Below are positions 1-59,305 of a stretch of DNA of 59,305 nt, one piece after another (positions within the stretch are counted from its first letter, which is position 1; each line of letters starts with the position of its first letter). A model generated the notes under the pieces. That model worked only from the letters and a program-made list of their open reading frames with translations, ran no database searches and was not told the DNA's origin. The DNA lies in NCBI GenBank assembly GCA_016210515.1, contig JACQTZ010000021.1, positions 1-59,305 of the forward strand. The letters run 5' to 3'. The DNA is from Chloroflexota bacterium. GTDB taxonomy: Bacteria > Chloroflexota > Dehalococcoidia > UBA2985. Position numbers and translations under genes: made by a program.

Positions 1-1684
1 CCGCCAGTGCCCTTACCAACTCGGTCTTTCCCACTCCGGTGGGGCCCAGGAAGATGAAGCTGCCTATGGGTCTGCGGGGGTCTTTTATCCCTGCCCTGGC
101 CCGTCGGACCGCCTTGGAGACTATGTTTATGGCCTCATCCTGACCAACGATTCTCTTGTGGAGAGCCTCTTCCATGTGCAAGAGACGCTCCATATCCTCC
201 ATGACCAGGCGGGTGACGGGGATGCCCGTCCACATGCTCACCACCTCGGCAATATCTTCCTCGGTCACCACGATATCATGTTCGCCTTCCGTGGACTCCC
301 AGTCCTTCTCCATATGTTCCAACTTGTCCGCCAGCTTCAGCTCTCGGTCTCGTAGCTCTGCGGCGTACTCATACTGCTGCCCGGCTATGGCCTCATCCTT
401 CTCCCGCCGTACGTGCTCCAGGACCTTCAGGGACTCCTTTATGGAGAGGGGGGTTGAGCTGGCGCGAATTCGCACCTTGGAGGCTGCCTCGTCCATCAGG
501 TCTATGGCCTTGTCTGGCATGAAACGGTCTGCGATGAAACGGGACGCCAGGGTGGCTGCCGTGTGCAGAGCCTCATCGGTGATGGTCAGGTGATGGTGCT
601 CTTCGTAGCGGCCTCTTATCCCCTTCAGAATGGCAATGGTGTCCTCCGTGGAAGGCTCCTCCACGTGCACCGGCTGGAACCGGCGCTCCAGGGCAGGGTC
701 CCTTTCCACGTATTTTCGGTAGTCGTCCAGGGTGGTGGCTCCTATGCACTGTATCTCGCCCCGAGAGAGGGCTGGCTTCAAGATGTTGGCGGCATCCACC
801 GCGCCCTCCGCAGCTCCTGCACCCACCATGGTGTGCATCTCATCTATGAAGAGGATGCAGGTGCCAGACCCACGTATCTCTTCCAGGACCTTCTTCAGGC
901 GCTCCTCAAACTCACCGCGGTATTTGGTGCCGGCTACCAGCGCCCCCATGTCCAGGGTAACCAAACGCTTCCCCTGCAGGGTCTCGGGCACCTCCCCATT
1001 GATCATGCGCTGGGCCAGGGCCTCCACAATGGCCGTCTTGCCCACGCCGGGTTCACCTATTAGGACGGGGTTGTTCTTGGTGCGGCGGCTCAAAATCTGC
1101 ACTACCCGTTGGAGCTCCTTCTCTCTGCCAACCACGGGGTCCAGCTTGCCGGCGCGAGCGGCGCTGGTAAGGTCAATACCCAACTGGTCCAGGGTGGGAG
1201 TGCGTGTGGTCGACTTGGCGTTCGCGTGCCCGGGAGCAACGCTCTGGCTCAGGATGCGGCTGGTCTCCGCCCGGACCTTGTCCAGGGATACCCCCAAACT
1301 CTCCAGGACGCCCGCGGCAACTCCCTCTCCCTCTCGCATGAGGCCGATTAGGATGTGCTCCGTGCCGATGTAGTGGTGGTTTAGCCGGCGCGCTTCATCT
1401 ACGGCTAGCTCGATGACCTTCTTTGCCCTGGGAGTGAGGCCGATCTCCCCTGGAGTGTGCCTCTCGCCCCTGCCAATGATGAACTCCACCGCGGAGCGCA
1501 CCTTGCTCAGTTCCACCCCCAGATTGGACAACACTCGCGCCGCCACCCCATCCGTCTCTCGCGCAAGGCCCAAGAGAATGTGCTCGGTCCCTATGTAGTT
1601 ATGGTTGAAGCGCTGGGCTTCTTCCTGGGCCAGGGACAGTACCCTGCGGGCTCTTTCCGAGAACTTCTCGAATCTGCTAGTCAC
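1..1684 (-). CDS. clpC: ATP-dependent Clp protease ATP-binding subunit ClpC (partial, C-terminus beyond window)
   Basis: Hsp100 AAA+ unfoldase that feeds substrates to the ClpP peptidase. About 561 residues are visible. The N-terminus ([15 protein letters not shown]) opens two Clp-N repeats, each with a YIGTEHIL motif. Next come the D1 AAA module with Walker A GEPGVGKT and Walker B ILFIDE, a middle UVR-like stretch, and the start of D2, where the window ends just after Walker A GPTGVGKT. The start is GTG at 1684, preceded by TTAGGAG that follows the rpsA stop directly, so the two genes look co-transcribed. The UVR-type middle region favours ClpC over ClpB. No ORF closes in the window because the stop codon lies outside it. 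Confidence 0.95.
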
Positions 1685-1698
1685 GGTTTTCTCCTAAA

Positions 1699-2838
1699 TT
1701 AGCGATCTCTCAGGCGTGGGCTTTCATCTTCTGCCCAAATGTCTGCCGCCTGCTTAAGGCTGAGCGCCAAGCGCCTTCGCTCGGGCTCTATCTTCAGGAT
1801 CTTCAGGGTGAGAACATCCCCTTCTTTTACTACTTCCTTCGGGTGGTGGATCACATTGTGGCTCAACTCCGAGATGTGGATGAGCCCTTCCACTGAACCC
1901 TCTATGCGGGCAAAGGCACCGAAGTTTGTCAGCTTGGTTATGGTGCCAGAGATTAGCTGGTCCACATGATATCTGTCCGGTACGGTGTCCCATGGCTCCG
2001 GCCGCGTCCGCCTGAGGCTCAGGGCTATCCTCTTGCTATCATGGTCAACCTTCATCACGTAGACGTCCACCTCATCTGCCACCTTCAGGACCTGTTCTGT
2101 GGATTGAACGGGCTCCCAGGACAGCTCTGAGATGTGAATCAGGCCGTCTGCTCCACCCAGGTCTACAAAAGCACCAAAGTCGCAGATGCCCGTTACCCTG
2201 CCCCTTCTGACCTGCCCCTCCTGCAACTCCTGGAGTATCCGCTCCTTCTGGGACTCCCGCTTCTCCTGGAGTGCTACTTTCTCTGAGAAGATAGCCCTCT
2301 TCTTGAAGCGGTCAACCTCTATTATCTTCAGGTCCACCCTTTTCCCAATGAGGCGCTCCATCTCCGCTTCCCCTCCGCCATTGGAGCCTCGCAGCCCTCC
2401 CCCCAGGTGAGATATGGGTATAAACCCCTTCACTCCATGTACGTCCACCAACGCCCCTCCCCGGTTGAACCCTTCTATGGTGCCTTCAACCGGCTCTCCA
2501 CTGCTGAACTTCTGCTCTATGTCCAGCCACCCCATCTCCTCTTTGGCCCTATCTACGGAGAGGACGGCAGGCCCCTCTTCTCTCTCTGGCTCCAATACCC
2601 GGATGAGGATCTTGCCTCCTACCCTTAGAGATGCCAACTCCTCTTCGTTCAGGGAACGCATCTCCCTGGGGGAGACGGTGCCCTCAGACTTGTTGCCTAT
2701 GCTGACCAGAATACCCTCCTGGTCAACCCTCATTATCACTCCCTGTACCAGCTCTCCTCTGCGGACAACTTTAGCTAGCTCGGCCTCTTTGAGGAGAGCT
2801 TCCATGTTTTCGACGGGGGCGCTGGTGTTAGTGGACAC
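1699..2838 (-). CDS. rpsA: 30S ribosomal protein S1, four S1 domains
   Basis: RNA-binding ribosomal protein that helps mRNA load onto the 30S subunit. The 379 residues hold four S1/OB repeats, recognisable from motifs such as GVIMRVDQEGILV, GFIPISHL, FGAFVDLGGADGLIHISEL and FGAFARIEGSVEGLIHISEL. The six-domain E. coli protein is longer; four-domain forms are usual in Gram-positive and Chloroflexota lineages. The start is GTG at 2838. A good sigma70-type promoter lies about 47 bases upstream, and clpC follows 14 bases after the stop. Confidence 0.93.
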   Translation of the reverse strand: MSTNTSAPVENMEALLKEAELAKVVRRGELVQGVIMRVDQEGILVSIGNKSEGTVSPREMRSLNEEELASLRVGGKILIRVLEPEREEGPAVLSVDRAKEEMGWLDIEQKFSSGEPVEGTIEGFNRGGALVDVHGVKGFIPISHLGGGLRGSNGGGEAEMERLIGKRVDLKIIEVDRFKKRAIFSEKVALQEKRESQKERILQELQEGQVRRGRVTGICDFGAFVDLGGADGLIHISELSWEPVQSTEQVLKVADEVDVYVMKVDHDSKRIALSLRRTRPEPWDTVPDRYHVDQLISGTITKLTNFGAFARIEGSVEGLIHISELSHNVIHHPKEVVKEGDVLTLKILKIEPERRRLALSLKQAADIWAEDESPRLRDR

Positions 2839-2884
2839 TTGCTAATCTCTTCTTCAGGCTATTACCGCTATCACCCATACTACA

Positions 2885-2913
2885 ATTATATGTCTCACCT
2901 TGTAGTGTGTAAA
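2885..2913 (-). promoter_or_regulatory. sigma70-type promoter for rpsA-clpC
   Basis: On the minus strand TTTACA (2913-2908) is followed after exactly 17 bases by TATAAT (2890-2885). This gives a predicted transcript start near 2878 and a leader of about 40 bases before the GTG of rpsA. Confidence 0.7.
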
Positions 2914-3068
2914 GGTGCTGCTGTAGAGCTTGTGTCATGGGATGGTGATGACGCGCTGCGGATGTATTGACATCTGCTGGGGAAACGATGAATGGCCTCC
3001 ATCCTCGGGCGCCTGCCACGCTTGGTGCAGGCCCCTTGGATCCCTCAATCAAAACGAGGGCTTAGTGC

Positions 3069-3186
3069 CTCTGGCAGTGACCTATTTTCCCACCCCGTTA
3101 CCAGGGCAGTATCGTCGGCGCTGGGGCGTTTCACTTCCGTGTTCGAGATGGGTACGGGTGGTTCCACCCCGCCAGAACCACCAGAG
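3069..3186 (-). rRNA. rrf: 5S ribosomal RNA, not linked to 23S or 16S
   Basis: Read on the minus strand this 118-base stretch has the bacterial 5S signature: GAACCACCCGTACCCATCTC, then CGAACACGGAAGTGAAACG, and a 3' part ending CACTGCCAGAG. The ends CTCTGG and CCAGAG pair as helix I. No 23S gene lies upstream, where a phosphotriesterase gene begins 340 bases away on the other strand, and none lies downstream, where rpsA follows. It therefore stands alone with its own promoter. Confidence 0.95.
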
Positions 3187-3194
3187 ACTCTACT

Positions 3195-3223
3195 ATAATA
3201 GCTGAACAGCATGAGCTTTGCAA
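3195..3223 (-). promoter_or_regulatory. promoter of the solitary 5S rRNA gene
   Basis: On the minus strand TTGCAA (3223-3218), 17 bases, then TATTAT (3200-3195). The -10 ends about 9 bases before the 5' end of the 5S gene, as expected for direct initiation at the mature or near-mature end. Confidence 0.6.
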
Positions 3224-3284
3224 GGGGGGTCGTGGGAGTTGGTTCTACGCTATTACTGAGCCTTGCATTGATGGCTAAACCTTC

Positions 3285-3412
3285 CCCCCATCACTTCGGC
3301 GAGCTCAGTGCAGGCTCTGACCTTCCCCCTTCGAGGGGGAAGGGATTTGTTCTCTCCCCCATCAAGGGGGAGAGTGAGAGAGGGGGTGAGTTAAGCCGTC
3401 CACTCATGGCTC
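3285..3412. repeat. dispersed palindromic intergenic repeat, family A copy 1
   Basis: A series of short hairpins: CTTCCCCCTTCGAGGGGGAAGG, then CTCTCCCCCATCAAGGGGGAGAG, bounded by CCATCACTTCGGCGAGCTCAG on one side and GAGAGAGGGGGTGAGTTA on the other. Closely related copies lie at 5958-6098, 20803-20909 and 30321-30488. It occupies most of the 343-base gap between the 5S gene and the phosphotriesterase gene. Confidence 0.8.
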
Positions 3413-3529
3413 TGTAAGTGTGAAAGAGGGTGGAAGTTGACACCGTGTCCTGGACGCTATAGCCTGTCAACACGGGAAATGACCGCCTGTTTCCACCACC
3501 AACGCTCTTTACGTAATGGAGGATAAGCG

Positions 3530-4495
3530 ATGCCCACTGTGAATACCGTCCTTGGCCCCGTGGATGTCAACGACCTGGGCTTCACCCTGACCCATGAGCA
3601 CATACGGGAAAGCTCGGCGGGCGTCCCCTACTCCTTCCCAGAGCTGTTCGATTTCGACGAAGACCTCACCCGGACCGTGGCTGCCCTTAACGAGGTTGCT
3701 GCCGAAGGGGTCGGCACTATTGTGAACCTCACTACTGTGGACCTGGGGCGTGATATGCGGCTCATGCAAGGGGTGGCCGAACGCGCACAGTTGCACATTG
3801 TCCCAGCCACAGGCATCTGGAGGGACATCCCACGCGCCATCAGCCAGGGCTGCACGCCCGACCGGTTGGCCAAGGCATTCGTACGAGAGATAGAGGTGGG
3901 TATCGAAGGGACAGGGGTGAAGGCCGGAGCAATCAAGGTAGCCACCGATATGGAGCACATAGCGGACGGGAGGCTCACCCAGCCCAACGAGTTGGTCCTT
4001 CGGGCGGCGGCTCGGGCCTGCAACTACACTGGTGTGCCGATTTCCACCCACACAGCCGCTCCCGCCAGGGCCGGAGACCTGCAGGTGGCCGTCTTCGAAG
4101 AGGAGGGCGTAGACCTGCGGCGGGTGTGCATCGGCCACAGCAACGATACCGACAACATGGACTACCTGCTGGGGATTCTCCGCAAGGGGTGTTTCCTGGG
4201 GATGGACCGCTACCCCGGCGGCCGGACCGGCGGCCTGAACTGGGAACAGCGTACCCAGGTGTTGAAAAAGCTGGTGGACCTGGGATTTGCACGCCAGCTT
4301 ACCCTCTCTCACGACTTCGGAGGCTGGCGTCCCGCTCTGCCGGAGCAGGTGGAAATGCGGAAGACCTACAACCCCGATGGCTACTGCTTCATCCCGCGAA
4401 GGGTGTTGCCGCGCCTGCGGGAGCTGGGAGTGAGCGAAGAGGCCATTCACACCATGACGGTGGATGCGCCGCGCCGCCTCTTGAGTGTTGTGTAA
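3530..4495 (+). CDS. phosphotriesterase-family metal-dependent hydrolase
   Basis: Amidohydrolase-superfamily TIM-barrel enzyme of the PTE/Php type (321 aa). The binuclear metal site can be read directly: THEH (His22, His24), the bridging Lys136 in GAIKVAT, His174 in STHT, His203 in IGHSN and Asp262 in LSHDF. Family members act as lactonases, phosphotriesterases or are unassigned; the substrate cannot be told from sequence. The start ATG has GGAGG eight bases upstream. A TTGACA element lies at 3437-3442, but the nearest -10-like TATAGC sits only 15 bases away, so the promoter is uncertain. rarA follows after 56 bases on the same strand. Confidence 0.88.
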   Translation: MPTVNTVLGPVDVNDLGFTLTHEHIRESSAGVPYSFPELFDFDEDLTRTVAALNEVAAEGVGTIVNLTTVDLGRDMRLMQGVAERAQLHIVPATGIWRDIPRAISQGCTPDRLAKAFVREIEVGIEGTGVKAGAIKVATDMEHIADGRLTQPNELVLRAAARACNYTGVPISTHTAAPARAGDLQVAVFEEEGVDLRRVCIGHSNDTDNMDYLLGILRKGCFLGMDRYPGGRTGGLNWEQRTQVLKKLVDLGFARQLTLSHDFGGWRPALPEQVEMRKTYNPDGYCFIPRRVLPRLRELGVSEEAIHTMTVDAPRRLLSVV

Positions 4496-4551
4496 GAGGC
4501 ACACTCTTCGGGTATACTGGGGGGCGACTGGGGTGCTGTGAGGGAAGCGCA

Positions 4552-5907
4552 ATGACAGACCTCTTCGAAGACCGGCGGAGGAGAGCCCTGGGACGGGAAG
4601 CGCCCCTGGCAGCCCGCATGCGACCCCGGACCTTTGACGATTTCGTGGGGCAGGAGCACATAGTTGGCCCTGGGAGAGTCCTGCGGCGAAGCATAGAGGC
4701 AGACCAGATTCCCTCCATGATACTGTGGGGGCCGCCCGGCAGCGGCAAGACAACCCTTGCTTACCTCATCGCTACGGTCACCCGCTCCTACTTCGACCCC
4801 GTTAGCGCCGTCACCGCCGGAGTGGCCGACCTGCGCAAGATAATCGAGCAGGCCAGGGAACGGCGTGGGATGTACGCCCAGCGCACCCTCCTCTTCGTGG
4901 ACGAGATTCACCGCTTCAGCAAAGCCCAGCAGGACGTGGTCCTCCCCCACGTAGAAGATGGCACAGTGACCTTCATTGGGGCCACCACGGAGAACCCCTC
5001 CTTTGAGGTTATAGCCCCGCTGCTCTCCCGGTGCAGGGTCTTCACCCTCAAAGCCCTCACCGATGAGGAGGTAGCCACAATAGTGCAAAGGGCTACAGTG
5101 GATGAAGAGCGTGGGATAGGCTCTCTCCACGTTGTTCTGGCGGAGGATGCCCTCCACCACCTGGTGACCATGGCCAACGGCGATGCCAGGGTGGCCCTCA
5201 ACGCCCTGGAGCTGGCGGGTTCCGCCACGGCTCCAGACCCCTCCGGCGCTCGCCACGTGACCCTGGACACCATCGAGGATGCCCTTCAGCAGCGTTCCAT
5301 CCTGTACGACAAGGCAGGAGAGCAGCACTACGACACCATCTCCGCCTTCATCAAGTCGGTGCGCGGCTCCGACCCCGACGCGGCCATCTACTGGCTGGTG
5401 CGCATGATTGAGGCAGGGGAGGACCCCCTGTTCATCGCCCGGCGACTGGTTATCCTGGCGGCGGAAGACATTGGTATGGCAGACCCCCAGGGATTGCCAG
5501 TGGCGGTGGCCGCTCAGCAGGCGGTCCACTTCGTCGGGATGCCAGAGGGGGCCATCCCACTGGCGGAGGCCACGGTCTACCTGGCCACGGCCCCTAAAAG
5601 CAACTCCGCCTACGCCGCTCTGAACCAGGCCAGGGAGGATGCGCGACGCACCCGCAACGAGCCTGTGCCCATGCACCTGCGCAACCCCGTTACGCCCCTG
5701 ATGAAGGAGCAGGGCTATGGCAAGGGCTACAGGTACTCCCACGACTACCCAGGCCACTTCGCCCCCATGGAGAACCTTCCCCCATCTTTGAGAAACCGCC
5801 GCTATTACCAGCCCAGCGACCAGGGGTATGAGAAGGCTGTGGCCCAGCGTCTCAAGGAGTGGTGGGCCGGACACAAGGGTGGTGCTCAGAGCAAAGGAAG
5901 CGAATAG
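4552..5907 (+). CDS. rarA: replication-associated recombination protein A (RarA/MgsA AAA+ ATPase)
   Basis: AAA+ ATPase of the clamp-loader clade acting at stalled replication forks. In the 451-aa product Walker A GPPGSGKT lies at 60-67, Walker B FVDEIH around 115-120, and sensor 1 GATTENPSFEV follows; the C-terminal MgsA tetramerisation region includes YLATAPKSNSAY and the terminal basic tail. The open frame extends far upstream into the previous gene. ATG at 4552 is chosen because the family N-terminus (MTDLFE, then LAARMRPRTFDDFVGQEH) begins there. A TATACT box at 4513-4518 may be a weak local -10. Confidence 0.95.
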   Translation: MTDLFEDRRRRALGREAPLAARMRPRTFDDFVGQEHIVGPGRVLRRSIEADQIPSMILWGPPGSGKTTLAYLIATVTRSYFDPVSAVTAGVADLRKIIEQARERRGMYAQRTLLFVDEIHRFSKAQQDVVLPHVEDGTVTFIGATTENPSFEVIAPLLSRCRVFTLKALTDEEVATIVQRATVDEERGIGSLHVVLAEDALHHLVTMANGDARVALNALELAGSATAPDPSGARHVTLDTIEDALQQRSILYDKAGEQHYDTISAFIKSVRGSDPDAAIYWLVRMIEAGEDPLFIARRLVILAAEDIGMADPQGLPVAVAAQQAVHFVGMPEGAIPLAEATVYLATAPKSNSAYAALNQAREDARRTRNEPVPMHLRNPVTPLMKEQGYGKGYRYSHDYPGHFAPMENLPPSLRNRRYYQPSDQGYEKAVAQRLKEWWAGHKGGAQSKGSE

Positions 5908-5957
5908 CTCCGCCGTGCCACAACGTCTACTGATTCTTGAGCAATTTCCTAAGCATC

Positions 5958-6098
5958 CACCCCCTCTCTAACTCTCCCCCATCAAGGGGGAGAGGATAAT
6001 CCCTTCCCCTCCGAGAGGGAAAGTTAGAGCCTGCGCTGAGCTCCGACTCCATACGGAGTCCGATGGAATCGGACCTTGTCGAAGCGATGGGGGTGAAC
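5958..6098. repeat. dispersed palindromic repeat, family A copy 2 (opposite orientation)
   Basis: Same building blocks as 3285-3412 but inverted: CCCCCTCTCTAACTCTCCCC, a CTCCCCCATCAAGGGGGAG hairpin, CCCTTCCCCTCCGAGAGGG, then the hairpin ACTCCATACGGAGT and a partial GATTCC-type palindrome. It fills most of the 340-base gap between rarA and the substrate-binding protein gene; nothing else coding is visible there. Confidence 0.8.
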
Positions 6099-6247
6099 TA
6101 GGTTCTTTCTGTTCAAGGCTCAGCAAATAATGTGGGATGTTGGCCCCTGACGCATGAGGGTTGTACAGGGTTGGTGGCGGGACTGGAGCAAACGGGGTAT
6201 ACTACATCAGTGCCCGGTCCACCATATTGTTGCATAGGAGGAGAGCC

Positions 6248-7909
6248 ATGACATTCAGGAAGCGAAGCGTTAGTGGAAACCTTGTCCTGTTCCTCACCCT
6301 TGTCCTGAGCACCGTCCTGTTTCTTGCCGCGTGTTCAAAGGAAGAGTCCACGCCGGTTCCTTCCCCCACTCCCAAACCGCCCGTAGTGCTGCATCTCAAC
6401 CTGGGCACCGAGCCGCCCACCCTGGATCCGGCCCTGTCGGTGGACAACGTATCCATAGACCTGGCCGGTTCCCTCTTCGTAGGGCTTACCAAGGTGGATG
6501 AGGCGACCTCCGCTATCCTACCCGACCTGGCCACCAGGTGGGATGTCTCCGCAGACGGGACCAAGTACACCTTCCACCTGCGTACAGACGTCAAGTGGAG
6601 CGACGGCAAGCCAGTGACTGCCTACGACGTGGAGTACGGCATTCTCCGCACCCTGGCCCCGGCCACGGCCTCCGAGTACTCTTATGTTGCAGCCACCATT
6701 ATCAAGGGCGCTGCCGACTTCAACGCAGGTAAGACTACCGACCCCTTAACGGTGGGCGTGCGGGCCCTGGACGCCGGGACCCTGGAGATAGAGCTGGAAC
6801 ACGCGGCGGGTTACTTCCCAGGCATCGCCTCTATGTGGGTGTTATACCCCCAGCCCAGATGGGCAATCGAGGCCTATGGTACCAAGTGGATCGAGCCGGA
6901 GAACATCGTCACCAGCGGCCCCTTCAAGCTGGAGGGTTGGACGCACGACCAGAGCCTGGTCCTGGTGAAGAACCCAGACTACTACAATGCCTCCAAGGTG
7001 GAGATCGACCGCATCGAGTTTGTCATAGTCAACGAGGCCTCCACAGCCATGGCTATGTATGAGGCGGGGCAACTGGACAGCCTCTACCAGACCGGGGTTC
7101 CCCTGGAGGACCTGGACCGGGTCAGGGCCGACTCCAAGCTGAGCAAGGAGCTATACATAGCTCCTGAGCTCACTACCTACTACTACGGCTTCGACAACAA
7201 AGAGGCTCCTTTTGACAAGCCTCTGGTGCGGAAGGCCTTCAGCGCGGCCATCGACCGCCAGAGCCTCATTACCAACGTTCTCAAGGGCGGGCAGAAGCCA
7301 GCCCGCACCTTCACAGCCCCGGGGAACTTTGGGGCCGTGGATGCCGAGAAGGAAAACATAGGAATCAAGTTCGACACAGTGCAGGCCAAGGCTTGGCTTG
7401 CTGAGGCTGGCTATCCCAACTGCCAGGGACTGCCCTCAGTTACGCTGATGTACAACACCTCCGAAGGACACAAGAAGATAGCCGAGGCTATTCAGGCCAT
7501 GTGGAAACAGCACCTGAACTGCGACGTCAGCGTAGTGAACCAGGAGTGGGCTGTCTACCTCAAGACCCTTCAGACAGACCCACCTCAGATATACCGACTG
7601 GGCTGGGGAGCCGACTACCCCGACGCCAATAACTGGCTCAACGAGGTCTTCCACTCCACCTCGGCCAGCAACTACGCCAGGTACGAGAACGCCCAGTTCG
7701 ACGGCCTGGTGGAGCAGGCGGCAAGGGAGCAGGACCCGACCAAACGCCTGGACCTCTACAAACAGGCGGAGCGGCTGTTTACCGAGGTGGACGCTGGCAT
7801 AGCCCCCATTTATTTCTACACCACTGTCCAACTCACCAAGCCCTATTTGCAGCGGACCTACTCTCCCTTCGGCTCCGAACGCTTCGAGAACTGGAAAGTG
7901 GTGCGGTAG
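6248..7909 (+). CDS. ABC transporter substrate-binding lipoprotein, peptide/nickel (SBP_bac_5) family
   Basis: Extracytoplasmic receptor of a peptide-type ABC importer (553 aa). The N-terminus is a lipoprotein signal: basic MTFRKRS, a hydrophobic stretch, then lipobox LAAC followed by a Pro/Thr/Ser-rich linker. The mature part has family-5 motifs: LGTEPPTLDPALSVD, LATRWDVSADGTKYTFHLR, and VRKAFSAAIDRQSL. ATG at 6248 is chosen over an upstream in-frame start because AGGAGGAG sits just before it and the signal peptide begins there. Two permease genes follow after a 441-base gap. The ligand cannot be assigned. Confidence 0.92.
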   Translation: MTFRKRSVSGNLVLFLTLVLSTVLFLAACSKEESTPVPSPTPKPPVVLHLNLGTEPPTLDPALSVDNVSIDLAGSLFVGLTKVDEATSAILPDLATRWDVSADGTKYTFHLRTDVKWSDGKPVTAYDVEYGILRTLAPATASEYSYVAATIIKGAADFNAGKTTDPLTVGVRALDAGTLEIELEHAAGYFPGIASMWVLYPQPRWAIEAYGTKWIEPENIVTSGPFKLEGWTHDQSLVLVKNPDYYNASKVEIDRIEFVIVNEASTAMAMYEAGQLDSLYQTGVPLEDLDRVRADSKLSKELYIAPELTTYYYGFDNKEAPFDKPLVRKAFSAAIDRQSLITNVLKGGQKPARTFTAPGNFGAVDAEKENIGIKFDTVQAKAWLAEAGYPNCQGLPSVTLMYNTSEGHKKIAEAIQAMWKQHLNCDVSVVNQEWAVYLKTLQTDPPQIYRLGWGADYPDANNWLNEVFHSTSASNYARYENAQFDGLVEQAAREQDPTKRLDLYKQAERLFTEVDAGIAPIYFYTTVQLTKPYLQRTYSPFGSERFENWKVVR

Positions 7910-7935
7910 CCTGGCCCAGCACTACAAGAACCGTC

Positions 7936-7964
7936 GTGGGGGCGGATTCAAAACCCGCCCCCAC
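7936..7964 (+). terminator. strong hairpin after the substrate-binding protein gene
   Basis: A perfect 10-bp stem, GTGGGGGCGG and CCGCCCCCAC, with a 9-base loop lies 26 bases after the stop. No clear U-run follows, so it may stabilise the binding-protein mRNA against decay or attenuate transcription into the permeases rather than act as a full terminator. Confidence 0.5.
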
Positions 7965-8139
7965 CTGGTTTGGGCCCACGGCGACCAACCGTCGGCCACT
8001 CGCTGGGCGCGCAGTGATCACAACCATAGCGCGGGTGGGGATATGAGGAAGCTGAAGAAGGTCGGCCAGCCTAAGCATGTCGACAAGGTCTTTTAAAAGT
8101 CTGTCCCCGAGCCGAATTCAAAACTGTCATCGCCACCGA

Positions 8140-8245
8140 AATGTCATTCTTCGTCGTCCTTCTCTGAAGGACGACGAAGAATCTGGGGAGGAGGCTATTC
8201 CCCACCACCCCAGGCCCTTCGCTTCGCTCAGGGTGACAAGCAAAT
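8140..8245. repeat. intergenic repeat with a perfect 16-bp inverted repeat
   Basis: ATTCTTCGTCGTCCTT at 8146-8161 and its exact complement at 8167-8182 with a 5-base loop, followed by a CTTCGCTTCGCTCAGGGTGACA segment. The ATTCTTCG/AGAATGACA theme returns near 13890, 15966 and 37909. It lies in the 441-base gap between the binding protein and the first permease; no gene is visible in the gap. Confidence 0.75.
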
Positions 8246-8350
8246 GAGGATGAGCTTGCATCAGAACTAGCCAGAGGTCTACACTAGTATTATGAGAGGG
8301 ATACGGCCAGTGCCCCTAGCGCTTGTCGTATCAAGGAGAGGACAAGGCTG

Positions 8351-9271
8351 GTGGTAGCTTACGTCGTTCGCCGTATCTTGGGAGCCATCCCCGTTCTCCT
8401 TACTCTCTCCCTCATAACCTTTCTCCTCATGCACGCCGTCCCTGGCGGGCCTTTCGACAGGGAGAAGCGTCTGCCCCCCGAGATAATAGCCAACCTGGAA
8501 AGCAAGTATCACCTGGACAGGCCTCTCTGGCGCCAGTACACAGACTACATAGGCGGCATAGTAACCCGCTTCGACTTCGGCCCCACGTACCGCTCCACGA
8601 CCCGCACGGTCAACGACATCTTCTCAGAGCAGCTGCCTGTATCGGCCCAGCTGGGTGGGCTGGCTCTCCTCATCGCTATAGGAATAGGGATACCGGCCGG
8701 GATTATCGCCGCCCTCAGGCAGAACACGGTAACTGACTACACGGTCATGTTCATCGCCATCCTGGGCCTGTCCATTCCCAACCTGGCCCTGGGGCCTCTC
8801 CTGATGTGGGTCTTTGGCCTGAAGCTGGAGTGGCTGCCGGTGGCCACCTGGGGCACCTGGAAGCACCTGATCCTACCTGCTGTCACCCTGGGCACAGGCT
8901 ACAGCGCCTTTATAGCCCGCCTGACCAGGGCCTCCATGCTCCAGGTCGTTCGAGAAGATTACATAAGGACGGCCAGGGCCAAGGGCCTATCGGAGAGCGT
9001 AATCATGGTTCGCCATGCTCTGAAGAATGGCCTTATCCCGGTGGCCACCGTTATCGGCCCCCTTTTCGCCGTCCTTATCACAGGGACTGTGGTAGTAGAG
9101 CAGATATTCGCCGTCCCTGGCATCGGCAGGTACTTCGTGACCAGCATCGGCAACAGGGACTACCCTGTGATCATGGGCACTACTCTCCTCTTTGGTGTGG
9201 CCATCGTCGTAGCCAACCTTCTGGTGGACTTGACCTACGCCTTCCTTGACCCCCGCATACGGCTGAGGTGA
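8351..9271 (+). CDS. peptide-type ABC transporter permease, OppB/DppB-like
   Basis: First membrane subunit of the importer (306 aa, about six transmembrane segments). It begins with the typical VVAYVVRRILGAIPVL segment and carries the EAA-loop motif DYIRTARAKGLSE with downstream HALKNGLIPV. The start is GTG at 8351, with AAGGAGAGG about eight bases upstream. The stop TGA overlaps the GTG of the next permease gene by four bases, so the two are translationally coupled. Confidence 0.93.
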   Translation: MVAYVVRRILGAIPVLLTLSLITFLLMHAVPGGPFDREKRLPPEIIANLESKYHLDRPLWRQYTDYIGGIVTRFDFGPTYRSTTRTVNDIFSEQLPVSAQLGGLALLIAIGIGIPAGIIAALRQNTVTDYTVMFIAILGLSIPNLALGPLLMWVFGLKLEWLPVATWGTWKHLILPAVTLGTGYSAFIARLTRASMLQVVREDYIRTARAKGLSESVIMVRHALKNGLIPVATVIGPLFAVLITGTVVVEQIFAVPGIGRYFVTSIGNRDYPVIMGTTLLFGVAIVVANLLVDLTYAFLDPRIRLR

Positions 9272-10245
9272 GTAGGCCCATGTCTACAGCCTTCCAGCGC
9301 GGCACCGGAGAAGCAGGAGGCGTATCTCACCGAATGGCCCGCCACGGCTTTTGGGGAGACGCCTTCCGTCTTCTCATCAGAAACCGCATGGCTCTGATAG
9401 GGGGGATTTTCATCATACTGATGGCTCTGACAGCCATCTTTGCTCCGTGGATTGCCCCCAAGGATTACGCCGAAGGCAACCTGGTTGACAACTATGCCAA
9501 GCCGGGGTCGAGATTCCTCCTGGGCGCGGACTTCATGGGCAGAGACCTGCTCAGCCGGATTATCTATGGCGCCAGGGTCTCCCTCACGGTGGGAGTGGTG
9601 GGGGCCACCATGGCCACCATCATCGGTATGGCCTACGGCTCCATATCGGGCTACTACGGTGGCCGCGTAGACAACTGGATGATGCGTTTCGTTGACCTGA
9701 TGTATGGCATGCCAACCCTGCTGCTCATCATCCTCCTGATGGTCTTCTTCCGGGGCAGCGCCACGGGACCCGAGACCAACGCCTTCTTCAGTTTCATGAA
9801 GTCCGTCGATGACTCCATCGGAGGGATGTTCTTCATATTCGTAGGCATAGCCCTGACCTCCTGGCTGACCATGGCCCGGCTGGTGCGAGGGCAGATCCTC
9901 TCCCTGAAAGAGCGGGAGTTTGTAGATGCTGCCAGGGCCGTGGGAGCTGGGCACATGCGCATCATGACAGTCCACCTGCTGCCCAACTTCCTGGGGCCGG
10001 TCATCGTCGCAGAGACCCTCAACATTCCCACGTACATCCTCTTCGAGGCCTTCCTCAGCTTCATTGGCCTGGGGGTCAACCCTCCCATGCCTAGCTGGGG
10101 CAGCATGATCAACGAGGGCATTCGTGGCGTGCGCTCCTATCCCCATCTTGTCCTCTTCCCATCCATAGCCCTGTCTCTCACTCTGCTGGCCTTCAACTTT
10201 CTGGGTGACGGCTTGCGGGATGCCCTGGACCCCCGTATGCGCTAG
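9268..10245 (+). CDS. peptide-type ABC transporter permease, OppC/DppC-like
   Basis: Second membrane subunit (325 aa) with the OppC N-terminal segment, the ADFMGRDLLSRIIYGAR motif and the EAA loop EFVDAARAVGAGHMRIM. It starts at GTG 9268 (GTGA overlap with the previous stop) or at ATG 9280. There is an insertion of polar residues around RGSATGPETNAFFSF in the middle of the protein. No OppD or OppF ATPase gene follows, so the ATPases must be encoded elsewhere. Confidence 0.92.
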   Translation: MSRPMSTAFQRGTGEAGGVSHRMARHGFWGDAFRLLIRNRMALIGGIFIILMALTAIFAPWIAPKDYAEGNLVDNYAKPGSRFLLGADFMGRDLLSRIIYGARVSLTVGVVGATMATIIGMAYGSISGYYGGRVDNWMMRFVDLMYGMPTLLLIILLMVFFRGSATGPETNAFFSFMKSVDDSIGGMFFIFVGIALTSWLTMARLVRGQILSLKEREFVDAARAVGAGHMRIMTVHLLPNFLGPVIVAETLNIPTYILFEAFLSFIGLGVNPPMPSWGSMINEGIRGVRSYPHLVLFPSIALSLTLLAFNFLGDGLRDALDPRMR

Positions 10246-10464
10246 CCGTAGCTCATGTCGGACAATATGGTAAGCTTATTCCAAAACTCAAACTTCGTTC
10301 AAACCTCATTCTCATTACAATCACACCTGGTGGCAAGCAAAATAGATTTGGCTGTACTGTGTTTCAGACAAGGAAGGCAAGGGAAAACCTCTCTAGGTGC
10401 GGCCCTGGGCCCCTTCCTCCTATCCGATGAGACCAATGCGGCCAAATAAATACAGGAGGGCAAT

Positions 10465-10923
10465 ATGGGGCGCATACGTTCGTTAACGGTACTGGGAGTC
10501 TTGGCGGGCATGCTCCTTTTTGGAGCAGTGGCAGTCCAGGCCGGTTGGTATTGGAATGCTCGGGTTGATGTGGAGGGCACAACCGTGAGGACTATCTGGA
10601 GTGTGGTCGGCGATAACGATGGGAGCAGCAGCTACACGGCTGCCATTGGCATACTTCTGCCGGAAGGGGCACAGGCGACACTGCTATCTAAAGCCGACCA
10701 GGAGACGGTCACCATTGGTACAGACCCCAGCCTGGAGTGCGCCTCGGAGGAGGTCGAGGGCGTTGTCACCTACAACGTGACCCCGCTGGCTGGGGCGGTA
10801 GGGAGAATGGTGAGGGTTACTGTGAAGGCCGATGGAGTATCCGTCGGACAGGGAATTGGCGAGCTGGGCGAGGATATCAGGGTGGATGTAAGCATTCCAG
10901 TGGGGAGTGCCTCCTGCCAGTAG
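10465..10923 (+). CDS. secreted protein of unknown function
   Basis: I do not recognise a family. The 152-aa product has a clear Sec signal peptide: MGRIRS, a hydrophobic core, and an AVQA cleavage site before GWYWN. The rest reads as a small beta-rich domain with alternating hydrophobic residues and a late CASEE...SASCQ cysteine pair that could form a disulfide. ATG at 10465 has AGGAGG six bases upstream. The stop lies 28 bases before the histidine kinase start, so the two may be co-expressed, and this protein might be an extracytoplasmic partner of that sensor (inference only). Confidence 0.75.
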   Translation: MGRIRSLTVLGVLAGMLLFGAVAVQAGWYWNARVDVEGTTVRTIWSVVGDNDGSSSYTAAIGILLPEGAQATLLSKADQETVTIGTDPSLECASEEVEGVVTYNVTPLAGAVGRMVRVTVKADGVSVGQGIGELGEDIRVDVSIPVGSASCQ

Positions 10924-10951
10924 GCCAATGTCCCATGGAGGGGAAGCGCGT

Positions 10952-12394
10952 GTGAGTCAGAACCTCCAGAAGCCACTACAAGCTTACGTCGTGGCAACGG
11001 TTGTCACTGGCGGGGCTCTGGTGAGCTATCTGGCATCTGGAGGGGGGTGGGGCCTTTCCACTCTCGGAGAGGCCGCCCCCTTCCTTGTGCTGGTGGTAGT
11101 GGCGGGCTGTTTCCCGCTGCCCGTAGCTCCCAAGGTCAAGACCGATGTCACCACCGCAGTGCTCTTTGGCGCCGCCCTCACTCTGGAACCGGTGGTAGCT
11201 GCCCTGACGGGAGCTGTGGGCATCGTAATCTACACCGTCATCAGGCTGCACCTGCCGTGGTACAAATACCCGTTCAATGCCAGCGCGACGGCCATTTACG
11301 TGGGCCTGGCATCCCTGGTGTTCCACAGCCTGGCTCCAGACCATTCGTTGCTGAGCATGGCGGTGGCGCCCGCTGCTGCAATAATGTACCTGGCCAATAC
11401 CGCTCTGGTCACAGGCGCGGCCAGCCTTCAGTTGGGAGCTAACCCCTTCCGCTTCTGGTGGATGGGGACCAGAGAGAACGGGCCTGCGGAGGTGGGCCTG
11501 CTGTCCTTCGGATTTCTGGGTGCCTTGGCATACCAGCAAAGTCCCTGGACCGTGCTGGCCCTATTTACGCCGGTAGCCATAATCTATTTCGCGTTCTCCA
11601 GACTTGCCCAGGCCAATGCCGAGCTTGAAGAGGCCATGAAAAAACTGGAGGCACTCCAGGGTCGCATAGCCACCGATGCCAAGCTGGCCTCTGTCGGTGC
11701 TCTGTATCTGGACCTGGCCCACCAGATCAAGAACCCCCTGACCATTGCCATGGGTAGGCTGGAGAGTCTCAGGAGCCGTCTTGAAGATGGGAGTACAGCC
11801 CGCCGTCACCTGGACATTGCCATGGAGGCAACCGTGCGTATCCAGTCTCTGACGGAAAACTTCATCTCTGTGGGACAGAAGCGGTGGGTGCCGATAGACG
11901 TACCCACTCTGGTAAACGAGGCCCTCGGGATGGCTGGCCTCCTGAATCACACGAGGGTTGAGACGCGCCTGGAGTACAGCGAGGGTCTTCCCCAGGTCTC
12001 TGGTAACCCGGTGCTCCTGCGGGAGTCCTTGACCAACGTCTTCTCCAACGCCCTGGAAGCGGTGGAGGAGGACGGGCTTATCGCCGTTGCTGCCTTCCAG
12101 GACGAAGGGAGCGTAGTTGTGCGTATCTCCGACAACGGGGTGGGGATACCCCGGGAGATGAAAGCTCACCTGTTTGAACCCTTCCGCTCATCCAAGCCCC
12201 AGGGAGCGGGAGTAGGACTCTTTGCCGCCAAGCATATCCTGGAGATGCACGAGGGCAGTGTGGGGATAGAGAGTGAAGAGGGGAAGGGAACCACCGTTAC
12301 AGTGAGACTCCCGGCTGTCCTTGCTAGGAATGGGGCTGAGGGGCAGGGCTTTGCGGATAGTAGCGATATCCTACCACGGGGATTGTCACAATGA
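10952..12394 (+). CDS. membrane sensor histidine kinase
   Basis: 480-aa sensor kinase. Residues 1-215 form about seven hydrophobic segments without a large periplasmic domain, so the stimulus is probably sensed in the membrane. A short coiled coil follows (219-240), then the HisKA motif DLAHQIKNPL with His257, the N box ESLTNVFSNALEAV, G1 DNGVGIP and a G2 loop GAGVGLFAAKHI. GTG at 10952 is preferred because GGAGGGG lies ten bases upstream; an ATG at 10928 is an alternative. Its last 71 bases overlap the end of a convergent response-regulator gene, a likely partner. Confidence 0.9.
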   Translation: MSQNLQKPLQAYVVATVVTGGALVSYLASGGGWGLSTLGEAAPFLVLVVVAGCFPLPVAPKVKTDVTTAVLFGAALTLEPVVAALTGAVGIVIYTVIRLHLPWYKYPFNASATAIYVGLASLVFHSLAPDHSLLSMAVAPAAAIMYLANTALVTGAASLQLGANPFRFWWMGTRENGPAEVGLLSFGFLGALAYQQSPWTVLALFTPVAIIYFAFSRLAQANAELEEAMKKLEALQGRIATDAKLASVGALYLDLAHQIKNPLTIAMGRLESLRSRLEDGSTARRHLDIAMEATVRIQSLTENFISVGQKRWVPIDVPTLVNEALGMAGLLNHTRVETRLEYSEGLPQVSGNPVLLRESLTNVFSNALEAVEEDGLIAVAAFQDEGSVVVRISDNGVGIPREMKAHLFEPFRSSKPQGAGVGLFAAKHILEMHEGSVGIESEEGKGTTVTVRLPAVLARNGAEGQGFADSSDILPRGLSQ

Positions 12395-13061
12395 GACGGG
12401 GGGCGCTGGGGTCCTCCTCCAGCTTCATCCTCAGAGAGTGGATATACCATTTCAGGCTGTCCAGGGAGCCTATTCCTTCACCCCAGACATGGTCCAGGAG
12501 CTCCTGGTGCTCTATCACCCGATCTCGGTTCAGACAGAGATAGCTTAGTAGTCGGAACTCCGTCGGCCTCAAATAGAGGGAGTTTTCCCTCACCCGCACC
12601 TCTCGTGTGAGGAAATTCAGGGAGAGAGAGGCATCGGAGTAGCCGGATGGAGCCTCATCGTTGGAGGATACCGCACGACGAAGGAGGGCACGCACCCGTG
12701 CCAGGAAGGCCCTGCGAGACACAGGCTTGACCAGGTACTCGTCGGCACCCAGGTTCAGGCCGCGAATGACGTATTCATCGTTGCCAAGCCCAGTCAAAAC
12801 CAGAATATAGGAGTCAGAAATCTCTCGGATGCGAGCGATCAAATGGAAACCGTCGATCCCCGGCATGAGCAAGTCCACCACACTCAAGGCGGGCTGGTGC
12901 TGAAAGAACAGCTTCAGGGCTTCGCTCCCGTCCATGGCACAGCAGACCTGGTAGCCCTCCTCTTCCAGCCACTCTCGCAAGAGCAGTGCCAGGTTGGGTT
13001 CATCATCCACAACCAGTATCTTGGGGGAGGTCACCATAATGCCGTCCGACGAACCTAGCAT
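12324..13061 (-). CDS. OmpR/PhoB-type response regulator
   Basis: 245-aa DNA-binding regulator. The receiver domain has the acidic pair in VVDDE (Asp19, Asp20), phospho-acceptor Asp63 in VVDLLMPGID, Thr in VLTGLG and Lys in YLVKPV. The C-terminal winged helix carries LRPTEFRLLSYLCLNRDRVI and ends with the typical IPVVGYRYYP. The start ATG at 13061 follows AAGGTGAG. The gene is convergent with, and overlaps by 71 bases, the histidine kinase gene; at its 5' end it overlaps the divergent next regulator. Confidence 0.92.
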   Translation of the reverse strand: MLGSSDGIMVTSPKILVVDDEPNLALLLREWLEEEGYQVCCAMDGSEALKLFFQHQPALSVVDLLMPGIDGFHLIARIREISDSYILVLTGLGNDEYVIRGLNLGADEYLVKPVSRRAFLARVRALLRRAVSSNDEAPSGYSDASLSLNFLTREVRVRENSLYLRPTEFRLLSYLCLNRDRVIEHQELLDHVWGEGIGSLDSLKWYIHSLRMKLEEDPSAPRLIVTIPVVGYRYYPQSPAPQPHS

Positions 13062-13782
13062 GAATTCTAACTCACCTTACACTGTTTTCCAACCAATGGC
13101 AACCCGCAAGCCACAGCCCGTGAAAGCGCAGCTCCTCATTGTAGATGACGAAGCTGGTATTCGAGACATGTTTCAGGAGACCCTGGAGGAGTGCGGATAC
13201 GCCTGCCTCACGGCTCCCAGCGGTGAGGCAGCCCTGGAAGTCTTGGCCAACAACCCGGTCGACCTGCTGCTCCTGGACATCCTTATGCCAAAGATGAGCG
13301 GGTTGGCCTGCTTCGAGCACGTCAAAGAGAGGTATCCAGACGTGGCTGTTATTTTTGTCACCGCGATGGACGATGTTCCCTTGGCAGTGCGTAATATGCG
13401 AGAGGGAGCCTTTGACTACCTGGTCAAACCCATGACTGCAAAGCTCCTGGAGCAAGCGGTTGAAGAGGCTCTGGCCAGGCGCAGCTTCCATCTGGCGGAG
13501 AAGAAACAGCGGGAGATTCTGGAAAAGGAGCTGATCCAGCAGCTGGACCAGCGTGGACGGGAGCTAGCATCTCTGAACGTGCTGTTTCAGCAACACCTGA
13601 AACAGCACTTCGCCGTAGTTGAAGCGTACCGGGACATTCGGAACAGGCTTACCGAACTGATGCAGCATGTCGATACTCAGTACCAGATCCCCATACCGCC
13701 GCTGCCTCCCGAGCTGATGGACTCCTTAGACGCCGAGGGTGGTGATCATGGGGTGAACAGCAATGACCTGCCAATCCCATAG
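13039..13782 (+). CDS. response regulator with C-terminal coiled coil, no DNA-binding domain
   Basis: 247-aa protein. The receiver has IVDDEAG (acidic pair), phospho-acceptor Asp80 in LLLLDILMPKMSG, Thr108 in FVTAMDD and Lys130 in YLVKPM. After it comes a long heptad-like helix (about 140-215: EKKQREILEKELIQQL and following) and a proline-rich end, but no HTH or enzymatic output, so it may act through protein contacts. ATG at 13039 has GGGGGAGG eight bases upstream, and that site lies inside the opposite-strand regulator gene, giving a 23-base divergent overlap. Later in-frame ATGs (13060, 13096) lack such a site. Confidence 0.85.
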   Translation: MPSDEPSMNSNSPYTVFQPMATRKPQPVKAQLLIVDDEAGIRDMFQETLEECGYACLTAPSGEAALEVLANNPVDLLLLDILMPKMSGLACFEHVKERYPDVAVIFVTAMDDVPLAVRNMREGAFDYLVKPMTAKLLEQAVEEALARRSFHLAEKKQREILEKELIQQLDQRGRELASLNVLFQQHLKQHFAVVEAYRDIRNRLTELMQHVDTQYQIPIPPLPPELMDSLDAEGGDHGVNSNDLPIP

Positions 13783-13889
13783 GTGCGTGGCACCTGGGTC
13801 CCAGCAGGCCGTCTGAGCCTGAAGCCTTCGCCACGCCGACTCTCTGATACGCCCTGGTGTCGAGTGCTGAGTGTCACGGCAAAGGCTTT

Positions 13890-13930
13890 AGATTCTTCGT
13901 CCCGATTTCATCGGGACTCAGGATGACATC
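13890..13930. repeat. short intergenic repeat with hairpin
   Basis: GATTCTTCGTCCCGATTTCATCGGGACTCAGGATGACA. It contains the hairpin GTCCCGATTTCATCGGGAC and the ATTCTTCG...GGATGACA frame seen in other intergenic copies (8140, 15966, 37909). It lies upstream of the tRNA gene. Confidence 0.65.
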
Positions 13931-13992
13931 CAGGCGTATCATCACCTTGACGCACATGGTTCAAGGGGATAATCACCTAAAATAATGGATGG

Positions 13993-13998
13993 TATAAT
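13993..13998 (+). promoter_or_regulatory. -10 box of the tRNA-Thr gene
   Basis: A perfect TATAAT ends nine bases before the tRNA 5' end. No good -35 hexamer is visible at 17 bases; a TTGACG at 13947 is too far away. Confidence 0.55.
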
Positions 13999-14007
13999 GT
14001 CGCGCGG

Positions 14008-14082
14008 GCCAGCGTAGCTCAGGGGTAGAGCAGCTGTTTCGTAAACAGCAGGTCAAGGGTTCGAATCCCCTCGCTGGCTCCA
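14008..14082 (+). tRNA. tRNA-Thr (anticodon CGT), CCA encoded
   Basis: Complete cloverleaf: acceptor GCCAGCG/CGCTGGC, D arm with GCTCAGGGGTAGAGC, anticodon stem GCTGT/ACAGC with loop TTCGTAA (anticodon CGT, reads ACG), T arm with GGTTCGAATCC, discriminator T and genomic CCA. A perfect 8-bp hairpin follows at once. Confidence 0.96.
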
Positions 14083-14107
14083 CCTTCCCTCTCGTCCCCA
14101 GGGAAGG
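14083..14107. terminator. hairpin between tRNA-Thr and the convergent cupin gene
   Basis: CCTTCCCT and AGGGAAGG form an 8-bp stem with a 9-base loop, exactly filling the gap between the tRNA end and the cupin stop codon. It lacks a U-tract on either side, so termination is plausible but not proven. Confidence 0.45.
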
Positions 14108-14452
14108 CTAGGGCGAAAGAGGAGCGCTTATCACCAGGTACAGGGCGTCCTGGTTGGTCTCGTTGCGCATGCCGTGCGGTTCGCGAACCCCAGTCCACAC
14201 AGCCTGGCCCGCAGTCACTTTGATGCTCCCGTTGGGCATGGTGACGACAACCTCCCCCTGGAGGATGTAGTGGCAGTGCTCGGAGCTATCGTGGGTGTGT
14301 ATTTCCGCCCACCCGCCGGGTGAGATTCGTCCCAGGGCCACGCTCATCTTCTCGGCACCCATCGCCCTGCCGACTATCTGCCGGTTGAATATGTCGTAGT
14401 GCCTGGGTGGAGAGTACTCTTCCGACTCTTCGGGCTTTATGACCTTAACCAC
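14108..14452 (-). CDS. small cupin-domain protein
   Basis: 114-aa single-domain cupin. The metal-binding motif is readable as HTHDSSEHCHYILQGEV (two His, Glu and a further His), with the second motif around GVREPHGMRNE. Such proteins bind a metal or small ligand as isomerases, dioxygenases or sensors; the role here is unknown. The start is GTG at 14452 with AAGGAGGT upstream. It is convergent with the tRNA gene. Confidence 0.85.
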   Translation of the reverse strand: MVKVIKPEESEEYSPPRHYDIFNRQIVGRAMGAEKMSVALGRISPGGWAEIHTHDSSEHCHYILQGEVVVTMPNGSIKVTAGQAVWTGVREPHGMRNETNQDALYLVISAPLSP

Positions 14453-14587
14453 GGTAGACCTCCTTCACTCCAAGCATCACTTTGGTTTTGTGCGCCATTG
14501 TTGAGACACCGCCCTGGAAACGCGGCCAAACCCTAGCACCATTCTGGGCGTGTGTCAAATCATGAAGTCATCCCAATATTGCCACCA

Positions 14588-14664
14588 GGGGAGTCCAGAG
14601 GTGGTAGACCCCGAAGCCTGCCCTGAGCGAAGCCGAAGGGGCGGGGGGTTGGGTGTCCCCCAGA
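14588..14664. repeat. dispersed intergenic repeat, family B copy 1
   Basis: GGGAGTCCAGAGG, then CCTGCCCTGAGCGAAGCCGAAGG and a closing GGGTGTCCCCCAG. The same order of parts is found at 25486-25640. Confidence 0.75.
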
Positions 14665-14743
14665 TTCCAAGATTTCTCCCCGGCCGACTCTGGTTGACAA
14701 GTATAGCTTCCCATTCCTACAATGCGACCATGTGGAGCCTGCC

Positions 14744-15445
14744 ATGACCGTTGTTCAACAGCTTTTCGACCTCATGGGCGTGGACGTTGATATCGAACGT
14801 TACAATCAGTCTATCGCTTCCGTCGAGGAGGCCCTGGCAGACAACCACCTGCTTCTGGAGGCTCAACGGGCCGTTGAAGAGGCCCAGGCTGTCCTGAAAA
14901 AGCAGGAAGGGGAGCGCAGGGACCTGGAGCTCACCGTGGGTTCCTTCCAGGACAAGACCAAAGAGCTGGAAAGCAAACTCTACGGGGGAACGGTGCGCAA
15001 CCCCCGGGAGTTGCAGGATATGCAGAAAGAGCTAAACATCTTTCGGGAGCAGCAGAAGCAGCAAGAGGAGAGCTTGCTCCTGGCCCTGGAGTTGGTCGAG
15101 GAGACTGCGCAAGGCCTTGGTAGTCTGGAGCGTGCTCTTCGAGAGGCCCAGGTGGCATGGCAAAAGGAGCAAGAACGGCTGACGGGGGAGAGAGCGAACC
15201 TGCAAAAAGATTCGACTCTCCTGGAGGAGAAACGTCGAGGTCTATCCTCGCTGATTAGCACCGAGCATCTGAGGCTTTACGATTCCCTTCGTTCCATCCG
15301 TCAAGGGCAGGCAGTAGCCAAGGTGGAGAGAGGAATGTGCCGTGGCTGTCGTATCTCCCTGCCCACCAGGGTAGTGCAGCAGGCCCGCTCCTCGCCAAAG
15401 CCGGTCCAATGCCCCAGCTGTAGCCGGATACTGTACGTAAACTGA
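14744..15445 (+). CDS. coiled-coil zinc-ribbon protein (C4-type, zf-RING_7 family)
   Basis: 233-aa protein of a widely conserved bacterial family without a firmly established role. A long helical coiled coil (about 20-170, rich in Glu, Gln and Lys) is followed by a C-terminal zinc ribbon: CRGCRISLP, then CPSCSRILYV. The family motif YGGTVRNPRELQDM is present in the middle. ATG at 14744 is preferred since GGAG lies seven bases upstream; ATG 14732 is an alternative. The RNase P RNA gene follows. Confidence 0.85.
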   Translation: MTVVQQLFDLMGVDVDIERYNQSIASVEEALADNHLLLEAQRAVEEAQAVLKKQEGERRDLELTVGSFQDKTKELESKLYGGTVRNPRELQDMQKELNIFREQQKQQEESLLLALELVEETAQGLGSLERALREAQVAWQKEQERLTGERANLQKDSTLLEEKRRGLSSLISTEHLRLYDSLRSIRQGQAVAKVERGMCRGCRISLPTRVVQQARSSPKPVQCPSCSRILYVN

Positions 15446-15516
15446 TTGCCTGTCAAGGTTGCCTGTACCTCTGTCTGCAAAGGTGTTTTCGGTATCGAGG
15501 ATATGGGCTGTCCCCT

Positions 15517-15545
15517 TTGACCGTTCCAGGTGTCGGTGTTAAACT
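15517..15545 (+). promoter_or_regulatory. sigma70-type promoter of rnpB
   Basis: TTGACC (15517-15522), 17 bases, TAAACT (15540-15545). The predicted transcript start falls about eight bases further on, at the base of RNase P helix P1. Confidence 0.7.
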
Positions 15546-15552
15546 ACAGGTG

Positions 15553-15914
15553 AGTTGGTAGGCAGGCCGGGTGATCGCCCCGATGTAATCGGGGAGGAAA
15601 GTCCGAGCTCCACCGGGCAGGGTGCTGGCTAACGGCCAGGCGGGGTAACCCGACGGAAAGTGCCACAGAAAAAACACCGCCCCGAGCAATCGGGGTAAGG
15701 GTGAAATGGCGAGGCAAGAGCTCACCGCTCCGATGGTGACATCGGAGGTAGGGCAAACCCCACCCGGAGCAAGGCCAAATAGGGGGACAAAGGACGCCCG
15801 GCCCGTCCCCGGGTTGGCTGCTAGAGGCTTCGAGCAATCGGAGTCCCAGATAGATGGTCACCGTCCCGACTGTGTCGGGATACAGGACTCGGCTTACAGG
15901 CCTGCCTATCAACC
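15553..15914 (+). ncRNA. rnpB: RNase P RNA (M1-type)
   Basis: Catalytic RNA that matures tRNA 5' ends. Universal segments are visible: GAGGAAAGTCCGAGCTCC near the 5' end, CCACAGAAAA, GGGTAAGGGTGAAATGGCGAG with AAGAGCTCACCG, and the 3' block AGATAGATGGTCACC then ACTCGGCTTACAGGC. The ends GTTGGTAGGCAGGCC and GGCCTGCCTATCAAC pair as helix P1. The length (about 362 bases) fits type A. Confidence 0.95.
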
Positions 15915-15965
15915 GCGACTTCCGCTTTATCACCCTTGCGAAACGAAGGGTCTGAGGCCACAAGC

Positions 15966-15995
15966 CCTAGATTCTTCACTTCGTTCAGAATGACA
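15966..15995. repeat. short repeat upstream of birA
   Basis: CTAGATTCTTCACTTCGTTCAGAATGACAT: ATTCT and AGAAT form the ends of a small hairpin. It belongs to the ATTCTTCG/AGAATGACA series. Confidence 0.6.
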
Positions 15996-16025
15996 TGTTC
16001 ATGCCGATGACGTTCTCAAGCAATA

Positions 16026-16832
16026 ATGTCTTATAGAGCAATGTTCTCTGACCACCTCAGTCAAGAGATAATCCAGGGCGGTCTATCCACCTCCCTCCTG
16101 GGCCGCCGCGTGGCTTACTTTCGGGCCACCGGCTCCACCATGGACGAGGCCAGGAAGGCGGCCCTGGGCAATGCCCCGGAAGGGACCCTGGTGGTGGCAG
16201 AAGAGCAGACCACGGGCCGAGGTCGTTTTCAGAGGACGTGGATATCTCCCCCGGGTGTGAACCTCTATCTCTCCCTGTTACTGCGTCCCGAACCGAGTCA
16301 CGCGTCCCAGTTGACCATGCTGGCCTCCCTGGCCCTGGCCCGGGCCTTACGACGAATTGCCCAGGAGAGCAGCCCGGTCACCATCAAGTGGCCTAACGAC
16401 GTCCGCATGGGGGGAAGGAAGATTGCAGGAATCCTCATAGAGAGCTTCCTGGCCGAAGAGGGCACGGGTAACTTCTCCATAGTTGGCATGGGGGTCAACG
16501 TCAACTTCGACCCGCGGGAGTACCCCGAAATCAGTGACATAGCCACCAGCCTTCAGCGCGAGCTGGGGCGTCCCGTGCCTCGTCTGGGCCTATTGAAAGG
16601 GATCATGGCCGAGATGGAGGTGCTCTACCTGGCCATCAAGCAGGGAGGCTCGGTTCGAGATGAGTGGTCGTCGTGGTTGGACACTCTGGGCCAACAGGTA
16701 CGGGTTACCTGGGGGGGACAGGTGTATGAGGGGTACGCCCAGGGAGTTGACCAGGACGGCAGCCTGCTCTTGCGACTTTCCAACGGCTCTCTTCTGGCCC
16801 TGGCCGCGGGAGAGGTGACCCTTCGCGCCTGA
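16026..16832 (+). CDS. birA: biotin-[acetyl-CoA-carboxylase] ligase, monofunctional
   Basis: Activates biotin with ATP and attaches it to the biotin carrier domain of carboxylases. In 268 aa the nucleotide/biotin loop GRGRF is at 64-68, KWPND at 121-125, catalytic-region Lys132 in GRKIAG, and the GMGVNVN motif follows; the C-terminal SH3-like domain is present. There is no N-terminal HTH, so this is the non-regulatory class. No clear Shine-Dalgarno site precedes ATG 16026 or the next ATG at 16041, because a repeat abuts the gene. Confidence 0.92.
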   Translation: MSYRAMFSDHLSQEIIQGGLSTSLLGRRVAYFRATGSTMDEARKAALGNAPEGTLVVAEEQTTGRGRFQRTWISPPGVNLYLSLLLRPEPSHASQLTMLASLALARALRRIAQESSPVTIKWPNDVRMGGRKIAGILIESFLAEEGTGNFSIVGMGVNVNFDPREYPEISDIATSLQRELGRPVPRLGLLKGIMAEMEVLYLAIKQGGSVRDEWSSWLDTLGQQVRVTWGGQVYEGYAQGVDQDGSLLLRLSNGSLLALAAGEVTLRA

Positions 16833-16848
16833 CGTGTGAGTAAGGGTG

Positions 16849-17706
16849 TTACCTCGCCTTTTCCAGCACCAGGGGCGCGTGGTCCCGGTTGGCCCACTCT
16901 CCCATGGAGCCGTCGTAGTTGCGGACGCGAGGGTAGCCCAGCAGGGTGAGAACGAAGGCTCCGTGCGCCGCACGGATTCCTCCCTGTCAGTAGGTGATGA
17001 CTTGCTTGTCTGGGGTGACGCCGCGCTCCTCCAGCATGGCTCGCAGCTCGCGAGCCGGCCTGATGGTCTGGTGCTTGTCGCTGGTGACGAAGTTGAGCCA
17101 CTCCAGGTGTACCGCCCCAGGCACGTGGCCCGCCCGCCGGTTCCCCCGATCGTTGGTGCCCTCCCACTCGCCATCGGAGCGCACGTCGAGGAAAACGGTG
17201 TTCGACTGCCCTACGCAGGAGACACCGTAGTCCATCATGCACACCAGGCCGGGGCGCTCCCTGGGAGTGAAGGTAGCCTGCGCGGTTTGAGGCACGTCGG
17301 TGGTCACCGGACGGCCCTCGTCGAACCACTTGTTCCAGCCACCGTTGAGCACCTTGACGTTGCTGTGCCCGTAGTAGTTGAGGACCCACCAGACGCGAGC
17401 GGCGTAGAGGCCGCCGAACCCGTCGTAGGTTACCACCAGGGTGTCGTCCCCGATTCCTATGCTGCCCATGAGCTGGGCAACCTGCTCTGCGGACGCCACA
17501 AGGGGGTGGCTAGTGGGGTCTTTGGGATAGTCGGGGTGCTTGATGTAGTGGTGCTCGCGAATGCCCACGGCGTTGGTGATGTGGGCGCGACGGTAGCCAT
17601 CGTACTGGTCGCAGTCCACTATTCGCAGGTTGCGGTCGTTCAGGCGGGCCTCAAGCCAGTCCGACTCCACCAGAAGCTCAGGGTGGGCATAGCTGTCACT
17701 GGTCAT
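16849..17706 (-). CDS. two-domain rhodanese/thiosulfate sulfurtransferase with in-frame TGA at the catalytic cysteine (probable selenocysteine)
   Basis: Sulfurtransferase of the SseA/TST type. The N-terminal (inactive) rhodanese domain holds [17 protein letters not shown], and the C-terminal one holds [13 protein letters not shown] and [11 protein letters not shown]. The frame reads VITY, then TGA at 16989-16987, then [18 protein letters not shown] and a normal family C-terminus ([10 protein letters not shown]) to TAA at 16849. Reading through gives 285 aa, the usual family length. The TGA is codon 240, exactly where the family has its catalytic Cys ([10 protein letters not shown]). A SECIS-like hairpin follows at once. 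ATG 17706 has AGGAGGTG upstream. The alternatives, a TGC-to-TGA mutation or a sequencing error, are less likely given the hairpin and the intact remainder. Confidence 0.82.
16954..16983 (-). promoter_or_regulatory. candidate bacterial SECIS element
   Basis: Immediately downstream of the TGA the mRNA can fold as GGAGG (+4 to +8) with CCUUC (+29 to +33), a small A-A/G internal loop, then a perfect 7-bp stem UCCGUGC/GCACGGA and apical loop GGC. The apical GG lies at +18/+19 after the UGA. Bacterial SECIS elements are known to place a G in the first loop positions about 16-37 bases after the UGA, so geometry and loop fit. No folding program was run. Confidence 0.7.
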
Positions 17707-17882
17707 GGCTCACCTCCTGGGAAAGCGCCTTGCCGAATCTTGTGCCCATGATTGTATCATAGACGGCAGGCGTTCCAGACGCGTTCATGCCGGGCAGCGC
17801 TTGAGTTGCGCGAGAGCACGGGTTTCCCTACAATGGGCGTGCAGCAACCGACTATTGGCACTCCACGTCCCAGGAGCAAAAC

Positions 17883-18089
17883 ATGGCCGAACGCCCCGAA
17901 CTGACCTGTGAGACCTTTCTGACCCTTGCGCGACAGCAAGGGTTGGAGATGGACATACCCCATCTCCAGGGGCTGTTTCCAGAGGTGCAGGCCATGTTCC
18001 AGCGCATCAAGCTGCTCGACCAGGTGGACACCTCCGGCATCCTGCCAGGCCCCAGCTTCATCCTCACCGACACGGGCGCACCCGAGTAG
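17883..18089 (+). CDS. GatC/AtzG-like small subunit of an amidase
   Basis: 68-aa helical protein resembling the short GatC-type partner of amidases, with FPEVQAMFQRIKLLDQVDTSG in the GatC-like C-terminal helix and loop. ATG 17883 has AGGAG seven bases upstream. The stop lies two bases before the amidase GTG, so both are made together. AtzG-type subunits stabilise hydrolases acting on small amides; that role is inferred from context. Confidence 0.7.
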   Translation: MAERPELTCETFLTLARQQGLEMDIPHLQGLFPEVQAMFQRIKLLDQVDTSGILPGPSFILTDTGAPE

Positions 18090-18091
18090 AC

Positions 18092-19504
18092 GTGCCGAAC
18101 GAAGACCTGACCCAGCTTACCGTGGCCCAACTGGGCGCACGCATCCAGCGCGGGGATGTCTCCCCCTTGGAGGTGGCCGAGGCCTTTCTCCACCGCATAG
18201 ATGCCCTGGAGCCGCGACTCAACGCCTTCATAACCCGCATGGATGAGCACGCCTTGCAAGCGGCCAGTGAAGCAGAAGAAGAGCTTGTGCAAGGGGAGTA
18301 CTGCGGCCTCTTTCACGGCATTCCCGTGGGCTTGAAAGACCTGTTCTGGACCAGGGGCATCCGCACCACCTCCGGCTCGCTGATAGATAGGGAGTTCGTG
18401 CCTGCCGAGGACTCGGCTGTGGCCTCACGGATGATAGACGCAGGTGCATACTGCATTGGCAAGCTCCACATGACGGAGTTCGCCTTCGACGGCACCAGCC
18501 TTAACCCCCACTACGGCCCAGCGCGCAACCCGTGGGACACGACGCGAATGGCCGGCGGCTCCAGCAGCGGCCCCGCAGTGGCGGTCGCTAGTGGCGAGGT
18601 CCCCATCGCCATAGGCACAGACACAGGAGGGTCGGTACGCGTGCCCGCGGCCTTGTGTGGCATCACCGGCCTCAAACCCACCTTTGGCCTCATCAGCAGG
18701 TACGGCGTCACGCCCCTGTCCTGGTCTATGGACCACGTTGGCCCCCTGGCCCGAACGGTGCGGGACGCAGCGTTGGCCCTGAACATGCTGGCGGGCCACG
18801 ACTCGCGAGACCCGGCCTCCGTTCAAATAGCTCCACAAGACTATTCAAAAGAGCTGGGGAGGGAAGTGAAGGACACACGCATTGGCGTGCCGCGTGAGTT
18901 TGTCTGGGAGGTGATGGACTCCGAGGTGGAGCAGGCATTTCGCGCCGCCCTGGCCCAGATGGAGTCGCTGGGGGCGAGAGTTCGGGAGGTCTCCATCCCT
19001 GACCTGGGGCTGATTAACGCCGCGGGAAGCGTGGTGCAGACGGCGGAGGCCGCCACCATCCACCGTTCGCGAGTGCTGGCCCAGGGACACCACTTCGACC
19101 CTGTAATCCGGCGGCGCATCGAGAGCGGGCTGTTCATCCCTGCCGAGGCGTACCTCCATGCGCAGCAAGTGAGGGCCAAACTCAAAAGGAGGCTGCTGGA
19201 AACCTTCGCGGAAATAGACCTGCTAGCCACGCCGACCACGGCCATCGCCGCGCCCGGCATCGAGCAAGAGCGAGTGACCATACACGGGCAGGACGTGCCC
19301 ATAAGGGAGGCCCTGTTGCGTATCACCCGTATTTTCAGCGCCGTGGGGCTGCCCGCCATCTCGGTGCCCTGTGGGTTCACCAGGGGCGGCCTTCCAGTCG
19401 GCTTGCAGCTGGTCGGCAAGCCCTTTACTGAGAGCCTTCTGCTGCGGGTGGCCCATGCCTACCAGGAGTCCACACTCTGGCACCTTCGTAGACCCGAGTT
19501 GTGA
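18092..19504 (+). CDS. amidase signature family enzyme
   Basis: 470-aa amidase with the Ser-cisSer-Lys triad: Lys82 in GLKDLF, the cis-Ser in the GGSSSG segment (157-159), and nucleophile Ser181 in GTDTGGSVRVPAALCG. It resembles GatA, but no gatB lies nearby and the partner is a short GatC/AtzG-like protein, so it could be a stand-alone amidase or a distant GatA. The start is GTG 18092. It ends 70 bases before recF. Confidence 0.88.
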   Translation: MPNEDLTQLTVAQLGARIQRGDVSPLEVAEAFLHRIDALEPRLNAFITRMDEHALQAASEAEEELVQGEYCGLFHGIPVGLKDLFWTRGIRTTSGSLIDREFVPAEDSAVASRMIDAGAYCIGKLHMTEFAFDGTSLNPHYGPARNPWDTTRMAGGSSSGPAVAVASGEVPIAIGTDTGGSVRVPAALCGITGLKPTFGLISRYGVTPLSWSMDHVGPLARTVRDAALALNMLAGHDSRDPASVQIAPQDYSKELGREVKDTRIGVPREFVWEVMDSEVEQAFRAALAQMESLGARVREVSIPDLGLINAAGSVVQTAEAATIHRSRVLAQGHHFDPVIRRRIESGLFIPAEAYLHAQQVRAKLKRRLLETFAEIDLLATPTTAIAAPGIEQERVTIHGQDVPIREALLRITRIFSAVGLPAISVPCGFTRGGLPVGLQLVGKPFTESLLLRVAHAYQESTLWHLRRPEL

Positions 19505-19516
19505 AGGCGCAGGATG

Positions 19517-19544
19517 GGGACACAATCAACTCCTCTGCTATAAT
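19517..19544 (+). promoter_or_regulatory. probable promoter of recF
   Basis: GGGACA (19517-19522), 16 bases, then a perfect TATAAT (19539-19544), 29 bases before the recF GTG. The -35 half is weak. Confidence 0.45.
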
Positions 19545-19573
19545 GGGGCCAGCCTGGATGAGCCACCCCGAGG

Positions 19574-20734
19574 GTGCTGCCCGTGTACGTCTCCCACCTG
19601 AGCCTCACCAACTTCCGCAACTACCACCGCCTGGAGATGGACATTCCTGCGGGCCTGGTGGTTATCTTTGGAGGCAACGCCCAGGGAAAGTCCAACCTGC
19701 TTGAAGCGGTGTATCTTCTGTCCATCGCCAAGGCTTATCGGGCCAGTGGCGATCGGGAAGCTATCTGTAGGGCGGCCGTCGAGGACCCGGACCACACCCA
19801 GGTCCTGGGCATCGTCCATAGGGGACAGGACAGGGTGCGCATTGCGGTGGACATGCACCTGGAACAGTCCCTTCTCGAAGATGGCCAGCCCTATCTTCGT
19901 AAAGACGTCAGGGTCAACGGCGTCCACGTTTCGGCCTCGGACCTGGTGGGAGTGGTCAACGCCGTCCTATTCGATGCCGAGGATATCCAGCTGGTCTCTG
20001 GACCTCCAGCGATACGACGCCGTTACCTGGACATCCTCATATGCCAGCTAGACAGGCCCTATCTCCGAGCCCTCCAGAGATACCAGAAGGTGGTGTACCA
20101 GCGGAACCATCTCCTGCGCCTCCTGAGAGAGCGCAGAGCACAGCCTGGGGAGATGGATTTCTGGAACGAGGCCATGGTGCAGGAGGGTGCTCACATAACT
20201 CTAAGGCGGCATCAGGTCGTCCAGGAGCTACGGCAGCTTGTCAGTGGCCTCCACTGCGAGCTGACCGAGGCCCAGGAGGAGCTGAGCATGGAGTATGTCC
20301 CCAGCGTTCCTCTGGAGGGTGTGGAGAAGGAGGACATCCACCGTTCTTTCCAGCGTACCCTGGAGGAGGGCCGGGAAAGGGAGATGGCCCTGGGTTCATC
20401 CCAGTGGGGGCCGCACAGGGACGACCTGCGCCTTATGGTGGGAGGAATGGAGGCAGCCAGCTACGCGTCCAGGGGCCAGGCTCGCACCCTGGCCATCTCC
20501 CTGAAGCTGGCCGAGGGAACCCTGCTGGAAAGAGAGCGTGGCGAATCCCCAATCCTGCTGCTAGACGACGTTTTTTCGGAGTTGGACGCCTCCCGGCGTC
20601 GTCGCCTCCTGGAGTACGTCTCCCGTAGCCAGCAGGCCCTGGTCTCCACCACCGACCTGGACAGGATCGAGAGCCACTTTCTGGCCCAGGCCAGCAAGTT
20701 CCTGGTGGGAAAGGGGAGCGTCAGCCCCCTTTGA
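19574..20734 (+). CDS. recF: DNA replication and repair protein RecF
   Basis: SMC-like ATPase that helps load RecA at gaps (386 aa). It begins with the RecF strand YVSHLSLTNFRNY, then Walker A GGNAQGKSN, signature region YASRGQARTLAISLKLA, Walker B ILLLDDVFSELD and a terminal STTD segment. The start is GTG at 19574 or GTG at 19583. It is not next to dnaA, dnaN or gyrB, unlike in many bacteria. Confidence 0.95.
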   Translation: MLPVYVSHLSLTNFRNYHRLEMDIPAGLVVIFGGNAQGKSNLLEAVYLLSIAKAYRASGDREAICRAAVEDPDHTQVLGIVHRGQDRVRIAVDMHLEQSLLEDGQPYLRKDVRVNGVHVSASDLVGVVNAVLFDAEDIQLVSGPPAIRRRYLDILICQLDRPYLRALQRYQKVVYQRNHLLRLLRERRAQPGEMDFWNEAMVQEGAHITLRRHQVVQELRQLVSGLHCELTEAQEELSMEYVPSVPLEGVEKEDIHRSFQRTLEEGREREMALGSSQWGPHRDDLRLMVGGMEAASYASRGQARTLAISLKLAEGTLLERERGESPILLLDDVFSELDASRRRRLLEYVSRSQQALVSTTDLDRIESHFLAQASKFLVGKGSVSPL

Positions 20735-20802
20735 TGTGTTGGTTTCGGGTTGCAATAGACTAAGAGGGTGTTTCCAAAGGGATGCGCTACATTGTGAACC
20801 GG

Positions 20803-20909
20803 CTACCCCCTCTCTGACTCTCCCCCGTGCAACGGGGGAGAGAAATCCCTTCCTCCGCTCGCGGGGGAAGGTTAGAGCTTGCCCTGAGCGAAGCCGAAGG
20901 GATGGGGGC
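20803..20909. repeat. dispersed palindromic repeat, family A copy 3
   Basis: CCCCCTCTCTGACTCTCCCC, hairpin CTCCCCCGTGCAACGGGGGAG, a CCTTCCTCCGC/GCGGGGGAAGG arm, then GCTTGCCCTGAGCGAAGCCGAAGG. The last part links family A with the CCTGAGCGAAG module of family B. Confidence 0.8.
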
Positions 20910-20933
20910 TTTCCGTGGGTTGGGGAACGGCTT

Positions 20934-21470
20934 CTAAGCACTGCCAGAGGCGTAGCTTTCCCAGCGGATTATGTCCTCCACAGCTAGTCGTTGCCGTTCC
21001 GCGGGCGGTTGGTCAGGATACCCTACGCCCATAACCATGGGCACGGACAAGTTATCGGGGATGGACAGAATTTCGCGAACAGAGTTCTGTCTTCGTTCAC
21101 TTTCTTCGGAGTTGTCACTCTGGTACATCTCTGCCCAGGCTGCCCCCAGTCCCAGATCTGTTGCCGTTAGCCATATGGTGTAAGCCGCGATGCTGCAGTC
21201 CTCAAGCCAGTATCGCGTCGCTGCGGCATCGGCCACTATAGCGATTCCCGCCGGCACCGAAGCCAGCCAGCTACAGGTGCGAGCTATGCCACCGAGACGG
21301 GTCAGAGTATCCTTCTGCGTAGTTACCACAAAACGCCAGGGGTTCCTGTTGGCTCCCGAGGGCGAGTAACGGGCAACATCGATGAGCTTGAGCAGCGTAT
21401 CTTGCGGCACTGGCTTTGGCAAGAAGCTTTTGATGCTGCGGCGGGTCTGCAATACCTGGAGTGTTTCCAT
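20934..21470 (-). CDS. nitroreductase-family flavoprotein
   Basis: 178-aa FMN-dependent oxidoreductase fold. The N-terminal RRSIKSFLPKPVP and the ARYSPSGANRNPWRF motif bind FMN phosphate, and GLGAAWAEMY with VMGVGYPDQPP is typical of the family. Substrates of such enzymes vary widely (nitro compounds, quinones, flavin cleavage as in BluB-like members) and cannot be told here. ATG 21470. The gene is divergent from the thiamine riboswitch operon. Confidence 0.87.
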   Translation of the reverse strand: METLQVLQTRRSIKSFLPKPVPQDTLLKLIDVARYSPSGANRNPWRFVVTTQKDTLTRLGGIARTCSWLASVPAGIAIVADAAATRYWLEDCSIAAYTIWLTATDLGLGAAWAEMYQSDNSEESERRQNSVREILSIPDNLSVPMVMGVGYPDQPPAERQRLAVEDIIRWESYASGSA

Positions 21471-21534
21471 AGCCTGTCAAAACCTCCCCAAATAATATGG
21501 ATTCTAAATCTATCCCCAACACAGTTGCTGCTGA

Positions 21535-21550
21535 TACGACTTTTGTCGTA
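21535..21550. repeat. small perfect inverted repeat in the divergent promoter region
   Basis: TACGAC-TTTT-GTCGTA lies between the nitroreductase start and the riboswitch promoter. It could be an operator half-site pair or a short hairpin; nothing else distinguishes the two. Confidence 0.35.
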
Positions 21551-21581
21551 GAAACGGACGTGCTGGTTTTCCACGCACCAA

Positions 21582-21611
21582 TTGACTACTAGCTGCCACT
21601 TATCATACTAT
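21582..21611 (+). promoter_or_regulatory. promoter of the TPP-riboswitch operon
   Basis: TTGACT (21582-21587), 18 bases, TACTAT (21606-21611); the transcript would start near 21618, about 30 bases before the aptamer. Confidence 0.55.
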
Positions 21612-21644
21612 GCAGGTGAGTCCTCTTTGTAACAACTGAATAGA

Positions 21645-21747
21645 GTCCAGCGGGAGCTTGGGAGTGCCAGGCTGAGAGGCCCCGATGCATGGGGGCGACC
21701 GTGGGAACCTGAACTGGGTAATGCCAGCGGAGGGAGAGCGCACCTGT
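21645..21747 (+). ncRNA. TPP riboswitch (THI element)
   Basis: Aptamer core read directly: GCGGGAGC, GGGAGTGCCAGGCTGAGAGG, the variable P3 arm CCCCGATGCATGGGGG, then GAACCTGAACTGGGTAATGC and CAGCGGAGGGA. CTGAGA and the CTGGGTAATGCCAGCG-type 3' core are the diagnostic parts. Followed by an intrinsic terminator, it should shut transcription off when thiamine pyrophosphate is plentiful. Confidence 0.95.
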
Positions 21748-21757
21748 TCACTCTTTG

Positions 21758-21787
21758 CACCGCTGATAGCCCGGCGGTGTTTTGTTT
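21758..21787 (+). terminator. intrinsic terminator of the TPP riboswitch
   Basis: CACCGC and GCGGTG form a 6-bp stem with a 10-base loop, directly followed by TTTTGTTT. It lies ten bases after the aptamer, so it is the expression platform. Confidence 0.8.
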
Positions 21788-21824
21788 ACAGGCGCCAGCT
21801 TTGACTGGACATAAAGGAGCTAGG

Positions 21825-22259
21825 ATGAAGCTTTGGAGCGAGGAAGTAGCTGAGGCAAGGGCGTTGATCGAGTCGGTGGTCAAGGAGCTTGATCCCGGGC
21901 TGGAATGCGACGCAGACGGACACCGCGGGTTCTACAACGACACGGTGGACGTGGTTCTGAGCAAAGGGGAGCGAAAAGCGTTCGTTGTAGTATCAGCTGA
22001 GTCTTGGATCAACGCAAAGACGAATCCACAAGTAATGAAGCAGGCATTCAACAGGGTCATTGGCGAGTTGAAATTGGAGCCGGACAAGGTGTTCTTGATT
22101 ACTACGGCGGGCCTTAAGGAAGTTGCTCTGGGGACGGAATGGGAAGCATTGAAGGAACCCGGAGGCTGGACCAAATTCGAGGACGAGGCTGCTTTTGTGG
22201 AGGGGGATAGAGAAGCAGAACGTATGATAAACCAATTGAAGGGTAAATTGGAGTCATAG
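21825..22259 (+). CDS. protein of unknown function, first gene after the TPP riboswitch
   Basis: 144 aa, not recognised. It is predicted soluble, acidic and mixed alpha/beta, with a run of beta strands (FYNDTVDVVLS, KAFVVVSAE) and the helix NPQVMKQAFNRVIGEL; there is no resemblance to any thiamine enzyme. ATG 21825 has AAGGAG seven bases upstream. The stop TAG is immediately followed by the GTG of a RelE-like gene, so the two form a pair. Base composition is visibly less GC-rich than thiG downstream, which hints at insertion into a thiamine operon. Confidence 0.65.
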   Translation: MKLWSEEVAEARALIESVVKELDPGLECDADGHRGFYNDTVDVVLSKGERKAFVVVSAESWINAKTNPQVMKQAFNRVIGELKLEPDKVFLITTAGLKEVALGTEWEALKEPGGWTKFEDEAAFVEGDREAERMINQLKGKLES

Positions 22260-22523
22260 GTGTATTTGTTCTTTAGGCCATCGGCATTGAGCATCTGGCG
22301 CGACGAATTGCCCCAATGGCAGAAAGAGCGAGTATCTGAGCGAGCAGTTGGGCTTCTACACGAACCACGGCCTCGAGCTGCACAATCTTTGGTAGTGTCA
22401 TCGGGCGAAGAAAGATACGAGGTATGGCAAGGTGACCTACGGATTGTCTACAGCATTTACAAAGACGACGATGGGCATGACGTGCTCATAGGCGTCTTGA
22501 GGATTGAGGAATATGGTAGCTAA
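22260..22523 (+). CDS. RelE/ParE-fold small protein (possible toxin)
   Basis: 87 aa with the RelE-type C-terminal sheet pattern [18 protein letters not shown] followed by [11 protein letters not shown]. The N-terminal helix pair [13 protein letters not shown] fits the same fold. The start is GTG 22260, abutting the previous stop. The last 11 bases overlap the thiG start. If it is a toxin, the 144-aa upstream gene would be an unusual antitoxin; it could also be a non-toxic relative. Confidence 0.6.
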
Positions 22524-23292
22524 CTTGACCATCGCCGGCAAACAGTTCACGTCCCGCCTGATTCTGGGCACAGGGAAGTACCGCTCCATGGAGGAGATGG
22601 TGAGCGCCATCGAGGCCTCCGGCACGGAGATGATCACCGTTGCGCTCCGCCGCCTGGACCTGGACGACCCCAATAAGAAGACCCTGCTGGACTACATAGA
22701 CTGGAGCAAGTACCAGATTCTCCCCAATACCGCAGGCTGCCGCACTCCGGAGGAGGCCCTTACCGTCGCCCGGCTGTCCCGGGCTATGGGCCTCTCCGAC
22801 TGGATCAAGCTGGAGGTTATTCCAGACCCCAAATACCTTCTTCCAGACCCCATCGGGACCCTGGAGGCGGCGAAAGCCCTTATTGCTGAAGGCTTCACTG
22901 TGCTCCCCTATATCCATGCCGACCCCGTCCTGGCCAGGAAGCTCCAGGAGATGGGGTGCGCCACGGTGATGCCCCTGGGCTCGGCCATAGGCTCCGGGCA
23001 GGGAATCCACACTGCGGAGGAGATTCAGATAATCATCGAGCAGGCCACCGTCCCCGTCGTGGTGGACGCGGGTCTGGGAGTCCCCTCGGACGCCGCGCAG
23101 GCCATGGAGATGGGGGCCGACGCCGTCCTGGTGAACACCGCCATTGCCCAGGCGGGCAACCCAGCCCTCATGGCCGAGGCCTTTCGCCAGGGGGTGGAGG
23201 CGGGGTTCAAAGCCTTCCACGCGGGACGAATTGCCAGGAGAACCTACGCGTCTGCCAGCAGCCCCCTTGAGGGCGTGGTGGGGCGAAGCTGA
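22513..23292 (+). CDS. thiG: thiazole synthase
   Basis: Makes the thiazole phosphate of thiamine from deoxyxylulose phosphate, dehydroglycine and ThiS thiocarboxylate. The 259 aa hold the TIM-barrel motifs [10 protein letters not shown], the Schiff-base Lys99 in [37 protein letters not shown] and [16 protein letters not shown] 22513 is the family start. The gene overlaps the RelE-like gene by 11 bases, so the thiamine genes follow the riboswitch only through two foreign-looking genes. Confidence 0.95.
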
Positions 23293-23307
23293 ATTGAGGT
23301 GAAACCT

Positions 23308-23967
23308 GTGCCCCCTGTACCCGTCCCTTGCCTCTGCCTGGTGACCGACAGGACGCTGTGCGGCCCCAACCTGTTGGAGAAGAAGGTTGCCGCGGCGATG
23401 TCGGGGGGAGTGGATATGGTGCAGCTTCGTGAGAAAGACCTGCCCGCAAGCGAGCTTCTGGAGCTGGCCTTGAAGCTGCGCTCCATCACCAGGGGGAAGG
23501 CCCTTCTCGTAATCAACGATCGCCTGGATGTGGCCCTGGCCGCCGGAGCCGATGGCCTTCATCTACCCCAGGACTCGCTTTCCGTTCAAGACGCCAGGCG
23601 GGTAGTGCCGTCGCACCTTCTGGTGGGCAAGTCCGTCCACGACCTCACCAGCACATCTCTGGCGGCAAAGGAAGGCGCAGACTACCTGGTCCTGGGCACC
23701 ATCTTCCCCACCTCCTCGCACCCCGGTGCTCACACCGGCGGCCTCAACCTCATATCTACCGTGACGCGCCAGGTGGACGCTCCCGTGCTGGCCATTGGTG
23801 GCGTTAACTCCAGCAATGTGGCCTCGGTGGTGGGGGCGGGGGCGAAGGGGGTCGCCGTCATCAGCGCCATCCTGGCTGCGCCGGACCCGGAAAGGGCTGC
23901 CAGGGAGCTGAAGCACTCCCTGATAGCAGCTTGGGAAGCCAGGGAAGGGCTTGCTCTGCACTCATAA
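23308..23967 (+). CDS. thiE: thiamine-phosphate synthase
   Basis: Joins the pyrimidine and thiazole moieties. 219 aa with CLVTDRTLCG, VDMVQLREKDL, LLVINDRLDVALAAGADGLHLPQ, the phosphate loop TIFPTSSHPG and VLAIGGVN. GTG 23308 is chosen because GAGGTGA lies six bases upstream; that same site overlaps the GTG at 23299. Confidence 0.94.
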   Translation: MPPVPVPCLCLVTDRTLCGPNLLEKKVAAAMSGGVDMVQLREKDLPASELLELALKLRSITRGKALLVINDRLDVALAAGADGLHLPQDSLSVQDARRVVPSHLLVGKSVHDLTSTSLAAKEGADYLVLGTIFPTSSHPGAHTGGLNLISTVTRQVDAPVLAIGGVNSSNVASVVGAGAKGVAVISAILAAPDPERAARELKHSLIAAWEAREGLALHS

Positions 23968-23971
23968 GCTC

Positions 23972-24175
23972 GTGATTACCCTGACCATCAACGGCCGACG
24001 CCGAAAGCTAGAGGGGCCTACCCCGCTCATAGATTTCCTTCGTTCCAGTGGAGTCAACATTCAGTTCATTGCCGTGGCTCGCAACGGAGAGGTGGTGGAA
24101 AGAGGGCGCTTTTCTGAGGTTATTCTGGACGAAGGGGATGAGGTTGAGATAGTCCGCCCCGTGGGTGGCGGATAA
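23972..24175 (+). CDS. thiS: sulfur carrier protein ThiS
   Basis: 67-aa ubiquitin-like carrier ending in the required Gly-Gly tail (VRPVGGG). The LTINGRRRKLE strand and IAVARNGEVVERGRF motif are typical. GTG 23972 lies four bases after the thiE stop. Carboxy-terminal adenylation would need ThiF or a MoeB-like protein, which is not in the window. Confidence 0.88.
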   Translation: MITLTINGRRRKLEGPTPLIDFLRSSGVNIQFIAVARNGEVVERGRFSEVILDEGDEVEIVRPVGGG

Positions 24176-24190
24176 GCCCACGAAGGGAGC

Positions 24191-25306
24191 ATGGTGACAT
24201 CGAATAAACACGTTGTGGTCATAGGCGGGGGAGTCATCGGCTGCTCCATCGCTTACCATTTGGCAAGTGCTGGAATCAGGGTGACGGTGGTAGAGCGGGG
24301 TAGGGTAGGGGGGGCTGCATCGGGTGTGGCCGCTGGCATGGTGGCGTCGCTTTCGGAGGGGTACTCCCAGGGCGAGCCCCTCAAGCTGGCCCTGGGGAGC
24401 CGCGCACTGCTGCTGGAGCTGCTGCCCCAGCTTCAAAAAGAGTCGGGCATAGATGTGGAGTACCGTTCACCCGGCATTCTCCACATTGCCAAGACCCCGG
24501 AGGAAGAGGAGGGTCTCAAGGCCCGCCTGAAATGGCAGGAGCCGTTGAATATGGGGGTCAGGTGGCTGACCGCCCAGGAGTTGCGCCGCATGGAGCCAGC
24601 CCTGGGAGAGGGCGTTCGGGGCGCTCTGTTCTCGCCCCAGGAGGGGCATCTGAACAGTCGGAGGCTGGTCAGGGCCTTTGCCCAGGGAGCGGCCAGACGG
24701 GGAGCCACCCTGCTTCAGGATACTGAAGCGATGGGCCTCGTGCAGCAGGAGCGCCGGGTTGTCGGCGTGCGACTTGCCTCAGGCAACCTGGAGGCGGACT
24801 GGGTTGTGCTGGCCTCTGGGTCATGGGTGGGCCAGTACCGTGACTGGCTGGGGGTGGACATCCCGGTGCATCCGGTGAGGGGGCAGATTCTGGCAGCCCG
24901 CATCCTTCCATCGCCCATCTCCGCTATCGTATGGCACGGGTTGACCTATCTGCTTCCCAAGGCCGACGGCTCCATCGTCATTGGGACGACTCAGGAAGAC
25001 GCGGGCTTTCGCGACCAGCCCACTATTGAGGGCATAGCTGGAATCCTCTCCAGGGCGATTGAGCTGGTTCCCGCCATGGCAGGGGCTGGGCTGCACAAGG
25101 CCTGGGCTGGCTTGCGTCCGGCCTCCCCGGATGAGATCCCCATTCTGGGCCCGATAGATGGATGGGAGGGGGTCCTGATGGCATTGGGCCACTATCGAAG
25201 CGGCATGCTCTTCAGCATGGCTACAGGGAAGCTGATTACGGACTACATCGCCAGGGGAGAGGAGACGCCCCTTCTGCCTTTTGGCCTCTCCCGGTTCGCC
25301 TCCTAG
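24191..25306 (+). CDS. thiO: glycine oxidase ThiO
   Basis: FAD enzyme that oxidises glycine to dehydroglycine for thiazole synthesis (371 aa). The dinucleotide-binding motif VVVIGGGVIGCSIAYHLA is at the N-terminus, followed by ASGVAAGMV, and the substrate-domain motifs GQILAARI and GLRPASPDEIPILG, then GHYRSGMLFSMATGK. ATG 24191 has AAGGGAG upstream. This aerobic route (ThiO rather than ThiH) fits a non-strict anaerobe. Confidence 0.92.
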   Translation: MVTSNKHVVVIGGGVIGCSIAYHLASAGIRVTVVERGRVGGAASGVAAGMVASLSEGYSQGEPLKLALGSRALLLELLPQLQKESGIDVEYRSPGILHIAKTPEEEEGLKARLKWQEPLNMGVRWLTAQELRRMEPALGEGVRGALFSPQEGHLNSRRLVRAFAQGAARRGATLLQDTEAMGLVQQERRVVGVRLASGNLEADWVVLASGSWVGQYRDWLGVDIPVHPVRGQILAARILPSPISAIVWHGLTYLLPKADGSIVIGTTQEDAGFRDQPTIEGIAGILSRAIELVPAMAGAGLHKAWAGLRPASPDEIPILGPIDGWEGVLMALGHYRSGMLFSMATGKLITDYIARGEETPLLPFGLSRFAS

Positions 25307-25349
25307 TGCCTGGTTGCAGAAAACGCCTCCCAATACTCAGCTCGTATAG

Positions 25350-25375
25350 TTTGACAAGCTCACCACGAGCGGAGC
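25350..25375. repeat. short repeat with GACAAGCTCACCACGAGCGG
   Basis: GTTTGACAAGCTCACCACGAGCGGAG; the same words occur, also inverted, at 50176-50211 and 59189-59227. It lies in the 545-base gap between thiO and ilvE, which holds only repeats and the ilvE promoter. Confidence 0.6.
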
Positions 25376-25485
25376 ATTGTAGGAGCGATTCACGAAACGC
25401 CTCTACTTGAGGTGTGACATGCTTGCGCGGATTTACGAAGGGAAGTACTGGTGCCTGCCGTCATAAATCGGCGTAACGTCCGCCT

Positions 25486-25640
25486 GGGGAGTCCAGGGGG
25501 GCTCCGCCCCGGCGCCTGTCCTGAGCGAAGTCGAAGGAACGGGGGCACTGGGGGTGTCCCCCAGAAACTTCTTTATCCCCTTTCCAGAAAAGGGCCTGTC
25601 CTGAGTGGAGCCGAAGGAAAGGGGGATAAAGGGGGATGGT
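25486..25640. repeat. dispersed intergenic repeat, family B copy 2 (double)
   Basis: GGGGAGTCCAGGGGGGCTCC, CCTGTCCTGAGCGAAGTCGAAGG, GGGGGTGTCCCCCAG, then CCCCTTTCCAGAAAAGG and a second CCTGTCCTGAGTGGAGCCGAAGG. It matches the order of parts at 14588-14664 and adds a second module. Confidence 0.75.
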
Positions 25641-25791
25641 TCGGTGGGTCGAGAACGCGTCTGTAAGGGTTCGTGAGAACGCTGATTCACGCATCAGTGG
25701 GGTGTGATCAAAGGGAAGCCCAGGCGGCTTGCCCTGGGGAGCTTGGGGATAGCTCTAGCCCATCCCTGTAAACCAAGTGCTGCCGGCGGGG

Positions 25792-25820
25792 TTGCCTTGG
25801 CATGGAAGCCCGTATATAAT
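25792..25820 (+). promoter_or_regulatory. sigma70-type promoter of ilvE
   Basis: TTGCCT (25792-25797), 17 bases, TATAAT (25815-25820); the start codon is 31 bases further on, with AAAAGGAG between. Confidence 0.7.
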
Positions 25821-25851
25821 GCCTCCAGTCTCTGGAAAAGGAGCCGGAACA

Positions 25852-26790
25852 ATGACCTATGCCTTCTTGAACGGTGAAGTCCTGCCATTGTCTGAGGCCA
25901 AGGTAGGGGTGATGACCCACGCCCTTCACTACGGCACCTCCGTCTTTGAAGGCATTCGGGGCAACTGGAACCCCGAACAGGAGAGGATGTACGTGTTCCG
26001 GCCCAGGGAGCACTACCAGCGGTTTCTACAGGGATGCAAGATCATGCGGATAAACGTCCCCTACACCCCAGAGGAGCTGAGCGACATCACCCTGGACCTG
26101 GTGGAGCGGTGTGAATTTCGGCAGGACATCTACATACGCCCCCTGGCCTTCAAAGGAGAGGAGCGGGTAGCCGTCCTCAAGCTCCAGGACCTGAAGGACT
26201 CCCTGGTCATCTTCCCCATTCCCTTTGGGGCCTACCTGGATCTAGAGGCGGCAGCCCGATGCTGCACCTCCTCCTGGCGGCGCATGGAGGACACCATGAT
26301 ACCCGCCAGGACCAAGATCGGGGGGCTGTATGTGAACAGCGTCCTGGCCAAGACGGAGGCTACCCTGGCGGGGTTCGATGAGGCCATCCTCCTCACCCAG
26401 GAGGGCTATGTCGCGGAGGGCACTGGCGAGAACATATTCGTGGTGATTAACGGCAAGCTGGTGACACCCGCCACCTCCGACAACATCCTGGCGGGAATCA
26501 CTCGCGACGCGGTGATTCAAATTGCCAGGGATGAACTGGGGCTCGAGACGGTGGAGCGAAACGTGCGGCGCAGCGAGCTCTACAACGTTGACGAGTGTTT
26601 CCTCACGGGTACGGCCGCTCACCTTACCCCGGTGGGGCACATAGACAACTTTCAGATTGGCAGTGGCGAGATAGGCCCGGTTACCAGGGAGTTGCAGCGG
26701 CTCTACTTTGATGTCATTCGGGGCAGGGTGCCCAGGTATCTGGACTGGTGTGCGCCCGTGCCGACGGCCGCGGTCAAAGCCCGACCCTAG
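25852..26790 (+). CDS. ilvE: branched-chain amino acid aminotransferase
   Basis: PLP fold-type IV aminotransferase for Val, Leu and Ile (312 aa). Motifs: VMTHALHYGTSVFEGIR near the N-terminus, the PLP-Lys segment ARTKIGGLYVNSVLAKTEA, GYVAEGTGENIFVV and the C-terminal ECFLTGTAAHLTPV. The upstream open frame is longer, but ATG 25852 has a strong ribosome-binding site and starts the family N-terminus (TYAFLNGEVLPLSEAKV). Confidence 0.93.
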   Translation: MTYAFLNGEVLPLSEAKVGVMTHALHYGTSVFEGIRGNWNPEQERMYVFRPREHYQRFLQGCKIMRINVPYTPEELSDITLDLVERCEFRQDIYIRPLAFKGEERVAVLKLQDLKDSLVIFPIPFGAYLDLEAAARCCTSSWRRMEDTMIPARTKIGGLYVNSVLAKTEATLAGFDEAILLTQEGYVAEGTGENIFVVINGKLVTPATSDNILAGITRDAVIQIARDELGLETVERNVRRSELYNVDECFLTGTAAHLTPVGHIDNFQIGSGEIGPVTRELQRLYFDVIRGRVPRYLDWCAPVPTAAVKARP

Positions 26791-26888
26791 TTATCACGGC
26801 GCACCTTCGCCCTGTAGATTCCTGTGCCAGCTAATAGCTGCTAGACAGGTAGATAGACGAAGAACACGCACGAAAGAAGGGGAATAGG

Positions 26889-27464
26889 TTGCTTTTGCTG
26901 CCCTGGGTGCCCCTGATGGCGTTGTGCTATCTCATAGGCTCCTTTCCCACGGCCTACCTGGTGGGGCGCAAGGTGGCGGGCATTGATATTCGACAGGTGG
27001 GAGACGGCAACGCCGGGGCTGCCAACGTCTATCGACAGGTGGGGGCCGTGCCAGGTGTAGTGGTGGGCGTCGTAGACGTGGCCAAAGGCAGTTGCGCCGT
27101 GCTCGTACCCGGGTTCCTTTCCTCAAATGAGGGGCTTGCCCTGGCGGGAGGAGCGGCATCGGTTATGGGCCACAACTTCCCCTTTTTCCTCCAGTTCAGG
27201 GGAGGTAGAGGCGCTGCCACTACCATGGGAGTGCTGCTGGTGCTGGTGCCCAAGGTGTTCCTTCCCCTGGCTCTGGTGGCGGTTGTGCCCCTTTTCCGGC
27301 ATCGCAGCATGAACCTCTTCTTTGCTATGCTCTATTCACCTCTTCCCTTCGCTCTCTGGTTTCTTCACTATCCCATCAGTCTGGTTGGGTACTCGGTGGT
27401 CCTTCCGTCACTGGTGGGGGTAACCCATTACTTCACCTCCAGGAGAGTGGCAGAGGCCCTGTAG
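26889..27464 (+). CDS. plsY: glycerol-3-phosphate acyltransferase PlsY
   Basis: Membrane acyltransferase using acyl-phosphate in the first step of phospholipid synthesis (191 aa, about five membrane segments). Family motifs: YLIGSFPTAYLVGR, GDGNAGAANVYRQVG, GHNFPFFLQFRGGRGAATTMG. The start is TTG 26889 after AAGGGGAATAGG. The next gene follows after 18 bases. Confidence 0.93.
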   Translation: MLLLPWVPLMALCYLIGSFPTAYLVGRKVAGIDIRQVGDGNAGAANVYRQVGAVPGVVVGVVDVAKGSCAVLVPGFLSSNEGLALAGGAASVMGHNFPFFLQFRGGRGAATTMGVLLVLVPKVFLPLALVAVVPLFRHRSMNLFFAMLYSPLPFALWFLHYPISLVGYSVVLPSLVGVTHYFTSRRVAEAL

Positions 27465-27482
27465 GGGCCCGAGCAGCACAAA

Positions 27483-27917
27483 ATGACTCTAGGCCAGGAG
27501 TATCTGGTACTGGTGTTCTCGGCCTGCTGTGGTGTGGTGCAGGTGGCTGCTGCCTATGGTGGGCTGAGGGGCCTACTGTTCTTTGAGGGCAGGCGTTTCT
27601 CCGCCGTGGCAGGCGTGGGCATGATACTGGGCTCCCTGGCATGGTTTTTCTGGGATGGAGGCAGAAACATTCCGGATACCGGAGGAGGCATCGCAGGGAC
27701 GGCCCAGTTCGGCCTGTTCATCCTGGGCAGTTTTCTGGCTTTGTTATTTACTGTTCTGGTCACATCCTTCACCAACTACAAAAGAGGGGCATTCGGTGGT
27801 ACGACGGAAGGCCTGCCGTCCCTCAGGGAGACCACCTTTCTTCAGGCACTATCAAACAATTTGGGAGTGGTTTGGAAGCTGTATCGCAGGTTGATACGAA
27901 AGTATTCCTCTGGATAA
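27483..27917 (+). CDS. small membrane protein of unknown function
   Basis: 144 aa with about three transmembrane segments (around 8-25, 38-56 and 72-95) and a basic cytoplasmic tail (VVWKLYRRLIRKYSSG). No recognised domain. It sits between plsY and a PAP2-fold gene, and its end overlaps the latter by 46 bases, so a role in the envelope is plausible but unproven. Confidence 0.7.
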   Translation: MTLGQEYLVLVFSACCGVVQVAAAYGGLRGLLFFEGRRFSAVAGVGMILGSLAWFFWDGGRNIPDTGGGIAGTAQFGLFILGSFLALLFTVLVTSFTNYKRGAFGGTTEGLPSLRETTFLQALSNNLGVVWKLYRRLIRKYSSG

Positions 27918-28471
27918 ACGGCTGGGTAGGCTCCTCTCACACCTTCGATAGGGTGGTCCAGTGGGTGGTGAGCGACTACCTCATACCGGTGGTATTCTCC
28001 GTGGTCCTGCTGGGGCTATGGTTTGGGTGGGCGGACCAGGCCATGAGGGAGCGGCACCAGAGAGGGGTGATGCTGGCTGGGATAGGTGTGGGCATAGCCA
28101 GCGCAGCGGTGAAGCTTTCCAACGTGTTCTACTTTCGCCCTCGCCCCTTTGACGTTTTTGACGCTATGGAGGTACGGCTTCTCTTTTACCCACCCACGGA
28201 CTCTTCCTTTCCCGCCAACCCGGTGGCAGTGGCATTTGCCATGGCGACGGGTGCATGGATGGCTAACAGACGGATTGGCACTGCCATGTACACAGGTGCC
28301 TTCATCTACGGCTTTTCCAGGATATACGCTGGAGTGTTCTATCCCCTGGATGTCCTGGGAGGGGCGCTTATCGGTGTTGCGGCCACGTATCTGGGCTACG
28401 CTATCCTCAAGCGAATAGAGCCGGTGCCCACCCTGTGTCTCAGGCTGGTGCGGTTCCTCTGCATCGGCTGA
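27872..28471 (+). CDS. PAP2-superfamily membrane protein lacking both catalytic histidines
   Basis: 199 aa with the PAP2 layout: motif 1 KLSNVFYFRPRP is intact (K-x6-RP), but motif 2 reads FPANP where PSGH is expected, and motif 3 reads SRIYAGVFYPLD where SRx5HxxxD is expected. Both catalytic His positions are replaced, so phosphatase activity by the usual mechanism is unlikely. The open frame extends upstream, but TTG 27872 (with GGGAG upstream) starts just before the conserved part. It is convergent with the PHP gene, stop to stop with 4 bases between. Confidence 0.75.
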   Translation: MEAVSQVDTKVFLWINGWVGSSHTFDRVVQWVVSDYLIPVVFSVVLLGLWFGWADQAMRERHQRGVMLAGIGVGIASAAVKLSNVFYFRPRPFDVFDAMEVRLLFYPPTDSSFPANPVAVAFAMATGAWMANRRIGTAMYTGAFIYGFSRIYAGVFYPLDVLGGALIGVAATYLGYAILKRIEPVPTLCLRLVRFLCIG

Positions 28472-28475
28472 GGGC

Positions 28476-29249
28476 TCAACGGCGTAAACTCCACCATCTC
28501 TGTCTGGAGGCCTTGGGCAGCCCTTGCAAGTCCGGCGCTTTGTCTTGCAGGATGGCCCGGGGGATGTCCTCCACCATGCTTCGGGCAGCCTCCACTCCCA
28601 CCACCCTGGCCGCCGCGGCAACGCCGAGCGAGAGGAGGGGCTTCCTTGCACCACGGGCATTATGGCCGTCTGACGCGATAATGTGGGCAAGGCCCTGCTG
28701 AAGGAGCTCCTTTGATGCCTTCTGAGGCTCCTTTTCCATGGTGCCGGTGATGCTGTCGGCGGTTATCTGGGCAAGTACGCCCTTCTGTACCAGATTGGCC
28801 AGAATCTGGGAGTTGCCCTGGATAGCCAGGTTCCTCTCCGGATGCACCACTATGGGGCGCAGGCCCTTGAGCCGCAGCTTGAACAGCACCTCTTCTCCAT
28901 AGAACGGGTAGAACTCGTTGGGCAGCTCAATCAGGATGTAGTGGGTCCCCTCGATGGGGATGGCCAGGCCCCTGTCTACCTGCTCTGGTGTGTCCATCTC
29001 CAGGTGGTTCTCCATGCCCAGGATGACCCTCAGAGGTATGGAGTGGGCCTGAATCTCCTGGTTAAGCCGGCTTGCCAGCTCCCTTACGGCGGCTATGGAT
29101 GACCGCTCATTCACGTCCCGGTTATGAGGAGTGGCCACTAGGGTCCGTGTACCGTCCTCGGAGGCCAGACGTGCCATCTCCACGGACTCTTCCATGGTGG
29201 ATGGGCCGTCGTCTATGCCAGGGAGAATATGAGCGTGCAGGTCTAGCGT
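28476..29249 (-). CDS. CpsB/YwqE-type PHP-domain protein tyrosine phosphatase, apparent ACG start
   Basis: Manganese-type phosphatase of polysaccharide clusters (257 aa from ACG). Metal ligands are visible: HAHILPGIDDG at the N-terminus, TPHNRDV, GMENHLEMD, VVHPERN and ASDGHNARG. The first in-frame ATG is at 29195 and would remove HAH and IDDG. Upstream in frame there is no ATG, GTG or TTG back to the preceding stop. ACG at 29249-29247 gives (M)LDLHAHILPGIDDG, matching the family start, and GAGGG lies seven bases before it. Either ACG is used or an ATG has mutated. Confidence 0.8.
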   Translation of the reverse strand, partial: TLDLHAHILPGIDDGPSTMEESVEMARLASEDGTRTLVATPHNRDVNERSSIAAVRELASRLNQEIQAHSIPLRVILGMENHLEMDTPEQVDRGLAIPIEGTHYILIELPNEFYPFYGEEVLFKLRLKGLRPIVVHPERNLAIQGNSQILANLVQKGVLAQITADSITGTMEKEPQKASKELLQQGLAHIIASDGHNARGARKPLLSLGVAAAARVVGVEAARSMVEDIPRAILQDKAPDLQGLPKASRQRWWSLRR

Positions 29250-29357
29250 AGTAGTTCCCTCGTGGGTCGTGAGTGTGCCATCATGGCTGATTGGCTGGGT
29301 TGTGGCGATAAAGGTACTTTGCTACAATCGCCGATAAGCTGTCAAGACTGAGATAAG

Positions 29358-30296
29358 ATGCCAACGGGAAAAACGCCTAAAAGCTCGCTCTCTCTCAGGC
29401 CATTTCGCTGGGATGACCTGGAGGTGTACACACGCCTGGTCAACCTGGTGCAGGGCCTGACAGGCCAACCAGGGGCCTTTTCTGTCCCTTACATGGATGA
29501 GTGGCTGTGCCAACCAGGCTGCAACCCGGAGGAGAACTGCTTCCTGGCAGAGTGGGGTGGAGCTCTTGTGGGATATGCCCTGGTGGCTCCGGAGCTTGCC
29601 ATAGGCCGGATAGTGGTGGAGGGTGGTGTTGCCCCTGACTATCGTCTCAGAGGCATCGGCGGGCGGCTCCTGGAGGCTGCCCTTGTGCGGGCACGCACCC
29701 TGGGGGTTGACGTGATGCACATAGCTGTCCCCGAGGACAGCCCAGCAAGCCACACTTTCTTGGAGCACCGTGGTTTCTCTTTCAATCGCCGCTACTGGCT
29801 GATGCGCTGGCAGGGAGGAAGAGCACCAGGACTTGCGTTGCCTCTGGGCTTCTCCCTGCGGAGCTTTGCTCCAGGGGACGAGGAGCTGCTCACCCGAGTG
29901 CAGAACGCCGCCTTCGCTGGTAGCTGGGGGTTCTGCCCCAACACGGTGGAGGAGATTGCGTACAAAACGAAGCTGAGCCGCTGCCGCCCCGAAGGGATTA
30001 TCTTTATCGAGAGGGGAAACGACACTGCGGCCTACTGCTGGACTCGCATAGACGACAACGGGACGGAGAGAGCGGGAGTAGCCTGGATGGGGGGAGTCTT
30101 GCCACAGTACAGAGGTCTTGCCCTGGGCCAGGCGTTCCTTCTGGCGGGCGTGGCCTATCTCCAGTCCCAGGGGGTGGACTCCATTGAGCTGACGGTGGAT
30201 GAGGAGAACACCCTGGCCGCGAACAACTGGCTTTCTGTGGGTTTCCGCAAGGTGGCAGAGACCCGGTGGTACGAGCGAAGGCTGAAGGCTTACTGA
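29358..30296 (+). CDS. tandem GNAT acetyltransferase (MshD-like layout)
   Basis: 312 aa with two GNAT folds. The first has the acetyl-CoA loop VAPDYRLRGIGGRLLEAAL and HTFLEHRGFSF. The second has VLPQYRGLALGQAFLLAG and NNWLSVGFRKV. Length and duplication resemble mycothiol synthase MshD, but other double-GNAT enzymes share this. ATG 29358. An MshA-like glycosyltransferase lies 220 bases away, convergent. Confidence 0.8.
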   Translation: MPTGKTPKSSLSLRPFRWDDLEVYTRLVNLVQGLTGQPGAFSVPYMDEWLCQPGCNPEENCFLAEWGGALVGYALVAPELAIGRIVVEGGVAPDYRLRGIGGRLLEAALVRARTLGVDVMHIAVPEDSPASHTFLEHRGFSFNRRYWLMRWQGGRAPGLALPLGFSLRSFAPGDEELLTRVQNAAFAGSWGFCPNTVEEIAYKTKLSRCRPEGIIFIERGNDTAAYCWTRIDDNGTERAGVAWMGGVLPQYRGLALGQAFLLAGVAYLQSQGVDSIELTVDEENTLAANNWLSVGFRKVAETRWYERRLKAY

Positions 30297-30320
30297 CTCT
30301 TGAGCAGAAAACTTAACTTG

Positions 30321-30488
30321 TTCACCTCCATCGCTTCGTGATGTCCGATTCCGTCGGACTCCGCCCCGATTTCTGCGGGATGCAACACACGGAGTCGGAG
30401 CTCAGCGCAGGCTCTAACCTTCCCCCGTCTGCGGGGAAAAGTTTGTCCTCTCCCCCTCGATGGGTAGAGTGAGAGAGGGGGTGAATGT
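30321..30488. repeat. dispersed palindromic repeat, family A copy 4 (long form)
   Basis: TCACCTCCATCGCTTCG, the hairpin TCCGATTCCGTCGGA, CCCCGATTTCTGCGGG, ATGCAACACACGGAGTCGGA, GCTCAGCGCAGGCTCTAACC, then CTTCCCCCGTCTGCGGGG and the closing GTGAGAGAGGGGGTGAA. The centre is shared with 50072-50213, the outer parts with 3285-3412 and 5958-6098. Confidence 0.8.
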
Positions 30489-30519
30489 TTAGGGAATTTT
30501 TCGAGGAAGTAATGGAGTT

Positions 30520-31788
30520 TCAGATGGCCTGAGGTGGTGCAAGCAGCGAACGGTACGAGTCCATCAGACTATCCACCACGGCGGGCCAGCGCATGGTCAG
30601 GGCGACCCTCCTGGAAGCCTCGCCCATGGCTCTCCTGATGGTCTGGCTGCTCAGGAGAACGTCCAAACCATCGGCGAAAGGCTCCGGGCAACGCCACGGG
30701 ATCAGGTAGCCGGTGAAGCCATCCTTCACTATAGTTGGCAGCCCACCAACCCGGGAGGCAATCACTGGAGTGCCGCAGGCCATGGCCTCCAGGGCCACCA
30801 TCCCAAAACTCTCGTAGTAAGAGGGCACAACGCATATATCCGCCGCGTTGTAGTAGGTGGGAAGCTCCTGCTGGTTGAGTCTACCCAGGAAGCTGACCCG
30901 GGTGGATATTCCCAGCTCCTGGCTCAAAGATTTCAAGCGGGCCATCTCGCGGTCTTCCTCCAGGTCTCCGCCCACGATAAGGGTCTTCACCGAGTCTCCC
31001 TGCTCTAGCTGGGCCACGGCCCTGAGGAGAATGTCCACTCCCTTGAGGGGTTCAAGCCTGCCCACGTACAGCACCACCTTGCTATCCTGGAGGCCTAGCT
31101 TCCTTTTGGCTAGCTCCTGGTCCAAGGGCTGGAAAAGCTCCGCGTCAACTCCACAGGGGATCACCTCTATCTTCTGCCCAGGAGCGTCGTAGAGGCGTAT
31201 CATGGCATCCCTCTCGTGCTGGGTAAAAGCCACGATAGAGTCTGCCGACCTGATTACCTTCCCCTCTCCCAAAGCCCGCTCTTCGGGCTCTATTTCTCCC
31301 ACCCGGGCACGCCGTTTGACCTCCGCCAGGGTGTGAAAGCAGGCCACGTGAGGAATGCCCCAGTGACGGGCCAGGATACTCCCGACCCGCCCTGATAGCC
31401 AGTAGTGGGAGTGAATGAGGTCGTAGGAGAGCCGCTCACGGCTGGTATAGTCCAGGAGCCTGCACACAAACTCTGGAAGGTGGTAGGGAATGACCGTCTT
31501 GTCATCGGTGAAGTGGCCTGCGCTGATGTGGATAACCCGTGCTCGTTCTGCCAGCCTTACCACCTGGGGGTCGTTGGGATCGTGGTATCGGGTGAAGACG
31601 TCTACGTAAATACCCCGTTTGCTCAACTCCTGGGCCACCTGGCGGATGTACACGTTCATCCCGCCGGTATCCTTGCTGCCCAGTTGGGCCGCGGGACATC
31701 CGTGGACACTGACCATCGCTATCCGCTCTATAGGGTCCCTCGGCGATGGTGCCTCAGCGTAGCAGTAGTCTTGCTGTGAAACTGTCAT
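30520..31788 (-). CDS. GT4-family glycosyltransferase, MshA/sucrose-phosphate-synthase-like
   Basis: 422 aa GT-B enzyme. The acceptor-domain motif GSKDTGGMNVYIRQVAQEL is characteristic of MshA-like and sucrose-synthase-like GT4 enzymes. Other landmarks are DLIHSHYWLSG, VIPCGVDAELF, LYVGRLEPLKGVDILL, PSYYESFGMVALEAMACGTPVIASRVGG. ATG 31788 has AAGGA upstream. It is the last gene of a minus-strand run after the CelD-type acyltransferase. Donor and acceptor cannot be fixed from sequence. Confidence 0.88.
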   Translation of the reverse strand: MTVSQQDYCYAEAPSPRDPIERIAMVSVHGCPAAQLGSKDTGGMNVYIRQVAQELSKRGIYVDVFTRYHDPNDPQVVRLAERARVIHISAGHFTDDKTVIPYHLPEFVCRLLDYTSRERLSYDLIHSHYWLSGRVGSILARHWGIPHVACFHTLAEVKRRARVGEIEPEERALGEGKVIRSADSIVAFTQHERDAMIRLYDAPGQKIEVIPCGVDAELFQPLDQELAKRKLGLQDSKVVLYVGRLEPLKGVDILLRAVAQLEQGDSVKTLIVGGDLEEDREMARLKSLSQELGISTRVSFLGRLNQQELPTYYNAADICVVPSYYESFGMVALEAMACGTPVIASRVGGLPTIVKDGFTGYLIPWRCPEPFADGLDVLLSSQTIRRAMGEASRRVALTMRWPAVVDSLMDSYRSLLAPPQAI

Positions 31789-31821
31789 GGCCAGTCCTTG
31801 GCGGATTCTTTCCCAGGGAGA

Positions 31822-32907
31822 CTAACGGAGTATGGAAAGGCGGTACAACCCCTGTTCTTTGGCTCCCAGATGATGTTTGTATGGCTCAGTGCCACGGAGC
31901 AGGTCAAAATACGTTTTCCCTTCGCAGATTGCCTTCTTGAGGCACAGGGCCTTGAGGAGGAATCCCGTTCCCAGGGCCGCGTACTCCGTATTGTAGCCGC
32001 TATTGTACAGGGAACGGACGTTGTTGTAATCGAAACACACCGTCCCGGCGGTCCTTACCCCGTCCATTTCCAGGAAGAAGAGTTGGAAGAGACCTCGCCG
32101 GGCCAGATCCAAAGACATGTCCCGGAAGAAGGCCTCCCTTTCTGTCGTCAAGAACCGGGACTTCTCCTCTCGGCTCTGCCCCATAAGATTCAAGAACTCG
32201 TCTATGGCGTTGGACACGCTGTGGGCGTCGTTTAGCTGCTGGATACGGAAGGCTGGACCTGTCTCCAGGTGTCGCAGCTTGCGGCGCAGCTCATGGCGGT
32301 CCTTCTTCCTCAAACCCGTGAGGTACTCCTCCCAGTTGCCTGGGAGGGCAACCCCCATTAGATGGTCTTCCTCACGCTGCTCTACCTTGTGCCCTTTGTC
32401 TTGAGCAAGAGGGGGCAGACGCCGCAGGGTTGGAGACCCTTCCAGAAGGGACTCCAGCTTGACCTCTGTCCACTCCTCGTCCTCCAGGTAGTCCATCAGG
32501 GCATGGAAGAAACCCTCCTCTTGGCCCTTCAGCACTATAAAGTCGTGGATGTCCCACAGGTCTGTTCCACCCAGAAAGGTGATTGTCCCCTGGTTTTTCA
32601 CCAGCGGGGCTATCCCAATGGTCATGTCCCCCTCCATGAGCTTGACGATTCTCAGCTCCTGCCCGGCGGGTCTGATGCTTTCCCACCAGGTCTTCTGCCA
32701 GTAGGGGGTGAGGAAGATGTTATTGGTCATGCTGTTGGGGAGAAGGCGCTCCCATTCTGTTTCGATACTCTGGAAACTCTCTATGTGCGAGGAATAGGCC
32801 AAATGCAACTCCTGTTCGATTTCGATGGGGACTCCAACCGTTGTTGCTGTAGCTTTAGATGCCAGAAACGGGAAACAGGTTTCCTTACTAAGCCTCTTCA
32901 GGCTCAT
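31822..32907 (-). CDS. CelD/BcsL-family GNAT-fold acyltransferase
   Basis: 361 aa with the FemAB/GNAT_6 type C-terminal domain: RKKDRHELRRKLRHLE, LFQLFFLEMDGVRTAGTVCFDYNN, LYNSGYNTEYAALGTGFLLKALCLKKAI and FDLLRGTEPYKHHLGA. Relatives act in exopolysaccharide or cell-envelope modification. The start ATG overlaps the thrC stop (ATGA), so it is translationally coupled to thrC although the pathways are unrelated. Confidence 0.82.
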   Translation of the reverse strand: MSLKRLSKETCFPFLASKATATTVGVPIEIEQELHLAYSSHIESFQSIETEWERLLPNSMTNNIFLTPYWQKTWWESIRPAGQELRIVKLMEGDMTIGIAPLVKNQGTITFLGGTDLWDIHDFIVLKGQEEGFFHALMDYLEDEEWTEVKLESLLEGSPTLRRLPPLAQDKGHKVEQREEDHLMGVALPGNWEEYLTGLRKKDRHELRRKLRHLETGPAFRIQQLNDAHSVSNAIDEFLNLMGQSREEKSRFLTTEREAFFRDMSLDLARRGLFQLFFLEMDGVRTAGTVCFDYNNVRSLYNSGYNTEYAALGTGFLLKALCLKKAICEGKTYFDLLRGTEPYKHHLGAKEQGLYRLSILR

Positions 32908-33989
32908 CCCCTGCGCGGCCTTGATGACTCCCGGATCAGATCCTCCAGCGCCCTCTCCATAGCCTCCATCCCCAGCGGTAGCTCCTGAAGAGGCGCATCA
33001 GCCTGCTGGGAGGCCAGGTCCGGGTCTTTGAGCCCCGTGCCTGTGATGATGCACACCACCTGCTTATTGCGGAAGTCCATACCCTGCGTGGATAGCTTCA
33101 TCACCCCTGCCACCGATGCCGCGGAGGCCGGTTCACCGAAGATACCCTCCCTGCTGGCCAGCAGCTTGTAGGCGGTGAGTATCTCTTGATCGGACACGGA
33201 GTCTATTATGCCGCCGGACTGGTCTCGGGCGGCCAGGGCTGATTGCCAGCTCGCCGGGTTGCCAATCCTTATGGCAGAGGCCACTGTGCGTGGCTCCGCA
33301 ATGGGGTGCCCTCTGACAATGGGAGCGGCCCCCTCGGCCTGGAAGCCCATCATGCGAGGCCTTTTGGTAGCCCTGCCCAGGTCATGGTACTCACCGAAAC
33401 CCCTCCAGTAGGCGGTGATGTTGCCGGCGTTCCCCACAGGGATAAACAAGAAGTCGGGTGCGTCTCCCAGGTCGTCCACCACTTCGAAGGCTGCGGTCTT
33501 CTGTCCCTCCAGGCGGTATGGATTCACGGAGTTGACCAGGGTCACCGGGTATCTCTGGGTGAAGGCTCGCACCATCTGGAGAGCCTGGTCGAATGTTCCT
33601 TTGACCGCCAGGATTTTGGGGCTAAAGGCCAGGGCCTGGGCCATCTTCCCCGCGGCTATCTCGCCCTTGGGCACCAGGACAATGGTGGTGAGGCCGCAGT
33701 AGGCCCCGTAGGCCGCGGCCGAGGCGCTGGTATTGCCCGTGGAGGCGCACATTATGGCGGTGCTTCCCATCTCCATCGCCTTTGCCACCGCCATCACCAT
33801 GCCACGATCCTTGAATGACCCGGAGGGGTTGCACCCCTCCAGCTTGAAGTAAAGCTCGCCGCACCCCATCTCATTGCCCAGGTAACGGGACCTGACCAGG
33901 GGCGTGCTCCCCTCGCCCATGCTTATCATGGGAGTACTGGGGGTTATCTCCAGGAAATCCCGATACCTCTTGAGGACTCCTTCTCCCAT
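32904..33989 (-). CDS. thrC: threonine synthase
   Basis: PLP enzyme converting O-phosphohomoserine to threonine (361 aa). The PLP lysine lies in NPSGSFKDRGM; the phosphate loop is PVGNAGNITAYW; ASTGNTSASAAAYGAYCG is typical. It starts at ATG 33989, 24 bases after hom, forming a threonine operon. Confidence 0.93.
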   Translation of the reverse strand: MGEGVLKRYRDFLEITPSTPMISMGEGSTPLVRSRYLGNEMGCGELYFKLEGCNPSGSFKDRGMVMAVAKAMEMGSTAIMCASTGNTSASAAAYGAYCGLTTIVLVPKGEIAAGKMAQALAFSPKILAVKGTFDQALQMVRAFTQRYPVTLVNSVNPYRLEGQKTAAFEVVDDLGDAPDFLFIPVGNAGNITAYWRGFGEYHDLGRATKRPRMMGFQAEGAAPIVRGHPIAEPRTVASAIRIGNPASWQSALAARDQSGGIIDSVSDQEILTAYKLLASREGIFGEPASAASVAGVMKLSTQGMDFRNKQVVCIITGTGLKDPDLASQQADAPLQELPLGMEAMERALEDLIRESSRPRRG

Positions 33990-34013
33990 ATCCAGCGCTT
34001 CCTCTGGTGGAGG

Positions 34014-35315
34014 CTACTCCTCTACCCGCAACAAATTGCCTATCTCTCTCACCACTTCCAACCTCTCCAGCTCCTTCAGTGCCTGCTGCACATCCCTCTC
34101 TTTGGAAGGGTGGGTAGTTATGACCAGCTCCGCCGTCTGCGCCCTGGCGTCCGACTCCTTCTGGATTACCGAGGCAATGCTTATCTGGAGATTCCCCAGA
34201 ACCGTGGCCATCTGCGCCAGCACTCCTGCTTGGTCTGATACCGTGGTGCGGATGTAGTAGCGGGTTACCAGGTCAGATATGGAGCGAATGGTCAGGGCTC
34301 TGTCCAGGGGGACGAAGGTATTGGGTGGGAATCCCCTGGCTATGTTACATGCCGCTTCCAGGATGTCTCCTACCACGGCGCTAGTGGTGGGCATGGAGCC
34401 GGCGCCGCGACCGTGGAACAGCACCTTGTCTACCAGGTCTCCCTCTACCTCCACGGCATTCAGCACCCCATCCACCTTGGCCAGGGGCGCTTCCTGGGGA
34501 ATCAAGACTGGATGCACTCGTGTCTCCAGACGGTCACCCTCTCTCCTGGCAATGGCCATCAGCTTGATGACGTACCCCAGCTCGCGAGCGTAGCGGAAGT
34601 CCCTGGCCGTAAGGCGGGAGATGCCCTCCCGGTAGACGTCCGGGACAGCCACCCTGGTTTGAAAAGCAAGGGAGGCCAGAATGGCTAGCTTGTAGGCGGC
34701 GTCGATTCCCTCCACGTCATTGGTAGGGTCTGCTTCGGCGTATCCCAGCTCCTGGGCTTCCTCCAGGGCCTGGGTGAACTCCATGTCCTCATAGGTCATC
34801 TTGGTCAATATGTAGTTGGTGGTGCCATTGATGATGGCGCGAATGGCCTTTATCTCATTGGCCCTCAGGTCCTTCATCAACGGCCGGATTATTGGGATGC
34901 CTCCCCCAACGCTGGCTTCGAAGAGGAGATGTACGCCCTTCTTGTTGGCCAGCGCGAGCAGCTCTGGGCCGTGCTTGGCCATCACCTCTTTGTTGGCGGT
35001 GACCACCGACTTCCCCCCTTGCAAGGCCCGGCGCAGGTAGTCCAGCGCGGGCCACTCTCCCCCCATCACCTCTACTACCAGGTGCACCTGGGGATTCTCC
35101 AGGATGTCTGCGACGTCGGTGGTGAGGAGGCTCCTGGGCACTTCTAGGGGCCTGGGCTTATCCAGGTCCCTGACCAGGATACGGGCAATACGAACAGCGC
35201 GCCCCGCTTGCTGGGTAATAAGGGCGCTCTTTTGCAAAAGGGCTTTCGCCACCCCGCTTCCCACCACCCCCAGTCCCAGAAGGCCCACGTTGATTGCCCC
35301 GTCCTTGGGGTTCAC
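34014..35315 (-). CDS. hom: homoserine dehydrogenase with C-terminal ACT domain
   Basis: 433 aa. The NAD(P)-binding motif GLLGLGVVGSGVAKAL opens the protein; VTANKEVMAKHG, EASVGGGIPIIRPL, NGTTNYILTKM and EAQELGYAEADPTNDVEG are catalytic-domain hallmarks. The last 85 residues (YYIRTTVSDQAGVLAQMATV) form an ACT domain, so feedback control by threonine is expected. The start is GTG 35315 after AGAGGAG, eight bases after the foldase stop. Confidence 0.95.
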   Translation of the reverse strand: MNPKDGAINVGLLGLGVVGSGVAKALLQKSALITQQAGRAVRIARILVRDLDKPRPLEVPRSLLTTDVADILENPQVHLVVEVMGGEWPALDYLRRALQGGKSVVTANKEVMAKHGPELLALANKKGVHLLFEASVGGGIPIIRPLMKDLRANEIKAIRAIINGTTNYILTKMTYEDMEFTQALEEAQELGYAEADPTNDVEGIDAAYKLAILASLAFQTRVAVPDVYREGISRLTARDFRYARELGYVIKLMAIARREGDRLETRVHPVLIPQEAPLAKVDGVLNAVEVEGDLVDKVLFHGRGAGSMPTTSAVVGDILEAACNIARGFPPNTFVPLDRALTIRSISDLVTRYYIRTTVSDQAGVLAQMATVLGNLQISIASVIQKESDARAQTAELVITTHPSKERDVQQALKELERLEVVREIGNLLRVEE

Positions 35316-35323
35316 GTTCTCCT

Positions 35324-36415
35324 CTACCCGGATGGATTGGGCGTGGGGGCTGTTTCACGCATTCGCTTGACCAACCAGTCGTACTGCCAGTCGCAAGCCC
35401 CCCCCGCAGACCCGCCACCGAAGCATGAGCTGATGCGGTGATTGCCCCGTTCCTCTTCGACTGCCTTTTGGAGGGCACCCCTTTTCAGCATATCCATCAT
35501 CTCTGGCTCAATGGTCCTGGCCTCGTCCACTTCGGTGACCTTGATGAAATAAGCGTAGTTGTCACCATACACCACGTCGCTGGTCTCGCCCGGCTGGAGG
35601 GAGAATACGGTGTCGCCCAGAGTGCCCAGGGCGTCCTTTGGAACCCAGCCGTACTCTCCTCCCTTCACCGCCGTGTCGCGATCGTCTGAGAGCGCCTCCG
35701 CCACCGTGGCGAAGTCCTCTCCATTTTTGAGCCTGTTGGACACCTCTGTGACCCTCTGGGCGCTGGAGGCGGCTGCATCTTCATCCGATTGGTCCGCCAA
35801 AGAAACGATTATCCAGGACATTTTAGCCTGTTTGGCGATGGTGGGGACCTCTTCCCCCAAGACCTCCGTGAGCTTGTCTCGGAGGAGCGATGCCTCTACC
35901 AGCCTCCTGTACTCCTTGTCGGACAGGATGGCGGTACTGAGGTATTGCCTGTATTTTTCTTTGAACTCCCGCTCCAGTTGGTCGGCAGGGGTATTCGCCG
36001 CATCCGGGGAGCTCCCTAAAATTCTGGTTCTTAGCTCCTGGTCTACCTCTGAGGGGTTCAGCACTATCCCCTTGCCGGCGGCCAGGCTTCTCATAATCTC
36101 GTTTTCTTGCAGCAGTATCAATGTCTGGAAGGGGGCTACGCTCATGTCAAGCTGGTTGCCCAGCGCCTGCACCCCCTTCAGATAGTTGGTCAGGAACCCC
36201 AGGGTGTACTTGGTGTTGTCCACCTGGAGCACCACGCTTCTGGGCGGTGCCACGAAGTTGGCCCAGTAGCCATAGGCCGGGATGGCCAGGATGAAGAGAA
36301 CCGCGATAGCTCCCGCCACGATGACGGCTCGCTGTCTGCCTCGCTCTCTCTGCCACCTGGATTGCTGACGCCGCTGACTCGGGCGAACTATTACGGGATT
36401 TCTCTGTCTTGCCAT
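35324..36415 (-). CDS. membrane-anchored PpiC-type peptidyl-prolyl isomerase (PrsA/SurA-like foldase)
   Basis: 363 aa. A basic N-terminus (RPSQRRQQSRWQRERGRQR) precedes one transmembrane anchor (about 31-52), then a SurA_N-like helical domain and a parvulin domain with FATVAEALSDDRDTAVKGGEYGWVPK and FSLQPGETSDVVYGDNYAYFIKV. It should act on the outer face of the membrane. The cysteine pair SSCFGGGSAGGACDW near the end is unusual and might form a disulfide. It lies in the rpsR-hom run. Confidence 0.85.
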   Translation of the reverse strand: MARQRNPVIVRPSQRRQQSRWQRERGRQRAVIVAGAIAVLFILAIPAYGYWANFVAPPRSVVLQVDNTKYTLGFLTNYLKGVQALGNQLDMSVAPFQTLILLQENEIMRSLAAGKGIVLNPSEVDQELRTRILGSSPDAANTPADQLEREFKEKYRQYLSTAILSDKEYRRLVEASLLRDKLTEVLGEEVPTIAKQAKMSWIIVSLADQSDEDAAASSAQRVTEVSNRLKNGEDFATVAEALSDDRDTAVKGGEYGWVPKDALGTLGDTVFSLQPGETSDVVYGDNYAYFIKVTEVDEARTIEPEMMDMLKRGALQKAVEEERGNHRISSCFGGGSAGGACDWQYDWLVKRMRETAPTPNPSG

Positions 36416-36502
36416 GTCTCTTGCTTTGCACCTGCAACAGGTTTGGTCAGGAAAGGGTGGGCAATGCCTTACCTGTCATCTCTGGTGTGGCAGGGGAGTG
36501 GT

Positions 36503-36799
36503 TTAGGAGTATGCCTCCCTCTCTATGCGAAGCTGACCTGGGACAAAGGGGATCAGGGCCAGGTGTCTTGCCCTCTTGATGGCTATGGACAGCGCCCGCT
36601 GGTGCATGGCGCAGGTGCCTGTCTTGCGTCTGGGCTCCATGCGAGCCCTTTCTGAGACGTAGCGGCGAATCCTGGACACGTCCTTGTAGTCAATGAAGGA
36701 TACGTGCTCCACGCAGAAGGCGCACACTCTACGCCTGGCGAAAAACCTGGGCCGTCCGCGTCTCCTGGCGTCTCCTGCCGGTCTGAACCTGCTAACCAT
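36503..36799 (-). CDS. rpsR: 30S ribosomal protein S18
   Basis: 98 aa with the S18 core: [61 protein letters not shown]. It keeps the cysteine-containing (CxxC) form. Third gene of the usual rpsF-ssb-rpsR order. Confidence 0.95.
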
Positions 36800-36859
36800 A
36801 GGCCTGCCTTGCTCCTGTAATCAAAATAGACTTTTAGAGTTATTGCGCTGATCTCTCCA

Positions 36860-37261
36860 CTAGAAGGGTAAGTCCTCCGCTTCCAGTGTTGAAGCACCTG
36901 GGTCCTCTGTTGTAGAGGATGGGCTGGCAGGTTGCCGATCCAGGAACAGCACCCGGTCGGCGATAATCTCGTTGTTGAAACGGGTCTTGCCATCGGCTCC
37001 CTCCCAGGAACGGGAATGGAGCCGCCCATCCACGTAGGCGCGACGCCCTTTGCTGAGGTACTGATTGCACAGCTCTGCTAGCTGGTTCCAGGCAACGACT
37101 GTGAACCACTCCGTGTCCTGCTGCCTCTCTCCATCGGAGGTGGTGTACGTTCTGGTGGTGGCGATGCGGAAGGAGGTCACAGGGTTGCCGCTGGGGGTAT
37201 AGCGCATCTCAGGGTCTGTTCCCAGATTGCCTATCACCATTATCCTGTTCAATCCCACCAT
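36860..37261 (-). CDS. ssb: single-stranded DNA-binding protein
   Basis: 133 aa. OB-fold with LNRIMVIGNLGTDPEMRYTPSG, EWFTVVAWNQLAELCNQYLSKG and a short flexible linker; the C-terminus EAEDLPF is the acidic partner-binding tip. ATG 37261 follows AAAGGAACG. It sits between rpsF and rpsR. Confidence 0.95.
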   Translation of the reverse strand: MVGLNRIMVIGNLGTDPEMRYTPSGNPVTSFRIATTRTYTTSDGERQQDTEWFTVVAWNQLAELCNQYLSKGRRAYVDGRLHSRSWEGADGKTRFNNEIIADRVLFLDRQPASPSSTTEDPGASTLEAEDLPF

Positions 37262-37321
37262 GTCGCGTTCCTTTCCCAGTTCCTTTCGATACCCCAGGGT
37301 TGCCAGTTACCAGTACCCTTC

Positions 37322-37783
37322 TTATCTGGAGGCTTCTTGGTCTGAAGGGGTGGATTCCGTCTCATCGGTGGCAACAGCCACGGCCGCTTCCTGAGCGGCC
37401 TCTCCCTCAGCCTGAGCAGACTCTGGGGATACGGCTCCGGCGCTCTCTACCGTTGCTGCTGTTACCACGGGCTGCTCCACCTTCACCTCTGGAATCGCGT
37501 CTATCTTGACCAGCAGATGCCTCAGAACCTCTTCCGATAGTGTCAGGCTGGTCTCCAGGTCTTTGGCAAACTGCGGCTCCATCTCCAGGTGGGTAAGGAT
37601 ATAGTTGCCCTCGTTGTAGTTCTTTATTGGATATGCCAGTCTCCTCAGTCTGCCCCAGCGCTCCTGGCGGACGACGCTCCCACCACGCTCGCTAACGTAG
37701 TGGTTTACTCGCTCCAATGTGGCCGATAGCCCCTCTTCATCGATCTGGGGCACTACCACCATCATTAGCTCATAGTATCTCAA
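37322..37783 (-). CDS. rpsF: 30S ribosomal protein S6 with Ala/Glu-rich C-terminal extension
   Basis: 153 aa. The S6 fold (RYYELMMVVVPQIDEEGL, then RLRRLAYPIKNYNEGNYILTHLEM) fills about the first 100 residues, followed by a tail of some 50 residues rich in Ala, Glu and Val, predicted disordered. The start is TTG 37783 with AGGAG eight bases upstream. Confidence 0.93.
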   Translation of the reverse strand: MRYYELMMVVVPQIDEEGLSATLERVNHYVSERGGSVVRQERWGRLRRLAYPIKNYNEGNYILTHLEMEPQFAKDLETSLTLSEEVLRHLLVKIDAIPEVKVEQPVVTAATVESAGAVSPESAQAEGEAAQEAAVAVATDETESTPSDQEASR

Positions 37784-37908
37784 CGCGATTCTCCTGGCCT
37801 GTTCAACAAGGCTCTCCTATTCTATCCCATACTGGCAACGTTAGGACATTATATCACTGCGCTAGCTGGGCCACAATGAAGCCTCCCTAGGTATCCAGGG
37901 TCTTTTAG

Positions 37909-38012
37909 TTGTCATGCTGAACGAAGTGAAGCATCTAGGCCAGAGCGCGATTCGAGTACGTTTATTCGATCCGCATCCTGGATTCTTCGTCGCTGCGCTT
38001 CTCAGAATGACA
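37909..38012. repeat. intergenic repeat pair of the ATTCTTCG/AGAATGACA series
   Basis: GTCATGCTGAACGAAGTGAAGCATCTAGG, then GGATTCTTCGTCGCTGCGCTTCTCAGAATGACAG. It fills most of the gap between rpsF and glyA. Confidence 0.65.
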
Positions 38013-38059
38013 GTTCTCGTCGTTTGCTCTCGAAATTGGGAAAACTAGAAGCCCCGCCC

Positions 38060-39304
38060 TTAGGTGTCCAGGCCCGGAACGGCAAACCTGGAGGTTATTC
38101 CCCCCACATCCTCTCTAACCTCTTTCTCCACTTCCCTGTCTCCTACGCTGGACAATACCTTCACAATCAGCCTGGCAATGTCCCGCATCTCTTGGGACCC
38201 GAAGCCGCGGCTGGTGACTGCAGGTGTCCCCAGTCTCAGGCCGCTGGTGATCCGGGGAGGCTGAGGGTCAAAAGGTATGGCGTTCTTGTTTACCGTTATA
38301 TTCACCTTCTCCAGGGCGGCCTCTGCCTCCTGGCCGGTGACTCCCAGGGGGGTCACGTCTACCAGGACCATGTGGTTATCCGTTCCACCGGACACCACCC
38401 GCAGTCCGCTTTCCATGAGGCTCTCGGCCAGGGTCTGGGCGTTCCTGACCACGGAGCGCTGGTACTCTTGGAACTGGGGCTGTGCTGCCTCGCCGAAGGC
38501 AACGGCCTTGGCGGCTATGATGTGCATGAGAGGACCGCCCTGGGTCTGGGGAAAAACGGCGCGGTCTATGGAGCGTGCCAGGCCATGGCTGCACAGTATG
38601 AAGGCTCCCCGAGGCCCCCGTAGGGTCTTGTGTGTAGTGGAGGTGACCACCTGCGCGTAGGGCAGGGGAGAGGGATGCACCCCCGCGGCGATGAGACCGG
38701 CGATGTGGGCCATGTCCACCATCAGGGTCGCGCCTACCTGGTCGGCTATCTGGCGAAACCTGGGGAAATCGATGGTTCGCGGATAGGCGGTATACCCAGC
38801 GACGATTAGCTTGGGCTTGTGCTCCTGGGCCAACCGCTCAACTTCGTCGAAGTCTATGCGCTCCGTCTCCCGGTTCACTCCGTAGGCCACGAAGTTATAC
38901 AGCTTGCCGGAGAAGTTCACCGGGCTGCCGTGGGTGAGGTGGCCTCCCTGGTCCAGCCGCATTCCCAGCACCGTGTCTCCTGGCTCCAGCAAGGCAAAGT
39001 AGGCCGCCATGTTTGCCTGGGAACCGCTGTGAGACTGCACGTTAGCGTATTCTGCGTGGAACAGGGCCTTGGCTCTGTTGATAGCCAGTTGTTCGGCGAT
39101 GTCCACGTACTCGCAGCCGCCGTAGTAGCGATGTCCCGGATACCCCTCCGCGTACTTGTTGGTGAGGTGAGACCCCTGGGCCTCCAGCACAGCCCGGCTG
39201 GCGTAGTTCTCCGAGGCGATGAGGACGATGTTCCCCCGTTGCCTCTCCGCCTCCTTTTCAAGGGCCAGGGCCACCTCCGGATCTCTCTCTGCTAGAACGC
39301 CCAT
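38060..39304 (-). CDS. glyA: serine hydroxymethyltransferase
   Basis: PLP enzyme interconverting serine and glycine with tetrahydrofolate (414 aa). Hallmarks: [32 protein letters not shown], the PLP-Lys motif [15 protein letters not shown] and [11 protein letters not shown]. The open frame begins earlier (TTG 39337), but ATG 39304 is the family-like start and has AAGGAGG just upstream. A strong hairpin separates it from hpf. Confidence 0.95.
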
Positions 39305-39342
39305 GTGCCTCCTTGCGCCTTTCTCACAACGAATCAAAGACA

Positions 39343-39377
39343 GCGAGAGCTACGTAGCATACTACCGTAGCTCTCGC
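39343..39377. terminator. strong hairpin between hpf and glyA
   Basis: GCGAGAGCTACG and CGTAGCTCTCGC are perfectly complementary (12 bp), and TAG/CTA can extend the stem inside the loop. On the minus strand it is followed by TGTCTTTGATT, a weak U-tract, so it may terminate hpf transcripts or act as a leader element of glyA. Confidence 0.55.
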
Positions 39378-39491
39378 CGGGCAGAGCGGGATGTTCCCTC
39401 AATCTGTTGGGCAATGCCCAGGTGTAACGCTATTCTACCGAGGCTTAGTTTAGAGAAAGGCTCTGGGCCTGTCAACGCGGTACCAGCCATC

Positions 39492-40070
39492 CTACATCAG
39501 TTCCGGCTCCAGCAAACCGTAGCCGCCATTGAAGCGGCGATAAAGAACGCTGTACTCGTTGGTGGCGATGTTGTAGAAAAGGAAGAAGTCGTGGCCCAGG
39601 AGCTCCATCTGATCGATGGCCTCTTCCACGGGCATGGGCTTCATGGAGAACCGTTTCACGCGTACCACTCCCTGGGTCTCGGTTTCCAAGGAGTCCTCCT
39701 CTTCCTGGGAGATGGCTGGGCTCTCCGGTTCTCTCATCGATGGAGCCTTGTCCGTTCTCCTGGCCTGTTCGCTCTTGTACAGCTTGCTTCTGAGCCTGCG
39801 TATCCTGCCCTCCAGGATCTCCGCCACGGCGTCGATGGCGGCGTTGATGGTTGGAGCCCTCTCCTGGCCCCTCAGAATGGTCCCGTTGCAGTTCAAGGTT
39901 ATCTGGGCCACCACGCGGTCTTGCTGAGAGCGGGTATTCTCCATGGTCAGCTCAACCCTGGCCTCGCCTATGTTGTCCAGGCGACGGCTCAACCGGTCCA
40001 GCTTCCGGGCGATGTAGCTCCTGGAGCTTTCGGAGATGGTGAGATTCTTTCCCCTTATTTCTGATTCCAT
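39492..40070 (-). CDS. hpf: long-form ribosome hibernation promoting factor
   Basis: 192 aa. The N-terminal S30AE domain (EIRGKNLTISESSRSYIARKLDRL) binds the decoding centre; after an acidic linker (around 105-130) comes the dimerisation domain with KRFSMKPMPVEEAIDQMELLGHDFF and the NEYSVLYRR strand. Together they support 100S dimer formation in resting cells. ATG 40070 has GAGAGGAAG upstream. Confidence 0.93.
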   Translation of the reverse strand: MESEIRGKNLTISESSRSYIARKLDRLSRRLDNIGEARVELTMENTRSQQDRVVAQITLNCNGTILRGQERAPTINAAIDAVAEILEGRIRRLRSKLYKSEQARRTDKAPSMREPESPAISQEEEDSLETETQGVVRVKRFSMKPMPVEEAIDQMELLGHDFFLFYNIATNEYSVLYRRFNGGYGLLEPELM

Positions 40071-40232
40071 TCTTCCTCTCTAACTCAAGGGCCAAGATGG
40101 GCTTGGCCTTGGCTTACCCGCCCCGACACGTCGGGATGCCAGGGAACTCTAACGTACATTCTATTGGAACTTCGGGCTTCTCTCAAGGGAGACCCTGGAT
40201 TGATGCCAAATCCGCAGTGGTGTATACCTTTG

Positions 40233-40991
40233 CTATGCCTCGCGAGCCAGGGTCACGCCCCACACAGAAACCGCCCCTGCCTCTTTGAGGGCTATCGCAC
40301 AGGCCTCCAGGGTAGCGCCCGTAGTGCAAACGTCGTCCACCAGCACCACCTCCATCCCCTTCACCTGCGAGGGATGGAGGCTGCGGAAGGAGCCTAGAAC
40401 GTTGGCCCTTCTCTCCTGCGCTCCAGGACTCTTGGCCTGGGGGGGCGTGTCGCCGAGGCGGGAGAGCACCTGAGGGACAAGGGGGATTCCGAGCCTGTCC
40501 CCCACCTCCTTGGCTAGCAGGTGAGCCTGGTTGTACCCGCGTTGCCTCTCTCGTCGCCGGTGCAACGGGACAGGCACCAGGACCTGCCCTGAGCCCACCG
40601 AAGGGACCTGCCCTGAGCACCTCGAAGGGGCCGGACCCAACATCTGCTGCGAGTCCAGGAACTCTGCCAGGAGACCTCCCAGAGCAGGCGCTATGGCCCG
40701 GAGGTTGTTGTACTTGAGGCGGTGTATGGCCTCCCTGACGGTACCCTCCATCAGGAAAGGAGAGCGTATGCCGTCGATGGCTAGGGGAGATGCGAGGCAT
40801 CGGGGACATTCGTCGCCGAGCGCGATGGGTTGAGCGCAGCGAAGGCAGTAGGGTGGAGCAAGGCGGGGTAGGGAGTCGAGGCAGACGGGGCAGAGGAAAC
40901 CTCCTTCTTTGTTGCAGCCCACGCACCGGGGTGGATAGAGTAAGTCCAGGGACGCCGATGCCAGATTTGCGATGCCGCCGAGTAAGCTCAC
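40233..40991 (-). CDS. comF: ComF-family phosphoribosyltransferase-like protein, with repeat-derived insertion
   Basis: 252 aa. An N-terminal zinc-binding part (PPRCVGCNKEGGFLCPVCLDSLP, then CLRCAQ and CPRC) precedes the PRTase core with LVPVPLHRRRERQRGYNQA and VVLVDDVCTTGATLEACA. In other bacteria ComF is linked to DNA uptake. Just before LVPVPLHRRR the protein carries about 16 extra residues (around SRCSGQVPSVGSGQV) encoded by two tandem copies of the CCTGAGC...CGAAGG repeat, kept in frame. The start is GTG 40991. Confidence 0.87.
   Translation of the reverse strand: MSLLGGIANLASASLDLLYPPRCVGCNKEGGFLCPVCLDSLPRLAPPYCLRCAQPIALGDECPRCLASPLAIDGIRSPFLMEGTVREAIHRLKYNNLRAIAPALGGLLAEFLDSQQMLGPAPSRCSGQVPSVGSGQVLVPVPLHRRRERQRGYNQAHLLAKEVGDRLGIPLVPQVLSRLGDTPPQAKSPGAQERRANVLGSFRSLHPSQVKGMEVVLVDDVCTTGATLEACAIALKEAGAVSVWGVTLAREA
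40583..40630. repeat. two tandem repeat modules inside the comF coding region
   Basis: CTGCCCTGAGCCCACCGAAGG and CTGCCCTGAGCACCTCGAAGG, 24 bases apart (a multiple of three), match the family B module found between genes. Their translation adds residues not expected in ComF. Confidence 0.75.
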
Positions 40992-41065
40992 GTTATCTTG
41001 CCCTCTGCTACTGCTGTGCTAAGATTACTTTGAGTTAGGCGTATTTCGCAAGGTGTCTCCTTTTC

Positions 41066-41788
41066 GTGATCAAGGCCGTATTCTTCGACTTCTACAACAC
41101 CCTGGGACGGTTCTATCCGCCTCGGGAGGAGCTTCAGACCAGGGTCTGCCAGGAGTTCGGCATCCACGTCACGCCTGAAGGCATTGTAAGAGGCTATGGC
41201 CTGGCCGACACCTACATGGCCCAGGAGGTGTCAAGGCTGCCTCTGCGGGAGCGAAGCGCCCAGGAGTTAAAGGAGTTCTTCGCCGAGTACCAGCGCCTGG
41301 TGCTGGAGGGCGCAGGAGTGGATGTCCCTTGGGAGGTGGCGCTGGAGATATTCACGCGACTTAGGCAGTTCCCCTACGGCTTTGCCCTCTACGACGATGT
41401 TCTTCCCACCCTGGACACGCTCAAGAAGCAGGGCTTCACACTGGGGCTGCTGTCCAACAACGAAGGGGACATCAACAAACTGTGCGACGACTTGGGGCTG
41501 TCTCCGTACCTGGATGTGGCGGTCAACTCTGAGGAGGTGGGCCTGGGGAAGCCCCATCCGCCCATCTTCCTGGAGGCTTTGAGCCGTGCCCAGGTGGAGC
41601 CTCACGAAGCTTTGTACGTAGGCGACCAGTACGAGACCGACGTGAAGGGGGCGCGAGGCGTCGGCATCCAGCCGGTGCTGCTGGACAGGGACGGGCTGAA
41701 GACTCATGTCCAGGACTGCCCCCGCATCCAGGGTCTGGCGGAGCTGGTGGAGCTGGTGAAGAGGATGGGGGAGAGGGAGAAAACCTGA
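41066..41788 (+). CDS. HAD-superfamily hydrolase
   Basis: 240 aa haloacid-dehalogenase fold. Motif I FFDFYNTLG (nucleophile Asp followed by Tyr where Asp or Gly is usual), motif II LLSNNEG, motif III Lys in GLGKPHPPIF, motif IV YVGDQYETDVKGA. The alpha-helical cap follows motif I. Probably a small-molecule phosphatase; the substrate is unknown. The start is GTG 41066, 75 bases from the divergent comF. Confidence 0.88.
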   Translation: MIKAVFFDFYNTLGRFYPPREELQTRVCQEFGIHVTPEGIVRGYGLADTYMAQEVSRLPLRERSAQELKEFFAEYQRLVLEGAGVDVPWEVALEIFTRLRQFPYGFALYDDVLPTLDTLKKQGFTLGLLSNNEGDINKLCDDLGLSPYLDVAVNSEEVGLGKPHPPIFLEALSRAQVEPHEALYVGDQYETDVKGARGVGIQPVLLDRDGLKTHVQDCPRIQGLAELVELVKRMGEREKT

Positions 41789-41824
41789 TTCCCTCTCGGA
41801 GTTCGGCAACGGCCCTCTTGGCTC

Positions 41825-43735
41825 ATGTCACCCACCATGGCAGTTGACGCTACACGATTACCAACCTACAATTGTTCTTATCTTAGAAGCAATCCAAAGG
41901 TCAAAACGAATGTGAAAAGCAATTCTTTGGTGGGAGTAGCTGATGAATCCGAAAGCAGCCATCCTCCCATCCCCTTTCGGAAGCAGCTGCGCCTTCGCAT
42001 TGCCCTCGAACTGGCGTTGGGACTTACCATACTCTTCGGCCTTTACGTGGGGTTAATGTGGTGGGCTGTCCACATCAGCACCATCAGGGCAATGCAAGGG
42101 ATCGAGGCCGCTACTGAGCAGATGGCAGCCATGGTAGAGGACATAGTAGGAATTGCAGGGCGTCAGCTAGATGCCGTGGCACGAGAAGCCGAGCTTGGGG
42201 TGAATGACTCGGCCACAGCCCAACAATGGGGCATGGTGAGGAGCCTGTTGCTTCCCGTAGGTAGCTTCGAAAGCATAGGCGTTGCAGACCAAGAAGGGCG
42301 GTTGCTATGGAGCGAAGGGAGGCCCGCCGATGAGCAGGTGTGGCTGACGACTTCAGCGTTAGCGCAGGCACTGCGCAAAGGAGAGTCGGCGGTCGCTATT
42401 GGAGAACGAGCAGATGATTCCCGCATCTTTATCATGGTTTCCCCCCTTAACAGCCCCCCAGGGACAGAAGCAGGAGCTTTACTAGGCAGCCTGAACCTGA
42501 CCAGCCTGGGTGTACAGATCCTGTTCATGCCTGCGGGGGGCAAGGGATTGAGAGTGGATGTAGTAGATAGTGGAGGCGGCCTTCTGGCAAGCTCTATGGG
42601 TAGCGGCATCCGGTACGCAAATCTGGCGCACTTGACTCTGCTTGGTGATGCGCTCAGGAAGGGCGAAAGCAAAGTGGTGATCCATGACACAGGGGGTGCA
42701 TATGGTCACGTGGTGGCCTTCGTTCCTTTTAAGGACATCCCCGGAGGCGTTATTCTGGAGGAGGAGAAGGCCGCAGCCTTGGCTATACCGCGGCAGTTGC
42801 ACCGTCTTGGTCTCATCATCGGCTCCATTGCTCTGGTCATCCTTTCCCTCATGGTTTGGTGGCATATCGGCCGAATTACCCGTCCCATTGGAGAACTGTC
42901 GGCAGCCGCCAGTGCTATGGCTGATGGCTCCTTCGACCGACGGGTCCCTGTGACCAGCAAAGACGAGTTGGGCCTTCTGGCTTATAGCCTTGAGATGATG
43001 CGAGTGAGGCTGAAGAGCGCCTGGGAGCTAAGGCAACGATGGGTCCTGGAGCTGGAGCAGCAGGTAGAGGAACGTACCGGAGAAGCTCATCGACTCTTGG
43101 GGAGAGTTGTGTCCGCGCAGGAGGATGAGCAGAAGAGGGTGGCGCGGGAGCTACACGATGGAGCAGCCCAGCATCTGGCTACGCTTTTGGTGGCGTTGGA
43201 CAGGGCGGAGCTTCTTCTCCTTAGCGGGAACCAGCCGGGAGAGGAGATCTGGCACCAAGCACAGGAAGAGGCGCGCCAGGCGTTGGCAGAGATACGTCGG
43301 CTCGTGTCTGGCCTGCGCCCCGCAGCCCTCGATGACTTGGGCCTCGTCCCGGCCATACGGGGGTACGCCGAGAATCGGCTCAAACCACTAGGAATCATGC
43401 TTCGCTATGAAGTAGTGGGCCAAGAACGGCGTTTGGGCTCCTCTCTGGAGTCAGCCCTCTTCCGCATCGTTCAGGAGGCAGTGAACAACGTGATCAGACA
43501 CGCCGAAGCCCAGCACGTCCGGGTGCAATTGGAATTCACTGGGAAGGCCGTGAGCGCCACTGTGGAAGATGATGGCGTTGGGTTTGACTCATCAGCAAAA
43601 AGCCAGGGGATAGGGCTGGCCGGAATGCGGGAACGGGCCTCCCTGGTTGGGGGAGTTCTATCTCTTCATTCTAGCTCCAAGTCAGGGACTCGCGTTAGTG
43701 TGACTATTCCCCTTCCGGAGGATGCTCATGGCTGA
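41825..43735 (+). CDS. NarL-type sensor histidine kinase with extracytoplasmic sensor domain
   Basis: 636 aa. Segment 57-82 is transmembrane; about 245 residues outside the membrane resemble a CACHE/PAS-like sensor (SIGVADQEGRLLWSEG); TM2 is 327-347; HAMP about 348-400; coiled coil; HisKA_3 with phospho-His444 in RELHDGAAQHLATLL; HATPase with VNNVIRHAEAQHVRV and GIGLAGMRERASLVGG. ATG 41825 is uncertain, as the first 50 residues look non-conserved. The response regulator overlaps its last 8 bases. Confidence 0.92.
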   Translation: MSPTMAVDATRLPTYNCSYLRSNPKVKTNVKSNSLVGVADESESSHPPIPFRKQLRLRIALELALGLTILFGLYVGLMWWAVHISTIRAMQGIEAATEQMAAMVEDIVGIAGRQLDAVAREAELGVNDSATAQQWGMVRSLLLPVGSFESIGVADQEGRLLWSEGRPADEQVWLTTSALAQALRKGESAVAIGERADDSRIFIMVSPLNSPPGTEAGALLGSLNLTSLGVQILFMPAGGKGLRVDVVDSGGGLLASSMGSGIRYANLAHLTLLGDALRKGESKVVIHDTGGAYGHVVAFVPFKDIPGGVILEEEKAAALAIPRQLHRLGLIIGSIALVILSLMVWWHIGRITRPIGELSAAASAMADGSFDRRVPVTSKDELGLLAYSLEMMRVRLKSAWELRQRWVLELEQQVEERTGEAHRLLGRVVSAQEDEQKRVARELHDGAAQHLATLLVALDRAELLLLSGNQPGEEIWHQAQEEARQALAEIRRLVSGLRPAALDDLGLVPAIRGYAENRLKPLGIMLRYEVVGQERRLGSSLESALFRIVQEAVNNVIRHAEAQHVRVQLEFTGKAVSATVEDDGVGFDSSAKSQGIGLAGMRERASLVGGVLSLHSSSKSGTRVSVTIPLPEDAHG

Positions 43736-44396
43736 TATTCGTGTCTTACTGGTGGATGATCAGACCCTCTTCCGAGAGGGGCTTCGCCTGTTGCTCCAGG
43801 AGCTGGGTGGGTTCATAGTGGTAGGTGAGGCCGCTAACGGAAAGGAGGCCGTGGTGCAGGCCCAACGTCTTCAACCAGACGTGGTGGTAATGGATATCAC
43901 TATGGGGGAGACGAACGGGTTGGAGGCCACACGAGGGCTTCGTTCGGTCGGCTTCAAGGCTCCTATCCTCTTCCTCACAATCCATGACTCCCATGAGTAC
44001 TTTTTTGGAGCGCTGGATGCTGGTGCCTCTGGCTACGTCCTGAAGGATGCGGTGGGATCAGACCTGGCTACGGCTCTGCGGGTTGTCCATCAGGGCGGTG
44101 TATACCTTTCCCCATCGGTGGCGCGCCGGCTGCTGGAAGATTATCTCTTTCGGGTGGCTTCGGGAGAGGAGCAAAAAAGCTACGCCCTCCTCAGCAGGCG
44201 CGAGAAAGAGATACTGGAGTTCATTGGCCAAGGGTTCACCAATCGCGAGATCGCTGAGAAACTACTGATCAGCATCAACACAGTGCAGACTCACCGTCTT
44301 CGGTTGATGGAAAAGCTCGACCTTCATAGCCGCGCTGAGTTGATGAAGTACGCTGTTCGCCTTGGCATGGTGAGGGGAAACACCTCCGGCCCGTGA
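43728..44396 (+). CDS. NarL/FixJ-type response regulator
   Basis: 222 aa. Receiver with VDDQ, phospho-acceptor Asp56 in VVMDITMGETNG, and a Lys in YVLKDAV; the LuxR-type HTH is LSRREKEILEFIGQGFTNREIAEKL then SINTVQTHRLRLMEKL. ATG 43728 lies six bases after GGAGG inside the kinase gene. It is the cognate partner by overlap. Targets may include the electron-transfer genes 1.6 kb downstream (inference). Confidence 0.93.
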   Translation: MADIRVLLVDDQTLFREGLRLLLQELGGFIVVGEAANGKEAVVQAQRLQPDVVVMDITMGETNGLEATRGLRSVGFKAPILFLTIHDSHEYFFGALDAGASGYVLKDAVGSDLATALRVVHQGGVYLSPSVARRLLEDYLFRVASGEEQKSYALLSRREKEILEFIGQGFTNREIAEKLLISINTVQTHRLRLMEKLDLHSRAELMKYAVRLGMVRGNTSGP

Positions 44397-44506
44397 GGCC
44401 AGTGACCCTCGCCGTCACTAAAAGAGCCTACATTTTTTCACCTCAGGCCATTCTTCTTTTCACCTCTTTGTGGGATTGTGACTACCCCTTTTCGTGATGG
44501 TTAATA

Positions 44507-44528
44507 GTGTTGGGGTGATATCCAACAC
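44507..44528. promoter_or_regulatory. inverted repeat upstream of the receiver-membrane gene
   Basis: GTGTTGG and CCAACAC, 8 bases apart, in the 210-base non-coding stretch before the gene at 44607. It could be a binding site for the NarL-type regulator encoded just before; no test was possible. Confidence 0.35.
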
Positions 44529-44606
44529 ACGAAACTGCTTGACTCGCTAAGAAACGGAAAGGGATCCCATCGCCAGGGGTGTTTCGAGTCGTGTAGGAGG
44601 TGCATG

Positions 44607-45413
44607 ATGGTACGCTCAAAGTTAAGGGTGCTCGTCGCGGCGGAATATCCTGCTGTTCGGCAGTTGCTCTTGGATGTGGTAAGGGAGGAACCCGGAGCGA
44701 TTGTAGTCGGCGAGGCTGAGAACTCTGGCAGGGCGATTGCGCTGGCTAAAACACTCAGACCGGATGTGGCGCTGGTGGATTGTTATCTACCCCAAGCCCA
44801 GGGAATTGACTTCAATCGGCTGTCTCGAATAGCAGGCCTGGATACAGCCTGGGTTATTGCTGAAGAGACACGAAACACGCAGGCTGTTGTGCTTGTCAAT
44901 CTCAACGAAGCTGTCCTTCAAGACGGGGCTTTGACCGTAGCATCGAAGGCCTGCTTCCATAAAGAGGAGGGGGCAAATACTGTCGCCTTTACCCTGCGCG
45001 AGCTCTACCAAGAGTCTTTGTTGCCAGCAAGCCCTGTCTTGGCTAATGTCCAGGTGGAAGAGGGTGCGCCGGTTCGGCCTAAGCTCGCCGCTGTGGCTGA
45101 GGATGTCCTCTCAGTCAGCGGCCTGACCCTAATAGGGGGCTTGTGCCTGATAGCGACCTTCGTTCTGGCACCCATCGGGGCGGTTGTGGCTCTGGCTGGA
45201 CTGGGTGGGCTGCTTGTCAGCCTGGCCATGCGGGCGGTGGCATCGGTATGGCCCAAGCACTTCCTACATTCCCAGGTCCCCTCAGCTTCGAAAAGCGTTA
45301 CCCATGACCTGGGTCAGGAGAGTGTGCTGGTTCTGGGCACGGGGGAAGGGTGGAAGAATGGGAACGGGAATAAGAGTAACGAACGGGAATATAGATATAA
45401 GAGTAGCGTCTGA
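44607..45413 (+). CDS. degenerate receiver domain fused to a membrane hairpin
   Basis: 268 aa. Residues 5-120 read as a receiver fold (KLRVLVAAEYPAVRQLL, then RPDVALVDCYLP with Asp58), but the acidic pair expected after the first strand is missing (AAEYP). Two hydrophobic segments (about 160-205: VSGLTLIGGLCLIATFVL and the following) give a membrane hairpin; the tail is rich in Gly, Asn, Lys and Arg (GWKNGNGNKSNE). No DNA-binding domain. ATG 44607 fits AGGAGG better than ATG 44604. It looks like a membrane-tethered signalling or adaptor protein. Confidence 0.7.
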   Translation: MVRSKLRVLVAAEYPAVRQLLLDVVREEPGAIVVGEAENSGRAIALAKTLRPDVALVDCYLPQAQGIDFNRLSRIAGLDTAWVIAEETRNTQAVVLVNLNEAVLQDGALTVASKACFHKEEGANTVAFTLRELYQESLLPASPVLANVQVEEGAPVRPKLAAVAEDVLSVSGLTLIGGLCLIATFVLAPIGAVVALAGLGGLLVSLAMRAVASVWPKHFLHSQVPSASKSVTHDLGQESVLVLGTGEGWKNGNGNKSNEREYRYKSSV

Positions 45414-45461
45414 GCGCACCTTCTGGCTGTCTCCACTGCTCGCCTGAAAGGGGATACGGGT

Positions 45462-45941
45462 GTGGCAAAACAACTGCTCAAGGAATATGACTTCTTCAAG
45501 GAATTGACTGTTGCCGAGGAGGAAAAGGTACTCGCCTTGGCTGCGAGAAAGGAATATCCGGCGGGCGCCATTATCTTCAGAGAGGGGCAGCGAGCCGAAG
45601 AGCTTCTCTTACTTGAAGAAGGGAAAGTAGTACTGCAAATGCAGGTACGGGCAGCACAATCTTCGTCATACCGAAAGGCGACCATTGATTTTGTCACCCC
45701 AGGCGAGATGCTGGGATGGTCAGCAATCGTGGAACCAAACATCTACACTCTGACCGCCGTGAGCTTGGGTAGGGCCCAGGTCTTGACGATTAACGGTCCA
45801 AAACTGAAAGCCCTAATGCAGAATGATCTCCATATCGGCCAAAAGCTCTTGGCGGCGTTGGTCAAGGTGATTGCTTCAAGGCTTGCTGACACGAGAGAGC
45901 TTCTGGTCAGTGAGCGTCTGGTCATCGGTGAACTCGGGTAA
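45462..45941 (+). CDS. stand-alone cyclic-nucleotide-binding-like domain protein
   Basis: 159 aa consisting of one Crp-type beta-roll domain: FFKELTVAEEEKVLALAARKEYPAGAIIFREGQRAEELLLLEEGKVVL and FVTPGEMLGWSAIV, ending in the long C-helix region (LKALMQNDLHIGQKLLAALVKV). The phosphate-binding cassette is only partly kept, and there is no HTH. It may sense a ligand or redox state for a partner. The start is GTG 45462. A hairpin follows the stop. Confidence 0.78.
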   Translation: MAKQLLKEYDFFKELTVAEEEKVLALAARKEYPAGAIIFREGQRAEELLLLEEGKVVLQMQVRAAQSSSYRKATIDFVTPGEMLGWSAIVEPNIYTLTAVSLGRAQVLTINGPKLKALMQNDLHIGQKLLAALVKVIASRLADTRELLVSERLVIGELG

Positions 45942-45962
45942 AGACCGTCGATGAGTTACAGC

Positions 45963-45999
45963 GGCCCCTCCGGGAATGCCTTTCTGTTGGAGAGGGGCC
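45963..45999 (+). terminator. hairpin after the cNMP-binding-domain gene
   Basis: GGCCCCTC (45963-45970) pairs with GAGGGGCC (45992-45999). There is no U-run, so termination is tentative. It separates the regulatory genes from the electron-transfer genes that start at 46046. Confidence 0.4.
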
Positions 46000-46045
46000 A
46001 TCGACCATGGTTTAAGAACGTAAAACCTACGCGAGCGGTCAGGCA

Positions 46046-46984
46046 ATGAGAGAGTCGGAAAACCCTGACTTGATTACCGTACTGTTTCTTGCAGGGTCCG
46101 TGGCGTTAATTGCTGCCGGGCTTGCAGCAATGGTGGTGGCGGCGGGGGGAAGGGAAGCCCCTGTGCCAACCCCTAGCGAGGTAACGGCGTCCCTCAACAC
46201 GCCACCTGTTCCGGATGTGACGTTCTACGTCATGGCTTACCACTGGGACTACGCTATCTTCGCTGAGAATGGCAGTCGGCTCGACATGATAACGGTTCCC
46301 CAGGGCACCACCCTGGAGATTTATGCGGTCAACGCCCTTGCCAAGGAGGCCATCGCCAGGCTGCCGGCGCCGGTGGTGAAAGCCATGGGGGAGGTACCCC
46401 ACCCAGATGCCGAAGCTATGCTGGCGGCGGAGCCAGGGCCCCACCCGTGGTCGGTGACAGACCACGGCTTCCTGCTTGAATGGTACGGAGTAGTCGAATA
46501 TCTGGCCTCTGGGGCGCAGAAGCCGAACCGGGTGGTGTTCACCGCCGACAGGCCGGGGGAGTACCAGTTCGTGTGTGCCAACTACTGCGGCGTCGGACAC
46601 ACTCACATGACTATGCAGACTAGGTTCATTGTGGAGCCTGAGGGCCTTCTCACCCCAACGCCGACGCTCCTGAGGAATGAACCGCCGCCCGACGCTGAGT
46701 TTGGGCTGCACATTTTTGAAGGGGATGCGGGGGTGGTGAGCCCTCCCTGCACCCTTTGCCACGCGGTCGGCAGGGACGTCGTCGGTCCCAACCTCGCAGG
46801 AGTGGCCACCAGGGCTGCCAAACGGGTCGAAGGCCTCGCGGCCGCGGAGTATCTGCAGCAGGCAGTGCTTGAGCCGCGGGCTTACGTGGTGGAAAGCTGG
46901 TCGAACATCATGCCAAGCTACCAGGGCCAGATGACCGATGACCAACTGAAGGCCCTCATCGCGTACTTGATGACGCTGGAGTAG
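46046..46984 (+). CDS. CuA (cytochrome oxidase subunit II-like) domain fused to a c-type cytochrome
   Basis: 312 aa. One N-terminal transmembrane segment (about 10-33) anchors the protein outside the membrane. The cupredoxin domain has the CuA ligands His140, Cys177, Cys181, His185 and Met188 in CANYCGVGHTHM, closest in pattern to ba3-type subunit II (CNQYCGLGHQNM). A Pro-rich linker (200-217) leads to a class I cytochrome c with CTLCH (235-239) and probable axial Met in NIMPSY. Such caa3-like fusions usually accompany a haem-copper subunit I, but none is encoded here; FeS and NrfD genes follow. Confidence 0.87.
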   Translation: MRESENPDLITVLFLAGSVALIAAGLAAMVVAAGGREAPVPTPSEVTASLNTPPVPDVTFYVMAYHWDYAIFAENGSRLDMITVPQGTTLEIYAVNALAKEAIARLPAPVVKAMGEVPHPDAEAMLAAEPGPHPWSVTDHGFLLEWYGVVEYLASGAQKPNRVVFTADRPGEYQFVCANYCGVGHTHMTMQTRFIVEPEGLLTPTPTLLRNEPPPDAEFGLHIFEGDAGVVSPPCTLCHAVGRDVVGPNLAGVATRAAKRVEGLAAAEYLQQAVLEPRAYVVESWSNIMPSYQGQMTDDQLKALIAYLMTLE

Positions 46985-47039
46985 CCTGTACCTGCTCGCC
47001 CATGTAAGAACCTCCAGGAAGCTATTCGGAAAGGGAAAC

Positions 47040-48287
47040 ATGGTTACTGAGCCCAACAAAGACAGCGCTCAAGGGCAACTGCAGGAGCAGCCTATGGGGG
47101 AGCTTCCGTGGGCAACATCACCCGATCCTGAGCTGGGGAAGCAGGTGGCAAGAGACGCTCAGCGAGTGGTGGCCGGCGAGCTCTCCGAAGAGGAGTTTTA
47201 CCAGAGATACCACGATGCCTATCTCCGAGAGTTCGGAGTTGACGACAGGCCCCTCAACCGTCGAGACGGCCCCAGGTTTATCTCTGTCGATGAAGCCGGT
47301 AAGGCCACGGTGGCAAAGGCTCCAAGGCCCATGACCAACGAGCCTTTGTCCCGTCGCGCCTTTCTCATGCTGGCAAGCGGAGGCGCAGCCGCGCTAGCGC
47401 TAAGCACCACCCTGGGGCGGCTGGTTCCAAAGGTCGCTTACGGCCGCATGGTGGAGGATGAAGGAAACCCCCTGGCCAAGGCTGCCGGCGAGCAGCCTGA
47501 GCACGGAAGGCGCGTTCAGATGGGCATGGTAATCGATCTGGAGCGCTGTACGGGCTGCCTGGTCTGCGTCGATGCCTGCCACCGCGAGAACAACACCGAA
47601 GAAGGGGTTCACTGGATCTACGTTGTCCCTTACAAAGAAGAAGGCCAGGAGGACTTGAACTTCCTGGTGCGGCCGTGCCAGCACTGCACCAACCCTCCGT
47701 GCGTGAAGGTCTGCCCGGTGATGGCTCGGCACAAGCGGGAGAAGGATGGCCTGGTTCTCACAGACCAGGACAAATGCATTGGCACCCGGTACTGCCAGGT
47801 CGCCTGCCCCTACGGTGTCAACTATTTCCAGTGGGGACAGCCGAACCCAGATACAGAGATGATACGACAGCACGGTCGCAAAGACTATCGGGGTCGAACG
47901 GTAGAGTTCAACCCTCCCAGAGGGGTGATGGGTAAGTGCACCTTTTGTCCCCAACGACAGGACAGCGAAGGGAAGCGGGGGACTACCAGCTGCCAGCAGG
48001 CTTGTCCTCACGATGCGATACACTTCGGGGACATGAACGACCCCAACAGCGAGCCGCGCCGGTATCTGGAGAGGAGGCGACAGGAGAAGGGAGGACACCT
48101 ATCAACCTTTCGGCTCCTGGATGAGTTGGGGACGGAGCCCAATATCCTGTACATCGGCCCGCAGCCATCTCGGCGCGCCAAGCAGGTAGATGGACCCATC
48201 ACGTATGAAGACTGGGGCTGGGTGGATAGGCGGGGGACGGTGTTAGAAGGCCCACGTCCCTGGTTTATGCGCGTGTTCGGAGGCTAA
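47040..48287 (+). CDS. Tat-exported iron-sulfur subunit (PsrB/NrfC/ActB-like, three 4Fe-4S plus one probable 3Fe-4S)
   Basis: 415 aa. A long N-terminal extension (about 1-100) precedes a Tat signal, SRRAFLMLASGG, at 104-115, like the extended Tat regions of some ACIII-type proteins. Cysteine groups: 170/173/176/180; 213/216/221/225; 246/252/256, where CIGTRYC has Thr249 in place of the usual second Cys; and 300/303/318/322. The missing Cys suggests a 3Fe-4S cluster, as in NarH or ActB. It should pass electrons between the NrfD-type protein and the CuA-cytochrome c protein. The stop lies three bases before the next ATG. Confidence 0.88.
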   Translation: MVTEPNKDSAQGQLQEQPMGELPWATSPDPELGKQVARDAQRVVAGELSEEEFYQRYHDAYLREFGVDDRPLNRRDGPRFISVDEAGKATVAKAPRPMTNEPLSRRAFLMLASGGAAALALSTTLGRLVPKVAYGRMVEDEGNPLAKAAGEQPEHGRRVQMGMVIDLERCTGCLVCVDACHRENNTEEGVHWIYVVPYKEEGQEDLNFLVRPCQHCTNPPCVKVCPVMARHKREKDGLVLTDQDKCIGTRYCQVACPYGVNYFQWGQPNPDTEMIRQHGRKDYRGRTVEFNPPRGVMGKCTFCPQRQDSEGKRGTTSCQQACPHDAIHFGDMNDPNSEPRRYLERRRQEKGGHLSTFRLLDELGTEPNILYIGPQPSRRAKQVDGPITYEDWGWVDRRGTVLEGPRPWFMRVFGG

Positions 48288-48290
48288 CCC

Positions 48291-49787
48291 ATGGATGTTC
48301 AAGTCAGAGAAGCCCCACTTCTTGAGACCCTGGTCGGGCGGTCGAGGAGGTTGTACAGCAGAGAAGACCTCATCCTAAGGACCCTGGGCCGGCCGTCGTT
48401 GAAGTTCTACCTCCTGCTGGGGGCCGCCGGTGGACTTGTCGCCTGGTTCGCGTATGCCTGGTCCTTCGCTCTCCGTTACGGCCTGATAACCACCGGGCTG
48501 GGCGACTGGGGGTCTGGGGGAGGCGTGACCTGGGGCATGTTCATTGGCGCGTACATCTGGTGGATCGGCATTGCGCACGGCGGGATCATAATCTCGGCAG
48601 CGGTCCGCTTGTTCAATCTGAGAAGCTTAATGCCCGCGGCTCGCCTGGCGGAACTGCTGACGATCGCTGCCCTGAGCATGGCGGCCATGTTCATCGTTCT
48701 CCACCTGGGACGGCCCGACCGTATGGTGGTGAGCATAATTCGGGCCTTTCCACGGGCCGTTTTCTCCTCGCCGCTAGCCTGGGATGTTCTGGTTATCACA
48801 CTATACTTCACCCTGACGGCGACATACGTGCTGCTGACAATACGGCGGGACCTCTACGCGATTCGGGGCCGTATAGGCAATGGAGCTGTGTCCCCCGGGG
48901 GTCACGTCCAGGGTCCCTCTGCCATTCGGAGCCACCTGGACAATGAAGAAGCTATGGCACCGAGGGGACACGTTCGCGACCACCCCACGGGTCGGGTTCG
49001 CATGCCCGCTCTTCTCCCTCTCCTGCACAGGGTGCTCTTGCTGGGGTACCGGACGGAAGAAGACGAGAAGGTAGAGCGCATGGTGTGGTGGCTGGCTTTG
49101 GCGGTTATCATTCTTGCCCCGCTGTTCTTGCACGGCGGCGTCATCCCATGGCTCTTCGCCATAGTCCCGTCCATGCCGGGTTGGTACGGCGGAATCCAGG
49201 GCCCCACCTTCCTGACCATAGCGCTCACCTCGGCCCTGAGCGGTGTAATCGTCGTGGCCTATATCTTCAGACGGGTCTACGGGTGGGAAGAGATTATCCC
49301 TGACTCGGTCTTCAAAAGTCTCACCTTCTTCCTCATCATCTTCGCTATCCTGTTCCTGTGGTTGCAGGTTCAGGTCCTTGTCACCGGGTTGTATGCCGCG
49401 CCTTCGGCAGTGGAGGAAGTCACGCAAGCCAAGGTGCATACGCCGGCGTACTGGCTGGCCATCGGCCTCGTCGTCGTTGCCATTGCCTACCTGGGTGCCC
49501 AGAGGCTGCGCCCGTCTCTGTTCAATCTCCATCGCACCTTCGTCGTTGCATTCTTCCCCCTGGCGGCCACCCTCATTGAAAAAACCCTCTTCGTAGTCGA
49601 GGGTTTGATGGAACCACGGTTCGCCATTTATCGAGCGATACCAGGAACATATTGGCCGTCGTGGATTGAACTGTCCTCGATCATGGGGACTGTCGCCTTG
49701 GTGGTGCTCTTCTTTGCGCTCATTCCCAAAGTGATACCGGTTGTCGAAGTCAAGGCGGAGGAGGACAAAAGGGAGCACGATGCTTGA
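48291..49787 (+). CDS. NrfD/PsrC/ActC-type quinol-interacting membrane subunit
   Basis: 498 aa with about ten hydrophobic segments. The N-terminal WGMFIGAYIWWIGIAHGGI region and FIVLHLGRPDRM are typical of the NrfD superfamily, where quinol is bound near the outer face. A polar insertion of about 50 residues (around GHVQGPSAIRSHLDNEEAM) forms a long loop between helices. Together with the iron-sulfur gene it makes a PsrBC/ActBC-like pair. Its last 8 bases overlap the next small gene. Confidence 0.9.
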   Translation: MDVQVREAPLLETLVGRSRRLYSREDLILRTLGRPSLKFYLLLGAAGGLVAWFAYAWSFALRYGLITTGLGDWGSGGGVTWGMFIGAYIWWIGIAHGGIIISAAVRLFNLRSLMPAARLAELLTIAALSMAAMFIVLHLGRPDRMVVSIIRAFPRAVFSSPLAWDVLVITLYFTLTATYVLLTIRRDLYAIRGRIGNGAVSPGGHVQGPSAIRSHLDNEEAMAPRGHVRDHPTGRVRMPALLPLLHRVLLLGYRTEEDEKVERMVWWLALAVIILAPLFLHGGVIPWLFAIVPSMPGWYGGIQGPTFLTIALTSALSGVIVVAYIFRRVYGWEEIIPDSVFKSLTFFLIIFAILFLWLQVQVLVTGLYAAPSAVEEVTQAKVHTPAYWLAIGLVVVAIAYLGAQRLRPSLFNLHRTFVVAFFPLAATLIEKTLFVVEGLMEPRFAIYRAIPGTYWPSWIELSSIMGTVALVVLFFALIPKVIPVVEVKAEEDKREHDA

Positions 49788-50004
49788 GGGATGGTTGAAT
49801 GAAGCCATGAGCCCAGTAGGGGCCTGGCTGATATTCGGGATCGTCCTGCTGCCTATCTACGGGATGCTCCTGGGATGGTTTTTGGGAAAGCCTCACAATT
49901 TGCGTCTGACTCTGATGGGCGTGGGTTACCTGGTAGGGATTGCAACTCTTCTCTGGACCGGTCTCGCTGTGTTCGTCGCACTGTTAGGGTTAGTGTTCTT
50001 CTAG
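49780..50004 (+). CDS. small two-helix membrane protein, last gene of the electron-transfer operon
   Basis: 74 aa with two transmembrane segments (about 14-32 and 45-72) joined by a short basic loop (GKPHNLRL). No recognised domain. ATG 49780 overlaps the NrfD-type gene and has GGGAG upstream. By position it is probably an accessory subunit. Confidence 0.72.
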   Translation: MLEGWLNEAMSPVGAWLIFGIVLLPIYGMLLGWFLGKPHNLRLTLMGVGYLVGIATLLWTGLAVFVALLGLVFF

Positions 50005-50071
50005 AACTTGTTGCAGAACTCTTCGGGGTCGTCCTTCGACGTGCTGGGACGAACGGAATCCCTGCAATCTA

Positions 50072-50213
50072 CTCGTGGTGAGCCCTTCGGCAGGTCCGAT
50101 TCCATCGGACTCCGTCCCGATTTCTTCGGGATGCAACACACGGAGTCGGAGCCCAGCGTGAGCTTGTGTTATTTCTCCGTTCGTGGTGAGCTTGTCGAAC
50201 CATGAGCGGGGCC
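50072..50213. repeat. dispersed repeat, long-form centre plus GACAAGCTC module
   Basis: The hairpin TCCGATTCCATCGGA, CCCGATTTCTTCGGG, ATGCAACACACGGAGTCGGAG, GAGCTTGTG, then TTCGTGGTGAGCTTGTCGAAC and CATGAGCGGGG. It shares its centre with 30321-30488 and its end with 59189-59227 (inverted). It fills the gap after the electron-transfer operon. Confidence 0.78.
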
Positions 50214-50229
50214 AGGTTTGCAATGCCTG

Positions 50230-51546
50230 CTAGGGCCTGGTCTGAGGCCCTCCGTCACGGGAGCACAGATACCGCCTCGTATCATCCTCTTCCGCCTTGC
50301 CTGCGGCCATCTCCTCGGCTGCGAACCGGGGCCGCCAGCGCTTCAGTGTCCAGCCCACCGCCAGGCCCGCGACAAAGCCTATCGCTGGGTTGAAGACAAA
50401 AGACAAGGCAGCCACTCCCAGGGCCAGTCCTGCCGTCCAGCGGGGGAAGTGCCAGAAGTGCGAGGAGGTCGCCAGCTCCAGGCCGCTGAACAGCAGCAGG
50501 CTACCCACCACAGCCATCGGTATCAGTGCCAGGAGCGCCACTCCTCCTGACCCCAGGAAGAGACCCAGGGACACAAAAGCCACGCCTATGATGAGGGGCG
50601 CCCCTCCCGTGCGAGCCCCAAACCTGTAGTGTCCGGCCAGCCCCCCTGCGCCGTGGCACATCATGTACCCGCCCAGGGGTGCCGCCAGTATGTTGGCGAT
50701 GCCGTGGGAAAGAGAGAGGTTGCGCACTGTCACGTGGTGCTCTTCCTTGGGGAACCACTGCTTTGCCAGGGCGGCTGTCACGATGATGGCGTTGGTCAGC
50801 GTCAACGGTATCTGGGGCAGCACCGCTATATAGGAAGCACGTAAGAAGTCCTGCGGTTTGGGAAACACGCCGCGAGGCAGGTGCAGGCCCCATTCCAGCT
50901 CGGGTAGGCCGCGGTTGATGCCCAATGCAAAGGCGAGGCCTATCCCAACGGCAAGCCCCACCAGGGCCGCAGGAATCCGTCTCTGGAGCAGGAGAGCGCC
51001 CATGGTTACGGCAACGACGATGCCCAGAAGCGGGTGCTGCCATGCCAGCTTTACTCCCAGCCACGCCAGAGAGGTGCCCAGGCCAAGCTGGATGCCCGCG
51101 GTGGTCCAGGGCGGCGTGATCCGAGCCAACCAGGTGACCAGCCCGGTAGCACCTGCTATGAGGAAGAAAAGACCGATGAGCAGTGCCCCGGCTGCCACCT
51201 CCGCGGGCGTCATCCCCTGGATGAGCACAGCCGCCGAGGCAGCCTTCATGGGCTGGACGCCCACTGGAATGCCGTAGAAGGCGCCGCTTCCCAGGTAGAA
51301 GAGGCCGAAGGACACGAATACCCCTGCCGGCGACAGCCCCGCTACGGTGATAGCACCCAGCACGTGGGGCAGGAAGGTGCCCAGGTCACCCAGTGCCCCC
51401 GATAGCTCCTTCAGGTCAATGACGAAGCGGGGACGCCTCAAGGGCCGGTCAGGGGGCTGCTGGGAACAGCGGATGACCACGTCCAGGGGGAGCAGGTGGC
51501 CGCTGTCCCGCCGCTCTTCAAGGGCTTGCCGTGAGAAATGCGCCAA
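50230..51546 (-). CDS. MOT1-type molybdate (or sulfate) transporter
   Basis: 438 aa, about ten to twelve membrane segments. The two MOT1-family signatures are clear: GALGDLGTFLPHVLGAI near the N-terminus with YGIPVGVQPMKA, and in the second half LPQIPLTLTNAII, then LAAPLGGYMMCHGAGGLAGHYRFGARTGGAP. Characterised relatives carry molybdate with high affinity. The start is TTG 51546 with AGGAGG eight bases upstream. Convergent with the electron-transfer operon. Confidence 0.88.
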   Translation of the reverse strand: MAHFSRQALEERRDSGHLLPLDVVIRCSQQPPDRPLRRPRFVIDLKELSGALGDLGTFLPHVLGAITVAGLSPAGVFVSFGLFYLGSGAFYGIPVGVQPMKAASAAVLIQGMTPAEVAAGALLIGLFFLIAGATGLVTWLARITPPWTTAGIQLGLGTSLAWLGVKLAWQHPLLGIVVAVTMGALLLQRRIPAALVGLAVGIGLAFALGINRGLPELEWGLHLPRGVFPKPQDFLRASYIAVLPQIPLTLTNAIIVTAALAKQWFPKEEHHVTVRNLSLSHGIANILAAPLGGYMMCHGAGGLAGHYRFGARTGGAPLIIGVAFVSLGLFLGSGGVALLALIPMAVVGSLLLFSGLELATSSHFWHFPRWTAGLALGVAALSFVFNPAIGFVAGLAVGWTLKRWRPRFAAEEMAAGKAEEDDTRRYLCSRDGGPQTRP

Positions 51547-51632
51547 TTGCTATGCCTCCTGCAGGGATAAAATCAGGGTTCGCCTGGCAAAAGGTCTGAA
51601 ACATGATCTGAAGCTCAGGCTGCGAGCGAGAA

Positions 51633-51893
51633 TCAAGGATTCCTCAGGCACTCATCATGATTATCCACGTTGCGCATAAGGAACACATCTCCATATCGCT
51701 GAAAAGTCATGCGATACCTGGCATCGACATAGGCTTCAAAGATTTCTGCCAATCCTTCCACAGGGTGACTTCGCAGTCCTGGATGTCTGAAGTCCGCATC
51801 AAGCAAGCGGAGTGCCTTATCTACTTTCCTTTGCATAGTCTGGGGCAATCGTTCGTACTGTTTGACAAACCGCTCGGTGAATTGGATGGGCAT
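51633..51893 (-). CDS. RelE/ParE-superfamily toxin
   Basis: 86 aa: FTERFVKQYERLPQTMQRKVDKAL forms the helical hairpin, and EIFEAYVDARYRMTFQRYGDVFLMRNV the sheet with the basic and aromatic residues expected of an mRNA-cleaving RelE-type toxin, ending NVDNHDE. It lies six bases after an AbrB-type antitoxin gene. Confidence 0.83.
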   Translation of the reverse strand: MPIQFTERFVKQYERLPQTMQRKVDKALRLLDADFRHPGLRSHPVEGLAEIFEAYVDARYRMTFQRYGDVFLMRNVDNHDECLRNP

Positions 51894-51899
51894 GGTGGG

Positions 51900-52211
51900 C
51901 TAAGTCTCGCTGGCTGTGTCTGAGCCCTTCTTTGCCCTCTTGTGGAGAAAGGTTACAGCCTCCTTGGCGCTATCAAAGCGGTGGACACGGCCTGCGCGAA
52001 TATCCTCTTCAGCTTCCCTTTCGCCTTCCTGCCAGCGTTTGGTCCAGAACCACGCCTGCTCCTTGTCCACCAGCTTTTTCACCCGCAGCACGATTTCACC
52101 GTCCTTAACTATGGCATCGAGAAAGTCGCCCTCCTCGATATTGAGGGCCTGGCGAACGGACTGGGGTAAGGTAACCTGTGCCTTCTTGCGCACTTGTATC
52201 AGCTCCGACAT
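51900..52211 (-). CDS. AbrB/SpoVT-domain antitoxin
   Basis: 103 aa. The N-terminal swapped-hairpin DNA-binding domain (VRKKAQVTLPQSVRQALNIEEGDFL) is followed by a charged helical tail that would wrap the toxin. ATG 52211 has AGGAG seven bases upstream. First gene of the pair, so it probably represses its own promoter. An AbrB antitoxin with a RelE-type toxin is a mixed but known combination. Confidence 0.85.
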   Translation of the reverse strand: MSELIQVRKKAQVTLPQSVRQALNIEEGDFLDAIVKDGEIVLRVKKLVDKEQAWFWTKRWQEGEREAEEDIRAGRVHRFDSAKEAVTFLHKRAKKGSDTASET

Positions 52212-52289
52212 CGTGAAACTCCTGACATTCTAACTTTCCAATAGTTTTACTGTATCAAAGTGGGCGGAGTATTTCAAGCGCAACCGAGC

Positions 52290-52415
52290 GGGCTGACGGC
52301 ACAGAGAGCGGTGGTGGGGGATAGGATAGAAACTGGTAGGGCGGGTGGAGCATAACGAAACCCGCCACACAACCACATCGCAATCTGGTGGTGGGTTTCA
52401 CCCACCCTACGAGAC
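52290..52415. repeat. repeat of the GGTGGG/CCCACC type left of hicBA
   Basis: GGCACAGAGAGCGGTGGTGGGGGATAGGATAG, then GGTAGGGCGGGTGGAGCATAACGAAACCCGCCAC and GGTGGGTTTCACCCACC. Related to 52960-53032 on the other side of hicBA. Confidence 0.65.
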
Positions 52416-52651
52416 TACCTCTCCCTCAGGAGAGCCACGAACTCTTCCTGAGTCAGGTCAGCATCTTCCAGAATGCTGGCCAGAACTCTTGGGTGCAATA
52501 TTCGACCGCTGTGATAAGGCACCGTAACACGTCTACCTGCGGGGTTCATGTAGATTCTGTGGCTGCCACTTTGACGGGATAGCTTGAAGCCGGCTTTTTC
52601 TAGCACACGAATTGCTTGGTCGGCGGTGATTCTGGGCAACCTCCCCGTCAA
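52415..52651 (-). CDS. hicA: HicA-family mRNA interferase toxin
   Basis: 78 aa double-stranded RNA-binding-like fold with the catalytic His in KLSRQSGSHRIYMNP and the downstream VTVPYHSGRILHPRVLASIL. Start overlaps the hicB stop by four bases. Confidence 0.9.
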   Translation of the reverse strand: MTGRLPRITADQAIRVLEKAGFKLSRQSGSHRIYMNPAGRRVTVPYHSGRILHPRVLASILEDADLTQEEFVALLRER

Positions 52652-52872
52652 ACCGCTACCTCTAGTGTAGAGAGGCTCACCACATCTGGGATAGGAATAG
52701 GCTCCTTGTTGGCTAGTCTATCCTCGACGTGGAGCTTTATGGCATCTTTGATGTTCTCCAGGGCTTCCTCAAAGGTCTGCCCCTGGGTATAGCAGCCCTG
52801 CAACTGGGGACAAGATACAAAATACCCATTCTGGTCTTTCTCCACCACCACAGCAAATCGGTAGGTCTTCAT
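52648..52872 (-). CDS. hicB: HicB-family antitoxin
   Basis: 74 aa: FAVVVEKDQNGYFVSCPQLQGCYTQGQTFEEALENIKDAI is the partial RNase H-like HicB fold. It lacks a C-terminal DNA-binding domain, as in short HicB forms. ATG 52872 has AGGAG upstream. The antitoxin precedes the toxin. Confidence 0.9.
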   Translation of the reverse strand: MKTYRFAVVVEKDQNGYFVSCPQLQGCYTQGQTFEEALENIKDAIKLHVEDRLANKEPIPIPDVVSLSTLEVAV

Positions 52873-52959
52873 GTCTCGTATCTCCTCTCCAGGGAACCAC
52901 GACTATTATAGCAGAGGTTGGCAGAAGAAAAGCGCAAAGGAAATGGTTTCAGGGAATAC

Positions 52960-53032
52960 GGTTGGTGGAGTCCCCATTCCATTGGAACGAAACCCACCAC
53001 GCTACGGCGCAGAGCGCGCTGGTGGGGGATAG
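52960..53032. repeat. repeat of the GGTGGG/CCCACC type right of hicBA
   Basis: GGTTGGTGGAGTCCCC, GAACGAAACCCACCACGCTACGGCGCAGAGCGCGCTGGTGGGGGATAG. It shares the AACGAAACCC and GCGCTGGTGGGGGATAG words with 52290-52415. Confidence 0.65.
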
Positions 53033-53065
53033 TGTAAGGATTTGCCTGGGCAGGGCACTCGTATA

Positions 53066-53806
53066 TCAGCCAGCAGGTGGATAGACCTTAGAAGTGGCGA
53101 CAGATAGGGTATACTTGTAGAGTGATATATCAGGCACGCGCTGGCATGCAAGGCATAGATCGTCTGAGACTTCCTTAGCTACAATGACTCCTCTGCTTTT
53201 CCCAGTTCCACGTAGATTCGTGTCAACCCACCCCATGTAGTAAAGTAGCTGACCAATAGTTCGATTCCGACCTCGTGAAACCTTCAGTTCTATTACGACC
53301 AGCCTTCCGCTCCGGTCTTTGGCGAGAATATCAATGCTGCCGGCTGCTATAGGATACTCAATCCCGTTTCCCCTCTCGTCTGCATATAGAGTGAGGCCAG
53401 GTTCAATTACCCTAAGATTCTTGCTGAGATAATCACGGAGGTCAGATTCGTATGCAAACTCTCGCTCGGACTCTAGTTCCTCCGCATCGTTGGGCAAAGG
53501 TTGCTGACCAGAAGCTAGGAAATCCTCGTATCGCTGCTTGATTCTGAGATACTTACGGATATCCCTTTCCCCAACTGGAGTACTTCCATTCGGCCAGCAG
53601 GCCTCCTTGAAACCTTCCAGCACCCCTTTCTCATTGAAAAGTCCAACAATATAGCCACGCCGCACGCTGCTAGTATAGGAGAGGTCCCACTCAATCTCCA
53701 TGTCGCGTATGACAGACACTTCCTTTTCGAGGCCGTGTTGAAACCCGAATTGATACGCTTCCCGAAGAGGCAAAGCTCGCCAGTCAGGTACATCCATCTC
53801 TCTCAT
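53066..53806 (-). CDS. NucS-like PD-(D/E)XK nuclease domain protein
   Basis: 246 aa. The C-terminal half (about 115-235) matches the NucS nuclease core: FAYESDLRDYLSKNLRVIE, then Asp159 in GSIDILAKD, Glu173 and Lys175 in VVIELKVSRG, and QLLYYMGWVD. The N-terminal 110 residues do not look like the NucS DNA-binding domain and are unassigned. It may act in mismatch repair or in defence. ATG 53806 or 53797. The base composition is more AT-rich than mfd. Confidence 0.78.
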   Translation of the reverse strand: MREMDVPDWRALPLREAYQFGFQHGLEKEVSVIRDMEIEWDLSYTSSVRRGYIVGLFNEKGVLEGFKEACWPNGSTPVGERDIRKYLRIKQRYEDFLASGQQPLPNDAEELESEREFAYESDLRDYLSKNLRVIEPGLTLYADERGNGIEYPIAAGSIDILAKDRSGRLVVIELKVSRGRNRTIGQLLYYMGWVDTNLRGTGKSRGVIVAKEVSDDLCLACQRVPDISLYKYTLSVATSKVYPPAG

Positions 53807-53982
53807 GTGCTTGTTTTCCCTCCCTTGGGCAATTTCAGATTCGACCCACTCCCTTCATTCCCGTGTAGGATACAAACCATGTGCCTGCGCCGCTTCACCG
53901 TCCTCGCCATTATTGCACCTGGTTTGAGCACAAGGCAATCTGCGTGGCGCGGCTACCCTTCTCCGCCGTTGTCAAACGCCCT

Positions 53983-56900
53983 CTACCCCGCGCTCGCAAG
54001 CTCCATAACCTCGGCCTTGAAGGCAGCCAGGTTCTCCAGGGTCTGCACCAATGCCTGCCTCCAGTCGCCGTGAAGGGCCACCCTTATCTGGCTGTGTCCC
54101 ACCTGGGTGGCCTTGCCCAGGGCCTTCTGGAGGGCCATCCGCGCTCCACCCACAGGCTCCCGAAGCTGTATCACCGCCACCTTGCCGTCCTGGGATATGG
54201 ACTCTGCCCCGGCCTCTCGGGCCAGGGCCTTGACCTCCACCACGTAAAGGAGATCCCTGACCGCCTTGGGCAGTGGGCCGAACCTGTCCCTGATTTCGTC
54301 GCCCAGGGGGTCTACCTGTTCGCGGCGTAGCGGCCGGGCCAGTCGCTGATATACGCCCAGGCGCGTGGTGAGGTCTGGGATGTAGTGAAGGGGGATATAG
54401 GCCGATATGGGCAGGGATAGCTTCACCTCGGTGGGTTGGGGCGCGACGCCCGCCGAGCCGTCTTGCTGGCCTTTCAGCTCCTCCACGGCCTCGGCCAGCA
54501 TCTGGGAGTACAGGTCGTACCCCACGGCGTGGATGTGCCCGCTCTGCTCGGCCCCCAGGATGTTTCCCGCGCCCCTTATCTCCAGGTCTCTCATGGCGAT
54601 GCGGAACCCCGCCCCCAGCTCTGTGGCTGCCAGGATGGTCTTCAGGCGTTTCTCCGCGGTCTCGGTGATGCGACCCTGCCGCGGCACCATCAGGTAGGCG
54701 TAGGCTCTGTTGGCGCTCCTTCCTACCCGGCCCCGTAGCTGGTAGAGCTGGGCCAGGCCCAGCATGTCCGCCCTGTCTATGATGAGGGTGTTGACGTTGG
54801 GCATGTCCAACCCCGCCTCGATGATGGTGGTGCATACCAGCACGTCGCTTTTGCCCTGGGCGAAGTCGGCCATGACCTTCTCCAGCTCCTCCTCCGGCAT
54901 CTGGCCGTGGCCCACGGCGACGGTGGCTTCGGGGACGATGCTGCGTACCTTTTCGGCGGTCTCTTCAATGCTGCGTACCCGGTTGTGGAGGAAGAACACC
55001 TGGCCGCCCCGGTCCATCTCCCGCAGGATGGCCTCCCGCACCAGCTCTTCGCTGTACTCCGACACGTAGGTCTTGATGGAGAGGCGCTCCTCCGGAGGGG
55101 TCTCGATGGTGCTCATGTCCCTTATCCCGGATAGGGCCATGTGCAGCGTGCGGGGTATGGGAGTGGCGCTGAGGGTGAGGGTGTCTGCATCCTTGCGCAG
55201 CCCCTTGAGGCGCTCCTTGTGAGCTACGCCGAAACGCTGCTCTTCGTCTATAATAACCAGGCCCAGATTCTTGAAGGACACATCCTTCTGTAGCAGGCGG
55301 TGGGTGCCGATGCATATATCCACCTCTCCCGATGCCAGCTTCTCCGTCACCTGCCGCTGCTCCTCGGCGGTGCGGAAGCGACTCAGTACCTCGACCTGAA
55401 CTGGGAAGGGCGCGAGGCGCTGGGCGAAGGTGGCGTAGTGCTGCTGGGCCAGCACGGTGGTAGGCACCAGGACTGCCACCTGAAATCCGTCCATCGCCGC
55501 CTTGAAGGCCGCTCTCAGGGCCACCTCAGTCTTGCCATAGCCCACGTCGCCGCATACCAGCCGGTCCATGGGCTTGGGGACCTCCATGTCCATCTTGACC
55601 TCGCGGATGCTCTCCAACTGGTCGGAGGTTTCCTCATAGGGGAAGGAGTCCTCCATCTCCTGCTGCCACGGCGCGTCCTGGGAGAAGGCGATGCCCTGCA
55701 CCACCTCGCGGGAGGCGTATAGGGCCAGGAGTTGCTGTGCCAGCTCCCTGGTAGAAGCCCTGGCCCTCGCCTTGGAGCGGCTCCACTCCTGGGTGCTCAA
55801 GCGTGTGAGGACGGGAGCGCGCTCCCCTGGGGCCATGTAGGGGGATACCCTGTCCAACTGGTCGGTGGGTACGTAGAGCTTGTCCCCTTCGGCGTACTCC
55901 AACACCAGATACTCCCTCTCCGCCTCCTCTGCCTCCATGCGTTGAGTGCCGGCAAAGCGCCCGATGCCGTGCTCCGTGTGCACCAGGTAGCTTCCCGGCT
56001 CCAGGTCCGAGAGGAAGGCCGCCCGTTGAACCGGCACCCGCCGCCTCATGGGACGCTCTTTAGCCTGGCCCATTATCTCCACGTCGGTGAGGAGATGGAG
56101 GGTGGAACCGTTCAGGGTCAGGCTCCATCCCTCGGCCAGAGAGCCCCGAACCAGGGCAACAGAGCCCTTGCCGGGGTCTCCTTCAAGCTCCCTGTCTACC
56201 TCCACAGAGACACCCTGCCCCTGGAAGACCTCGGTCAGGCGAGCGGCGTGATGCGATACCAACACCACCCGGTCGCCATCCTCTTGCCAGCCCTGGACGT
56301 CCTTTGCCAGGGTATCCAGGTGTCCCCAGTAGCTCCTAGGAGGGAGAAAGCCCAGCTCCGTAGATGGCGGCTCTCCGCCATACTCCCGGCTCGGTGCCCA
56401 GGGGGACGCATCCAGCCGCCTGGGCACCGACGACAGCTGCTCCTTCATCTCGCTCCTGGGGATGTGAAGCGAGGGGAAGTTGCGGGGCACATCGCCGCGC
56501 TCCTCTTTGGCTGCCCTCAGCTCCCTGGCCTTCTCATCCATGGCCAACCCCTCTTCCTCCATCTCCCCTGGCCTCTCCAACACCAGGAGCCCGTCTTGGG
56601 TAAGGAAGTCTAACGGAGCGCCCTGGCAGAAGAACCCGCTGTAGAAACCGGGCTCTTCCAGGGCATGGCCCGCCAGGAGCAGGGTCATCTCTTCCTTAAT
56701 ACGGTCTCTCGTTGCGGGGGTGCAGTTGGAAGGGTCGAGGTGGCTGTAAAGCTCCTCCACCGTAGATTGTGCCACCAGGGCCGGCAGCGCCTCCTGGGCT
56801 GGCAGGATGAGCACCTGCTGAGCCGGCCTCACCGAGCGTTGGGAAGCGGGGTCGAAGAGGCGTATGCTCTCCACCAGGTCTCCCACCAGCTCGATGCGGG

Positions 56901-57534
56901 CGGGAAGCTGCGCCCCGGGCGAGTAGATGTCCAGGATGCCGCCGCGCCTGCTCACCGTGCCGGGGGCCTCCACGGCCCGCTCCACGCGATAGCCCATCCT
57001 CTGCCACCGTCCCATCAACTCGCCCAGGTTGACGTGTTGGCCGACGGTTACGTGGTGGCAAGCGGCCTTGAATGTCTCTCTTGCGAGAGTCTTCTGCGAA
57101 ATGGCAGCCAGGGATGCCACAACTATAGGAGGTAGCTGTCGTTCCGCCTCGGAAGGATCAGTGTTCAGGTTCAGCAGGGCCGCCAGCGCCCGTATGCGAC
57201 CGTGGGTTGTGGCGTCGTCGGCCATGAGCCGCTCGAAGGGCAGCGTCTCTCCCTCGGGTAGCTGGTAGACCTCCGCCTCCTCTCCGCACCACACCAGGAG
57301 GTCCTCGTACACCCGTCGTGCCCTCTCCGGAAGGGGAACCAGCACCAGGATGGGGGTGTTAAGCTCGCCCCTCAGTGCCCCCACGCAGTAGGGGAGGGCG
57401 GAGTCCAAAAGGCTTGCCCTGAGCGAAGGCGAAGGGACAGCTTGCACCGTGGCCTGCCCTGGCTTTAGCAGCTCAAGGAGGCCCCGGTGCTGTGCGCTCT
57501 GGGAGAGCAGGGGAAAGAGACCTTTAAGGGTCAC
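53983..57534 (-). CDS. mfd: transcription-repair coupling factor Mfd
   Basis: Removes stalled RNA polymerase and recruits UvrA. From GTG 57534 it has 1183 aa: UvrB-like N-terminal domain ([18 protein letters not shown]), RNA-polymerase-interacting CarD-like domain ([19 protein letters not shown]), SF2 translocase with Walker [40 protein letters not shown] and [17 protein letters not shown], then the TRCF C-terminal domain. The open frame extends to an ATG at 57663, but that extension is atypical, and GGAG precedes GTG 57534. Near the N-terminus it carries a repeat-derived segment. Confidence 0.94.
57411..57437. repeat. family B repeat module inside the mfd coding region
   Basis: GGCTTGCCCTGAGCGAAGGCGAAGGGA, the same module as in intergenic copies (20881-20900, 14615-14640), is translated on the minus strand as [10 protein letters not shown] within the N-terminal region of Mfd. 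Confidence 0.7.
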
Positions 57535-57709
57535 AGCAGCTCCAACGCCTAAAGGGGCCAGTGGCAATGCCACTAGCCCTGCAAGGGATTGTAGCACTCC
57601 CGGTGAGTGGGGGCAACGGGAATGCATAGTTGTCAGAGCTGAGGGCTGGGCTAAGAGTGACATAATGGACTATACTCACCTCTGAAGCCGCATGAAGGGG
57701 GTCTGTCTA

Positions 57710-59041
57710 GTGAGTACCTTTTATCATGGCGATTGTCTCTTTGTCCTGAAGCACGATATAGCGCCTGAGTCTATAGACCTTATCTATCTTGACCCGCCCT
57801 TTTTCACAGGCAATGTACAGAAGAGTATATGGCAGCCTGGGGCAATGGAGATTTCTTTTGAGGATTCCAAGCAATTCTGGGCTGATAAAGCAGAAGCCAT
57901 GCGTGAAAAAGCCCCTGAATGGCTCAAGCACATAGCCTTACAACAGCCTGATTTTGCATCTTACCTCTATTACATGATGGAGCGGCTTCAGGCTTGCCAT
58001 CATGTCTTACGACCAACGGGCAGCATCTATTTACATTGTGACTACAGAGCATCACACTATCTAAAGATGATACTGGACGAGATTTTTGGGTTCGAGAAGT
58101 TTAGAAACGAAATTGTGTGGTGCTACAAGAGTCCTGGTAGAGCCACGAAGTATTTCAAACGGAAGCACGACATCATCTTTTTCTATACAAAGACAAATGA
58201 CTATTTTTTCTCCCAGCAGAAAATACCCCTTTCCGACAGTACAATGCAGGTCTGGGGGAAGTATTTTGACAAGGCTGGACAGATAACTTACGGCAACATG
58301 CGAGTGAACGCCCCCGGAATGTACAAGCGGCTTACTATGCGGGGAACGCCGAGGGATGAAGATATATTCCTAGATTCTAATAAGGGCTCACCTGCGTTGG
58401 ATTGGTGGGACGATTTGCCATTTCTAAACAAGGGGAAAGAACGTGTCGGCTATCCAACACAAAAGCCGGAGGACTTGTTGGAAAGGATCATTAAAGCAAG
58501 TAGCAAGGAAAATGATTTAGTCTTAGACCCATTCTGTGGCTGTGGGACAACGGTTATTGCTGCCAGCAAATTGGGGCGGGAGTGGATTGGTATTGATATA
58601 GATACGTCGCCCAGAGAGTTTGGGAAGCTGCCCACTGCATTCGAGGTAATTAGTAACCGAAGCCATAGCTTGTTTCAGAAAGCCAAGTACATCACACGTG
58701 ATCTTAGTGAGGTCATGGAAATGGACGGCCGCGCTTTTGAGGCGTGGGTGAACGAGTTCTACGAAGCCACTAAGCCCTCACCGGATAAGGGTGTAGATGG
58801 AATCACCCATGACGGTATCCCTATCCAGGCCAAAACCTACGAAATCAAATACAACGTGTTGAGCCAGTTCATCACGGACGTAAAGTATCACCCAACCGTG
58901 CCGCAGCCCGTCAAGAAAGTCCGCGCAGTATCACAAACTGGATTTGACGATGGAGCGAGGCGAAGGAAGTTTGAGATAGAAACGGCTGAAGGCATTCAGG
59001 TGGAGTTAGTCACTCCCGCAGAGTTACTGAGACTTGAATAA
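57710..59041 (+). CDS. DNA methyltransferase fused to an Mrr-like nuclease domain
   Basis: 443 aa. Methyltransferase motif IV DPPF (28-31) comes before motif I DPFCGCGTT, the beta-class order of N4-cytosine/N6-adenine enzymes; YHGDCL is at the start. From about residue 330 a second domain reads FEAWVNEFYEATKPSPDKGVDGI, then IPIQAKTYEI, the D...QxK pattern of Mrr-type PD-(D/E)XK nucleases. A single-chain restriction-modification enzyme is likely. GTG 57710 with AAGGGGGT upstream is preferred to ATG 57692. It is visibly more AT-rich than its neighbours, which suggests transfer. Confidence 0.83.
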   Translation: MSTFYHGDCLFVLKHDIAPESIDLIYLDPPFFTGNVQKSIWQPGAMEISFEDSKQFWADKAEAMREKAPEWLKHIALQQPDFASYLYYMMERLQACHHVLRPTGSIYLHCDYRASHYLKMILDEIFGFEKFRNEIVWCYKSPGRATKYFKRKHDIIFFYTKTNDYFFSQQKIPLSDSTMQVWGKYFDKAGQITYGNMRVNAPGMYKRLTMRGTPRDEDIFLDSNKGSPALDWWDDLPFLNKGKERVGYPTQKPEDLLERIIKASSKENDLVLDPFCGCGTTVIAASKLGREWIGIDIDTSPREFGKLPTAFEVISNRSHSLFQKAKYITRDLSEVMEMDGRAFEAWVNEFYEATKPSPDKGVDGITHDGIPIQAKTYEIKYNVLSQFITDVKYHPTVPQPVKKVRAVSQTGFDDGARRRKFEIETAEGIQVELVTPAELLRLE

Positions 59042-59120
59042 TTGCAGCTAATTGCATCGCCCTCACCGCCAGCTAGCTATTCGCCGTAACCTTGTGTTGC
59101 CCCTTGAGCCTGGCTCCGCC

Positions 59121-59178
59121 CCGCTCGTCCTGAGCCGAGTTTACCCTGAGCGGAGCCGAAGGGAAGGATACGAGCGGT
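59121..59178. repeat. repeat unit with terminal inverted repeats, copy 1
   Basis: Starts CCGCTCGT and ends ACGAGCGG, with TCCTGAGC, GTTTACCCTGAGCGGAGCCG and AAGGGAAGGA inside. Second copy at 59239-59295. Confidence 0.8.
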
Positions 59179-59188
59179 CACGGCCTTT

Positions 59189-59227
59189 CCCCGCTCGAAT
59201 GGTTCGACAAGCTCACCATGAGCGGGG
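59189..59227. repeat. inverted repeat around GTTCGACAAGCTCACCATG
   Basis: CCCCGCTC (59189-59196) and GAGCGGGG (59220-59227) enclose GGTTCGACAAGCTCACCAT; the same element occurs inverted at 50176-50211 and partly at 25350. Confidence 0.75.
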
Positions 59228-59238
59228 AAGAACTCCCA

Positions 59239-59295
59239 CCGCTCGTCCTGAGCGAGTTTACCCTGAGCGTAGCCGAAGGGAAGGATACGAGCGGT
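59239..59295. repeat. repeat unit with terminal inverted repeats, copy 2
   Basis: CCGCTCGTCCTGAGC, GTTTACCCTGAGCGTAGCCG, AAGGGAAGGATACGAGCGG; nearly identical to 59121-59178, in the same orientation, 118 bases apart. Confidence 0.8.
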
Positions 59296-59305
59296 GGTGT
59301 AGCAC

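Follow-up and report, generated by a model that had tools for sequence, protein, structure and literature searches.

The stretch of DNA analysed (hereafter the window) comprises 59,305 nucleotides of a Chloroflexota contig, and its minus strand carries a gene for a two-domain rhodanese with a single TGA codon inside the reading frame. The gene and the elements associated with it are listed below.

16849..17706, minus strand: predicted two-domain rhodanese selenoprotein gene, 285 codons/residues, ATG at 17706, TAA at 16849-16851 (Pfam Rhodanese PF00581; PDB match 1uar)
17713..17718, minus strand: Shine-Dalgarno-like AGGAGG, 6 nt before the ATG (read from the sequence)
16987..16989, minus strand: UGA codon 240, predicted to be read as selenocysteine (Sec), at the catalytic position of the C-terminal rhodanese domain (TGA/Cys in relatives; alignment to 1uar and 1e0c)
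16960..16976, minus strand: putative bacterial SECIS hairpin, 7-bp stem UCCGUGC-GGC-GCACGGA with the loop GGC at 16967-16969 (folding, 58 TGA genes)
16963..16977, minus strand: codons +4 to +8 (ATC CGT GCG GCG CAC), a synonymously frozen core (codon comparison between TGA and Cys genes)

Other features of the window include a thiamine cluster on the plus strand (21640-25306), a pair of genes resembling dsrO and dsrP with regulatory genes upstream, and three types of structured RNA; at gathering score, no other rRNA family was found within the window.

3069-3185, minus strand: 5S rRNA gene
15559-15912, plus strand: RNase P RNA (class A)
21640-21753, plus strand: TPP riboswitch (thiamine cluster)
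21777-22259, plus strand: open reading frame without a family match (thiamine cluster)
22504-23292, plus strand: open reading frame with weak TIM-barrel matches (thiamine cluster)
23299-23967, plus strand: thiamine phosphate synthase ThiE (over the TIGR00693 cut-off)
24191-25306, plus strand: glycine oxidase ThiO (over cut-off)
41825-43735, plus strand: histidine kinase, upstream of the DsrO/DsrP-like pair
44604-45413, plus strand: response-regulator domain, upstream of the DsrO/DsrP-like pair
47040-48287, plus strand: iron-sulfur protein resembling DsrO (under the cut-off of the DsrO model)
48291-49787, plus strand: NrfD-type membrane protein resembling DsrP (under the cut-off of the DsrP model)

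From the ATG at 17706, the rhodanese frame runs through 239 open codons to its single TGA (16987-16989) and then through 45 more codons to the TAA at 16849-16851. An earlier interpretation made from the letters of the DNA (the sequence-only reading) had described this same arrangement, and its coordinates were recovered when the minus strand was read again. When the UGA was translated as a residue, PF00581 matched the 285-residue product in two stretches (127.3 bits) with the catalytic residue in the second, which is the architecture of two-domain, SseA-type rhodaneses. The best PDB match was 1uar (E 9.4e-49), which we take to be the two-domain rhodanese of Thermus; 1e0c, presumably RhdA of Azotobacter, was matched too. 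In the sequence alignments, residue 240 fell on the Cys of YCRIAERSS (1uar) and of THCQTHHRS (1e0c), in agreement with the claim that the TGA sits at the active-site Cys of the C-terminal rhodanese domain. The active-site loop reads UQGGIR, and there is no Cys inside it as a resolving partner. The 3-mercaptopyruvate sulfurtransferase model NF008557 (PRK11493) scored 114.5 bits against a cut-off of 250 bits; the protein, though related, should therefore not be named a 3-mercaptopyruvate sulfurtransferase.

Relatives were taken from genomes as the best 80 of 482 loci, ranked by likeness to the Sec query, which favours TGA genes, and from protein databases as the best 120 of 7203, ranked in the same way and including the window's own protein. 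The sequence-only reading had proposed aligning homologues to see whether the TGA pairs with Cys, and it does: codon 240 was TGA in 57 genes (55 of these best 80 of 482 loci) and Cys in the remaining 25 of the 82 genes, encoded by TGC in 24 cases and by TGT in one. The open frame beyond codon 240 measures 41-51 codons in the TGA genes (58 with the window's own) and 40-43 codons in the 25 Cys genes. The locus thus combines what is expected of a selenoprotein gene, an in-frame UGA opposite Cys in homologues and conservation on both sides of it. By record title, the TGA genes in the best 80 of 482 loci belong mostly to Chloroflexota, the others to Binatota, Tectomicrobia and a few bins with different labels. 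In the protein set (best 120 of 7203), 111 of the 120 sequences ended at residue 237-240, 8 were full length and one ended elsewhere; automated annotation makes dead enzymes of these proteins by cutting them just before the active-site residue.

Some loci showed further peculiarities. Two Chloroflexota assemblies each contained two TGA rhodanese genes close to each other, at about 7750 and 8700 in L053 and at about 1510 and 3445 in L062; in the tree, each copy groups with its positional counterpart in the other assembly, which suggests a duplication older than the split between the two. In the Tectomicrobia assembly KatS3mg131 (L029, 8001-8845), the alignment came in two pieces split around residue 227, and this assembly seems to carry a frameshift upstream of the UGA. 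The L029 gene, being split over two frames, is absent from the rooted tree described below; it was kept in the codon counts and is 30% filled in the 83-row tree.

For the RNA directly after the UGA, the sequence-only reading had claimed a hairpin of 5 bp plus 7 bp, with GG at the start of the apical loop, 18-19 bases from the UGA. Folding, which it had also proposed as a check, returned the 7-bp hairpin with the loop GGC; this loop starts after 17 nt from the UGA, so that its two G are indeed the 18th and 19th bases. The stability of the hairpin was only modestly above that of shuffled sequences (z -1.98; 7 of 200 shuffles folded at least as well), and it is the comparison with relatives that makes the strong case. 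The hairpin was formed in all 58 TGA genes, 17 nt past the UGA and with at least 5 bp, and its loop was GGC in 57 of them and GUC in one. Whereas the 7-bp stem was common to the TGA genes, the lower helix was not conserved: counted from the U of UGA, the pair 9-34 was present in 14 of the 58 genes and the pair 10-33 in 20 of the 58. All 58, window counted, lie within the bSECIS constraints given in PMC13188914, section 5 (apical loop of 3-9 nt, stem of 4-16 bp, a G within the first two loop bases, 16-37 nt from the UGA, MFE <= -7.5 kcal/mol). Our implementation allowed loops of up to 14 nt, although all 58 had 3 nt, and took the energy over 45 nt from the UGA. None of the 25 Cys genes fitted the bSECIS model with the loop and spacing of the TGA type, but 10 of the 25 had some other hairpin compatible with a loose SECIS model. 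Because these Cys genes also pass, the SECIS model alone is not specific, and the hairpin by itself is weak evidence. Five of these ten Cys genes (L073, L074, L075, L078 and L079) form a 5-bp hairpin with a larger loop, CGGCGCA, 16 nt past the Cys codon and almost in the SECIS position; these structures may be remnants of an earlier Sec gene or may just reflect the shared amino acids.

Codon usage over the same region distinguished the two forms of the gene. At positions +5 to +8, the TGA genes used CGT (58/58), GCG (58/58), GCG (57/58) and CAC (57/58), where the Cys genes used several synonyms; the Arg codon at +5, for instance, was CGC in 11 Cys genes, CGG in 10, CGT in 2, AGG in 1 and CGA in 1. 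Thirty-one codons were well conserved, meaning that the residue was kept in at least 80% of the TGA genes (n = 58), and a single synonymous codon was found only at the contiguous positions +4 to +8, the other 26 using 2 to 6 synonyms. The stem is nearly invariant across the TGA genes and no compensatory changes could be counted, so that the case for a SECIS is built on the freezing of synonymous codons instead of covariation. This pressure on silent sites, confined to genes with UGA at codon 240, is the strongest argument for the predicted Sec. An extended pattern, TGACARGGNGGNATCCGTGCGGCGCAC, was searched in nine genomes and matched once per genome in the eight TGA genomes (8/8), at the rhodanese gene, with no match in Tepidiforma, which has the Cys form. 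Elsewhere in the TGA genomes, the same SECIS pattern gave short matches that are perhaps due to chance, since a backward control matched in 6 of the 9 genomes; other SECIS types fall outside this pattern.

SelB and tRNA-Sec were searched for in the genomes of 50 of the 80 loci (25 of the 55 TGA loci and all 25 Cys loci), and SelA and SelD in those of 10 of the 80 (nine TGA, one Cys). SelB was over its curated cut-off in 25/25 TGA genomes versus 16/25 Cys genomes (Fisher p 0.0016, kinship and genome completeness not taken into account). A tRNA-Sec of at least 58 bits was found in 25/25 TGA genomes versus 18/25 Cys genomes (p 0.0096, with the same reservation), this line having been set post hoc from the gap between 59.7 and 54.2 bits. 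The Rfam cut-off for tRNA-Sec, 47 bits, is lax: it was passed by 47 of the 50 genomes, and a control search also exceeded it in 5 of 14 known genomes. ARAGORN called a tRNA-SeC(tca) for two examples, one of which (locus L084) comes from the genome of L001, the nearest relative. SelA and SelD were both over cut-off in 9/9 TGA genomes tested, and neither was over cut-off in the complete genome of Tepidiforma flava (Cys form). SelD itself had one in-frame TGA in 5 of the 9 TGA genomes, that of L086 among them. Because SelB was also found in 16 and tRNA-Sec in 18 of the 25 Cys genomes, the machinery alone fails to predict the Sec form. The sequence-only reading had named a complete genome devoid of Sec machinery as a refutation; each of the 25 TGA genomes of relatives that were searched has SelB, and judging from them, the window's own genome would be expected to encode the Sec machinery.

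On the 83-row tree, the Sec/Cys label changed twice, compared with a mean near 22 for shuffled labels. When the tree was rooted on ten Cys paralogues from the same genomes, the subfamily formed one group (SH-aLRT 96) with three label changes. The simplest reading, one gain of Sec followed by two reversions to Cys, is put forward as a suggestion, given the many weakly supported deep forks, the long branches that meet and a sample biased towards Sec. Paralogues were sought in eight TGA genomes and in Tepidiforma. At least one further, near full-length rhodanese without an inner stop was found in 6 of the 8 TGA genomes; G015 gave a weak partial match only, and G012 had none. All ten retrieved paralogues (two from Tepidiforma) carry Cys in the loop.

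Neighbouring open reading frames within about 8 kb (less at contig ends) were clustered for 81 loci, 56 of them with TGA (window counted). Among the 25 largest clusters, there was no broadly shared neighbour apart from frames overlapping the gene itself. The upstream amidase keeps its position in L001 and L002, and a biotin ligase recurs at varying distances in L001, L002 and L076. In 11 TGA loci, a gene for a luciferase-like monooxygenase is found some 3 kb upstream; it may point either way, and proteins of opposite orientation share only 25-34% identity. A short-chain dehydrogenase occurs here and there in 14 loci, and a PGI-like protein is encoded near four TGA and six Cys loci. Judged by gene context, no recurring neighbour points to a substrate. 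In viral contigs, five stretches fitted a pattern and none of them encoded a relative.

Sec insertion at UGA240 in a rhodanese-family enzyme is, in our assessment, very probable. As the sequence-only reading had claimed, Sec would stand in place of the catalytic Cys, because TGA and Cys exchange at this position, the hairpin codons are locked in TGA genes only, and SelB, SelA, SelD and tRNA-Sec are present in the genomes of relatives. We propose that SelB carrying Sec-tRNA (anticodon UCA) would bind the hairpin directly 3' of UGA240, and that Sec would be inserted there instead of termination, as the anatomy of the site, its conservation and the relatives' machinery suggest. The product would be a sulfurtransferase of the two-domain rhodanese/SseA type, with a selenolate in the loop UQGGIR as its catalytic nucleophile. 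In the most likely reaction, a donor (thiosulfate, 3-mercaptopyruvate or a persulfide, for example) would give up a sulfane sulfur to the selenolate; this would yield a selenenyl-sulfide (Se-S) intermediate on the enzyme, from which the sulfur would be handed to a thiol acceptor. It is homology that points to sulfane-sulfur transfer by the window's rhodanese, and we consider this step likely. Sec in a sulfurtransferase would swap the persulfide for a selenenyl sulfide, and would offer a test of why organisms pay for selenium outside the classical redox enzymes.

Several other explanations of the UGA were weighed. Gene callers stop at this codon, and the early ends of 111 of the best 120 of 7203 proteins are what a sequencing error, a nonsense mutation or a pseudogene with a dead 239-residue protein would produce. 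The same TGA, however, recurs in 57 genes of relatives, with 41-51 intact codons after it and frozen hairpin codons, which leaves such an origin a negligible chance. A decoding of UGA that involves no selenium, in which an altered code or a suppressor tRNA supplies Cys, Trp or some other standard residue, would fit the 25 genes with Cys at this position, since an inserted Cys would give a working enzyme. We hold this to be extremely unlikely: UGA is an ordinary stop that ends 3 of the 5 window genes checked and 11 of the 58 TGA-bearing rhodanese genes, the hairpin core is tied to the UGA, and tRNA-Sec and SelB occur in all 25 TGA genomes searched. Residues 1-239 include the complete N-terminal domain and the greater part of the C-terminal one, so UGA240 might instead act as a selenium-dependent switch with a truncated form that is functional too. 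That form would lack the catalytic residue and its loop, however, and the 25 Cys genes, which fall in two groups of the tree, have no such switch, making this idea very unlikely.

A different possibility accepts Sec insertion but sees the protein's main function in thiol/peroxide redox chemistry or in carrying selenium, as a perselenide donor towards SelD. The idea that a rhodanese loaded with selenium may donate it already exists and would favour the carrier role. The redox role would agree with the argument, made in PMC9312934, that most uncharacterised Sec proteins are likely redox proteins. Against both roles, the two rhodanese domains are retained, and SelB was under cut-off in 9 of the 25 Cys genomes, with Tepidiforma flava also having neither SelA nor SelD over cut-off; these Cys genomes argue that the family's role needs no selenium. 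The loop, moreover, offers no resolving Cys. Taken together, we regard a mainly redox or carrier function as rather improbable.

A broader history can be put forward tentatively, as a possibility to which we give less than even weight. Sec would be ancestral in a large sulfurtransferase subfamily of Chloroflexota, Binatota and Tectomicrobia and would have been acquired, along with its SECIS, in a single event, the hairpin core of ~13 nt staying nearly frozen; reversion to Cys would have happened at least twice, some of the Cys genes still having a hairpin in that position. The Sec enzyme would carry out a distinct sulfur (or polysulfide) transfer needing selenenyl-sulfide chemistry, a distinct role being proposed because Cys paralogues persist in most of the TGA genomes looked at. 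Natural Sec and Cys versions within one clade, together with paralogues in TGA genomes, make a direct comparison possible.

Sec-containing rhodaneses have been described before. The Sargasso Sea selenoproteome of 2005 (PMC1088965) reported a Sec-containing COG2897/SseA rhodanese-related sulfurtransferase with 3 sequences, which bears out the sequence-only reading's statement that such proteins are listed among marine-metagenome selenoproteins. The GOS study (PMC2398784) counts Sec sulfurtransferases including cd01449 (8) and COG2897 (1) in its first count column. The family also appears in the predicted-selenoprotein table of a 2022 review, with MQG53192.1 (PMC9312934), and as rhodanese-like form 4, UxxG, with MCY3690685.1, in a 2026 review (PMC13188914). 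Among the open-licence papers listed, no title dealt with this Chloroflexota-rich Sec clade or with a characterised two-domain Sec rhodanese.

As far as these sources describe it, the published COG2897 Sec rhodanese resembles the window's protein in being SseA-like, in having Sec where homologues have Cys, in its U-x-x-G motif (UQGG here), in a predicted bSECIS directly downstream and in widespread Cys homologues. It differs in the number of sequences, these sources giving few (3 from the Sargasso Sea; 8 and 1 from GOS) compared with the 57 relatives' genes found here among the best 80 of 482 loci. We infer that the window's gene is a member of this COG2897/form 4 family, the comparison being by COG, motif and description rather than by alignment. 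The NCBIfam models NF041203 and TsoB (NF045694) also describe rhodaneses named selenoproteins; they matched weakly (33.3 and 23.1 bits), far under their cut-offs (115 and 805 bits), and their Sec motifs, according to PMC13188914, are others (CxU and UxxxxU). With 1uar and 1e0c, the protein shares the rhodanese fold by sequence, the catalytic position and an alignment over nearly the whole length, but these two have Cys, in the loops CRIAER and CQTHHR, where the window's protein has UQGGIR. By sequence evidence, the predicted Sec rhodanese is real and is probably not a new kind of selenoprotein. The present analysis adds how broad the clade is, how little its SECIS core varies, and a tree on which a single gain of Sec with two returns to Cys is favoured; for this branch the evidence is unusually clear.
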